DNA of 41,191 bases from Candidatus Zixiibacteriota bacterium (GTDB lineage: Bacteria; Zixibacteria; MSB-5A5; SM23-73-2). Shown piece by piece: positions 1-41,191 of the stretch; the first letter of the stretch is position 1, and each line of letters starts with the position of its first letter. The stretch is taken from positions 1 to 41,191 of the forward strand of contig JAUWYR010000021.1 in the NCBI GenBank assembly GCA_030615745.1, given 5' to 3'. The position numbers and the translations under genes are program-made. The notes beneath the pieces were generated by a model, which was not told where the DNA came from, searched no databases, and worked only from the letters and a program-made list of their open reading frames with translations.

Positions 1-795
1 TATTTTTCAGTGGCTGACCTTTTTCGAGTTCATCCCAAAATTCTTTTTTTACTTTTCTTAAAATATCATAAGCTCGAGGATTTCAGAAAGAGATTTCAAG
101 CGTTGAGTGGCCTCTCCTATTCTGTAACCTCCGATTTAACTCTCTTTGGGACAGCTGGAAAATTCTATCGCTTTCCCTCACTTTTTGACCTGTATCCATC
201 ATCAGAGGAGCAAATCGTTGAGAGAAGAAATCTGAGGGAACAAAGCTTTTTAGAGTTTAATTTCGGCGCTAAGTGGATTAAAAATGATTATAAGGTCAAG
301 TTAGGGTTTGTCCAAACTGAAATTAAAGATGACATTTTGTGGATAGGCCAATCCCCAGAAAATTTCGACAGAGAAATTTCAGGCTGTTATTTGAGTTTAT
401 CTTTTATCCCCCATCCTGATTTTTCTTTTTTCGCATCTTACTCTTATAAAGATGTTAAATACAAAGAAAATGGAAAAGAATACTTTTTCCCTTCTGTTCC
501 TATAAGTAGTGCATTTTCTTTTATCCAGTACAAAAAAGAGTTTCTGAAAAAAGAGATTGAAATCAAATTAAGACTTGAAGGAGAATATTTATCGGAAAGG
601 TATTTAGATTATCAAGAGTTGGATGAGGTTTCTGATGTTTTTATAGTTAATTCAAAGATCACAGTAACATTATTAGATTTGCACCTTTATGGTGTTGTCA
701 ACAACATAACAGATCAGGAATACAAATTGAAAGGTGAATATTTTATGCCCCAAAGGGAGATATTATTGGGATTTTTCTGGGAGTTCTGGGATTAG
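1..795 (+). CDS. TonB-dependent receptor, C-terminal part (5' truncated by window)
   Basis: The reading frame is open from base 1, so the N-terminus (signal, plug, first strands) lies outside the window. What remains is the C-terminal part of a beta-barrel. It contains the typical 'FGTAGKFYRFPSLFDLYP' strand of TonB-dependent receptors, alternating hydrophobic/polar strands, and a final 'VNNITDQEY' segment followed by a short strand ending in aromatic residues (FFWEFWD), the usual outer-membrane insertion signature. It would import a metal chelate, vitamin or similar ligand using TonB energy; the substrate cannot be told from this part. A complete ExbB/ExbD/TonB motor is encoded about 15 kb downstream. 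The HD-domain gene follows after 26 bp and may be co-transcribed. Confidence 0.85.
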   Translation, partial: YFSVADLFRVHPKILFLLFLKYHKLEDFRKRFQALSGLSYSVTSDLTLFGTAGKFYRFPSLFDLYPSSEEQIVERRNLREQSFLEFNFGAKWIKNDYKVKLGFVQTEIKDDILWIGQSPENFDREISGCYLSLSFIPHPDFSFFASYSYKDVKYKENGKEYFFPSVPISSAFSFIQYKKEFLKKEIEIKLRLEGEYLSERYLDYQELDEVSDVFIVNSKITVTLLDLHLYGVVNNITDQEYKLKGEYFMPQREILLGFFWEFWD

Positions 796-821
796 ATTTT
801 ATAATTTAAAAGGAGGAGAAG

Positions 822-1367
822 ATGAACAGGGAAGAGGCTTTAGAGCTTGTTAAATCCAAGGTCAAAAACAAAAATCTTATTAAGCACATGCTCGCAGTGG
901 AGGCGATAATGAGAAGGGTGGCAAAGCATTTTGGAGAGGATGAAAACTTCTGGGCACTAACCGGTCTTTTGCATGATCTTGACTACGATGTAACGGTTAA
1001 TGAGCCAGAAAAACATTCTCTTATAACAGTTGAATGGTTAAAAGATTATGGTTTAGATGAAAAAATCTTATATGCTATAAAAGCCCATCCCAAAAAAGTT
1101 GAGCCAAAATCAAAGCTTGACTGGACACTTTTTGCCTGTGATCCGCTATCCGGTTTGATCGTCGCCTCTGCTCTGATGCATCCCACTAAAAAGTTAAAAA
1201 ATTTAGATGTTAAGTTCGTAATGAATCGTTTCAAGGAGAAAAGATTTGCAGCCGGTGCAAAGAGGGAGGATATAAAGGAGTGCGAAAAGTTAGGGATTTC
1301 ACTTGAGGAGTTTGTCAGGTTAGCTTTAGAGGGGATGCAGTCTGTTGATAAGGATTTGGGTTTGTAA
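822..1367 (+). CDS. HD-domain (HDIG-type) putative phosphohydrolase
   Basis: 181 aa. A strong ribosome site (AAAGGAGGAG) sits just before the ATG and fixes the start. The sequence shows an HD-domain metal-binding pattern: H22, the H51-D52 pair in 'GLLHDLDYD', H65 or H89 ('IKAHP') and D107 ('FACDPLSG'). Small stand-alone HD proteins of this type are usually annotated as HDIG-domain hydrolases acting on nucleotides or phosphate esters; the real substrate is unknown. It follows the TonB-dependent receptor closely, but no functional link is evident. Family assignment is confident; function is not. Confidence 0.85.
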   Translation: MNREEALELVKSKVKNKNLIKHMLAVEAIMRRVAKHFGEDENFWALTGLLHDLDYDVTVNEPEKHSLITVEWLKDYGLDEKILYAIKAHPKKVEPKSKLDWTLFACDPLSGLIVASALMHPTKKLKNLDVKFVMNRFKEKRFAAGAKREDIKECEKLGISLEEFVRLALEGMQSVDKDLGL

Positions 1368-1384
1368 TAAAAGCATGAAATATT

Positions 1385-1440
1385 GTAGGCACGGTTTCTA
1401 ACCGTGCTTAAAATTTCAGCACGAATAAATTCGTGCCTAC
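1385..1440. repeat. Pair of GTAGGCACG-type palindromic repeats
   Basis: Two adjacent short palindromes in opposite orientation: 1385-1408 (GTAGGCACGG...CCGTGC) and 1419-1440 (GCACGAATAAATTCGTGC then CTAC). The GCACGAATAAATTCGTGC core recurs at 7085-7102, and a degenerate copy lies at 8144-8166. Each copy is intergenic and can form a hairpin. This looks like a REP-type interspersed repeat family. Confidence 0.75.
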
Positions 1441-1451
1441 AAAATATTAAT

Positions 1452-1530
1452 GGAGTATGAGCCTTTCCTGACCGGACAGGTAGGTTCATAAATATAAATC
1501 TTTTAAAGTCAAGCTAAAGCTTGACACTCC
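1452..1530. repeat. Two copies of the GGAGT-palindrome repeat family
   Basis: Copy 1 (1452-1490) reads GGAGT, then an inverted repeat with an internal insert (TATGAGCCT...AGGTTCATA). Copy 2 (1507-1530) is in the opposite orientation: on the minus strand it reads GGAGTGTCAAGCTTTAGC and onwards. Related copies lie at 12937-12960, 26990-27042, 33188-33210 and 33228-33251. All are intergenic. The arm sequences vary while the GGAGT flank stays constant. Confidence 0.7.
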
Positions 1531-1574
1531 AAAAAGGTTTATAATAGTATAAAGCAATACTTTATATAATTATA
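1521..1574 (+). promoter_or_regulatory. Possible promoter with dyad, upstream of the YfiM-like gene
   Basis: Two perfect TATAAT boxes occur, at 1540-1545 and 1565-1570. They lie inside an imperfect 15-bp inverted repeat (1540-1554 against 1560-1574, about 12 of 15 pairs). A TTGACA at 1521-1526, contributed by the neighbouring palindromic repeat, lies 18 bp from a weaker TAGTAT at 1545. The second TATAAT would place the transcript start about 15 bases before the ATG at 1593. Which box is used, and whether the dyad is an operator, is open. Confidence 0.35.
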
Positions 1575-1592
1575 CTATGTTGTTCTAAATCA

Positions 1593-1985
1593 ATGGATTA
1601 CTTATTTAGGTATTTAAAATTATTTATTTTATCTTTCGTTTTTTTCCTTTTTTTTTCAAACTTATGCTTTACTGAAAATTCTTTGCCTGCTGATTCAGTT
1701 TCAAAAGAAAAAAGCTTGAAAACTTCCAACCAGTGGTGGAGGAAGGATAAGCTTCAACATTTTCTTCTGTCCGGAGTGATAGCCGGGTTTTCTTATAAAA
1801 TTTATCATGACGCTTTTGATGAGGACAAAAATTCCTCGTTGAAATTCTCTTTTTGTCTTACTTTAAGTTTAGGTTTTGGAAAAGAGATCTATGATGAAGC
1901 AAGACCAGATAAAAAATTTTGTATAAAAGACTTACTTTATGATATCTTGGGAATCGGAACAGGTCTTTTTATAGCGACAAGATGA
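1593..1985 (+). CDS. YfiM-like predicted lipoprotein/membrane protein
   Basis: 130 aa. The N-terminus is a hydrophobic signal or anchor (about residues 7-26). The rest resembles the small YfiM/DUF2279-type family: 'WWRKDKLQHFLLSGVIAG' with a conserved-looking H56, then 'GFGKEIYDEARP' and 'CIKDLLYDILGIGTG'. Two hydrophobic stretches suggest membrane association. The function of this family is unknown. No clear ribosome site precedes the ATG. The stop codon overlaps the next start (ATGA, 1982-1985), so it is probably translationally coupled to the MFS transporter. Confidence 0.6.
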   Translation: MDYLFRYLKLFILSFVFFLFFSNLCFTENSLPADSVSKEKSLKTSNQWWRKDKLQHFLLSGVIAGFSYKIYHDAFDEDKNSSLKFSFCLTLSLGFGKEIYDEARPDKKFCIKDLLYDILGIGTGLFIATR

Positions 1986-3343
1986 ATTTTAAAAATAAAA
2001 AACAACTTTACGGCTGGGTAATTTATGATTTTGCCAATACCATCTTTTCGATGAATATAATAACCATGTATTTTGCCCAGTGGATTATCTTAGATAATTC
2101 CAAAGAAGATATATGGTATAGTTTTGCTCATGCTATCTCTATGTTTCTTGTTGCCATAACTATGCCGGTTTTAGGAGCAATATCAGATAGTTTTGGGAAA
2201 AGAAAGCCATTTCTTTTAATCTTGACCTTGGGGTGTGTTACAGGGACAATTTTTATAGGAATTGTGAGCCAGAATGTTTCACAGGTTGACCTGAGGATTT
2301 ATTTAGCTTTAGCTCTTTTTATCATAGCCAACTTCAGCTATGAAGGGGGATTGGTCTTTTACAACGCTTTGCTTCCTGAGGTGAGTACTCCTGAGAATAT
2401 AGGAAAGGTATCTGGATTGGGTGTTGGGTTGGGATATTTAGGCGCTATTTTGGGCCTTTTGATGGTTAAACCATTTGTTGAAGGAAATTTTTTTGGGCTG
2501 GAACTACCCTCTTTTTTAGGAGGTGGCAGGGAAAAGGCATTTATTCCCACAGCAATGTTTTTTCTTCTGTTCAGCCTTCCCACTTTTCTCTGGGTGAAAG
2601 AAAAAGTTAAAGAGAAAGCCAAAGGAGTTAGCTTAAATATAAAAAACGCTTTTGGTAAAGTCTGGGATGGAATAGCCCATACAAAAAAATATCCAGGGGT
2701 TTTAAGGTTTTTGATTGCGGACTATTTTTTCGAGGATGCCATAGCAACCACTATCATTTTCATGGCGGTTTATGCTCAGGTGGTTATGGGAATGGGGGAC
2801 GAGTTAAAGGTCTGGTTTTTTATCATATCAACCACATCAGCTGTTTTAGGGTCTTTTTTGTGTGGATTTTTAACTGATTCTTTTGGTCCGAAAAAGACTT
2901 TGTTTTTTGTTGTCCTGGGCTGGATTTTCTCTTTAGGTATAATAATGTTTACTCATAATCAGACCATTTACTGGATAACCGGTTCTTTGATCGGGATTTT
3001 CTTAGGGTCAACCTGGACATCCTCCCGACCTCTTTTAACCAGCTTGGCTCCCAAGGAGATGTTAGGAGAGTTTTTTGGACTTTATTCTTTATCTGGAAGA
3101 ACAGCTGCAATTGTTGGTCCAATACTCTGGGGTGGTGCTGTTTTGTATTTTAAAAAAGATAATATTTTTGTTCAAAAAATAGTATCTTATCTTGAGTCTT
3201 GCGGAGTATTTTTTTCAGAAAGAACTTTGAACACAATTCAATATAGATTTGCTGTGGGTATTATGGTCTTTTTGATGATATTGGGACTTTTGATCTTTAT
3301 AAAAGTGCCCGACAAATTTAAAAGGAAGAGAAACACTGAATAA
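1982..3343 (+). CDS. MFS transporter, UMF1/Atg22-like family
   Basis: 453 aa with about 12 hydrophobic segments. The opening 'YGWVIYDFANTIFSMNI' is characteristic of the UMF1 branch of the major facilitator superfamily (bacterial relatives of vacuolar Atg22). The loop 'GAISDSFGKRKPFLL' corresponds to the MFS 2-3 loop motif, and a second copy, 'GFLTDSFGPKKTLFF', starts the C-terminal half, as expected from internal duplication. Bacterial members are uncharacterised or proposed amino-acid exporters; the substrate here cannot be inferred. It overlaps the preceding gene by 4 bp and the PHP gene starts 1 bp after its stop, giving a tight three-gene unit. Confidence 0.85.
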   Translation: MNFKNKKQLYGWVIYDFANTIFSMNIITMYFAQWIILDNSKEDIWYSFAHAISMFLVAITMPVLGAISDSFGKRKPFLLILTLGCVTGTIFIGIVSQNVSQVDLRIYLALALFIIANFSYEGGLVFYNALLPEVSTPENIGKVSGLGVGLGYLGAILGLLMVKPFVEGNFFGLELPSFLGGGREKAFIPTAMFFLLFSLPTFLWVKEKVKEKAKGVSLNIKNAFGKVWDGIAHTKKYPGVLRFLIADYFFEDAIATTIIFMAVYAQVVMGMGDELKVWFFIISTTSAVLGSFLCGFLTDSFGPKKTLFFVVLGWIFSLGIIMFTHNQTIYWITGSLIGIFLGSTWTSSRPLLTSLAPKEMLGEFFGLYSLSGRTAAIVGPILWGGAVLYFKKDNIFVQKIVSYLESCGVFFSERTLNTIQYRFAVGIMVFLMILGLLIFIKVPDKFKRKRNTE

Positions 3344-3344
3344 T

Positions 3345-4406
3345 ATGAAAAACTTTTTAAACTTGCATGAATATGTTGGAGTGATGCATATTCACTCCAA
3401 AGATTCTGACGGGAGCAGGTCTATTCCAGAGATAACAAAAATCGGCGAAAAGTTAGGGCTCGACTTTCTATTCTTTACAGACCATATGACTTTAAAATCT
3501 TATCATCTTGGTTTAGAAGGATGGTATCCGAAGGATTCTTCGAATGGGAAAACTCTGGTGGTAATAGGTTATGAGATAAATGACCAGGACAATAAAAATC
3601 ACTATCTGGTTTTCAATTTAAAAGATATTGTTTCAGGTGAGCTAAAAGCAAAAGAATATGTGAAAGAGGTAAAAAACCAAGGTGGCTTCGGTATTATAGC
3701 ACATCCGGATGAGATAAGAAAGACCATTCAAAGGTTTCCTTCTTATCCATGGACATCCTGGGAAACAGAGGATTTCAATGGGATAGAGATATGGAATCAG
3801 ATGTCCGAATGGATGGAGAAACTTACCAAAATAAACCAGCTTAAGATGATATTTTCTCCAAGGAGGTCTTTAGAATCTCCCACTCCAAGAATCCTTTCAA
3901 AATGGGATGGGTTTAACAAAAAGAGAAAAGTGGTAGGTGTTGGAGGGGTGGATGCTCATGCTTATCCTATTGATATAGGACCTTTAAGGGTAACAATATT
4001 TCCCTATAAAGTCCAGTTCAAATCGATAAGAACCCATATAATCTTAGAAAAACGCTTATCATCTGATTTTTTCCAAGCTAAAGGTCAGCTATTTTCTGCG
4101 CTCGAGGGTTGCAATGTCTTTTCTTCTAATTATCGTTGGGGAGATGCTAAGGGATTTATGTTTTATGCTAAGTTAAAAGATAAGATTTACAAAATAGGGG
4201 ATGAGGTCCCTTTTGAAGATGAGATAAACTTGTGGGTTAAGGCACCTAATGTGGCACACATAAAATTAATATCAGATGGGAATATAGTTGCAGAAAAAAT
4301 AGGTGAAAATCTGAGTTATAGAGTCGAAGGTAGAGGGAACTATAGAGTGGAGGTCTTTCGTAACGGAAGGGGCTGGATTTTCTCAAATCATATAAGGATT
4401 GTTTGA
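3345..4406 (+). CDS. PHP-domain metal-dependent hydrolase (CehA/McbA-like)
   Basis: 353 aa. PHP phosphoesterase motifs are present in order: H15-x-H17 ('MHIHSKDSDG'), 'FTDH' with D46-H47, E77 ('GYEIND'), H120 ('IIAHPDE') and D203-x-H205 ('GGVDAHAY'). These would bind two or three metal ions. CehA-type proteins hydrolyse phosphate or carbamate esters; the substrate here is unknown. Residues of about 265-353 look like a beta-rich accessory domain ('IKLISDGNIVAEKIGENLSYRVEGRGNY' style, with the closing pattern of an Ig-like fold). No signal peptide is seen, so it is probably cytoplasmic. The start lies 1 bp after the upstream stop. Confidence 0.8.
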   Translation: MKNFLNLHEYVGVMHIHSKDSDGSRSIPEITKIGEKLGLDFLFFTDHMTLKSYHLGLEGWYPKDSSNGKTLVVIGYEINDQDNKNHYLVFNLKDIVSGELKAKEYVKEVKNQGGFGIIAHPDEIRKTIQRFPSYPWTSWETEDFNGIEIWNQMSEWMEKLTKINQLKMIFSPRRSLESPTPRILSKWDGFNKKRKVVGVGGVDAHAYPIDIGPLRVTIFPYKVQFKSIRTHIILEKRLSSDFFQAKGQLFSALEGCNVFSSNYRWGDAKGFMFYAKLKDKIYKIGDEVPFEDEINLWVKAPNVAHIKLISDGNIVAEKIGENLSYRVEGRGNYRVEVFRNGRGWIFSNHIRIV

Positions 4407-4635
4407 ATAAAAAAACTTTGTGCACGATCTTTTTTAAAAAAGTCTTTTGTTGTGAAGGTTGACAAGAAGTCTTTCTCTGGTTCGTGGAGGATGTTATCAT
4501 TCTTCACTTTAAATCTTGTGGATGCCTGTCCAGCCAAGGATAACATCCACAGGGAGCTTAAAAATAATATTCACCAATTTCTCTTCCCCTTAATGAAATT
4601 GGTAACGCCCTGCCTTTTAATTATCCTAAGATTTT
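4407..4635. other. Intergenic region between convergent genes, with inverted repeat
   Basis: The + strand PHP gene and the - strand DUF3795 gene converge here. A perfect 10-bp inverted repeat GGATGTTATC/GATAACATCC lies at 4489-4498 and 4539-4548; the GATGTTATC core also occurs in a hairpin at 33155-33174. I see no coding potential that resembles a protein family and no clear U-tailed terminator. Confidence 0.5.
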
Positions 4636-5016
4636 TTAATGGGCATCCCCATGATTGAGTTTTAAGAAATTAAGTTTTTCACATGTTTCAAATTCATCGC
4701 ATTCCCAACAGCCTTTAATCCCTTTCTTCTGGCAACATTTTCTCATCTTGTAAAAAGGCGGACCTCCCCCACCTTTGCAGGCATTCTTGCAGCGAAATTT
4801 TACTAATGCTCCCAACACCTCATAGCATTGCGGGTAGTTTTTGAATACCTTAAAGAATGAAAAGTTGGGCAAGGATTCTGCTGTCTTATCGAACCTTGAC
4901 TGTCTTAATTCTTTTCTAAGGTCTCTTGATAAATCAGCAACCTTTCCTTTGTAGGCAAAGCAATCTCCGCAGTAAAGACCACAATAAGCGACTAAATTTT
5001 TATCTTTTATCTTCAT
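4636..5016 (-). CDS. DUF3795-type cysteine-rich protein
   Basis: 126 aa with 13 cysteines. The N-terminal 'AYCGLYCGDCFAYKG' (C12, C16, C19) and a C-terminal cysteine cluster ('CKNAC', 'KCCQKKGIKGCWECDEFETC') are typical of the DUF3795 family, which probably binds a metal or Fe-S cluster; the biological role is unknown. It begins 4 bp after the stop of a second DUF3795 gene upstream on the same strand, so the two form a paralogous tandem. A GAGATGAGAAT sequence before the ATG could serve as a weak ribosome site. Confidence 0.8.
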   Translation of the reverse strand: MKIKDKNLVAYCGLYCGDCFAYKGKVADLSRDLRKELRQSRFDKTAESLPNFSFFKVFKNYPQCYEVLGALVKFRCKNACKGGGGPPFYKMRKCCQKKGIKGCWECDEFETCEKLNFLKLNHGDAH

Positions 5017-5020
5017 ATTC

Positions 5021-5566
5021 TCATCTCATTAATTTCAGATTAATTCCCAAATTTAAAGACAGTTCTTGGATAATCGCTTTTAAGGTTTTTGCCCTTGATT
5101 TCATATCAGATATTTTATTGCTCACAAATTTTGTCTTCGCCTCCTCTATTGCATTTTTAATTACTTTGACAGGCAATACTATGCACGCCTTACAATAAAA
5201 ACTCATTGACCTCCCGTCATTGTGATTTTTGAGTAGATTTTCTACCAATAGTCTCCTTTCTCTTTGACCCTTTAGCCAGCTACCAAATCCTTTTTTTCTA
5301 ATTTCATCTAAGTTTTCTGTGGCTTTTTTGGTCCAATAGTCTAATCCCCATTTTCTTCTTACATACCTTTCACAGGGATATTCATCGCATTCTATGCAGG
5401 TAAAAACCCCTTTTTTCTTTACACAACATCTGTAAATACTGCACCAGTCATGTTGCTCGCCCAATCTGCAAGCGATGCATCTGCTTGGTGCTTCCGACTG
5501 GTATTTTGGACATAAACCGCAGAATATACCACAACAGCCGACTAAGTTTTTATCTTGCTCGCTTAT
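5021..5566 (-). CDS. DUF3795-type cysteine-rich protein with non-standard (ATA) or lost start
   Basis: The frame contains the full DUF3795 N-terminal signature, 'NLVGCCGIFCGLCPKYQS' and 'CIACRLG', but this lies upstream of the first conventional start (TTG at 5464). Reading back, the frame is open to a TAA at about 5596 with no ATG, GTG or TTG. The only sensible initiation site is an ATA at 5564-5566, preceded closely by AGAGGT. From there the protein is 181 aa and mirrors the layout of its downstream paralogue ('DKNLV' then the CxxxCxxC motif). Either ATA is used, or an ancestral ATG mutated and the gene is impaired, or the base is wrong. Starting at 5464 would delete the cysteine motif. Confidence 0.65.
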   Translation of the reverse strand: MSEQDKNLVGCCGIFCGLCPKYQSEAPSRCIACRLGEQHDWCSIYRCCVKKKGVFTCIECDEYPCERYVRRKWGLDYWTKKATENLDEIRKKGFGSWLKGQRERRLLVENLLKNHNDGRSMSFYCKACIVLPVKVIKNAIEEAKTKFVSNKISDMKSRAKTLKAIIQELSLNLGINLKLMR

Positions 5567-5786
5567 TTTACCTCTACACCAATTATATTATTATGATAAG
5601 ATTTCATCAATACGCTTCTTTAATTGAGCGGCGGATATTATCCAAGGTGCCCTCCTGATATAAAGCAAAGCGCCCAAAATAATCATTTTTATTTATAGGT
5701 TTCAGACCACTAATCGTGATGTACTTTTACCTTTTAAGTGTTTATCACCTTTGCTTGGATGACTTTAAAGATATACCTTTGCTTTT

Positions 5787-7004
5787 TTATCTTTTGCTTT
5801 CCTTAAGCACTTGCTCTAATTTCTTGGCTGCATTTTTGTGGTCAAATTTTTTTGCCAATTTTAAAGCATTCATAGAAATCCTTTTCCTGAAGTTGTAATC
5901 TTTTAAAAGCATAATGACATACTTGGAAAAAGCGTCATAATCAGAAGCGACAAACATATCTTTTTTATGGGCTGGATTTATTCCAAAAACAGCCCGTGGG
6001 GTGGCAACAACTGGAAGTCCACAGGATAGTGCTTCTAAGATTTTACCTCTGAAGCCAGAGCCTAACTCGATTGGCGCAACAAAAATATCGCTTTGCCAAT
6101 AAAATCGCTTGATATTTTCGTTATCTCCTCCTTGCTGGACAATCACATTTTCACCTCTTAAATCGAGAAGCTCTTGAGGTGGATTAAATCCAATTGCATA
6201 AAACTTTGCATCTGGGACATCTTTTAAAATTCTATTCCAACAGTGCTTGATAAAATTTTTTACAGCATCTACATTTGGATAATGCTGAAAATTCCCTATG
6301 TATAAAATATTCTTAGTAATTCTTTTCTGAAATTTATCCTTTGGAGGAGTGAAAAATTTTGTGTCAACTCCATGAGGCACCACCCTGATTTTGTCTTTCA
6401 GATCTGGCAAGTAACTTACAAGAATTTCAGCATCCTCTTTAGTTAAGGTTAAAATTTTATCTGTGGTTTTATACATCTCAAATTCGTAATAAAATAACTC
6501 CTTTATTGTATCTTCACTAATAGCTTCTGTTTTTTTTGCTCTTAATTCAAACGATTTTGTATAACACTCATGAACTGAGATTATACTCATTGTATCCTTT
6601 GGGATGATGTCAAAATTTGCCTCTATATATTGCCCCATTACAGAATATTCAGCAATAACGGCATCAAAATGATTCTTTTCCAAACTTAACTTGAACACAT
6701 CTTCTATTTCCTGATTATAACCTCCGTCTCCGGTTAAAAAGAATCTTGGTCTTTTCAATCTTTTATAAAGTCTTTCCACTTCATTGGGAGGTCTTTTTCT
6801 TACTGATTTGATCTGAAAAATCTTTTCACAGAAATTTTCAAGACTTTTATCCATCAGGTCTTGTTCGGTATAAACTGGAGAAATTAGTGTTATCTTATGC
6901 CCTAAAAAAGATAGGTTCTTAATCCTATGGTAAATGAGGATGGGTCCACCTATTATATCTTTTCTCGGAAAAAGTTTTGTCAAAAACAAAAGATTCAGGC
7001 TCAT
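5787..7004 (-). CDS. Glycosyltransferase, GT-B fold (GT4-like)
   Basis: 405 aa from the ATG at 7002-7004 ('MSLNLLFLTKLFP'). The frame is open further upstream, but that part translates palindromic repeat DNA (7029-7102) and is not protein-like. The N-terminal half has the acceptor-side GT-B pattern ('GGPILIYHRIKNLSFLGHKITLISP'). The C-terminal half has the donor-side motifs: 'NILYIGNFQHYPNVDAV', then 'GSGFRGKILEALSCGLPVVATP', whose Glu in the EALSCG stretch is the usual NDP-sugar contact. It should add a sugar to a cell-surface glycan or lipid. No other surface-polysaccharide genes surround it, so it may be an isolated acquisition. Confidence 0.85.
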   Translation of the reverse strand: MSLNLLFLTKLFPRKDIIGGPILIYHRIKNLSFLGHKITLISPVYTEQDLMDKSLENFCEKIFQIKSVRKRPPNEVERLYKRLKRPRFFLTGDGGYNQEIEDVFKLSLEKNHFDAVIAEYSVMGQYIEANFDIIPKDTMSIISVHECYTKSFELRAKKTEAISEDTIKELFYYEFEMYKTTDKILTLTKEDAEILVSYLPDLKDKIRVVPHGVDTKFFTPPKDKFQKRITKNILYIGNFQHYPNVDAVKNFIKHCWNRILKDVPDAKFYAIGFNPPQELLDLRGENVIVQQGGDNENIKRFYWQSDIFVAPIELGSGFRGKILEALSCGLPVVATPRAVFGINPAHKKDMFVASDYDAFSKYVIMLLKDYNFRKRISMNALKLAKKFDHKNAAKKLEQVLKESKR

Positions 7005-7028
7005 CTTTACTTTTCGCTTCCTTTGCCA

Positions 7029-7072
7029 GCTTCGGGAATTCCTATGCGAAGCATCCTTCGGATTCCCGAAGC
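7029..7072. repeat. Imperfect palindrome (GCTTCGGGAAT arms)
   Basis: GCTTCGGGAATTCC at the left pairs with GGATTCCCGAAGC at the right around an internal GCGAAGCATCCTTC sequence. It sits between the PNPOx-like gene and the glycosyltransferase, 12 bp from another palindromic repeat (7085-7102), and would form a strong hairpin in the leader of the glycosyltransferase mRNA. Confidence 0.6.
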
Positions 7073-7084
7073 ATCCAAAAAAAT

Positions 7085-7102
7085 GCACGAATAAATTCGT
7101 GC
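7085..7102. repeat. GCACGAATAAATTCGTGC palindromic repeat
   Basis: Perfect 18-bp palindrome core identical to the copy at 1419-1436; the following CCTGC resembles the CCTAC flank there. It is a dispersed REP-like copy. Confidence 0.75.
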
Positions 7103-7122
7103 CTGCAAGCTTACACCTTTGC

Positions 7123-7563
7123 TCATTTTTGCTCAGGCTCATAGATTTTTGTTTTACTTGTCCAACTATCTCTCCATTCGATCTTTTTAATTTTGATTTT
7201 TAGCAGGCAAAACTCAGAGGATTCCGGACCATCGGAAAAGTATTGAGATAGGTCGAAATTTGCGAGATTCCACACCCTCTTTTTCTCCTCTAAATTTTCG
7301 ATTATTTCAGCTTCACCGATTAAAATAGCGCATTTTTCTCCTTTAGGTTGCTCTACAAAAGCAAGGCAAATCTTTGAATTTTGCCTTATTTGTTTTACCT
7401 TTCTTGAGGTGCAAAACGTTGTTACCCAGACAGACATATCATCTTCAATAATCGGGGATACCGGACGCACTCTCGGCTGGTCACCATCGCAAGTTGCCAG
7501 ATATGCATGGAGAGAGTTCTTTTTCATTATAGCTACTATTTTTTCTTTTTCAGATAGATTCAT
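7123..7563 (-). CDS. Pyridoxamine 5'-phosphate oxidase-like FMN-binding protein
   Basis: 146 aa. The opening 'LSEKEKIVAIMKKNSLHAYLATCDGDQPRVRPVSPI' followed by 'VWVTTFCTSRKVKQIRQNSKICLAFV' is the split-barrel flavin-binding fold of the PNPOx-like superfamily. Small members of this size are generally flavin- or F420-binding reductases/oxidases or general-stress proteins rather than true PdxH. The ATG is preceded by AAAGAGGAAAT. It lies directly upstream of the glycosyltransferase on the same strand, separated by palindromic repeats. The substrate is unknown. Confidence 0.8.
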   Translation of the reverse strand: MNLSEKEKIVAIMKKNSLHAYLATCDGDQPRVRPVSPIIEDDMSVWVTTFCTSRKVKQIRQNSKICLAFVEQPKGEKCAILIGEAEIIENLEEKKRVWNLANFDLSQYFSDGPESSEFCLLKIKIKKIEWRDSWTSKTKIYEPEQK

Positions 7564-7658
7564 GAATATTTCCTCTTTTTTTTCATTTCGGTTAATGGTT
7601 GGCGTCTAAACGAAGCAAAGAATGCCGACAGAAATAACTTCATAGTATAATTTATAAA

Positions 7659-8093
7659 TTATTCACTATTCTCTGTGGTTTTAGGAATATAGTCTATAAT
7701 TTTTTTAACTTCTTTCAGATATTTTTTTTCTGATACCCAAAGACTCATACCCCGATATTTACCGGATGTTTTGTGATATGAGCCTTCCCAGAACCTGAAA
7801 TTTTCCACTTTGAACTTTGCTTTGGGATCAAAGAAAGCTTTGGCTGGCGGATGTATGTAAATGCGCAGGTCTTTACGGGTTACATTGATCGTTAAAATCT
7901 CTTTTCCTTTGGAGAAAAAAGAGATCGCTTTTCCATCGTCTGTCTTTATATCATCTATTCTTGTCGCCAGAGTATCCACTATATAATCAAAAAGTTCATG
8001 AAGGACTTCGATCGCTTCTTCTTTTTTGAACCTTTCAGAACACTGTTGCCAGATATCCTCTTTTACCAGTTCTTTTAATGATTTTATATTCAT
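7659..8093 (-). CDS. Conserved-looking hypothetical protein (144 aa)
   Basis: The ATG follows a GGAG ribosome site. The predicted protein is soluble and mixed alpha/beta: an N-terminal helical part (about 1-50, rich in E/K/L), then strands 'GKEILTINVTRKDLRIYIHPP' and 'VENFRFWEG' and a C-terminal helix 'EKKYLKEVKKIIDYI'. I do not recognise the family; the 'LRIYIHP' stretch faintly resembles DUF5655/DUF1801-type proteins, which is not enough to assign it. It is flanked by the PNPOx-like gene and MntP on the same strand. Confidence 0.6.
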   Translation of the reverse strand: MNIKSLKELVKEDIWQQCSERFKKEEAIEVLHELFDYIVDTLATRIDDIKTDDGKAISFFSKGKEILTINVTRKDLRIYIHPPAKAFFDPKAKFKVENFRFWEGSYHKTSGKYRGMSLWVSEKKYLKEVKKIIDYIPKTTENSE

Positions 8094-8143
8094 TTTATCT
8101 CCAGTTATAATTTAGTTCTTGCTTCCAAAAGAACAAGTAAAAA

Positions 8144-8166
8144 AATGCACCAATGAATGCGTGCCT
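8144..8166. repeat. Degenerate copy of the GCACG...CGTGCC palindromic repeat
   Basis: GCACCAATGAATGCGTGCC followed by TACG, clearly related to 1419-1440 but with mismatched arms. It lies between mntP and the 144-aa gene. Confidence 0.55.
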
Positions 8167-8256
8167 ACGAGCTTTTTGTATATTCGCAAAGTGTCGAATG
8201 GATTTGGGTGAACGAGCTCCACCAAATCCTGTGTTAACCGATTTAACTGTCACCCC

Positions 8257-8814
8257 CTAAACTAAATGTTCAACCAGTATTTTTATTCCAATACCGATCA
8301 AAATGAGACCTCCTATGATTTCAATTTTATTCTCAAAAAAGTGTCCACTTTTGTTACCAACAAAAACGCCGAGAAACGATAACAGAAATGTTACGATTCC
8401 AATTACTATTATTGGGGTTACAATAGAAATTTTTAAAAATGCAAGGCTTACCCCAACGGCCAAGGCATCAATACTTGTAGCAAGGGATAACATCAACAAA
8501 ACATAAACATTCAGTGGGTCAACTTTTTCCCCCCTTGATTCTATCTTAATTGATTCATAAATCATTTTACAACCAATCAGACTCAGAAGCCCAAATGCTA
8601 TCCAATGGTCTATACCTGAAATAAAATCTCTCAAACTAAGCCCTGCTAACCACCCTACCAGTGGCATAAACGCTTGAAATGAGCCAAAAAATATTGCAAT
8701 CTTTAAAGCATTATTGATTCTCAGGTATTTTATTGTTATTCCGTTTGTGATAGATACAGCAAAAGCGTCCATTGCCAATCCAAATGCTATAAATATAATT
8801 GTAATTATGTCCAT
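8257..8814 (-). CDS. mntP: Manganese efflux pump MntP
   Basis: 185 aa with six hydrophobic segments. The start 'IAFGLAMDAFAVSITNG' and the second-half repeat 'LSLATSIDALAVGVSLAF' each carry the conserved Asp within a membrane helix, the hallmark of the MntP (DUF204/YebN) family, which exports Mn2+ across the inner membrane. Length matches the family. I checked the 124-bp leader for a yybP-ykoY-type manganese riboswitch and saw no recognisable core. No strong ribosome site precedes the ATG. Confidence 0.9.
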   Translation of the reverse strand: MDIITIIFIAFGLAMDAFAVSITNGITIKYLRINNALKIAIFFGSFQAFMPLVGWLAGLSLRDFISGIDHWIAFGLLSLIGCKMIYESIKIESRGEKVDPLNVYVLLMLSLATSIDALAVGVSLAFLKISIVTPIIVIGIVTFLLSFLGVFVGNKSGHFFENKIEIIGGLILIGIGIKILVEHLV

Positions 8815-8938
8815 TTGATATCAGGCTGTACCGCCAGTCTATTTCGGCTTACATTTCGCATGTTTGTGAAGTGGAAAACCATTTAGATATGCGAAGTTAA
8901 TCGGAAACACGCTTTTATATGCTGCCACAAATATATTA

Positions 8939-9298
8939 TCAATCAGTTAGAAACTCAAGTTCATTTTCAGGGATACCCTGTGCTCTTCCATATTTTACCG
9001 CCTCTTTCCAGGTGTTTTTATCATTTTTTAAAATTTCAAATTGTTTGTCATTGTAAACCACAATGATTTTGTCTTCTTTCCAGAAATGCGCATACCAGCC
9101 TTTTAAGATATAAGGTTGTAATGTGTTAATCTCATCTTTCGAGCATTTCACATAGTAAATATGCCATCTACCTGTGTTTCCTTCATAATCTATCGCTATA
9201 TTATTTTCAGTAATCACAGCTTTATAAACCGAAAAACCGTTAATAACAGTAGGGTCCCTTAACCCCTCAGCGATAATCACACCTTTCCAATCGTTCAA
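8939..9298 (-). CDS. Small conserved hypothetical protein (TTG start)
   Basis: 119 aa. A TTG start ('(M)NDWKGVIIAEGL') is supported by AAAAGGAG about 10 bases upstream; there is no ATG nearby in frame. The layout, 'WKGVII' at the start, a central strand region, 'ILKGWYAHFWKEDKIIVVYNDKQFEI' and a C-terminal 'AVKYGRAQGIPENELEF', resembles a small uncharacterised family I have seen in bacterial and archaeal genomes, with a conserved GWYAH-type motif. No function is known to me. It is followed on the same strand by mntP, 124 bp away. Confidence 0.65.
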   Translation of the reverse strand: MNDWKGVIIAEGLRDPTVINGFSVYKAVITENNIAIDYEGNTGRWHIYYVKCSKDEINTLQPYILKGWYAHFWKEDKIIVVYNDKQFEILKNDKNTWKEAVKYGRAQGIPENELEFLTD

Positions 9299-9487
9299 GG
9301 TTTTTAGCTCCTTTTAGTGGGATCGCGGTATGATTTCAAGGCTCGGCGTGGTTGTCCACAGGGAAAGCCGAGCAATGTGGCTTACCTGGAGCAACAACGC
9401 CAAACCTGTGTTGGGCTATTGTATGGTTATGAAGGCTCTCTTCTCTAGTAAAGAATTCAATCTATATGATCGACTACGCAGTGCAAA

Positions 9488-10105
9488 TTATCGTGCGTAT
9501 CCTGCATTATGAATACTCTCAAGTGCTATCTCAGCCAATAGATCCGTAGGTGCACCAGCAAGATGAGCAGCCTCATGCATTATAGAACCGGCGATCGCCT
9601 TTGGTTTTTTTTGTAACTGGAATTCTCTCAACCACACATCTTCTCCATTTATAGTACTGTATGCTGGTGGCAACTTGTAGTTTGAATCACTCTTACGCGC
9701 CTCTTCATCTTTTCTCAGCGCTTCTAGAAGACGCGCATCCTTTGACGTTTCTGCGTAATGTATTACCATTTTCTCTAAGCTTCTGAAGTAGACATCCCTT
9801 GGGAGTTCTTTGCCACTGAGTGTCGAGACTGTTTTACGAAAAACTTCATTGAAATGTGGTTGAAAAGCAAGTCTGTAAGCAAGTTCAATTGCTTTATCGA
9901 CCTTAGACCGATACTTTGTAGGGATGGAGTCATCAGATTCATACCGTATCCCGCGATTGCCTGGCATGCCTGGTCGTGCAAAAGGGTCGCGTAGGGCGGT
10001 CTTCGGTATCGCCGCGTTTTCATTCTCCAAAGCTTGTTCTCCAACAGCATCTTTTCGCAGAATTTCGCCCTCTCGTGCATTTGGGCTGTTATCATGACTC
10101 GCCAT
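9488..10105 (-). CDS. Putative zinc metallopeptidase (HEAAH) of the unknown cassette
   Basis: 205 aa from the ATG at 10103-10105, chosen because AAGGAGAG stands 6 bases before it; the frame extends to 10162 but lacks such support. A zincin active-site helix 'IMHEAAHLAGAPTDLLAEIALESI' lies near the C-terminus: H177, E178 and H181 would bind zinc and catalyse. Candidates for the third ligand are D188 ('GAPTD') or E192. The spacing HExxHxxGxxxD is one residue longer than the classic metzincin pattern and also recalls aspzincins, so the clan is unclear. The N-terminal part is hydrophilic and proline-rich with no signal peptide. The start overlaps the 3' end of the upstream gene by 14 bp, indicating an operon. 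Confidence 0.65.
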   Translation of the reverse strand: MASHDNSPNAREGEILRKDAVGEQALENENAAIPKTALRDPFARPGMPGNRGIRYESDDSIPTKYRSKVDKAIELAYRLAFQPHFNEVFRKTVSTLSGKELPRDVYFRSLEKMVIHYAETSKDARLLEALRKDEEARKSDSNYKLPPAYSTINGEDVWLREFQLQKKPKAIAGSIMHEAAHLAGAPTDLLAEIALESIHNAGYAR

Positions 10106-11713
10106 CTGTACTCTCCTTATGTTCAAGCGGAGGGAATATCTGTTCGAAAAGCTTCGCTGCATCGGCGTCTTTATCCTGTATTATCTTGATTCCCAAACGA
10201 TTCTTGTCTACCTCTGTTTTTGTTAGCTCGTTACTTAGCTCTCTAGATTCAATCGCTTCGTCTTGAAGCCCATGAGAATAGACATCCAGAGCATCACCCT
10301 GTCCGAGCAACGCTTCGACAATTACACCCGGAGTTCTCAATACGTGTGTGTTTGCAGAAAGAATGATCCCAGGCACTGAAATCTCGGTTCCGGTTACCGG
10401 ATCCTTGTATTTAGATGTATAGTCTTTTTTAACCCGCAGATACTTGTGGATTACAGTGCCGCTACTGTCCTTAATCTCTTTTTCTTCAACAAATGTGTGA
10501 TGTTTATCCCGGTAATCATAGATATTACTAAGTTCATCGATGACAGCTTGTTTTAGCTCGGCTCGTTTTGCTTGATCTACGATAACTTCTTCAAGTAAAG
10601 AATCCAACTCAGACAACGAGACTTCCTGATAGGATTCAGTGAAGCCATTAAAGAAAGCAACTCGAACGTCTACTAAATGAAGTAGCATAATAAACTCCTG
10701 ATTCATCTGTCGGAAAACGAAGTTGAGAGTGCGACTGACATTAATGTTTTGAATCTCACGCTTAATCGAAGTTTCCTCTTCGGCCTTTTCCTTGACCTCG
10801 TAGCTTGTATTGATCTGAACATCTCGCTTGGCTGATGCTGTAGCAGCATGTTTTTCTGTAGCACTTGAAATGTTCTTTGCAAACTCCTCGCGAGCGGAAT
10901 TTGTCCCTCCCTTCACCCCTCCGCTTACCTTGGCACTGCCAAAACCCCAACTTGCCTTTGCTTCCGCTTCCGCGTGATACGCAAAGGTTTCCTGATAAGC
11001 CTGTTTATTTGACTGTTCGCTTTGCACAGAACTCTCGAATTCAGAAGCACTTGTTTCACTAAATGAGTCAAATATACTTGATGCACTCTTGGCATCTGTC
11101 TCTCGACTCATATAAGTCTTAATACTGATCTTCGTCTTCTCACCAGGTAGGAGGGAAAACGTCTTAATTGTCTTACCCGCTCCATACACGCCAAGATAGG
11201 AGGACAGTCTATGAGTTTCAACGAGAAGTAAGCGGGGGCGCGGGGTTATAGGTTCTGGAACAAAGTTGTAGGTATATGTTCCATATATCGTCCGATAGAC
11301 ATTAAGACGTTCACCTGCTTTTAAGCGAGTGGCTATTATTTGAGGGTCTAAGCGAGCAAGTGCAGTATCAACAGGTCTTACTGACTCAACTGTTAAGCCT
11401 GGATTTGGTTTTTCCGCAAGACGGATAGCAGCAGTATTAATCTTAATGTTGCCAAATAGTTTAGCATCGTAGAAGCCGAATTTCCTAACCTTGGATATCT
11501 TGTCTGCTAAGGTTGACTCATCTAAGTCCTCAACTGCTTTTCTGAGCGTTGTATCGGGTTTTTTACTAGTGCTTGGTTTGAAATAGTTTGGTGGTACTTT
11601 GAGTTCAATGTATTCCGTCCACTATAGGATGTTGGTTCAGGGACATCATAGCGCAGGATTGGAGCTTTACCACCGGGTTCCAATTTTACTAATGGTTCGT
11701 TCTTGTTTGCCAT
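10092..11713 (-). pseudogene. 540-aa-type protein of unknown family, split by a one-base frameshift
   Basis: Two overlapping frames join into one protein. The ATG at 11711-11713 follows AAGGAGG and opens 'MANKNEPLVKLEPGGKAP...PEPTSYS'. At about 11619-11623 the frame shifts and continues as 'TEYIELKVPPNYFKPSTSKK' without interruption to 10092; adding one G to the GG at 11619-11620 restores a single 540-aa frame. The downstream frame has no ATG/GTG/TTG before a GTG at 11189. Visible features are a beta-rich N-terminal half ('YRTIYGTYTYNFVPEP', 'LLPGEKTKISIKTY'), a Ser/Glu/Ala-rich helical region, a Gly/Ser-rich alternating stretch ('ASWGFGSAKVSGGVKGG'), then 'NINVSRTLNFVFRQMNQEF' and 'HLVDVRVAFFNGF'. 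I recognise it as conserved-looking but know no function or Pfam family. Confidence 0.65.
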
Positions 11714-11866
11714 CGGTCATCCTCCTTTTTTTCTGATCTAAATGATGCTTATCGTAATTAGGGCTGCCGAACTCGCCAAAGGCGATTTGAATGGAATGCA
11801 GCGAAGTTGGCAACTCAGAGCTGGGCGAAGTCTTGCTCGGTGGTAATGTTCTCGTCACTCACACGA

Positions 11867-12288
11867 TTAGAAACTATGCGAAACTACGTTGGTATCTTTA
11901 GTAAGCTCCAGTGTGGTGAAGAGATTAAAGAGCCTGAGTCTGCCAAAGACCTCATCAACTCCCACATCCTCATCCAAAACACCTTCCCCCACAGTGTCAT
12001 CGAATGTAAAACTTTCAGAAACGGTAGGGGTGTTGGATCCGGGAAGAACTTGATTCTCGGGTAAGTATAGAGAAGTTTATCAATTGGCAATTCTTCCCTG
12101 AAGATAGGGAGGCGTACGCCTTTGCCCCAAAGTTCGCACTTCAACTTAAACAACCATGTCTTAGGGCAAGCCTTCATCAGACATTGCTCGAATGCAGTAA
12201 AGTGCACTTTACAAGTCACAACAGCCCGTGCTGTTCTCCTGGTTCGGTCGTGCGTTATATTGAGTTTTGCATCGGTGATTTTAGCCAT
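11867..12288 (-). pseudogene. 140-aa-type beta-rich protein, frameshifted at a C-run
   Basis: The ATG at 12286-12288 follows AGAGGAG. The frame begins 'MAKITDAKLNITHDRTRRTA', continues through 'LFKLKCELWGKG' and 'IKFFPDPTP', then degenerates into an unlikely tail. One base of shift at the CCCC run (12027-12030 on this strand) restores a convincing C-terminus, 'TVSESFTFDDTVGEGVLD', 'EDVGVDEVFGRLRLFNL' and '...NVVSHSF', ending at TAA 11867-11869, for a total of 140 aa. The product looks like a small beta-sandwich. It is the first gene of the three-gene cassette, 153 bp before the 540-aa gene. Either the gene is decaying or the assembly lost a C. Confidence 0.6.
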
Positions 12289-12417
12289 GATTATCTCCTC
12301 TTATTTGTTTTTAACATTTAGCTGGTCACTTTTTCATGAGGTAAGATCAAATCCTAGCTACAAGAGAACCCTACCTTTATCCTACATCTTGCGTCAGCTC
12401 GTCTCTATCACCTCCTT

Positions 12418-12483
12418 TTAATCCCCAAGCAAAATGTCGCTCAACTCAAAATAGGCGAACACTATTTCGTTTATCCCCGCCTC
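12418..12483 (-). pseudogene. Possible remnant of a small gene (C-terminal 21 codons)
   Basis: On the minus strand, 21 codons with sensible amphipathic composition ('INEIVFAYFELSDILLGD' at the end) run to a TAA at 12418-12420, immediately followed by AAAGGAGGTGAT. Upstream in the same frame a TAA (12484-12486) interrupts, and the nearest start with a ribosome site (12523) is out of frame. Too short to be certain. Confidence 0.25.
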
Positions 12484-12528
12484 TTAAAACTTTGTGTTTC
12501 TATAAGCTTTTTATTTATAGCATAATCA

Positions 12529-12710
12529 CCTCCTATTAGAAATGAAACCGGAGGACCTCGCTTTTCCGATATGTTCTTAGGTCATATGGTTATAAATCTC
12601 GACTATTTAAACTCTTATGACTTAAGAGTTCTTGAATAAATAGCAGGCCTATCGTCCTCTGAAAATACAGATTTCAGAGATGTGCCGAAAGTTAAGAATA
12701 AACCTTTCGG
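12529..12710 (-). promoter_or_regulatory. Structured leader with mutually exclusive helices (switch-like)
   Basis: Read on the minus strand, this stretch contains, in order: a 7-bp hairpin (12710-12704 with 12691-12685); an 8-bp hairpin CTCTGAAA/TTTCAGAG (12679-12672 with 12664-12657); a long imperfect hairpin (12643-12603); and GUCCUC at 12556-12551. GUCCUC can pair with GAGGAC (12659-12654), which overlaps the second hairpin. The overlapping CCUCC (12554-12550) can instead pair with the ribosome site GGAGG (12533-12529). The alternatives exclude each other, as in a translational riboswitch. It matches no riboswitch class I know. Pairings were found by eye only. Confidence 0.35.
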
Positions 12711-12936
12711 GTTTTAAGGCTATATCCCCCTCGCTTCAGAGACTTTCTGCTGTTTTTTATTCCTCCCCATTGCCCACCCACACTTCTCAAACAGCGGTTG
12801 TTTTCCATCTCTTTCGCATTTCTTTAGTAAAAATATACTATCTTTTTTCCAGAAGTCAAGCATTTTTTCAAATTTTTTAACTGATCTTTGAAATAATAAG
12901 ATGAAAACCGGAAGATAAACGTTTATGTTTACTTGT

Positions 12937-12960
12937 AGTAAAGCCAAAGCTTTACACTCC
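12937..12960. repeat. GGAGT-palindrome repeat copy
   Basis: On the minus strand GGAGT is followed by GTAAAGCTTTGGCTTTACT, the same layout as copies at 1507-1530 and 33228-33251. Confidence 0.75.
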
Positions 12961-13302
12961 AAAACAGCCATATAGCCAACTCTTTTAAAATGGTGAAATG
13001 AAAAATACTTATCGCAATATCTTGCGTGTTTTTTTATCTTGTGGCTTGGTTTACGCAAATTATTACGATAAACTTTACTTCAAAAGAAAAAAAGCAAAAA
13101 ATCATTTAGTTGAATTATAGTATTTCAAGCAATTAAAAGCTATCTGATTTAGTTTCATCTTTGGCACAGATTTTGTTTGTAAAAAAATATGGATTTGAGT
13201 CGTAAGACTTTTATTTTTTTAAATCCAGATATTGTCATAACCAAAAGGATTTTTAAACTTTTGTGTCTTAAAAAAATGTGAAAATTTAGGTCCTGTTTGG
13301 GC

Positions 13303-13331
13303 TTGACAAAATAAGGATTTTGTATTAAATT
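13303..13331 (+). promoter_or_regulatory. Sigma-70-type promoter upstream of the small membrane protein
   Basis: TTGACA (13303-13308), a 17-bp spacer, then TAAATT (13326-13331, four of six matches to TATAAT). It lies about 40 bases before the start at 13372. Confidence 0.5.
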
Positions 13332-13371
13332 AAAAAAAGTAAACAAGGAACTTAAATCTTAGAAGGTCTTT

Positions 13372-13593
13372 TTGAAAGAAAGGCAGAGCTCTACTAAATT
13401 CGAAAGAATCTTTAACTATTCAGCCTGCTTTGTAATTAGTTTTTTAGGATTACTTGTTCTTTTCGGCATATTCAATATTGAAAAAAATACTCGTATTATA
13501 TTTGGTTGGGCTATTTTGCTTTACGGTCTTTTGAGATTTTTTTTGCTACGAATGCGGTACAAAGGTGAGGAGACTAAATTAAGGAAGCTTTAA
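13372..13593 (+). CDS. Small two-helix membrane protein
   Basis: 73 aa from a TTG start with AGAAGG about 6 bases upstream. Two hydrophobic helices (about residues 15-34 and 40-59) are joined by a short polar loop, with basic termini ('LRMRYKGEETKLRKL'). No family recognised. A TTGACA promoter precedes it and another lies between it and the TPR gene, so it may be transcribed separately or with the TPR/Exb operon. The position just before an envelope operon and the well-formed topology favour a real gene. Confidence 0.5.
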   Translation: MKERQSSTKFERIFNYSACFVISFLGLLVLFGIFNIEKNTRIIFGWAILLYGLLRFFLLRMRYKGEETKLRKL

Positions 13594-13600
13594 AAAATTC

Positions 13601-13628
13601 TTGACATAAAAAAGATTTGATTTATTTT
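13601..13628 (+). promoter_or_regulatory. Sigma-70-type promoter of the TPR/Exb/TonB operon
   Basis: TTGACA (13601-13606), 16-bp spacer, TATTTT (13623-13628). The predicted transcript start is only a few bases before the GTG at 13642, so initiation may use the ATG at 13657 or 13681 instead. Confidence 0.5.
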
Positions 13629-13641
13629 AGGTTTTTAAATT

Positions 13642-15375
13642 TTGGTGAAAAAAGCGATGTTAAAAAAAATTCCATATTCTATGAATCTTTCGAATAAATT
13701 TTGGAAAATCATAACTTTATTTTTCCTTTTGCTTTTCGTATTTTCCTCCACCTCTGGGTGCAAAGACCTTCAATCCGGGATTGATGCGTTCAAAAGCAAA
13801 GAGTATGATAAAGCTATTAAGATTTTAAAAGATTATTTAAAAGACAATCCTGATGATGTCAACGCTCATTTTTTCTTGGGTAGCGCTTATTTTAAAAAGA
13901 GTGAGCTCGGTTTAGCCCAAGAGGAGTTTGAGAAGGTTTTAGAGGAAAAATCAAAACATACAAAGGCTTTGTATCAGTTAGGTTTGGTTTTCTATGAAAA
14001 GAAAGAATTTAAAGATGCAAAAAAGCTTTTTGAAAAAGGACTTAACCTTAAAAATGACAAAGCATGGTTTTATAATGGTATGGGTTTGGTCCAGATGGCA
14101 GAAGGAGATTTAGAGAATGCAGATGTTAGTTTTCGCTCTGCAATTTTTGAGAATCCAGATGTGGCTGAGTTCCATAAAAACTTGGGCGATGTTAGCTTCA
14201 AAAAAGATGTCTTGCCGATCGCAATTGATGAGTATAGGCAGGCAGTTGAACTTGATTCCACTTTAGCTGAAGCACATTATAAATTGGGGGAGGCATATTT
14301 CTTATCCCGCGATTTTAACTCAGCGGTAGAATCTTTTAAATCTGCAGTAAGACTCAACCCTCAATACAAAGATGCATATTTGAGGCTCGGGAATTTATAT
14401 ATGATCGACCGCAAACATTATCCTCAGGCTAAGGTGATGTATGAAGAGTATCTTAAACTCGACGATACTAAGCCAGATGTTTATTTAAGTTTGGGCAAAG
14501 CACTTTATTATATAGGTGATTTAGAAAATACCATCCTGAATCTTGAGAAAGCTAAAAAGCTCGCTCCTGAAAGAGAGCAAATCTATCATTTTTTGGGGAT
14601 GGCTTATCAGGATAGTAAAAATTTCGACAAGGCTTTAAAATCTTATGATGATTATGTTATGCTTAAGGAAAAAGAGAATTCGAACCCCTGGGAACAAAAG
14701 GATGCTGAATTCTGGATGAGAAAGGGTAGAGCACATCTGGCTTTAGGAAATTCTTTGAACCTGGAGAAGGGCTCTTTGGCTTTAAATAAGGCAGTGGAAC
14801 TCGACTCCACTACAACAGAGGCTTTCTGCTCTTTGGGATACACTCTATATAGACAAGAGAAATATAGGGATGCAATTCATTTTTTCAACAAATGTATTGA
14901 ATTTACCAAAGGAGACGTTTTTAACCCTTTAATTTATCTGGCTTATTCCTATATCGCTCAGGGCGATCACTTAAAATCAGTATCTCCGTTATTGAAAGCT
15001 ATAGAACTCCAACCTGAAAACGTGGAGGTAAAAAAGACTTTAGCTATAGTATATTACAGGGAAAAAGATTATGAAAAAGCTGTAAAGCTATATCCCTCTA
15101 TTTTGAAAAAATATCCTGATGATTGCGAGCCAATAGGACAATATAGCTATTCTCTGGTTATGCTTCAAAAATATAAAGAAGCAATTCCCTATCTTAAAAA
15201 ATCTATCAAGTGTTATCCAAATGATATTGGCTATATGTTGCTTCTGGCACAGGCATATGAGCTCAATAAGAGTTTAGATGATGCTTACGGGTGGTATATG
15301 AAAGTTTTAAAAATAGATTCCAATAACCAAGAAGCTAAAAGAGGTCGTGATAGAATAGATATGCAAAGATTCTAA
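13642..15375 (+). CDS. TPR-repeat lipoprotein-like protein
   Basis: Up to 577 aa. The likely functional start is GTG 13642, ATG 13657 or ATG 13681 ('MNLSNKFWKI'); the last would give the most compact signal sequence. A hydrophobic stretch 'ITLFFLLLFVFSSTSGC' ends in a Cys that could be lipidated, although the -3 position is not the usual Leu. The rest is a run of roughly a dozen tetratricopeptide repeats ('AHFFLGSAYFKKSELGLAQEEF', 'AHYKLGEAYFLSRDFNSAVESF' and so on), a scaffold for protein-protein contacts in the periplasm. It heads the operon with the membrane protein, ExbB, ExbD and TonB, so it may assemble or modulate that system. Confidence 0.85.
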   Translation: MVKKAMLKKIPYSMNLSNKFWKIITLFFLLLFVFSSTSGCKDLQSGIDAFKSKEYDKAIKILKDYLKDNPDDVNAHFFLGSAYFKKSELGLAQEEFEKVLEEKSKHTKALYQLGLVFYEKKEFKDAKKLFEKGLNLKNDKAWFYNGMGLVQMAEGDLENADVSFRSAIFENPDVAEFHKNLGDVSFKKDVLPIAIDEYRQAVELDSTLAEAHYKLGEAYFLSRDFNSAVESFKSAVRLNPQYKDAYLRLGNLYMIDRKHYPQAKVMYEEYLKLDDTKPDVYLSLGKALYYIGDLENTILNLEKAKKLAPEREQIYHFLGMAYQDSKNFDKALKSYDDYVMLKEKENSNPWEQKDAEFWMRKGRAHLALGNSLNLEKGSLALNKAVELDSTTTEAFCSLGYTLYRQEKYRDAIHFFNKCIEFTKGDVFNPLIYLAYSYIAQGDHLKSVSPLLKAIELQPENVEVKKTLAIVYYREKDYEKAVKLYPSILKKYPDDCEPIGQYSYSLVMLQKYKEAIPYLKKSIKCYPNDIGYMLLLAQAYELNKSLDDAYGWYMKVLKIDSNNQEAKRGRDRIDMQRF

Positions 15376-15407
15376 TTTTGTCTAAATATATAATATGGAG
15401 TAAATAG

Positions 15408-16118
15408 ATGGGAGAAAATAAAAAAGAAAAAACCTCACCAGAAGATGAAAGATACAAATACATAGGATTTGACGTATTCCCAAGAAAGCCCAAAAAATTC
15501 TGGAAATCAGAGGAAGAGCAGAAATCTCATTTAGAGAAGGTAAAAAAGAGAAAAAGGGTACTTTCAGGCGAGGAGCGTGAGCACAGTCTGGTCTATGTTG
15601 ATATTCTCTCCAAAGTTGAGAGTCTGATTCTAACTTTCTTTTCAGCGCTTTTAGTCATCACCTTTTTTCTACCATGGTTTTCTCTGGAAAAAGGAGGGCA
15701 AACTATAAGTTATACTCCCTTGGGATATATTCTAAATTTCGGTTTTATAGCTAATTTCTCGAGCTTGGGTGGATTTTTGCCTGTTGTTTTTGTTTCTTTT
15801 TTGCTTTTGTTTATGATCTTATCTTTGGTCTCAGGTTTGGGGAATTTGTTTTTTTTATATCGAAAAGTAGAACCTTTGGAGAAATATCTCAAATCCTTGA
15901 AAAGGATGCTTTTTTTCAATTATCTTCCGGTTTCATTGTGGCTTCTGGTTATTATGATCTCCATTGTTGGGTTTTCAACTCCATTGGGTAGCGCATTTGG
16001 AGTAGCCGAGCTTTCTGAGAGTTTTAATGTGGTCAATTTCGTTACCGCCACAAACTTTGGCATTTGGATGGCTTTAGCCTGCCTTTTGGTTAATGGGGTT
16101 AAAGCTTCTGATCTATGA
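15408..16118 (+). CDS. Four-TM membrane protein of unknown function
   Basis: 236 aa. The N-terminal 65 residues are highly charged and cytoplasmic-looking ('KPKKFWKSEEEQKSHLEKVKKRKR'). Four hydrophobic segments follow, at about 70-90, 115-145, 175-195 and 210-230. GGAG stands 9 bases before the ATG. No family recognised. It lies between the TPR lipoprotein and ExbB in the same orientation, so a role in the same envelope complex is possible but unproven. Confidence 0.65.
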   Translation: MGENKKEKTSPEDERYKYIGFDVFPRKPKKFWKSEEEQKSHLEKVKKRKRVLSGEEREHSLVYVDILSKVESLILTFFSALLVITFFLPWFSLEKGGQTISYTPLGYILNFGFIANFSSLGGFLPVVFVSFLLLFMILSLVSGLGNLFFLYRKVEPLEKYLKSLKRMLFFNYLPVSLWLLVIMISIVGFSTPLGSAFGVAELSESFNVVNFVTATNFGIWMALACLLVNGVKASDL

Positions 16119-16224
16119 ATGGTTGGGTTTAAAAGGAGGTTTGAATGTAAGCGTGAAAGAAAAATGTGATTTTAAATTTTTTAGTTACTCTTAAATTTTT
16201 AACCAAAAAAAGGAGGAAAACTCA

Positions 16225-16971
16225 GTGAAGCAATCTGTTTTTATCATCTTGGTTCTGGTAGTCTCCTTCACAGTAGGGGTCATAATTTGGACTCAACTAC
16301 CAGTATATCTGCGGGAGGGAGGACCTCTGGTATCAGTGTTGATCGCTTTGACGGTGATGCTTTTGTGTTTTATTCTGGAGCGTCTCTTCACTCTGCGCAA
16401 AGCCAGAGGGGTATCCTCGATTCAGGCGTTTTTTAAGGATGTGATATCTTTGCTTCAAAAGGATGATTACGATGGAGCAATCGCTGCCTGTGATAAGCAG
16501 AGGGGATCTTTGGCTAATGTATTGAGAGCAGGAATCGATAGATACAAAAGTGTAGCTTCGCAGCCGATTCCAGCTGAGAAAAAGCTTTCTGAGACGCAGG
16601 CAGCTATAGAGGAAGCCAATGCTTTGGAGGTTCCTCTTCTGGAGAGGAATCTGATCGCCTTGTCCACCATTGCCTCCATTGCTACGATGGTAGGTCTTTT
16701 AGGGACGACCATAGGAATGATACGTGCCTTTGCCGCTACCGGTCATCGAGTTGGTGGAATTATCGATGCTCAGCAGCTGGCTGTTGGAATATCAGAGGCT
16801 TTGGTTAACACTGCAGGTGGTTTATGGAATGCCATTATTGGAATCGTGGCTTATAACTTCTTTGTTAACAAGGTGGATTCTTTTAACTATACGATGGATG
16901 AGGCAACCTATGAGGTTATCCAGCTTTTTAAAAGCAAGGCCGGGGAAAAAGAGGAGGTCTCAAAGGTTTAG
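16225..16971 (+). CDS. exbB: MotA/TolQ/ExbB proton channel protein
   Basis: 248 aa from a GTG start with AAAGGAGGAAAA just upstream. The pattern is that of ExbB/TolQ: an N-terminal membrane helix pair (about 4-24 and 36-55), a cytoplasmic helical domain, then 'LIALSTIASIATMVGLLGTTIGMIRAF' and 'GISEALVNTAGGLWNAIIGIVAYNFFV', the two conserved channel helices. With ExbD it forms the inner-membrane motor that uses the proton (or sodium) gradient to energise TonB. The adjacent exbD-exbD-tonB genes confirm a TonB-type rather than Tol-Pal role. Confidence 0.9.
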   Translation: MKQSVFIILVLVVSFTVGVIIWTQLPVYLREGGPLVSVLIALTVMLLCFILERLFTLRKARGVSSIQAFFKDVISLLQKDDYDGAIAACDKQRGSLANVLRAGIDRYKSVASQPIPAEKKLSETQAAIEEANALEVPLLERNLIALSTIASIATMVGLLGTTIGMIRAFAATGHRVGGIIDAQQLAVGISEALVNTAGGLWNAIIGIVAYNFFVNKVDSFNYTMDEATYEVIQLFKSKAGEKEEVSKV

Positions 16972-16989
16972 AAGGAAAGGTGAGATAAG

Positions 16990-17505
16990 ATGCTTAAGCG
17001 AATGAAAAGAAGGATCGGTATTAGAATCGACATGACCCCTATGGTGGATATTGCCTTTCTTTTGCTTATCTTTTATATGGCAACTACCACCTTTAAACCC
17101 CCGGAGAAAAAACAGGTGGATTTACCCTCCTCTCACTCAGAGATAAAGTTGCCCGAAACCAATCTTATGACTATTACTGTGACAGAGGAGGATAGTGTTT
17201 TTGTGGATTACGTGGTTTCGAGAAAAAAGAAGGTAGTTGAAGAAGGTAAAGAGAAAGAGATATTAATTCCTGACAGGATTTATCAGGAGGCTACACTTCA
17301 GGATTTAGCCCAGGTTATCACTCGTATGAGAATAACTGATAGAGCAGCAGCAGCTTTGCCCTTGATAATCAAGGCGGACTGTGATGTCTCCTACGGCTCG
17401 ATGTCTCGACTGATGGATGCGCTCCAGGGAATTGATATTAACAAGTTCAGTTTGGTCACAGAGCAGGAAACAGAGGTTGAAAAACCAGAAGAAGGAGGGA
17501 GTTGA
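16990..17505 (+). CDS. exbD: ExbD-type biopolymer transport protein (first copy)
   Basis: 171 aa; GGAAAGGTGAG precedes the ATG. A short basic N-terminus, then 'IRIDMTPMVDIAFLLLIFYM', the single membrane helix with D20 at the place of the essential Asp of ExbD, and a periplasmic domain. It differs from the second copy in the periplasmic part, which carries a Lys/Glu-rich insert ('SRKKKVVEEGKEKEI'). It starts 19 bp after exbB. Confidence 0.9.
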   Translation: MLKRMKRRIGIRIDMTPMVDIAFLLLIFYMATTTFKPPEKKQVDLPSSHSEIKLPETNLMTITVTEEDSVFVDYVVSRKKKVVEEGKEKEILIPDRIYQEATLQDLAQVITRMRITDRAAAALPLIIKADCDVSYGSMSRLMDALQGIDINKFSLVTEQETEVEKPEEGGS

Positions 17506-17550
17506 TAAAGTTTTGAATTTTTGCGTATTAAATTTTAGGAGAGATAAAAA

Positions 17551-18108
17551 ATGTCAACCGAAGTTGAAATAGGTGGACCATCTAAAAAAGAGGTAAAAAA
17601 AGGAGCCTCCGGGCTTAAGAGAGCTAAAAGAAGAATAGGTATAAGGATTGATATGACTCCAATGGTGGACATCGCTTTTTTGCTTTTGATATTCTACATG
17701 GTAACCACGGTTTTCAGTTCTCCCCAGGCTATGGAAATAAGTTTACCCCCTGATCGTGAGACAACTGTTCCTATTGCTGAGTCGAGGCTTTTGACTTTAA
17801 GAGTGGATGAGGATGAAAATCTTTACTGGAACATAGGGATGGAAGAGCCCCAGCCTTTACCCTTTGACTCTTTGAGAGCCTTGCTTCTGGAGTGGAATAC
17901 AAAACAGCCTAAACTTGTAACCTTAATAAAGATTTCAAAGGATGCAAGATATATAAAGATGGTCGACGTCATAGATGAAGTTCAGCTTGTGGAAAGGCAT
18001 TTCAAGGAGAAAAATCCAAAATACAGTTACCGTTTCAGCTTGACTCCTTTCTCCGAATATGATAAAAGGGTAATGTCTGAGTATAAGAAGATTAAAGGAG
18101 GTAGTTAA
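17551..18108 (+). CDS. exbD: ExbD-type biopolymer transport protein (second copy)
   Basis: 185 aa; TAGGAGAG precedes the ATG. The helix 'IRIDMTPMVDIAFLLLIFYM' is identical to that of the first copy, with the essential Asp at D40, but the N-terminal extension (about 20 extra residues) and the periplasmic domain differ. Two ExbD subunits beside one ExbB suggests a heterodimeric ExbD pair in the motor pore, known in several phyla. It ends 2 bp before tonB. Confidence 0.9.
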   Translation: MSTEVEIGGPSKKEVKKGASGLKRAKRRIGIRIDMTPMVDIAFLLLIFYMVTTVFSSPQAMEISLPPDRETTVPIAESRLLTLRVDEDENLYWNIGMEEPQPLPFDSLRALLLEWNTKQPKLVTLIKISKDARYIKMVDVIDEVQLVERHFKEKNPKYSYRFSLTPFSEYDKRVMSEYKKIKGGS

Positions 18109-18110
18109 AG

Positions 18111-18863
18111 ATGAAATCTGAAACTGCCCTAAATTTTAGAGTTCCGTATGGTGCTTTTGAGCTTAAAAGAAGCTATCAGAAGCATCTGGGGATGGGGATT
18201 CTCTTTTCAGGTCTTTTTTTCCTTCTGGTGATGGGTGGGGTTACGCTTTACACTTTCCTTACTACCAGACCGGTAGAAGCGGTGAAGGTGATAAGGATCA
18301 GGTCAATAGCTGATCTTGGAGCTCCCCCATCAATAAGTCAGACTCAAGCACCTCAGCTCGCAGTTGCACAGCCCAAAGTAGGAGCTGTTGCTCCCAAAGT
18401 GGGTATTCCTAAAGCTGTTCCTGATGAACAAGCACCAGAGGAAGTAACAATAGCTACTCAGGCAGAGTTGGGTCAGATATCGGATCTCAAAGTCACTGAC
18501 ATCTTAGGAATGGGAGGTGGTGGCGATTCCATTGCCATTGAGATTCCGGAGGGGGAATATCTTCCTGCTCCGGATGAGTTCGTTCCGAGAGAGGAGGAAC
18601 CTGTTCCTATAAAGTTTATTCAACCAACCTATCCGGAGCTTGCCCGAAAAGCTGGGATAGAAGGAGCTGTGTTGGTGAAGGCTTTAGTTGATAAACATGG
18701 TAAGGTAAGAGATGCTTTGATAGCCAAAGCCTCAGGGACTAATGCTGGATTTGAGGAGTTAGCCCTGGAATATGCATATAAGAACATCTACAAACCGGCT
18801 ATCTCCAATGGACAGCCTATTGCTGTCTGGGTGGTTTATAAAGTGGAGTTCAGTTTAAAATAG
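18111..18863 (+). CDS. tonB: Energy transducer TonB
   Basis: 250 aa; GGAGG lies 9 bases upstream. There is a basic cytoplasmic start, one membrane helix (about 29-50), a Pro/Ala/Val-rich periplasmic linker ('QAPQLAVAQPKVGAVAPKVG') and a C-terminal TonB domain from about 165: 'QPTYPELARKAGIEGAVLVK' through 'NIYKPAISNGQPIAVWVVYK'. The YP motif and the closing strand are standard. It connects the ExbB/ExbD motor to outer-membrane receptors such as the one at the left end of this window. A terminator follows. Confidence 0.9.
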   Translation: MKSETALNFRVPYGAFELKRSYQKHLGMGILFSGLFFLLVMGGVTLYTFLTTRPVEAVKVIRIRSIADLGAPPSISQTQAPQLAVAQPKVGAVAPKVGIPKAVPDEQAPEEVTIATQAELGQISDLKVTDILGMGGGGDSIAIEIPEGEYLPAPDEFVPREEEPVPIKFIQPTYPELARKAGIEGAVLVKALVDKHGKVRDALIAKASGTNAGFEELALEYAYKNIYKPAISNGQPIAVWVVYKVEFSLK

Positions 18864-18896
18864 TGAAAGATTAAAAAAATCATTGCTAAAAAGTCA

Positions 18897-18936
18897 AAGG
18901 CAGTTTAAATTGATAAACTGCCTTATTTTTTTTATT
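18897..18936 (+). terminator. Rho-independent terminator after tonB
   Basis: An 11-bp perfect stem AAGGCAGTTTA/TAAACTGCCTT (18897-18907 with 18914-18924), a 6-nt loop, followed by ATTTTTTTTATTTTT. Confidence 0.9.
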
Positions 18937-19007
18937 TTTATGTTAAAAGTTTATTTAAATCAAAAAAACAAAAAGAGGTTTCCGAAAAACTCATTTTATC
19001 AATGCGC

Positions 19008-19090
19008 TGTCATTGCGAGAAGTCCCGAAAGCATTCGGGACAACGAAGCAATCTCAAGGGATTGCCACGCCCTTCGGGCTCGCAATGACA
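19008..19090. repeat. 83-bp MITE-like inverted-repeat element
   Basis: Perfect 12-bp terminal inverted repeats TGTCATTGCGAG/CTCGCAATGACA. The interior holds further palindromes (CCCGAAAGCATTCGGG, GCCCTTCGGGC) and the phrase GAAGCAATCTC. A related element occupies 39186-39253. This type of TGTCATTGCGAG repeat is common in uncultured bacterial genomes. It lies between the tonB terminator and the pyrophosphatase gene. Confidence 0.8.
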
Positions 19091-19142
19091 AGAACCATAC
19101 TTTTTCAGAGCTCTCAAAAAGTAAAAAGGAAAGGTTAAATTT

Positions 19143-21116
19143 ATGGATTTGGGTATTTTCTGTGCACTTATTGGTCTTTTAGGGCTTCTTTTTGCCTTAG
19201 GACTTTTTCTTTCAGTAAAAAAACAGCCCTCTGGAAATCAAACCATGGTTGAAATCTCTGAAAGGATTCATCGTGGGTCAATGGTTTTTTTAAAGAAAGA
19301 ATACTCTATTCTATTAATATTTATTTTGGCTGTATTTATACTTTTGTTCTGGAAAATAGGAAAGTGGACTGCTTTCGCTTATATCACAGGTGCTTTTTGT
19401 TCTATGCTTGCTGGATTTTTAGGAATGAGTTCTGCGACTCAAGCTAATGTGAGAACCTCCCAGGCAGCCAAGGAGAGTGGACAGGCAAAAGCACTCACCG
19501 TTGCTTTCTCCGGGGGTGCGGTGATGGGAATGTCTGTTGCAAGCTTAGGACTTTTGGGATTGGGGATATTTTATCATTTCTTCAAAGAGATAAATCCTTA
19601 TATTTTGACCGGGTTTTCAATGGGTGCCTCCTCGATTGCTTTGTTCGCCCGGGTAGGGGGCGGAATTTATACTAAATCGGCTGATGTGGGAGCTGACCTG
19701 GTTGGCAAGGTGGAGGCTGGAATCCCTGAGGATGACCCAAGAAATCCTGCAGTGATAGCGGATAATGTGGGAGATAATGTTGGGGATGTGGCTGGGATGG
19801 GAGCGGACCTTTTTGAGTCGTATGTGGGCTCAGTTGTTGCATGCATTGTTATTGCAGCTACCTCGGTTATCTATAAGGATATGAGATTAGAATATATGTC
19901 CTTACCTCTGTGGATAATCCTTGCTGGAATTTTTGCCTCAGTTTTGGGAATATCATCAGTCAGGCTTTTCACCAAATTTAATCCTGCAATGGTCTTAAGG
20001 GTGGTAACCTATCTCTCAGCAATCTTGCTTCTTTTTGCCACCTATTTTATCATCGCTGAACTAAATTTGCCTCAAAAGATTTTCTGGGCAGTTTTGTGTG
20101 GGACTTTAACTGGGATCTTAATAGGTGGAGTAACCGAGTTTTATACTTCCTTTAGCCCGATAAGAAGGATTGCAAAAGCTTCTGAGACAGGTGCTGCTAC
20201 TAATATAATTACTGGAATCGCAGTGGGTATGGAAAGTATAGTTCTGCCTGTTTTATTTATCTGTATGGCAATTTTTGTTGGATATAAGTTAGCCGGCCTT
20301 TATGGGATAGGGATTTCTGCAGTTGGTATGCTTTCAACCATAGGGGTTACTATGTCAGTGGACGCTTATGGTCCTATAGCTGATAATGCTGGTGGGATCT
20401 CGGAGATGTCCGGATTAGGACCGAAAGTCAGAAAAATAACTGACAGGTTGGACTCTTTAGGTAATACCACCGCGGCTATAGGTAAAGGATTCGCAATAGG
20501 CTCTGCAGCTTTGACTGCTCTGGCTTTATTTTCCGCTTACACCTCTGCGGTAAAGCTGGAGCTTATCAATCTGATTAAGCCCGAGGTTGTGGTAGGGTTT
20601 TTCATCGGTGGGGTTTTACCATTTTTGATCGCCTCCCTTACCATGACCGCAGTTGGAAGAGCTGCTTTCAAAATGGTGCACGAGGTCAGACGCCAGTTTA
20701 AAGAGATCGTTGGTCTTATGGAGGGTAAGGCTAAACCTGATTCTGATCGTTGTATTTCTATCTCTGTTCAGGCAGCCCTAAAGGAGATGATTCTGCCGGG
20801 GCTTTTGGCTATTTTAGCACCAATTGTTGTGGGGTTTCTTTTAGGAAAGGAGGCTTTAGGAGGGTTTTTAGCCGGAGCTACTTTAACCGGTGTGCTTTTG
20901 GCTTTGATGATGGCTAATGGAGGTGGTGCCTGGGATAATGCAAAAAAATTCATAGAAGCAGGTCATCATGGTGGAAAAGGCTCCCCTGCTCACAAAGCCG
21001 CTGTGGTTGGAGATACAGTGGGGGACCCTTTTAAGGACACCTCGGGTCCTTCTATGAACATCCTGATAAAGCTTATGGCTATGGTCTCTTTGGTTCTGGC
21101 ACCGCTTTTTGTTTAA
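19143..21116 (+). CDS. hppA: K+-dependent ion-translocating membrane pyrophosphatase
   Basis: 657 aa with about 16 membrane helices. The PPi-binding motifs are intact: '[20 protein letters not shown]' (178-197), '[20 protein letters not shown]' (201-220) and '[18 protein letters not shown]' (407-424). In 'NTTAAIGKG', A444 and G447 occupy the positions that are Ala/Gly in K+-dependent and Lys/Thr in K+-independent enzymes, so this one should need K+. It hydrolyses cytoplasmic PPi and pumps Na+ or H+ outward; the ion cannot be fixed by eye. It stands right after the TonB motor genes, though behind a terminator and a repeat. Confidence 0.92.
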
Positions 21117-21157
21117 CAGTTTTGAGAGTTGAGATTTGAGAAAGAGGAAAAAAGATT

Positions 21158-21502
21158 ATGTTTAAATTCGAGGAGCTGAAGGTTTGGAAAAAGAGTGTCG
21201 AAGTTCTTTCGCAACTCGATGACGCCGTGAAGCGAATCCCTGCAAAACACCAATTTTCGTTAGGAGAACAGCTTAGACGTTCAGGTCTGTCCATATCCGC
21301 AAATATAGCAGAAGCATGTGGCAGATTTTCAAAAAAAGAGGAAAATTATTTTTTCAATGTGGCTAAAGGTTCGGTTTATGAAACTGTGAGCTTATTGTTT
21401 GTGTCTAAGCAGAAAGGTTTCATCCAACCGAAAGAATTTGAAAACCTTTATAATGAATTGGAGGTTATCTCCAAGATGCTTTCTGGTCTTCTGAAAAGAT
21501 GA
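21158..21502 (+). CDS. Four-helix-bundle protein (S23-like, TIGR02436 type)
   Basis: 114 aa. 'FEELKVWKKSVEVLSQLDDAV', 'LGEQLRRSGLSISANIAEACGR' and 'LYNELEVISKMLSGLLKR' are the typical helices of the small S23-like family first noticed in 23S rRNA intervening sequences and now common as stand-alone genes in environmental genomes. The role is unknown; no rRNA gene is nearby, so this is a free-standing copy. It starts 41 bp after the pyrophosphatase. Confidence 0.85.
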   Translation: MFKFEELKVWKKSVEVLSQLDDAVKRIPAKHQFSLGEQLRRSGLSISANIAEACGRFSKKEENYFFNVAKGSVYETVSLLFVSKQKGFIQPKEFENLYNELEVISKMLSGLLKR

Positions 21503-21611
21503 TTTTCTCGAATCTCTTTTCTCTTTCTCAAGTCTTTTAAATACTTTTTTTGAAACTTTTTTTGCTTGTTTGCGTTAAAAAATAAAAAGACTCAAAAGAA
21601 AGGAGCTTTAA

Positions 21612-22349
21612 ATGCAGAAAGATTTTGTCACATCACCAGAGGAAAAAGAAAAAGAGAAGGTGACAGAAATTTCACGAATCTTCAACATCTTCTTTGAGCC
21701 GAGGAAAGTTTTTGAGAATTTGAAGATAAAGTCGAAATGGCTTATTCCCTTTATTATAATATCGATTATCGGCATAACTTCTTTCTATTATACTTATCCT
21801 TTTATAATGAAGGGGCAAATAGCCAGGATCGAGGAAAGTGAAAGAATAACTGATGCTCAAAAGGAGATAATTATTGAGAGAATGAGTGAGATGGAACATC
21901 CTCCAGTGTGGCAACTTGGATTTGCCCCTATTGGGACCTTGATATATTTTCTTGTAATAGCAGGTATCCTTTTCTTCGTGGGAAATGTTTTATTAGGTGG
22001 TGACAGCTCATATGGTCGAGTCCTATCAGTTTTCGCTTATTCTTCACTTATAGCTATTCCAGCAGCAATAATAAAGATTCCTTTAGCGTTTATGAGAGAG
22101 ACAGCTGAGATTCAGACCAGCTTGGCTTTATTGCTTTCCCCGGATATGAAAGAGAGTTTTATATACAGATTTTTTGCACAAATTGACATTTTCACAATCT
22201 GGACATTAATTTTAGTATCTTTAGGGATGGCGGTTATGTATAACTTCACATTAAGAAAATCAGCTACCACTGTTTTTGTTTTATGGCTCTTATGGGTTTT
22301 AGTTTCATCAGCATTTGCTGGAATACTTGGTGGTTTTTTCAGGGTTTAA
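21612..22349 (+). CDS. Yip1-domain membrane protein
   Basis: 245 aa; AAAGGAGC precedes the ATG. 'IFFEPRKVFENLKIKSKWLIPFIIISII' at residues 25-52 is the entry of the bacterial Yip1/DUF1282 family, followed by a polar loop (58-95) and four more hydrophobic segments, including 'GRVLSVFAYSSLIAIPAAII'. The function is unknown. It is the first gene of a long + strand run that continues with a TolC-like protein 16 bp after its stop, so it may be a membrane accessory factor of that export system. Confidence 0.8.
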   Translation: MQKDFVTSPEEKEKEKVTEISRIFNIFFEPRKVFENLKIKSKWLIPFIIISIIGITSFYYTYPFIMKGQIARIEESERITDAQKEIIIERMSEMEHPPVWQLGFAPIGTLIYFLVIAGILFFVGNVLLGGDSSYGRVLSVFAYSSLIAIPAAIIKIPLAFMRETAEIQTSLALLLSPDMKESFIYRFFAQIDIFTIWTLILVSLGMAVMYNFTLRKSATTVFVLWLLWVLVSSAFAGILGGFFRV

Positions 22350-22365
22350 TAAAAGGAGAGAAGCT

Positions 22366-23676
22366 ATGAAAAAGAAAATATTAATTGGAGTCTTTTTGGT
22401 TTGGATATTATTTAACTTTTCTTTGGCTCAGGATATTTCTCCCCAAAAGATTTTGACTATTGATGAATGCGTACAGATTGGCTTGAAGAACAGTTATCTT
22501 GTCCGTTCAGCTAAGGAATATTATAATGCAGCCAAATGGGATTTAGTAGGAGCCTGGAAAAATTTCCTGCCATCGGCCAGAGCTTCATTCAACTGGGATC
22601 GATCGGATATATCGATGTGGCGATATATCGAGGGACAAGGTCTTATCGATAACACTACTAACTATTCCTGGTCATTTGGTCTTTCTCAGAATCTTTTTGA
22701 CGGAGGATATAGTTTTGCCAACTACAATTCAAAGCGCTCTTCTAAACTTTCAGCTAAAGATGATTTGAAATTAGCTCGTCAGGAAACTGTTTTAAAAGTT
22801 AAACAGAACTGCTATGACCTTTTGAAAGCTCAGATGCTTTACGATTTACAAAAAGAGGCGGTTAAAAGGTCCGAAGAACAGCTCAATATGGCTAAAGCCC
22901 GATTCGATTTAGGCTCTGCCTCCTTATCTGATTATCTCAAGGCTAAAGTGCAATTAGGAGAAGATAGTTTAGCTCTGATCACTTATGAGAACAATGTGAG
23001 ATTAGCCCAGGCTACCCTTAATGCCACCCTGGGATTGGATATAGGCACTCCGATTAAAGTAGCGGAGAAATTGGAAGAATATAAAGAGTTTGAAGCGGAT
23101 TTAAATCAGATGCTAAAAGAGGCTTTAGCAGAACATCCCAAGATAGACCGGGCTAAAATGGAAAAAAACAGAGCCCATTCAGGAATCACTATGGCTCGCA
23201 GTCAAAGACTTCCTAAAGTCACTTTTAGCTTAGGGTATTCCTGGAGCAATTGGGAATTTCCAGACACGTGGAATGAGTATAGAGGAGTCTTCGACCCCTG
23301 GGGCATGCGTTTAAATGTAAGTTTAAACATTTTCGACGGTTTCTCCATCACCTCTCAAGTGCAGAGTGCTAAAGCTTTTTATTATCAAGCTCAAGAGAAT
23401 CTCAAACAGAAAAAAAGAGAGACCGAATTGGAGATCAGACAGGCTTTTCTAAAGGTGAAAGAGGGAGAGCAGAAAATTCGGGTGGCAGAGACAGCTTTAA
23501 AAGCGGCAGAGGAGGATATGAAATTAACTCAGGAGAAATATAATTTAGGTGCGGCTTCGATGTTAGAGCTTCTGGATGCTAATGTGAGCTATAAGAGAGC
23601 TAAGAATAATCAGGTGGAATCTTTGTATGATTATAACTTAGCAATAGCTCAGCTGGAGAAGGCAATCGGCAAATAA
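22366..23676 (+). CDS. TolC-family outer-membrane efflux protein
   Basis: 436 aa from the ATG at 22366, preceded by AAAAGGAGAGAAGCT; the frame is open further up but overlaps the Yip1 gene. A signal peptide (MKKKILIGVFLVWILFNFSLAQ) is followed by the duplicated TolC/OEP helical-hairpin pattern: 'KQNCYDLLKAQMLYDLQKEAVKRSEEQL' and 'RQAFLKVKEGEQKIRVAE...EKYNLGAASMLELLDANVSYKRAK'. It forms the trimeric outer-membrane duct. The adaptor, ATPase and permeases that follow complete a tripartite ABC exporter. Confidence 0.9.
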   Translation: MKKKILIGVFLVWILFNFSLAQDISPQKILTIDECVQIGLKNSYLVRSAKEYYNAAKWDLVGAWKNFLPSARASFNWDRSDISMWRYIEGQGLIDNTTNYSWSFGLSQNLFDGGYSFANYNSKRSSKLSAKDDLKLARQETVLKVKQNCYDLLKAQMLYDLQKEAVKRSEEQLNMAKARFDLGSASLSDYLKAKVQLGEDSLALITYENNVRLAQATLNATLGLDIGTPIKVAEKLEEYKEFEADLNQMLKEALAEHPKIDRAKMEKNRAHSGITMARSQRLPKVTFSLGYSWSNWEFPDTWNEYRGVFDPWGMRLNVSLNIFDGFSITSQVQSAKAFYYQAQENLKQKKRETELEIRQAFLKVKEGEQKIRVAETALKAAEEDMKLTQEKYNLGAASMLELLDANVSYKRAKNNQVESLYDYNLAIAQLEKAIGK

Positions 23677-23724
23677 TTTTTAAAATAATGCGAATCAAAA
23701 TATAGAGGTTTTATTGGAGGAAAT

Positions 23725-24972
23725 ATGAAGAAAAAAAAGAAGATTATTATTGTGCTTTTAGTAGTTGGAGTTATCATAATAATTGTTTTAGCCAACCTCT
23801 TGAAATCCCAGGAGAAGTCTTATAAGGTTGAGGTGGAGAAAGTTAAGAAAGGGGATATCACCTCGATTGTTACTGCTTCTGGAAAGATCAAGCCCATAAA
23901 GGAGGTCAAGATAAGCGCTTATGTGGCAGCCAAGATAGTAGATCTCCCGGTGGAAGATGGGGACAGGGTAAAAAAGGGAGAGATTCTGGTTCAACTCGAT
24001 CCTGCCCGCTACAGTGCAGCTGTAAAACAAGCTGAAGCACAGATGAAGCTGGCTGAAGTCAGATTGGAACAAGCTGAATTGGTCTACCAGAGGCAGAAAG
24101 AGCTTTTTGAAAAGAAATTAACTTCTCAGGAGCAGTTTGACTCAGCTCGAGCAGAATACAACATAGCTATAGCCGAATATGATCGAAATAAAGCCATTTT
24201 AGAACAGGCAAAAGATGACCTCTCCAAAACCACCATCACCGCTCCTATGTCCGGGGTTATAACGGAGCTCAACGCTGAGGTGGGAGAGATTGTTATGATC
24301 GGAACAATGAATAACCCCGGAACTGTGATTATGACTATCTCAGATCTTTCGGAGATAGAGGTTGAGGTGGAGGTTGATGAGACTGATATCGCTTTGGTTA
24401 AGGAAGGTCAGGAGACAAAAATAGAGATAGATGCTTTTCCTGACTCTGTTTTTAAGGGAAAGTTAACAGAGATAGGCAATACTGCAAGAATAACAGGTTA
24501 TGGAACCCAGGAACAGGTTACCAATTTTTTAGTTAAGATTCTGCTTTTAGAGAAGGTAGAAGGTATAAAGCCAGGTATGTCAGCCTCTGTGGATGTAACT
24601 GCCGACTACCATAAAGATGTGTTTAAAATCCCGATTGCTTCGGTTGTTTTGCGTCCTGAAAAAGAAGATAGTTTGGAGATTGAAAAAGGGAAGAAGCCTG
24701 AAACTTCAGCTTCTGACACAAGTGAAGTGAAAAAAGAAGAGGAAAAGAAAAAAGAGGTAGAGGGAGTTTTTGTTGTTGAGAATGATAGGGCGGAGTTCGT
24801 CAAAGTAGAAACCGGTATCTCTGACCAGCAGAACATCGAGATCGTCTCAGGATTAAAAGAGGACCAAAAAATTATTGTTGGACCTTATAAGACCTTGAGA
24901 CAGTTAAAAGATGGGTATAAGGTCAAAATAACTAAAAAAGTAGAAGAGAAACGAAGTAAAAGGAGTCGATAA
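23725..24972 (+). CDS. Periplasmic adaptor (HlyD/MacA-like membrane fusion protein)
   Basis: 415 aa; TTGGAGGAAAT before the ATG. There is an N-terminal membrane anchor (about 6-25) and a lipoyl-like half motif ('GKIKPIKEVKISAYVAAKIVDLPVEDGDRVKKG'). A coiled-coil hairpin of about 100 residues rich in Glu/Ala/Gln follows, then the second lipoyl half ('APMSGVITELNAEVGEIV') and beta-barrel. An unusually charged Lys/Glu stretch (about 310-345) precedes the C-terminal membrane-proximal domain. It bridges the TolC-like duct and the MacB-type permeases. It starts 48 bp after the TolC-like gene. Confidence 0.9.
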   Translation: MKKKKKIIIVLLVVGVIIIIVLANLLKSQEKSYKVEVEKVKKGDITSIVTASGKIKPIKEVKISAYVAAKIVDLPVEDGDRVKKGEILVQLDPARYSAAVKQAEAQMKLAEVRLEQAELVYQRQKELFEKKLTSQEQFDSARAEYNIAIAEYDRNKAILEQAKDDLSKTTITAPMSGVITELNAEVGEIVMIGTMNNPGTVIMTISDLSEIEVEVEVDETDIALVKEGQETKIEIDAFPDSVFKGKLTEIGNTARITGYGTQEQVTNFLVKILLLEKVEGIKPGMSASVDVTADYHKDVFKIPIASVVLRPEKEDSLEIEKGKKPETSASDTSEVKKEEEKKKEVEGVFVVENDRAEFVKVETGISDQQNIEIVSGLKEDQKIIVGPYKTLRQLKDGYKVKITKKVEEKRSKRSR

Positions 24973-25662
24973 GTGCTGATAAAAACAGAAAATTTATGGA
25001 AGATATATGAAGTAGGAGCTGAGAAGGTCCATGCGGTGCAGGGAATCTCCCTGGAGGTGGAGAAGGGAGAATATCTTGCTATTATGGGACCATCTGGGTC
25101 AGGCAAATCGACTTTGATGAATTTGATCGGCTGTTTGGATACTCCCACCAGAGGGAAGTATTTTTTGAATGGACAACTGGTTAGTCAACTAACCGACGAT
25201 GAGTTAGCCCGGATAAGGAGTAAGGAAATTGGATTTGTTTTTCAAACTTTTAACCTTTTGCCGAGAGCAACAGCTTTACATAACGTTGAGCTTCCCTTAA
25301 TCTACAACGGAACCCCATCAGCGGAGAGGATCAGAAGAGCTAAAGATGCCTTGAAAATGGTTGACTTAGAGGATAGGATGACCCACCGACCTAATGAGCT
25401 ATCCGGAGGACAAAGGCAAAGAGTTGCTTTAGCCCGGGCTCTGTCCAATAATCCATCGATTATCTTAGCAGATGAGCCAACAGGAAACTTGGATACCGCT
25501 ACTGGCTCAGAGATCATGCAACTTTTTGGCAGATTGCATAGCCAGGGTAATACACTTATCGTTATCACTCATGAAGCTGAGGTCGCCCGCTACGCTGATA
25601 GGATTATCCATATAAGAGATGGGAAAATAGAAAAAGAGGAAAGGTTGACCAAACAAGGTTAA
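24973..25662 (+). CDS. ABC transporter ATPase, MacB/LolD type
   Basis: 229 aa from a GTG directly after the adaptor's stop; AAAAGGAG lies 7 bases upstream. Walker A 'GPSGSGKST' (39-47), Q-loop '[22 protein letters not shown]', signature 'LSGGQ' (143-147), Walker B '[12 protein letters not shown]' and H-loop H200. The 'GNLDTATG' D-loop is typical of the MacB/LolD/FtsE branch, whose permeases use a mechanotransmission mechanism. It should power the two downstream FtsX-type permeases. Confidence 0.93.
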
Positions 25663-25719
25663 GTTTTATATTCTTCTGGTTTCGATGTTTTGATGTCAAA
25701 AAGGGGTCAGAGGTAGACC

Positions 25720-26940
25720 ATGCAGTTTTTAGAAAGTATTTTGCTCGCTTTAAGTTCTCTCAGGGCAAATAAGCTCAGGTCAATTTTAACTCTGATAGGG
25801 GTAATAATAGGAGTGATGACAGTTATCGCAGTTGTCTCCATCATTGCCGGGATGAATCGCTATGTGGTGGATAAAATCTCAGCTTTGGGGTCCACTACCT
25901 TTGTAATAGACAGGATTGGCGTTGTAACCAGCGAAGAGGAATTTTTTGAAGCCCTCAAAAGGAAGAAACTGACCATGGAGGATATGGAGGCGGTGAGGGA
26001 GAACTGCGCTTTTTGTTATCAGGTGGGTGGACGAGTTGTTACTGTGAGAAAGGTGAAGTACAAAAATCAGTACTTGAGCGATGTCTATATTGCTGGAGCC
26101 ACTGCCAACTGGCCTGAATTGATATCCGGCATAGATTTAGAAAGCGGGAGATCCCCCACTGATTTTGACGAAGATCATCGCCGGCAGGTAGCTTTAATTG
26201 GCTGGGAGATAGCGGATAAGCTCTTTTTTGGTTTGGATCCTTTGGATAAAGAAATACGTATCGGAGGAAGGCGATTCAAGATAGTTGGGATGGCTGAGAA
26301 GAGAGGAACTTTTCTGGGGCAGAGTCAGGATAATTTTGTTATAATCCCCATCACAACTTTTCATAAAATATACGGAACCAGGCGCTCGGTGGATATTTTC
26401 GTTAAGGCGCAAGATCTTGAATCGATGAGAGAGGCTCAGGATCAAGCACGGATGATTTTAAGATTGAGGCGAAAGGTGCCTCAGGATAAACCTGATGATT
26501 TCTCTATTATGACTGCGGAGACCTTTATGGATCTTTATCGTAATTTCACCTCCACTGCTTTTCTGGTGATGATTGGGGTTTCTTCTATTGCTCTGGTTGT
26601 AGGTGGAATTGTGATAATGAACATAATGCTGGTCTCGGTAACTGAGAGGACCAGGGAGATAGGGGTTAGGAAAGCTGTGGGCGCCAGACGCCGGCATATC
26701 TTGTGGCAATTTTTAGTTGAAGCGGTAACTTTGTCTTTGGTCGGAGGAATTATTGGAATACTCATAGGAGTGCTAATAGCCAAACTTGTCTCAGTTACCA
26801 CCCCTTTGCCTTCTGCTGTTGAGTGGTGGTCAGTGGTGGCTGGACTTTTGATTGCATCCTCTGTGGGAATTTTCTTCGGAATCTATCCAGCGATGAAAGC
26901 GGCAAGGTTAAATCCTATTGAGGCGTTAAGATATGAGTGA
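25720..26940 (+). CDS. MacB-type ABC permease (first copy)
   Basis: 406 aa. 'ALSSLRANKLRSILTLIGVIIGVMTVIAVVSI' is the N-terminal helix of the MacB_PCD/FtsX layout, followed by a periplasmic domain (about 45-275) and three C-terminal helices with the coupling motif 'NIMLVSVTERTREIGVRKAVGARRRHILWQFLVEAV'. It ends 'MKAARLNPIEALRYE', the standard tail. It is paralogous to the gene at 27071; the pair could form a heterodimer with the preceding ATPase. Confidence 0.92.
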   Translation: MQFLESILLALSSLRANKLRSILTLIGVIIGVMTVIAVVSIIAGMNRYVVDKISALGSTTFVIDRIGVVTSEEEFFEALKRKKLTMEDMEAVRENCAFCYQVGGRVVTVRKVKYKNQYLSDVYIAGATANWPELISGIDLESGRSPTDFDEDHRRQVALIGWEIADKLFFGLDPLDKEIRIGGRRFKIVGMAEKRGTFLGQSQDNFVIIPITTFHKIYGTRRSVDIFVKAQDLESMREAQDQARMILRLRRKVPQDKPDDFSIMTAETFMDLYRNFTSTAFLVMIGVSSIALVVGGIVIMNIMLVSVTERTREIGVRKAVGARRRHILWQFLVEAVTLSLVGGIIGILIGVLIAKLVSVTTPLPSAVEWWSVVAGLLIASSVGIFFGIYPAMKAARLNPIEALRYE

Positions 26941-26942
26941 GG

Positions 26943-27042
26943 TTAGGTGGTAGGTAATAGGTGATAGGTGGTAGGAAAAGAATGTTTTTGGAGTGCAAAG
27001 CCCCCCGCATTTTGCGGGGGGATCTACGACTTTAGCTTTGCT
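26943..27042. repeat. Repeat-filled spacer between the two permease genes
   Basis: Left part (26943-26975): degenerate direct repeats of a TAGGTGGTAGGT unit. Right part (26990-27042): a GGAGT-palindrome family member whose arms (GGAGTGCAAAGC ... TTTAGCTTTGCT) enclose an inserted 9-bp G/C stem CCCCCCGCA/TGCGGGGGG (27001-27009 with 27013-27021). No U-run follows, so it is unlikely to be a complete terminator but could stall or protect the mRNA between the genes. Confidence 0.65.
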
Positions 27043-27070
27043 AAAATATTGAATGTTTCAGGTGTAAGGT

Positions 27071-28321
27071 ATGAACATCTTTGAGATTAAAGAGGGAATG
27101 GGGATGGCCTGGGACTCGCTTAAAGCCAATAAGATGAGGTCCTTTCTTACGATTTTAGGCGTTCTAATTGGTGTGGCAGCGGTGATCGGAATGGTATCGA
27201 TCATTCAAGGGCTGAACAAAAGCATGGCTACTCAGATAGAATCTTTGGGTTCCAATACCATCTACGTTACCAAAGAGGAGATAGGAATACGTTTGGGAAG
27301 AACACCAGCGGAGATAAGGAAACGCAAGCCCATAACTTTTGATGATGCTATGGCGGTGCAAGAGCTGTGCCCCTCGGTTGGGGCGGTTTCTCCTCAGAAC
27401 TGGGGTCCTGGAAGAAAAGTAGCTAAATATAAAAAGAACGAGTTAACCAGATTTCAACTTATCGGGGTAATGCCCTCATATGAGGAGGTAAATAACAATT
27501 ACATAAAAGAAGGAAGATTTATAACCTCCATTGATGTTCATTATAAAACTAAAGTTTGCGTCTTAGGGGAAGATATAGTGGAGGGTCTTTTTCCTCATGT
27601 CGACCCTATCGGCAAAGATATCACACTGGGCGGTAGGAATTTTTCGCCCAAAAGGTTTACCATAATCGGTGTGATGGAGAAAAGGCCTTCTATTTTAGGT
27701 GAGAGCCAGAATAATTTCATATTGTTGCCCTATGATACTTATAAGACACTATATCCAGAGGAAAAGGAGCTTTTGTTGGTGGCTAAGCCTATAACACCTG
27801 AGCTTATGGAAAAAGCTATAGATGAAATTACAGAGGTGATGAGAAGAAGGCGGGGGGTTCCTTCAGATAAACCTAATGACTTTGCGGTATCCACCCAGGA
27901 TGACCTGATGGATGTTTATCATCAGATTACCAATGCCATATATTTGGTAATGGTTGTGATCTCATCGATTGCTCTTTTAGTGGGTGGAGTTGGTGTGATG
28001 AATATTATGCTTGTCTCGGTGACTGAGAGGACAAGGGAGATTGGAATTCGCAAAGCAATTGGTGCAAGAAGAAAAGATGTTTTGTGGCAGTTTCTGATTG
28101 AGGCGATGACCTTGTCAGGAAGTGGTGGTGTTTTAGGTATTGTCTTCGGGTTAGGATTAAGCAAATTCATAAGTATGGTTTCCCCACTACCCGCTACTGT
28201 TCCTTTTTTATGGGTGTTAATCGGCTTTTCAGTTGCAGTGTCAGTTGGTTTGATTTTCGGCATATATCCTGCTTATAGAGCTGCTAAAGTCGACCCAATT
28301 GTTTCCCTAAGATATGAGTAA
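27071..28321 (+). CDS. MacB-type ABC permease (second copy)
   Basis: 416 aa. Same layout as the first copy: 'AWDSLKANKMRSFLTILGVLIGVAAVIGMVSI', periplasmic domain, 'NIMLVSVTERTREIGIRKAIGARRKDVLWQFLIEAM', tail 'AAKVDPIVSLRYE'. The C-terminal membrane part is closely similar to the paralogue while the periplasmic domains diverge, which fits a heterodimeric permease recognising different cargo surfaces. The spacer from the first copy is filled with repeats (26943-27042). Confidence 0.92.
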   Translation: MNIFEIKEGMGMAWDSLKANKMRSFLTILGVLIGVAAVIGMVSIIQGLNKSMATQIESLGSNTIYVTKEEIGIRLGRTPAEIRKRKPITFDDAMAVQELCPSVGAVSPQNWGPGRKVAKYKKNELTRFQLIGVMPSYEEVNNNYIKEGRFITSIDVHYKTKVCVLGEDIVEGLFPHVDPIGKDITLGGRNFSPKRFTIIGVMEKRPSILGESQNNFILLPYDTYKTLYPEEKELLLVAKPITPELMEKAIDEITEVMRRRRGVPSDKPNDFAVSTQDDLMDVYHQITNAIYLVMVVISSIALLVGGVGVMNIMLVSVTERTREIGIRKAIGARRKDVLWQFLIEAMTLSGSGGVLGIVFGLGLSKFISMVSPLPATVPFLWVLIGFSVAVSVGLIFGIYPAYRAAKVDPIVSLRYE

Positions 28322-28400
28322 ATATCAATTTGATAAGTGAACATAGATTCAATTAAATTTTCTGTTGCAATTTTTCTTAAAAATCGTTATTGTAAAAGTG

Positions 28401-29717
28401 ATGAGAGCAAAAAAAGATAAAATAAACTTTGGCTTAAAAGCTTTTTTCTGCCTGTGGATTTTCTTCTACTCTTTTGCTATGGCCCAAACCGATTTCGATT
28501 TTTTAAGGAGGTCTAAAGGGGTCGATTTTTTGGTTGACTATGCCTGCTTCAAGGAAAAAGGAGAGAATTGGAGATTGGAGGTATATTACAAAATCTTTAA
28601 TGAAAAGCTAAGCTTTGTAAAATCGGGTGAGAGATTTCGAGCATCTTACGAGGTTAACTTAACTGTTTTAGACCGAAAAGGACATCAGATAACCGCTACC
28701 TCCTTGGAGGAAAATTTCTACGTGAATTCTTATTCAGAGACTACTTCAGAGCAGGATTTTTTAATCAATCTGCTCCAGACAAAAATTGCTCCCGGACAAT
28801 ATAAGTTGATTCTAAAACTCATAGACTTAAACTCAAATCAAAGATGGGCTCAAAAAATAGATGTGATTGTCCCGGAGTTAGACCCTCAAAAAATCATCTT
28901 TAGCTCATTGGAGTTCGCAAGAGTGATTTCCGATTCAGTGAAAAATCCAAAATTTGAAAAAAAAGGAAAGGAGGTTATCCCTTCTGTATCAAGAATCTTT
29001 GGAAACTCCAAGTTTTATTTATATTATGAGATATACGGAAAAAAAGACCCTTCCCAAGAGTTTCTATTAAGCTATGAGATAGTTGATGATGACAAAAAAG
29101 AGAAGGTTTTCGAGGAAAAAGAGACTTTGAGATTTGAAAGCCAGACAATACCTTTATACAAAACCCTTTCAGTTGATAAATTACCTCCTGGAGATTACAC
29201 TCTTTTTATAAAGCTTTTAGATGAAAAGAAAAAGACCTTAGCGAAGACAAAAAAGAGATTCAGTATAGAATGGTCGATGCTTTTTACGCTTAAAGCTGAT
29301 TATCAAAAAGCAGTTGAACAACTAAGATACATAGCTTCTCGTGATGAGATCGAAAAGTTGAAAAAAGCAAAAAAGGAAGATCGGCTAAAAGAATGGGCTG
29401 AATTCTGGAAATCGAAAGATCCAACCCCAGAGACTAAAAAAAATGAGCTTATGGATGAATACTACAGGAGGCTGAGATATACTAATGAGAATTTCTCCTT
29501 GTGGAACAAGGAGGGTTGGGAAACAGATATGGGAAGGATATATATAATTTATGGGGATCCGGATGAGATAGAACGTCACCCATTTGAGATGGGTGGTAAG
29601 CCTTATCAGGTATGGTACTATTATGATGAGCGTTTAAAAGTAGTTTTTGTAGACAAGACTGGCACAGGAGAATGGGAACTAGATTATATATATGACCGAG
29701 GGGTTAAGAGAAAATAG
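28401..29717 (+). CDS. GWxTD-domain protein (first copy)
   Basis: 438 aa from the ATG at 28401; the frame extends to 28365 but that would precede a typical signal peptide (basic start, hydrophobic core, AMAQ cleavage-like site). The bulk is beta-rich. The C-terminal domain is the GWxTD family signature: 'WEFWKSKDPTPETKKNELMDEYYRRLRYTNENF' like region, then 'GWETDMGRIYIIYGDPDEIERHP' and 'VWYYYDERLKVVFVDKTGTGEW'. Exported GWxTD proteins are known from Bacteroidetes, Acidobacteria and related groups; their function is unknown. It lies directly downstream of the MacB permeases. Confidence 0.85.
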   Translation: MRAKKDKINFGLKAFFCLWIFFYSFAMAQTDFDFLRRSKGVDFLVDYACFKEKGENWRLEVYYKIFNEKLSFVKSGERFRASYEVNLTVLDRKGHQITATSLEENFYVNSYSETTSEQDFLINLLQTKIAPGQYKLILKLIDLNSNQRWAQKIDVIVPELDPQKIIFSSLEFARVISDSVKNPKFEKKGKEVIPSVSRIFGNSKFYLYYEIYGKKDPSQEFLLSYEIVDDDKKEKVFEEKETLRFESQTIPLYKTLSVDKLPPGDYTLFIKLLDEKKKTLAKTKKRFSIEWSMLFTLKADYQKAVEQLRYIASRDEIEKLKKAKKEDRLKEWAEFWKSKDPTPETKKNELMDEYYRRLRYTNENFSLWNKEGWETDMGRIYIIYGDPDEIERHPFEMGGKPYQVWYYYDERLKVVFVDKTGTGEWELDYIYDRGVKRK

Positions 29718-29731
29718 AAAAGGAAATTCTT

Positions 29732-31138
29732 ATGCCTTTTCAAAAAAGAAAATCTATCCTAATTCTTTTCTTTTTCTTTTTATTTTTATCTTCGCATGTA
29801 AAAAATACCCTGGCTTTAGATTTAGAAATCTGGATAGACTATTCATCCTTTATCTATAAACCTGATACATCTAAATCTTATGTTGAGATCTATTATGCTC
29901 TCGACAGAAAAAAGCTCGATTTCTATGAGCAGAAGGATGGGATTTTCGCCTCAGTAGTTGAATTGAATCTTTTAATTGAGGATTCTTTAAACGAGGTTGT
30001 GGAGGAAAGGGACTGGAAAGTTGCATCAGCTGTAAAGGAGCTAAAAGAAGCAAAGGAAAAAGAATTTCTGATAATCGATTTGATTCCTATCCTTCTTTCA
30101 CCTAACAGGTATTTTTTAGAGCTTGGGGCAAAGGATTTGAATTCAGGTGCAACGGGTAAAAAAAGAATAACTTTAGATATTCCTGACTATAACGAAAAAA
30201 ATCTTTTGATGAGTCAGATTGAGTTAGCATTCCAGATAGAGCCTGATACCGGGTCTGGCAAGTTCGTAAAGGAGATGCAAAAAGTGATGCCAAATCCTAC
30301 CCGGATATTTAGCAAAAAAGAAAAGATCCTTTATTTTTATGCTGAAATTTATAACTTATCGATTTCACAAGAGGAAGATGATAGATACTCTTTAAGTTTT
30401 TCTGTTCTGGATTTTTTAGGTCAAAAGTTCAAAAGCTTCGGCTCTCAAATTTTAAGAAAACCTGGAAGCTCCTCAGTTGTGACAAGTGGGATAAATATAA
30501 CCACACTCCCTCCAGGAAATTATCATCTTAAGATCGAAGTTGAGGATTTAGGCTCAAATGAAAAAAGCTTTTCTTTAAAAAAATTTAAAATCATAAAGGA
30601 GATACCAGAAGGTGTAACAGAGGCGCCACTTACTTCAGAGGAGGCTAAAAAAATAAGGGATGAGATAAGCTATATAACTACAAAAGGAGAGCTTGAGTTT
30701 TTTGACCAGCTAAATCCTTTAGGTAAAAAGGAGTTTTTAAAGGAGTTCTGGGAAAAAAGAGATCCTTTTCCTTATACTCCGGAAAACGAGTTCAAGATGG
30801 AACACTATCGCAGGTGGAATTATGTTAACACAATGTTTTCAAGGACATCTGAATCTAAGGATGGGTGGAAAACTGATATAGGGAGAATATATATTCAATA
30901 TGGTGAACCTGATGAAAGGGAGCGCTATCCTCATGGAACCGAGGCTAAGCCCTGGGAAAGGTGGGACTACCACAAAGTTGATGAGAGTATTTTACATCCT
31001 AAACAGAGCGGGGTATTCTTTATATTTGTGGATGAGGATGGTTTCGGAGTATATAGGCTCGTCCATTCCAATGCGGTGGGTGAAATTCATGACCCTGATT
31101 GGTATGAAAGAATCAGACTTGATACCCCCAGAAGATAA
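29732..31138 (+). CDS. GWxTD-domain protein (second copy)
   Basis: 468 aa. An N-terminal signal peptide is followed by a beta-rich part and the C-terminal GWxTD domain: 'GWKTDIGRIYIQYGEPDERERYP' and 'PWERWDYHKVDESI...VFFIFVDEDGFGVYRLVHSN'. It is homologous to the preceding gene across its length but diverged. The 14-bp gap from the first copy indicates an operon. The ABC ATPase gene follows within 35 bp. Confidence 0.85.
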   Translation: MPFQKRKSILILFFFFLFLSSHVKNTLALDLEIWIDYSSFIYKPDTSKSYVEIYYALDRKKLDFYEQKDGIFASVVELNLLIEDSLNEVVEERDWKVASAVKELKEAKEKEFLIIDLIPILLSPNRYFLELGAKDLNSGATGKKRITLDIPDYNEKNLLMSQIELAFQIEPDTGSGKFVKEMQKVMPNPTRIFSKKEKILYFYAEIYNLSISQEEDDRYSLSFSVLDFLGQKFKSFGSQILRKPGSSSVVTSGINITTLPPGNYHLKIEVEDLGSNEKSFSLKKFKIIKEIPEGVTEAPLTSEEAKKIRDEISYITTKGELEFFDQLNPLGKKEFLKEFWEKRDPFPYTPENEFKMEHYRRWNYVNTMFSRTSESKDGWKTDIGRIYIQYGEPDERERYPHGTEAKPWERWDYHKVDESILHPKQSGVFFIFVDEDGFGVYRLVHSNAVGEIHDPDWYERIRLDTPRR

Positions 31139-31173
31139 TACCTTTTATTTTCAATTTTTTTCCGATAAAAATT

Positions 31174-31904
31174 ATGATTAAAACCTCTAACCTTACAAAG
31201 ATATTTTCTGATAAAAAAAAGGAAAGATTCGGGCTGTTGATAACGTTAGTATAGAATGTAAGCCTGGACGGATATTTGGTCTTTTAGGGTTAAATGGTGC
31301 AGGTAAGACTACACTGATGCGCCTTCTATCCACCAGCTTGAAACCCACATCCGGAACTGCACAGGTCAAAGGTTATGATATACTAAATGAGCCTGGAAAA
31401 GTCAAAAAAGAGATTGGATTTTTATCCTCAGATACCGGGCTTTATCCAAGGCTTACTGCATTTGAGATAGTTACCTATTTCGCACGATTGAGTGGGATGC
31501 AAGAGGAGAGTATTAAGAGACGCGTTGACGAGATCTTTGAGATTTTAGATATGAATGAATTCGGAAATCAAAAAATCGATAAACTTTCTACAGGTATGAA
31601 GCAGAAAGTCTCAATTGCCCGAACAATGGTGCACGATCCTGATGTTTTAATTTTGGATGAACCCACTTTGGGTTTGGATGTGATCACATCAAGGAGCATA
31701 ATCGATTTTATTAAAAGCTCTAAAGAGAAAGGAAAGTGTGTGATGTTTTCAACCCATGTGATGCACGAGGCAGAAAAGCTCTGTGATGATATCGCTATAA
31801 TCCATAAGGGGAGGATTTTGGATGTGAGAACACTTGCGGATTATCGTAAAAAGACTAACTTAAATGATCTGGATGACATCTTTGTAAAAATAGTTGGGGA
31901 ATGA
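31174..31904 (+). CDS. NatA-like ABC ATPase, frame broken at an A8 tract
   Basis: The ATG at 31174 opens 'MIKTSNLTKIFSD', then after eight A's (31213-31220) the frame ends in TAG. The next frame, open from 31215, continues the same protein: 'GKIRAVDNVSIECKPGRIFG', Walker A 'GLNGAGKTT', 'LSTGMKQKVSIARTMVHDP' signature, Walker B 'VLILDEPTLGLD' and H-loop 'FSTHVMHEAE'. Nine A's would give one 243-aa frame. Without the joint, the downstream frame starts only at 31317, after Walker A, and would be dead. Poly-A slippage, a true mutation or a sequence error can explain it. It is followed 3 bp later by its permease. Confidence 0.8.
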
Positions 31905-31907
31905 AGG

Positions 31908-33104
31908 ATGGATCTTAAAAGGGTAAAGATAATCTATTTTAAGGAAATGCTTGATACTTTAAGGGATCGAAGGACACTAATTTCGATGATTCTGGTTCCC
32001 ATTCTCCTTTTTCCTGTTCTTATGTTTGGGATGAGTGGTCTGGTGGTTTTTTTGACGAAAAAGGCGGAAGAGAAACCAGCCCGGGTGATGATTTTAGGAA
32101 AGAAGAATGCTCCTTATCTTACCGAGAGGATTTTCCAAGACGAAAAGTTTAAGATTGTAGAAGAGAGCGACTTTAAAAATGCAATCAAAGAGAAAAGAAT
32201 AGAGGCAGCAGTGGTATTTTCTGAGGATTTCGAGAGAAAGATTGAAAAGGAGGATAGTGCCCAAGCTATTATTTATTACGATAGAACTGAGGTCAAATCA
32301 GATATTGCTATGGGAAAATTAAGGGATCATCTAAGAGATTATGAGGACAGCATAGTCACTTTTAGATTGAAAAAAAGAAAAATAGAGAAGTCCCTTTTGT
32401 ATCCGGTTAATGTAAAGGATGAGAATGTGGCTTCCAAGGAGAAGATGGGTGGGTTTATGTTGTCGATGTTTTTGCCTTACATTGTAATTCTTCTAGCATT
32501 AACCGGAGCGATGTATCCCGCTATTGATCTTACTGCTGGTGAGAAGGAGAGGGGAACTTTGGAGACCATATTGGTTTCCCCAGCATCAAGAGGAGAATTA
32601 GCCACAGGTAAGTTTTTATGTGTGATGACTGTCTCAGTGATAACTGCAATTTTGGCTACTTGTAGTATGGGTATCACAGCGGGGATGAGTTTTGCCCAGA
32701 TGGGTTCTTTTACAGGGGAGGAGGCTCAAATCTCTATAAAATTTATATCGATTGTGGTTATTTTAATTTTACTTCTACCCATCTCTGCTTTGTTTTCCTC
32801 ACTTCTTTTATCTATATCCCTTTTTGCCAAATCATTTAAAGAAGCTCAAAGCTACATCACACCTTTCATGTTGCTCGTTATTATGCCTGCCATGATTTCA
32901 TTTATGCCAGGGGTTGAATTGAACTGGTTCTTCGCCTTCGTGCCGGTGATCAATGTATCTTTAGCTTTAAAAGATGCACTTTTGGGGAGCTACAATTGGG
33001 GATTTATCGGGTTGATTTTTGTTTCGACAGCTATCTATGCATCCTTTTCTATTTTTGTCACCAAAAGGCTTTTTGAGAAAGAAGAGGTCTTGTTCCGCAC
33101 ATAA
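31908..33104 (+). CDS. NatB-like ABC-2 permease
   Basis: 398 aa; start 3 bp after the ATPase gene. N-terminal helix with 'YFKEMLDTLRDRRTLISMILVPILLFPVLMFGM', a periplasmic domain (about 50-190) and five or six C-terminal helices containing 'LTAGEKERGTLETILVSPASRGELATGKF', the coupling motif of NatB/ABC-2 permeases. Relatives export Na+ or unknown substrates; a specific substrate cannot be inferred. With the frameshifted ATPase it makes a separate two-gene transporter at the end of the export operon. Confidence 0.88.
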   Translation: MDLKRVKIIYFKEMLDTLRDRRTLISMILVPILLFPVLMFGMSGLVVFLTKKAEEKPARVMILGKKNAPYLTERIFQDEKFKIVEESDFKNAIKEKRIEAAVVFSEDFERKIEKEDSAQAIIYYDRTEVKSDIAMGKLRDHLRDYEDSIVTFRLKKRKIEKSLLYPVNVKDENVASKEKMGGFMLSMFLPYIVILLALTGAMYPAIDLTAGEKERGTLETILVSPASRGELATGKFLCVMTVSVITAILATCSMGITAGMSFAQMGSFTGEEAQISIKFISIVVILILLLPISALFSSLLLSISLFAKSFKEAQSYITPFMLLVIMPAMISFMPGVELNWFFAFVPVINVSLALKDALLGSYNWGFIGLIFVSTAIYASFSIFVTKRLFEKEEVLFRT

Positions 33105-33154
33105 TGAGAGCTTACTTTATGTCCCAAAAGGGGTGCTATAATTCTCTGCTCCCT

Positions 33155-33251
33155 GAGGGATGTTATCATCCCTCGTTTAAAAGACTTGGAGTATAAACCT
33201 TTAGGTTTATCAAGATGAGTCTTTAATAGTAAAGCTAAAGCTTTACACTCC
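33155..33251. repeat. Cluster of palindromic repeats (two GGAGT family members)
   Basis: Hairpin GAGGGATG/CATCCCTC (33155-33162 with 33167-33174), then a GGAGT-palindrome (33188-33210) flanked by AAGACT/AGTCTT inverted arms, then an oppositely oriented copy (33228-33251, reading GTAAAGCTTTAGCTTTAC on the minus strand). It fills the space between the NatB-like gene and the recombinase. Confidence 0.7.
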
Positions 33252-33275
33252 AGAATTTAATCTCAAAAATTTATA

Positions 33276-33304
33276 TTGACACCCCAAACTTTTTCTTTTA
33301 TGTT
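33276..33304 (+). promoter_or_regulatory. Sigma-70-type promoter of the Xer recombinase gene
   Basis: TTGACA (33276-33281), 17-bp spacer, TATGTT (33299-33304, four of six matches to the -10 consensus), about 33 bases before the ATG at 33338. Confidence 0.5.
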
Positions 33305-33337
33305 TATTAAAACTTTTGATTTTATCTCATTTTCAAG

Positions 33338-34258
33338 ATGGAAAAACTTTTAGAAAAATTCCTACATCATCTTTCTTTAGAGAGGGGGCTATCTTCCAAT
33401 ACTGCTGAAAGTTACAGGTTAGATTTAAAGCGATACATCAAATATCTAAAAAACCTCAAAAAAACCTCTTTTGAAAAAGTTAGGGATAAAGATGTTTCCA
33501 AATTTGTTTTGACACTCTACGATCTTGGTCTTTGTTCATCCTCCATATCGAGGAATTTGAGCTCTATAAGGTCTTTTCACAAATTTTTAATCAGAGAAAA
33601 TTATACAGATACCAATCCAACTGAATCAGTTGAATCACCAAAACTCTGGAGAAGGCTTCCAGAAGTATTGGATCAAAAGGAGATGGAGCTTTTGTTGGAT
33701 CAGCCAAAAGGGGATGCTCCTTTATCTTTAAGAGATAAGGCGATACTCGAGTTCATGTATGCCACCGGAGTCAGGATCTCTGAGCTTATATCTTTGAAAA
33801 GGTCACATCTTTTGTTTGAGATTGGATGTGTGAGGATCTTCGGTAAAGGAGGAAAGGAAAGAATTGTTCCGGTAGGGGAGATTGCAATACTTAGCACGCA
33901 AAAATATTTGGAAGATTCAAGACCTAAGTTAGCTCATTCTAAATCAGGCGATTTTTTATTCTTGAACTTCAGAGGAGATCGATTGACCAGGATGGGAGTT
34001 TGGAAAATAATAAGAAAGCATGTTTTAAAAGCGGGGATCAAAAAAAAAATTACCCCTCATACCATAAGGCACTCCTTTGCCACTCACCTTTTAGAAGGAG
34101 GGGCAGACCTTAGAGCTGTTCAGGAGATGTTAGGACATGCCGATATATCTACTACGCAGATATATACCCATGTGGATCGGGAATACCTAAAGGAGGTTCA
34201 CAGAACTTGCCATCCAAGGGAAAAAAGAGATTTTGAAGGGAAGTCTCGAGATGAGTGA
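33338..34258 (+). CDS. Tyrosine recombinase XerC/XerD
   Basis: 306 aa, the usual Xer length. The N-terminal SAM-like domain (1-90) is 'FLHHLSLERGLSSNTAESYRLDL'. Catalytic residues are all present: R146 ('ATGVRISEL'), K170 ('FGKGGKER'), H241 and R244 ('HTIRHSFATHLLEGGADL'), H267 ('LGHADISTTQIYTHV') and nucleophile Y276. It resolves chromosome dimers at dif during division; XerC versus XerD cannot be decided. No flanking att sites or phage genes are seen, so a housekeeping role is more likely than an integrase. It overlaps the next gene by 4 bp. Confidence 0.92.
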   Translation: MEKLLEKFLHHLSLERGLSSNTAESYRLDLKRYIKYLKNLKKTSFEKVRDKDVSKFVLTLYDLGLCSSSISRNLSSIRSFHKFLIRENYTDTNPTESVESPKLWRRLPEVLDQKEMELLLDQPKGDAPLSLRDKAILEFMYATGVRISELISLKRSHLLFEIGCVRIFGKGGKERIVPVGEIAILSTQKYLEDSRPKLAHSKSGDFLFLNFRGDRLTRMGVWKIIRKHVLKAGIKKKITPHTIRHSFATHLLEGGADLRAVQEMLGHADISTTQIYTHVDREYLKEVHRTCHPREKRDFEGKSRDE

Positions 34259-35190
34259 TTTATATGCTTCAATGCGCTTTATACCAAAAAGGTGTGGATT
34301 TAAAGAAAAGGCTGGAATCCGCTCTGGGCAAAAAAAGGATTTTTTTTCATAACTTTCAAAAGCTTTCTGATCTTCAGGAGTATATTCACTCATATATTCT
34401 CGATTTAATCGTAGTTGCTGGAAAGTGTAGTTTTGCCCCCGAGCTTAAGCTTTTAAAAAAGATCAAAAAACATTCAGTCCTATCACTTGTTCCACTGGTT
34501 TTATATCATCCTAATCCAAAAAAAAAGTTGCTTTTGGCCGGATTGTCTTTAGGCGTGGATGAGTTTTTAACCAGAAGATGGGACAAGGATTTAATCTCAG
34601 GAAGGCTGAAAATGCTTCTCAAAAGAAGCCAGAGAGATTTAGGGATAAATCCTACCACCAGGTTGCCTGGGATGAGCTTGATTCAGAAGGAGATGGATAG
34701 AAGGATAAAAAAAGGTGAGGTCTTTGCTGTATGTTATGCTGATCTCGATGATTTCAAAGCTTACAACGATTATTATGGATATTTCTACGGTGATAGATTG
34801 ATAAAGAGAACATCTGAGCTAATAAGAGACATCGTGTATGGCTCAACAGAGAACGCTTTTGTTGGTCATATTGGCGGAGATGATTTCATCTTTTTAATCC
34901 CGGCAAATAAAATTCACGAGATCTGCTCTCATATAATCGATTCTTTTGATGAGATAATAGTCTCCTTTTACAAAGAAAAGGATGTAAAAAAAGGATATAT
35001 TATAACCAAGAACAGGAGAGGGGTTCTGGAGGAGTTTTCTATTATGACTTTATCCATAGCTGTGGTGGTAAATCAGGATCGGATGTTCTCCCATGTAGGG
35101 GAGATCTCTCATATGATCACAGATCTGAAAAAATACACCAAATCCCTTTCTGGTTCGAATTATACGATTGAGAGAAGGAAGAAGTATTAA
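34255..35190 (+). CDS. Degenerate receiver-like domain fused to a GGDDF (GGDEF-type) domain
   Basis: 311 aa from a GTG overlapping the xer stop; an ATG three codons later is also possible. Residues of about 1-120 have the alpha/beta layout of a receiver ('LDLIVVAGK...SLVPLVLYHP...GLSLGVDEFLTRRW'), but the phosphoacceptor Asp is absent (V-A-G follows the strand) and the usual Lys is Arg. Residues of about 130-300 form a GGDEF domain ('GINPTTRLPGMSLIQKEM', 'YADLDDFKAYNDYYGYFYGD') with the active-site loop 'HIGGDDF' in place of RxGGDEF. No RxxD inhibitory site is visible. It may be a weak diguanylate cyclase or a nucleotide sensor. Confidence 0.75.
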   Translation: MIYMLQCALYQKGVDLKKRLESALGKKRIFFHNFQKLSDLQEYIHSYILDLIVVAGKCSFAPELKLLKKIKKHSVLSLVPLVLYHPNPKKKLLLAGLSLGVDEFLTRRWDKDLISGRLKMLLKRSQRDLGINPTTRLPGMSLIQKEMDRRIKKGEVFAVCYADLDDFKAYNDYYGYFYGDRLIKRTSELIRDIVYGSTENAFVGHIGGDDFIFLIPANKIHEICSHIIDSFDEIIVSFYKEKDVKKGYIITKNRRGVLEEFSIMTLSIAVVVNQDRMFSHVGEISHMITDLKKYTKSLSGSNYTIERRKKY

Positions 35191-35195
35191 TGTAG

Positions 35196-35260
35196 GGGTC
35201 AAGGGTCAAGGGGCAAGAGTCAAGGGGCGAGATGCAAGATTCAAGGGGCAAGATGCAAGG
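35196..35260. repeat. Degenerate direct repeats of GGTCAAGGGGCAAGA
   Basis: Five or six imperfect tandem units (GGGTCAAGG, GGCAAGAGTCAAGG, GGCGAGATGCAAGATTCAAGG and so on), purely purine-skewed and out of keeping with the flanking coding sequence. They lie between the GGDDF gene's stop and the terminator. Confidence 0.7.
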
Positions 35261-35265
35261 TGTAG

Positions 35266-35293
35266 CGGCGGGCTTTATGCCCGCCGTTTTTTT
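35266..35293 (+). terminator. Rho-independent terminator after the xer/GGDDF genes
   Basis: Perfect 7-bp G/C stem CGGCGGG/CCCGCCG (35266-35272 with 35280-35286), loop CTTTATG, followed by seven T's. Confidence 0.85.
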
Positions 35294-35430
35294 ACTAAAA
35301 AGATTGACTTTTCTCCATAATCTATTGGTTTTTTCCAATATCTTTTCAAAAAAATTTATATAGAATTTAAGTTCGCATCTTTTTTCTCTTGTAATTAAAC
35401 AACTTATAAAAACCCCCACACAAAATCTTT

Positions 35431-35447
35431 TTGGCATATTGCTTGCA
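35431..35447 (+). promoter_or_regulatory. Sigma-54 (-24/-12) promoter
   Basis: TTGGCATATTGCTTGCA matches the -24/-12 consensus TTGGCA-N(6)-TTGCA, with the invariant GG and GC 12 bases apart. Transcription would begin near 35458, leaving a leader of about 40 bases before the GTG at 35497. No activator site is identifiable by eye. Confidence 0.6.
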
Positions 35448-35496
35448 TTAATCTTTTTTAGCTTATTTGTAATTAGTAATCCGCTAAGGGGGTATA

Positions 35497-37503
35497 GTGG
35501 GAAAAAGATACGGTCTTGAAGATAATGGTTTTCAAACTCTGGTTAAAGCTATCTTATGGGGACTTTTTGTCTTCATTTTATTCCTGGTGTTTTTAACCAT
35601 ACTTCAATGCTCAGTTAAAAAGCCTTCCGCTCCGACCTGGAACACCAAATTAAATATTCCTTTGATAAACAAGACCTATGATATGAAAACCATTGTGGAA
35701 AAACTCGATGACCTCTCTTTAATTTTGGATAGTCTTGGAAATCCTTGCTTTTATAAAAAAATTGAGGTTGATACATTAAGGATGGAAAAGATTTTGACAT
35801 TTGATTCAACCGATCAAAGTTTTTTTGAGACCCTGGGAGTTTTCAAAATCACCCCTCCTGATACTCAGAAAACAGAATTTTTATTAAAAGAGGTATATAG
35901 CGGGGAACTCGGTTTGCTCCCCCCATTTAGCTTTCTTTTGGAGGAAAAACTACAAAAGATTGAAACCTTCTCTTCTGTTACCTTAGATAAGGGGGAGGCT
36001 TTTATAAAAGTATCCAATCATTTGGGTTTGGATTTGGATTCTTTAAGTATCGACTTAATAGATAAAATTACGTCCGAAATTATAGGAACAGTGATCTACT
36101 TAGATGGAATATCAAATGACTCCAGCAAGGTCGAAAAAATAGATTTAGCAAAAAAATCTTTTTCAAATGATCTGTCATTTGATATAAAAGCACATACACC
36201 TGGTGGGGCAATCTTCACTTTGGCGGATAAATACCTTTTTCTATCGCTTTTTTTCTCTGACTCAATTTATGTAAAAGAAGCAAAAGCACAGATTCTGGAG
36301 ATTTTTAAAGAAATTAGAAATTCATTTTTTTTGCCAAAAGACCATACCATAGAAAAAGGTGAGATAGAGAAAGGGAAGATATTATTTAAAATTTACAATA
36401 AGACCAATCTTTCAGCAGATATGGAGATCACTTTACCAAACCTAACAAAAGCTGAAATTCCTTTATCTCTAACCGAATATTTACCCCCTTTATCTTCAGA
36501 TGAAATGGAGATTATTTTAGATGATTGTGAAATTCAATCTGTTTCAAATGGAGAAATTGCTCTTTTTTGGTCTTTAAAAACTTCTGGAACAGGGGAGGAG
36601 CAGGTAGAGGTGAAAAGTTCTGACTCGATTAAAATCTTTGTGGAATTCAAAAAAATAGAGTTCAGAAAGCTTTCTGGTGTTTTTTCTCCAACTCAGATTA
36701 AAATTGAAAGAGAGCCTGAGCCACTCGATATTCCCACAGGTTTTGAGACCGCAAAGCTTTCGGGTGCTTACTTAAAAGCAGAAATTTTAAATGGGGTAAA
36801 TCTTCCTGCAGTTTTGTCTGTTAAACTTATGGGTGACCAGGGAAAACAGCTCGAGATTTTAGAAGATATACCTTCAGGTACACCCTCCAATCCTATGAGA
36901 ACACTAATAGTTAAAGATGATCTAACAGATTTCTTTAATCCGATTCCATACATGATCACTGTATCAGGAGAGGCTTTGTATGGTGATGGAATGGAAAGTG
37001 GAACTGTTACTCAAAAGGATTTTGTCTGGGGCAAGCTTGAGATTTTTTCACAGATTGAAGTTACCTTCGATTCTAACCAGTTAGAACTCGATTCGGACTC
37101 TTTGAGCCTTGAAGAAGAGGATAGAAAGCTTTTAAGCCAGAGGGCGAACTGGACAAATGTGGTAATTTTGTTGGAGAATCATCTTCCCTTAGATTTGTCT
37201 TTGGAGCTTTTTATCAATGATTCAGAAGATGTTTACAATCAACCTGATCTGGTTGTTGGACCGGTGAAGTTAAATTCCGGAGAAAAGGATCAAAATGGTA
37301 TTGTGATAAACCCAAATTTTTCTGAGACAAAAATAGAATTAAAAAAAGAGGACTTGAAAATCTTTGAAAAAACCCCTTTCTGGATAGGTGGTTATATCAA
37401 CCTTTTTGGCACAAATGGTGAAAAAATAAAGATTGTGGCAAAGGATTATTTGAGGATAACTTCCTTTGTGGAAGCTGAGATAAAATTAGGGGAGATAAAA
37501 TGA
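35497..37503 (+). CDS. Large exported envelope protein of unknown function
   Basis: 668 aa from a GTG preceded by AAGGGGG. One N-terminal hydrophobic segment (about 18-38, 'AILWGLFVFILFLVFLTILQC') ends in a Cys; the preceding residues do not form a good lipobox, so either a lipoprotein or a membrane-anchored protein is possible. The rest is acidic and beta-rich, with repeated strand patterns ('EIPLSLTEYLPPLSSDEMEI', 'ILLENHLPLDLSLELFINDS'). The N-terminal 'PSAPTWNTKLNIPLINKTYDM' resembles large lipoproteins of FCB-group bacteria. The stop overlaps the next start (ATGA), pairing it with a predicted outer-membrane barrel. Confidence 0.7.
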   Translation: MGKRYGLEDNGFQTLVKAILWGLFVFILFLVFLTILQCSVKKPSAPTWNTKLNIPLINKTYDMKTIVEKLDDLSLILDSLGNPCFYKKIEVDTLRMEKILTFDSTDQSFFETLGVFKITPPDTQKTEFLLKEVYSGELGLLPPFSFLLEEKLQKIETFSSVTLDKGEAFIKVSNHLGLDLDSLSIDLIDKITSEIIGTVIYLDGISNDSSKVEKIDLAKKSFSNDLSFDIKAHTPGGAIFTLADKYLFLSLFFSDSIYVKEAKAQILEIFKEIRNSFFLPKDHTIEKGEIEKGKILFKIYNKTNLSADMEITLPNLTKAEIPLSLTEYLPPLSSDEMEIILDDCEIQSVSNGEIALFWSLKTSGTGEEQVEVKSSDSIKIFVEFKKIEFRKLSGVFSPTQIKIEREPEPLDIPTGFETAKLSGAYLKAEILNGVNLPAVLSVKLMGDQGKQLEILEDIPSGTPSNPMRTLIVKDDLTDFFNPIPYMITVSGEALYGDGMESGTVTQKDFVWGKLEIFSQIEVTFDSNQLELDSDSLSLEEEDRKLLSQRANWTNVVILLENHLPLDLSLELFINDSEDVYNQPDLVVGPVKLNSGEKDQNGIVINPNFSETKIELKKEDLKIFEKTPFWIGGYINLFGTNGEKIKIVAKDYLRITSFVEAEIKLGEIK

Positions 37504-38747
37504 AAAGAATTGTTTTGGGATTTATTATAGTGATTCTTTTAATCTTTTTCTTTCCCGGCGTAGCATCATCCTGGGTAGAGTCCTCTGCCAGAAGCTTAGG
37601 TTCAGGAGGAGCATCTACTTCTGTCACAAACTCAAGTGAAGCCATTTTCAAAAATCCTGCGAATTTGGCTTTTGGGAAAAAATTTTCCGTCACTTTTTTC
37701 TCCCTGGGAATAAAAGTAGAAAACAATAGCTTCAGCTTAAAAGATTACAATACTTATAATGGAAAATTCTTAGAGCAAAAAGATAAGGATAAGATTTTAT
37801 CTAAAGTTCCTGAAAATGGGTTGAACCTTTATGGTGATCTGGGAGCATCTTTTTTTGGAGTAAGGGTTGGTAAATTCGGGTTTGCCTCCCGGATTTTAGG
37901 AATCTCAGATTTGACCTTTCCAAAAAAGCCTCTGGAAATACTTCTTTTTGGAAATTCATTTGACCAAAAAGTTGAGTTGGAAAAAATTAAAGGCGAAGCA
38001 TTTTTGCTTTTTGAATTAGCTTTTTCCTATGGGACAAAGATCAAAAGTTATAAAAAAAGACCTTTGTTTGCTGGTTTGAATTTCAGATGGATAAAAGGAA
38101 TTTTTTATCAAAAAATAACAGAATCATCTGGCTTTTTCGAAACTCAGAAAAACGGGATTTATGGTAAAGGAGATTTTGCGATGAAATCTGCAAAGGGTGG
38201 ATGGGGCTTCGCATTTGATTTAGGATTTGCATCTTTTTTTAACGATAGGATAACTTTAGGATTATGTTTCCTAAACATAATAAACAGCATTAATTGGAAC
38301 AAAAATACCCAAAAAAAAGGGTATAGTATTTCATTTGATTCTTTAACTTTTGAGAACTCAGATGATGATTCAGTTTTTGTTGACCAGGATTATACTGAGG
38401 ATATTGGCTCATTTAAATCTAAGTTACCATTGATAATAAAGGGTGGTATGTCTTATAAGCTTAAAAATTTTATTCTCTTAGCTGATTTGGAGCAGGGTTT
38501 CAAAAATACCACAGGAAGTTCAACTATACCTAAGTTCTCTTTTGGAGGTGAATATAATAAATTCTCATGGTTTGAAATCAGGTCAGGTGTGATTTTAGGT
38601 GGAAAGGAGAAGTTTGCAATTTGTTGGGGATGGGGTATTAAGATAAAGCCCGTTTTTGTTGATTTCGGAATGAGCATAAAGAACTCCTTTTGGCCGAGCA
38701 AAGGAAAGGGGATGGGAGTTTTATTGTCGAGTGGAATTATGTTTTAA
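37500..38747 (+). CDS. Predicted outer-membrane beta-barrel protein (PorV/TraF-like)
   Basis: 415 aa. A signal peptide of about 24 residues is followed by 'SSARSLGSGGASTSVTNSSEAIFKNPANLAF', the start pattern of PorV/PorQ- and TraF-type barrels, then alternating strands throughout ('GLNLYGDLGASFFGVRVGKFGFASRILGI', 'GWGIKIKPVFVDFGMSIK') and a final strand ending '...LSSGIMF' with a terminal Phe. It probably resides in the outer membrane. It overlaps the 668-aa gene by 4 bp; the two are probably expressed together from the sigma-54 promoter and may form one surface complex. Confidence 0.75.
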   Translation: MKRIVLGFIIVILLIFFFPGVASSWVESSARSLGSGGASTSVTNSSEAIFKNPANLAFGKKFSVTFFSLGIKVENNSFSLKDYNTYNGKFLEQKDKDKILSKVPENGLNLYGDLGASFFGVRVGKFGFASRILGISDLTFPKKPLEILLFGNSFDQKVELEKIKGEAFLLFELAFSYGTKIKSYKKRPLFAGLNFRWIKGIFYQKITESSGFFETQKNGIYGKGDFAMKSAKGGWGFAFDLGFASFFNDRITLGLCFLNIINSINWNKNTQKKGYSISFDSLTFENSDDDSVFVDQDYTEDIGSFKSKLPLIIKGGMSYKLKNFILLADLEQGFKNTTGSSTIPKFSFGGEYNKFSWFEIRSGVILGGKEKFAICWGWGIKIKPVFVDFGMSIKNSFWPSKGKGMGVLLSSGIMF

Positions 38748-38771
38748 GAATGAAAATAGGTTGAAAAGTGG

Positions 38772-38793
38772 TGTCAGGAGTTACCTCCTGACA
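38772..38793. repeat. 9-bp hairpin after the barrel gene
   Basis: TGTCAGGAG TTAC CTCCTGACA, a perfect stem with a 4-base loop. No T-run follows, so it is more like a REP-type palindrome than a terminator. Confidence 0.6.
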
Positions 38794-38821
38794 GCACAGG
38801 AAAAAATTTACGGAGGGCAAA

Positions 38822-39013
38822 ATGGATCAATTTTTAAAAACAACCAAACAGTTTTTTGAATCTGATAAAAAGAAAAATAGTAAACCTTTTGAAATGGATA
38901 TGGACAAAAAAAGGATTTTAATGGTGAAGAAAACTTTTTTGCCCTTTTGGATGAGGAAGTTTCCAAAAGATACTGAAGTGTTGGATAGGAAAAATATTCA
39001 AAATCTGCGCTAA
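38822..39013 (+). CDS. Small basic protein (63 aa), unknown
   Basis: The ATG is preceded by ACGGAGGGCAAA, one of the best ribosome sites in the window. The product is Lys-rich and has no hydrophobic segment long enough for a membrane helix: 'MDQFLKTTKQFFESDKKKNS' then 'FWMRKFPKDTEVLDRKNIQNL'. No family recognised. It stands between a hairpin (38772) and an inverted-repeat element (39027). The strong ribosome site argues for expression; a role with the upstream barrel protein is possible but not shown. Confidence 0.5.
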   Translation: MDQFLKTTKQFFESDKKKNSKPFEMDMDKKRILMVKKTFLPFWMRKFPKDTEVLDRKNIQNLR

Positions 39014-39026
39014 AAAAATAAAAAAA

Positions 39027-39149
39027 GAGTCGCCGAGTGCAAAATTTGCGTATGCCTCAAGGTCAAGAGACATCAAGAGATTTGTGAAAGCATTCTTCTT
39101 TCACCCCCGGATGAGTCTTTCACTAATCAAAAAAATCACTTGGCGACTC
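39027..39149. repeat. 123-bp inverted-repeat element (GAGTCGCC arms)
   Basis: Terminal arms GAGTCGCCGAGTG (39027-39039) and CACTTGGCGACTC (39137-39149) are inverted repeats, 12 of 13 matching. The interior contains a GTGAAAG/CTTTCAC hairpin and a short GCAAAATTTGC palindrome. It is non-coding and abuts the next element with two bases between. Confidence 0.65.
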
Positions 39150-39151
39150 AC

Positions 39152-39284
39152 CTAGTGTAGTGTCTCACAAATAGCTTTACTATCCTGTCATTCCGGGCAA
39201 AGCGAGGAATCTCGGTAAGAGATTGCTTCGGGACTTCGTCCCTCGCAATGACAGTGTAAAGAAATGTTAGAGACACCACACTAG
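39152..39284. repeat. 133-bp nested MITE-like element
   Basis: Outer inverted arms CTAGTGTAGTGTCTC (39152-39166) and GAGACACCACACTAG (39270-39284), 14 of 15 matching, enclose an inner TGTCATT...AATGACA element (39186-39253) of the same family as 19008-19090. The right outer arm supplies the TAG stop codon of the gene on the minus strand (39281-39283). Confidence 0.7.
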
Positions 39285-41191
39285 CCTTCGAATGGAATTC
39301 CGAGCGTTGAACTCATTATGAAGATAAAGCAGATGAAGTTCAAAAGAGCTGTCAAAAGAAGGCTTAGAGGAATTCCTAAAAGGGGGATGAGGATTACGCT
39401 CACGAGAATCGAGCTTAATGCGGAGCCTAAAAGGTCAACTGAATAACCTGTCCCCACATTTTTCTCACCCTTTTCCTTGATAAAAAGATGATTGGCTGTG
39501 GTGAATTCCAGACCTCCTAAAACACCTGAGAGTGTGATCAAGATCAAAAGTGATGATTCTATTATAAATTCTTTTACCAAAGCTTTTGAAAAATAGCTGA
39601 TTACCAAAAGAAGCAAAAGTGGAAGAAGAACCTGAATTAATTGAAGCTTGGAAAGCCATCTGAAGTCCAGAGTTTTGTTTTTAATCCTTTTCTCAAAAAG
39701 AAAGGCGCCTAAAAAAAGTCCTACCATAAAAGCGGTCAAGATCAAACCAATCTTAGAATAGATGTATCCATAAAAAATCTGATAGGATAAAAGGATTAAA
39801 ATCTCCAAAAGAATGCTTGAGAAACCAACCATAAAAATAGCACAAAGTGCTAAACTTTGGTATTTTGTCTTTTTCTTATAGAAAAAACTAAGAACAGAAA
39901 AGAGAAGAATTGAAGGTAGAAGAAAATACCAGATGTTTTTTACACCCATCAGGAAAAGGAAGATTTTCTTTTCAAAAGACCTGAATTGAGTGCTCCAGAG
40001 TATAGTGTTATAGAAATAGGATATGGGTCTGAGGTCGCAATTTATTCTTCCCCTAACAGAGGTGACAGAAGATTTAAGATTTTCCAATCTTTTAGAGGAG
40101 AGGCGGTCGGGCAGAAGATGGGGGCTCACATATATAGCTGAAACCCCTCCCTTTTCCAAGTTTCCCACTATTTTTTCCCAGTCAGAGAAAAGTTCCCTCT
40201 GGTCTGAGGCTAAGAATATTGCATTGGCACCGGGCAGAATTTCTGTTTTTTCGAAGACTAACTTTAATGTTCGATAAAGGCTTGAAAGGTAAAGTGCTTG
40301 CTCTGAGCTTATGTAATTCACCTGTGAGCTTACCCTGAAGGAAAATATTCCATCCGGATTCAGAATTCCTTTTATCATCTGAAAAAATTCTTTTGTGTAA
40401 AATCTGTTTAACTGAGCGGTGTAGGGGTCAGGAAGATTTAAAATCACAACATCATAAGGATAATCGATTTTTTTGGTCTTATTTTTGACGAAGAGCCTTC
40501 CATCTATAACCAGAAGTTTTGCTTTATCAAGAGATTTGATTTCCTGTTCAGGTAAAAACTTCTTTCCGATGCCTATAAGCCTAAAATCGAGCTCAACATA
40601 ATCGATTTTAATATCTTTGTATTTTTGAGCCTGAGAAATTGCGCCTCCCAGACCACCTCCGATTAAAAGTAGACTTTTAGGATTTGGATGCTGGGAAAGA
40701 CCAAATAGAACCGCCTCCTCAGCTGAGTATTCATCAGGGTAGGAGAAGAGCATAAGACCATTCTCAAAAAATGTTATTTGTTCATCTGTTTTCATAACCG
40801 CGATGTTTCCGTAAATTGTGTCCTCAGAGTAGGTTATTGGCAGGTTTCTCCACAACTTGGAAAATGAGAAGTCATCTAAAGTTTTGTCTATTCCCGAAAA
40901 ATAAACTGCGAATATAAAAACAAAAGTTGTCAGTAAAAGAATAAAAGATTTTACCCTTTCTTTGAAATTAACCAAAAGAAAAGCTGTCATTAAAAGATTT
41001 ATTACAAAAAGAGAAGTAACGATAGCGAAGTTTGAAAGATGAGGGATAAGAACAAAGGTGGCTAAAAGACCTCCGATACCTGCGCCCAAAGACTCCCATA
41101 GATAAACGCGGTTAACAAGAAAGGAGGGGAGACCTCTGAATTCCCAGAACCTTGAGTTCAAGACAAAGAGAATACCCCACAAAAGGCATAA
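39281..41191 (-). CDS. MFS/spermidine-synthase-like fusion protein (5' truncated by window)
   Basis: The frame is open to the right end, so the N-terminus is missing. There are N-terminal membrane helices with 'VYLWESLGAGIGGLLATFVLIP', then a spermidine-synthase-like Rossmann domain ('EDTIYGNIAVMKTD', 'SLLLIGGGLGGAISQA', 'DYVELDFRLIGIGKKF', 'YDVVILNLPDPYTAQLNRFYTKEFF'), then seven or so further helices ending 'SSTLGIPFEG'. 'NLPDPYTAQLNRFY' holds the Asp usually involved in catalysis (D-x-x-D/DP type). Such fused membrane aminopropyltransferase-like proteins are widespread; whether they make polyamines is not established. The stop codon is contributed by the repeat element at 39152-39284. Confidence 0.8.
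   Translation of the reverse strand, partial: LCLLWGILFVLNSRFWEFRGLPSFLVNRVYLWESLGAGIGGLLATFVLIPHLSNFAIVTSLFVINLLMTAFLLVNFKERVKSFILLLTTFVFIFAVYFSGIDKTLDDFSFSKLWRNLPITYSEDTIYGNIAVMKTDEQITFFENGLMLFSYPDEYSAEEAVLFGLSQHPNPKSLLLIGGGLGGAISQAQKYKDIKIDYVELDFRLIGIGKKFLPEQEIKSLDKAKLLVIDGRLFVKNKTKKIDYPYDVVILNLPDPYTAQLNRFYTKEFFQMIKGILNPDGIFSFRVSSQVNYISSEQALYLSSLYRTLKLVFEKTEILPGANAIFLASDQRELFSDWEKIVGNLEKGGVSAIYVSPHLLPDRLSSKRLENLKSSVTSVRGRINCDLRPISYFYNTILWSTQFRSFEKKIFLFLMGVKNIWYFLLPSILLFSVLSFFYKKKTKYQSLALCAIFMVGFSSILLEILILLSYQIFYGYIYSKIGLILTAFMVGLFLGAFLFEKRIKNKTLDFRWLSKLQLIQVLLPLLLLLVISYFSKALVKEFIIESSLLILITLSGVLGGLEFTTANHLFIKEKGEKNVGTGYSVDLLGSALSSILVSVILIPLLGIPLSLLLTALLNFICFIFIMSSTLGIPFEG

What the first reader, a model, noticed from the sequence alone, without database searches (positions are those of the whole stretch)
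9488..12288. Undescribed three-gene cassette: beta-rich protein, 540-aa protein and HEAAH peptidase
Seen: three minus-strand genes in an operon (last two overlapping by 14 bp), each with a strong ribosome site, and with visibly higher G+C than the AT-rich neighbours. The 140-aa and 540-aa products look conserved (clean strand/helix patterning, a Gly/Ser alternating stretch 'ASWGFGSAKVSGGVKGG', 'NINVSRTLNFVFRQMNQEF') but match no family I can name. Inference: a transferred module in which a peptidase acts with two structural proteins, perhaps an envelope-associated, toxin-like or injection-type system. The function is open.
Basis: partly seen in the sequence, partly recalled or inferred. Interest (0 to 1): 0.75.

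Follow-up and report, generated by a model that had tools for sequence, protein, structure and literature searches.

The report
Undescribed toxin carrier–cargo gene pair
This is a transferred gene pair in which a protein of an unnamed but widespread family, found in bacteria and archaea, sits directly before an interchangeable enzyme (here a zinc peptidase), which points to an undescribed way for microbes to deliver toxins; the copy in this genome looks broken.

Summary
The three genes, their ribosome sites, the 14-bp overlap and the raised G+C are real. However, the '140-aa' and '540-aa' products are not single open frames: both genes are interrupted by frameshifts here. The 540-aa protein has no Pfam, NCBIfam or PDB relative, yet it belongs to a large family: one motif scan gave 90 genomic loci in about 14 phyla, archaea included. 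Directly downstream, on the same strand, lies a second gene in 54 of 75 testable loci. It differs from locus to locus: T6SS amidase Tae4, M15, M23, VanY, Amidase_3, GH5, nucleases, Ntox44, HExxH proteins. Unrelated cargos share short N-terminal signals; one pair is 80% identical over 45 N-terminal residues with no detectable similarity beyond. In Bacteroidota, 16 of 21 cargos are followed by a secreted or lipoprotein gene that looks like immunity. Neither carrier nor cargo has a Sec signal, and most host genomes lack eCIS and T6SS-iii markers. I read it as a two-gene polymorphic-toxin delivery module: an adhesin-like, possibly pore-forming carrier plus a swappable enzyme. The window cargo is the HEAAH protein; gene 1 is not part of the conserved module. 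The family is undescribed as far as I could search. Pore formation and export route are inference.

The parts
10092..11713 (-). Carrier gene ('540-aa'), interrupted by a frameshift: N-terminal part 11713 to about 11615 in one frame, the rest (about 11615 to 10092) in another
   Evidence: relatives in 90 genomic loci; N-terminal piece conserved too
11600..11625 (-). Zone in which the carrier's reading frame changes (gene broken here, or assembly error)
   Evidence: Three-frame translation against intact homologues
10720..10830 (-). Segment coding the family's signature 'NINVSRTLNFVFRQMNQE' and the residues before it
   Evidence: N, N, R, L-N-F and F-R-Q columns invariant or nearly so in 41-42 members
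9488..10105 (-). Cargo gene: 205-aa intact protein with HEAAH motif, putative metallopeptidase; overlaps the carrier's end by 14 bp
   Evidence: position matches the variable downstream cargo of other carriers
9992..10081 (-). Type A N-terminal signal of the cargo (NAREGEILRKDAVGEQALENENAAIPKTAL)
   Evidence: Pattern comparison with other cargos and control genes
9563..9577 (-). HEAAH motif (HExxH) of the cargo
   Evidence: Direct reading
11884..12288 (-).
   Evidence: no relative in other carrier loci or 49 carrier genomes
8100..13295 (.). Variable interval between syntenic flanks; in the same-genus genome G110 it holds different genes

Best explanation
The 540-aa gene encodes a signal-peptide-less carrier protein, and the gene overlapping its end encodes an exchangeable enzyme cargo; together they are a two-gene polymorphic-toxin delivery module. 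SHOWN by sequence: the carrier is conserved across many phyla; its immediate downstream partner is unrelated from locus to locus and often a known toxin or cell-wall hydrolase; cargos share short N-terminal signals; some carriers contain Ig-like and laminin-G insertions; a secreted or lipoprotein gene follows most Bacteroidota cargos. INFERRED: the cargo's N-terminal signal docks it on the carrier; the complex leaves the cell without Sec, perhaps by lysis; the carrier binds the target surface, and its long beta-strands with the Ser/Gly-rich helical insert form or open a membrane passage for the cargo; in Bacteroidota the following secreted protein protects the producer. In the window the cargo is a HEAAH protein, probably a metallopeptidase, without a visible immunity gene. 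The carrier gene is frameshifted, so this copy is probably decayed unless the assembly is wrong.
For: Family in 90 genomic loci plus one plasmid. Same-strand downstream partner within 150 b in 54/75 loci against 13/57 upstream, p=3e-8. Partners fall in many toxin, wall-hydrolase or nuclease families. Shared N-terminal signals: type A 19/57 against 18/305, type B 8/57 against 0/305, still clear after thinning. Domain swap behind a constant N-terminus: L053/L084, 80% identity over 45 aa only. One chain with a carrier-related region and a C-terminal M15 peptidase. Ig-like and laminin-G insertions. Immunity-like secreted genes after 16/21 Bacteroidota cargos.
Against: No toxicity, export or binding was tested. 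21 of 75 loci lack a close same-strand downstream gene. About half of the cargos have no recognised domain. Signals were described after inspection, and 30 of 57 cargos fit neither pattern. No immunity-like gene outside Bacteroidota apart from one locus, nor in the window. Pore formation rests on a mid-confidence model with no significant PDB match.
Confidence: 0.6

Rival explanations
1. The pair is payload plus loading adaptor or spike for a contractile injection system (eCIS or T6SS) encoded elsewhere in the genome; the N-terminal signals are loading peptides for that particle.
For: eCIS marker Pvc16_N in 11/49 carrier genomes, above the 1.9% reported for prokaryotes (PMC8213781). eCIS effectors also carry N-terminal signal peptides (PMC11297309). 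No Sec signal.
Against: 38/49 genomes lack the marker, and carrier and marker never share a contig. The window genome has no Phage_sheath_1 match. T6SS-iii TssC in only 3/50. The enrichment is not corrected for phylogeny or genome size.
Confidence: 0.15
2. The carrier is a chaperone, scaffold or storage partner for lytic or digestive enzymes used at the producer's own surface or on biopolymers (for example predation or nutrient scavenging), not a delivery device.
For: Cargos include a cellulase, YkuD-like and other hydrolases. Outside Bacteroidota an immunity-like gene is missing in 28 of 29 loci. The sister species has a papain-like peptidase locus at the same site.
Against: Ntox44, endonuclease and Tae4-type cargos are typical of conflict systems. 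No export signal on cargo or carrier. Immunity-like genes in Bacteroidota.
Confidence: 0.17
3. In this window the genes are merely decaying passengers of a transferred island, with no function in this organism.
For: Two frame disruptions within 0.7 kb; the same-genus genome G110 has no carrier match and other genes at the site.
Against: It is one draft assembly; assembly or sequencing errors are not excluded; the peptidase gene and all ribosome sites are intact. This is compatible with the best explanation for the family.
Confidence: 0.55

Closest known systems
Polymorphic toxin systems (Zhang et al. 2012, PMC3482391)
   Same: Constant delivery part with exchangeable toxin or hydrolase domains (including Ntox44), swap by recombination, immunity-like gene after the toxin in Bacteroidota
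   Different: The delivery part is a separate protein of an unnamed family and the cargo carries only a short signal; no T2/T5/T6/T7, Rhs or PVC trafficking domain recognised; no immunity-like gene outside Bacteroidota apart from one locus
eCIS / Photorhabdus virulence cassette payloads (PMC8213781, PMC11297309)
   Same: Signal-peptide-less cargo with a short N-terminal signal, found in bacteria and archaea
   Different: No particle genes near the pair; 38 of 49 genomes lack the eCIS marker
TANFOR polymorphic toxins of Bacteroidota (PMC7073777)
   Same: Bacteroidota toxins with variable toxic part
   Different: TANFOR toxins are large single chains, mostly with Sec signals and linked to T9SS; here two chains and no Sec signal
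Binary and aerolysin-type beta-pore-forming toxins (Tpp/Cry35, BinAB, aerolysin)
   Same: Long beta-strands flanking a Ser/Gly-rich helical insert in the model; top PDB fold hits are of this kind; binary carrier/enzyme logic
   Different: No significant structural match (best E 0.0028, TM about 0.1); no sequence relation found; many cargos are of bacterial-wall or nuclease type

Membership tests
Polymorphic toxin system | Constant delivery module with variable toxin part | tested here: met
Polymorphic toxin system | Toxin domain exchange behind a constant N-terminus | tested here: met
   L053/L084, 80% identity over 45 aa and none detected after; L056/L067 share the domain but not the N-terminus
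Polymorphic toxin system | Adjacent immunity gene | tested here: inconclusive
   Secreted or lipoprotein gene after 16/21 Bacteroidota cargos, 1/29 elsewhere; none visible in the window; protection untested
Polymorphic toxin system | Recognised export route | tested here: not met
   No Sec-like N-terminus; no known trafficking domain by Pfam
Polymorphic toxin system | Toxic activity of the cargo | not testable with these tools
   Needs expression experiments
eCIS payload | eCIS structural genes in the same genome or locus | tested here: not met
   11/49 genomes only, never on the carrier's contig; window genome has no sheath match
T6SS effector | T6SS genes in the genome | tested here: inconclusive
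   T6SS-iii TssC in 3/50; other T6SS subtypes not searched
Beta-pore-forming toxin (aerolysin type) | Significant fold or sequence match | tested here: not met
   Foldseek best E 0.0028 with TM about 0.1; profile search of PDB sequences found nothing
Beta-pore-forming toxin (aerolysin type) | Oligomeric membrane pore | not testable with these tools
   Needs liposome assay or cryo-EM
HExxH metallopeptidase toxin | Zinc motif HExxH | tested here: met
   HEAAH at 9577-9563
HExxH metallopeptidase toxin | Match to a named peptidase family | tested here: not met
   No Pfam, NCBIfam or PHROG hit; single-sequence model too poor to use, pLDDT 43

The most novel reading that the evidence does not exclude
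A previously unnamed protein family, shared by bacteria and archaea, is a self-sufficient translocator: released without Sec or any injection machine, it binds a target cell and forms a pore through which a separately encoded, signal-tagged enzyme is passed, with cargo swapped by recombination.
Probability: 0.28. Interest if true: 0.92.

Novelty: new variant of a known kind. Interest (0 to 1): 0.74.

Why it matters
If right, an unannotated protein family found in about 14 phyla marks loci that carry unannotated toxins or enzymes: the downstream gene is a ready list of candidate effectors and, in Bacteroidota, of candidate immunity proteins. It would add a delivery mode used by bacteria and archaea alike that appears to need neither a signal peptide nor a known injection machine. 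It also gives a handle (short swappable N-terminal signals) for testing how cargo is chosen.

Tried and rejected
Pfam, NCBIfam, PHROGs and PDB sequence searches of the window proteins: nothing significant. Degenerate-peptide scans of genome contigs and viral contigs from one or two sequences: no relatives; a pattern scan of viral contigs gave three unrelated matches. Plasmids: one distant homologue, which gave the first lead. Phage collection: none. A conserved three-gene operon: rejected, gene 1 has no homologue at other carriers. eCIS or T6SS-iii dependence: rejected as a general rule. Programmed frameshifting in the carrier: considered and set aside, because most homologues are uninterrupted and breaks in other disrupted copies fall at different places. 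Structure of the window peptidase from single sequence: too poor. Literature searches for a described carrier family or the FKNPW signal: nothing found; the library lacks most subscription papers and preprints.

Full report
OBSERVATION. The three minus-strand genes exist at the stated place, with good ribosome sites, a 14-bp overlap between genes 2 and 3, and G+C of 0.44 against 0.34-0.36 around them. Gene 2 reads in one frame from 11713 and in another from about 11615 to 10092; a whole-genome profile search returns it as two matches with stop codons between. Gene 1 likewise changes frame near 12020-12035; its real ORF is 134 aa. The peptidase gene (9488-10105, 205 aa) is intact. Whether the disruptions are decay or assembly error cannot be told from one draft genome (2.28 Mb, 74 contigs).

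NO KNOWN FAMILY, BUT A LARGE UNKNOWN ONE. None of the proteins matches Pfam, NCBIfam, PHROGs or PDB sequences significantly. A tblastn against plasmids found one distant relative on the conjugative Sinorhizobium meliloti plasmid pAK76, directly followed by an Ntox44 toxin gene. A degenerate DNA pattern for the motif shared with it (N-[hydrophobic]-N-x4-L-N-F-x-F-R-Q) was run once over 84,980 species genomes. By record title they come from Bacteroidota, Bacillota, Actinomycetota, Pseudomonadota, Chloroflexota, Cyanobacteriota, Planctomycetota, Armatimonadota, Acidobacteriota, Gemmatimonadota, haloarchaea, Nitrososphaera, Lokiarchaeota and an Aenigmatarchaeota bin. The haloarchaeal cases Halorubrum sp. 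CSM-61 and Salinigranum salinum are strain genomes; some of the other archaeal loci are MAG contigs and could be mis-binned. Most genomes have one copy. The window protein is 61% identical to a Bacteroidales MAG protein (L088) and 55-56% to Fictibacillus, Paenibacillus and Parafrankia proteins.

CARGO. Where at least 600 b downstream are available, a same-strand gene begins within 150 b of the carrier's end in 54 of 75 loci, often overlapping by 1-8 b; upstream the figure is 13 of 57 (p=3e-8). These downstream proteins are unrelated to one another apart from small clusters. Scanned individually they include T6SS amidase effector Tae4 (two members), VanY, M15, M23, Amidase_3, a YkuD-like domain, a hedgehog-signalling (HH_signal) domain, GH5 cellulase, Ntox44, DNA/RNA endonuclease NS_2 and Exo_endo_phos. 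Several unassigned ones carry HExxH, like the window's HEAAH protein.

SIGNALS. Many cargos begin with one of a few short signals. Type A is roughly N-x2-3-(V/I)L-x3-(A/S)L, often repeated; the window peptidase has it (NAREGEILRKDAVGEQALENENAAIPKTAL). Type B, in Bacteroidota, is FKNPW followed by glycines and tryptophans. The type A pattern occurs in the first 60 residues of 19 of 57 cargos against 18 of 305 neighbouring genes; type B in 8 of 57 against 0 of 305. After thinning homologous cargos the figures stay clear: 12/49, p=2e-4, and 7/49, p=7e-7. The patterns were written after inspection, so the p-values are optimistic, and 30 of 57 cargos fit neither. The strongest single case needs no pattern: two Chryseobacterium cargos share 80% identity over their first 45 residues and no detectable similarity afterwards (L053/L084). 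A haloarchaeal protein with a region related to the carrier core ends in a D-Ala-D-Ala-carboxypeptidase-like domain, a natural fusion of the two roles.

WHERE IT ACTS. Carriers in some lineages contain inserted Ig-like and laminin-G domains, which fits a protein that meets surfaces outside the cell. Yet neither carrier nor cargo has a hydrophobic N-terminus: 0 of 56 cargos and 0 of 14 carriers whose starts could be parsed, against 76 of 305 neighbouring genes. In Bacteroidota the gene after the cargo (gap usually -8 to +7) starts with a signal-peptide-like or lipobox-like segment in 16 of 21 loci (44 of 104 among genes of the same loci; p=9e-4), outside Bacteroidota in 1 of 29. That is what immunity against wall-degrading cargos would look like.

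EXPORT. The eCIS marker Pvc16_N is present in 11 of 49 carrier genomes, more than the 1.9% reported for prokaryotes at large (PMC8213781), but always on another contig than the carrier, and 38 genomes lack it. T6SS-iii TssC is in 3 of 50. The window genome has no contractile sheath match. So no known injection machine is generally required; lysis or an unknown route remains.

STRUCTURE. An AlphaFold2 model of the intact close relative L088, built on 41 sequences, has pLDDT 73 and pTM 0.66. Foldseek against PDB lists mostly pore-forming toxins (Tpp/Cry35, BinAB, aerolysin, cholesterol-dependent cytolysins, monalysin), but with no E below 0.001 and TM-scores near 0.1. This fits an elongated beta-rich protein that could insert into membranes; it is not evidence of membership. 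Against viral models there is one significant match, an uncharacterised protein of the giant virus Yasminevirus (E 2e-9).

TRANSFER. In the window's phylum only 2 of 133 genomes have a match, one of them the window itself and the other a weak relative. In the same-genus genome G110 the flanks are syntenic, but the interval holds different genes. In the tree the window groups with Fictibacillus (support 95) inside a mixed Bacillota, Actinomycetota, Bacteroidota and Cyanobacteriota clade. Horizontal acquisition is well supported. Gene 1 has no homologue at other carriers and is at most a local addition.

VERDICT. A real, undescribed, recurrent gene pair whose logic is that of a polymorphic-toxin system with the delivery part on a separate gene. 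Pairing, cargo diversity and cargo signals are shown by sequence; docking, export, pore formation and immunity are inferred. The window's own copy is probably broken.

Noticed in passing
L137 (G110:C56:16300-22300), 1240-4584: In the same-genus genome the syntenic interval holds a papain-like peptidase gene, a 574-aa protein and a small protein that resembles a chagasin-type peptidase inhibitor (read by eye): a different peptidase cassette at the same site.
   Followed up: partly
BFVD A0A5K0U6Q4, Yasminevirus sp. GU-2018: The carrier model has a significant fold match (E 2e-9, 17% identity) to an uncharacterised protein of a giant virus.
   Followed up: no
L127:2934-6746 (Salinigranum genome, G167): A 1270-aa haloarchaeal protein has a carrier-related central region and a C-terminal M15-type peptidase domain: carrier and cargo in one chain.
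   Followed up: partly
L122:6591-7154 (Paenibacillus sp. LHD-38): One cargo matches the hedgehog amino-terminal signalling domain (PF01085, E 3e-50); by eye it is this one.
   Followed up: no
L026, L031, L033, L047, L055, L075, L087, L121 (Paenibacillus, Cohnella and a Bacillus MAG): A recurrent helical cargo family of about 240 aa without a named domain follows many Bacillota carriers.
   Followed up: no
L004:11182-15054 (S. meliloti plasmid pAK76): A divergent carrier and an Ntox44 cargo lie between the relaxase and type IV secretion genes of a conjugative plasmid.
   Followed up: partly
L003:81-3063 (G027, same class as the window): A distant relative (685 aa, 25% identity over about 200 aa, E 1e-5) with an unknown 189-aa gene upstream suggests a wider superfamily.
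   Followed up: no
L077, L082, L099, L108 (Kiloniella and other Rhodospirillales): Here the partner (about 320-370 aa, unknown) lies upstream of the carrier instead of downstream; in L082 and L099 it starts with a type-A-like N-terminus.
   Followed up: no
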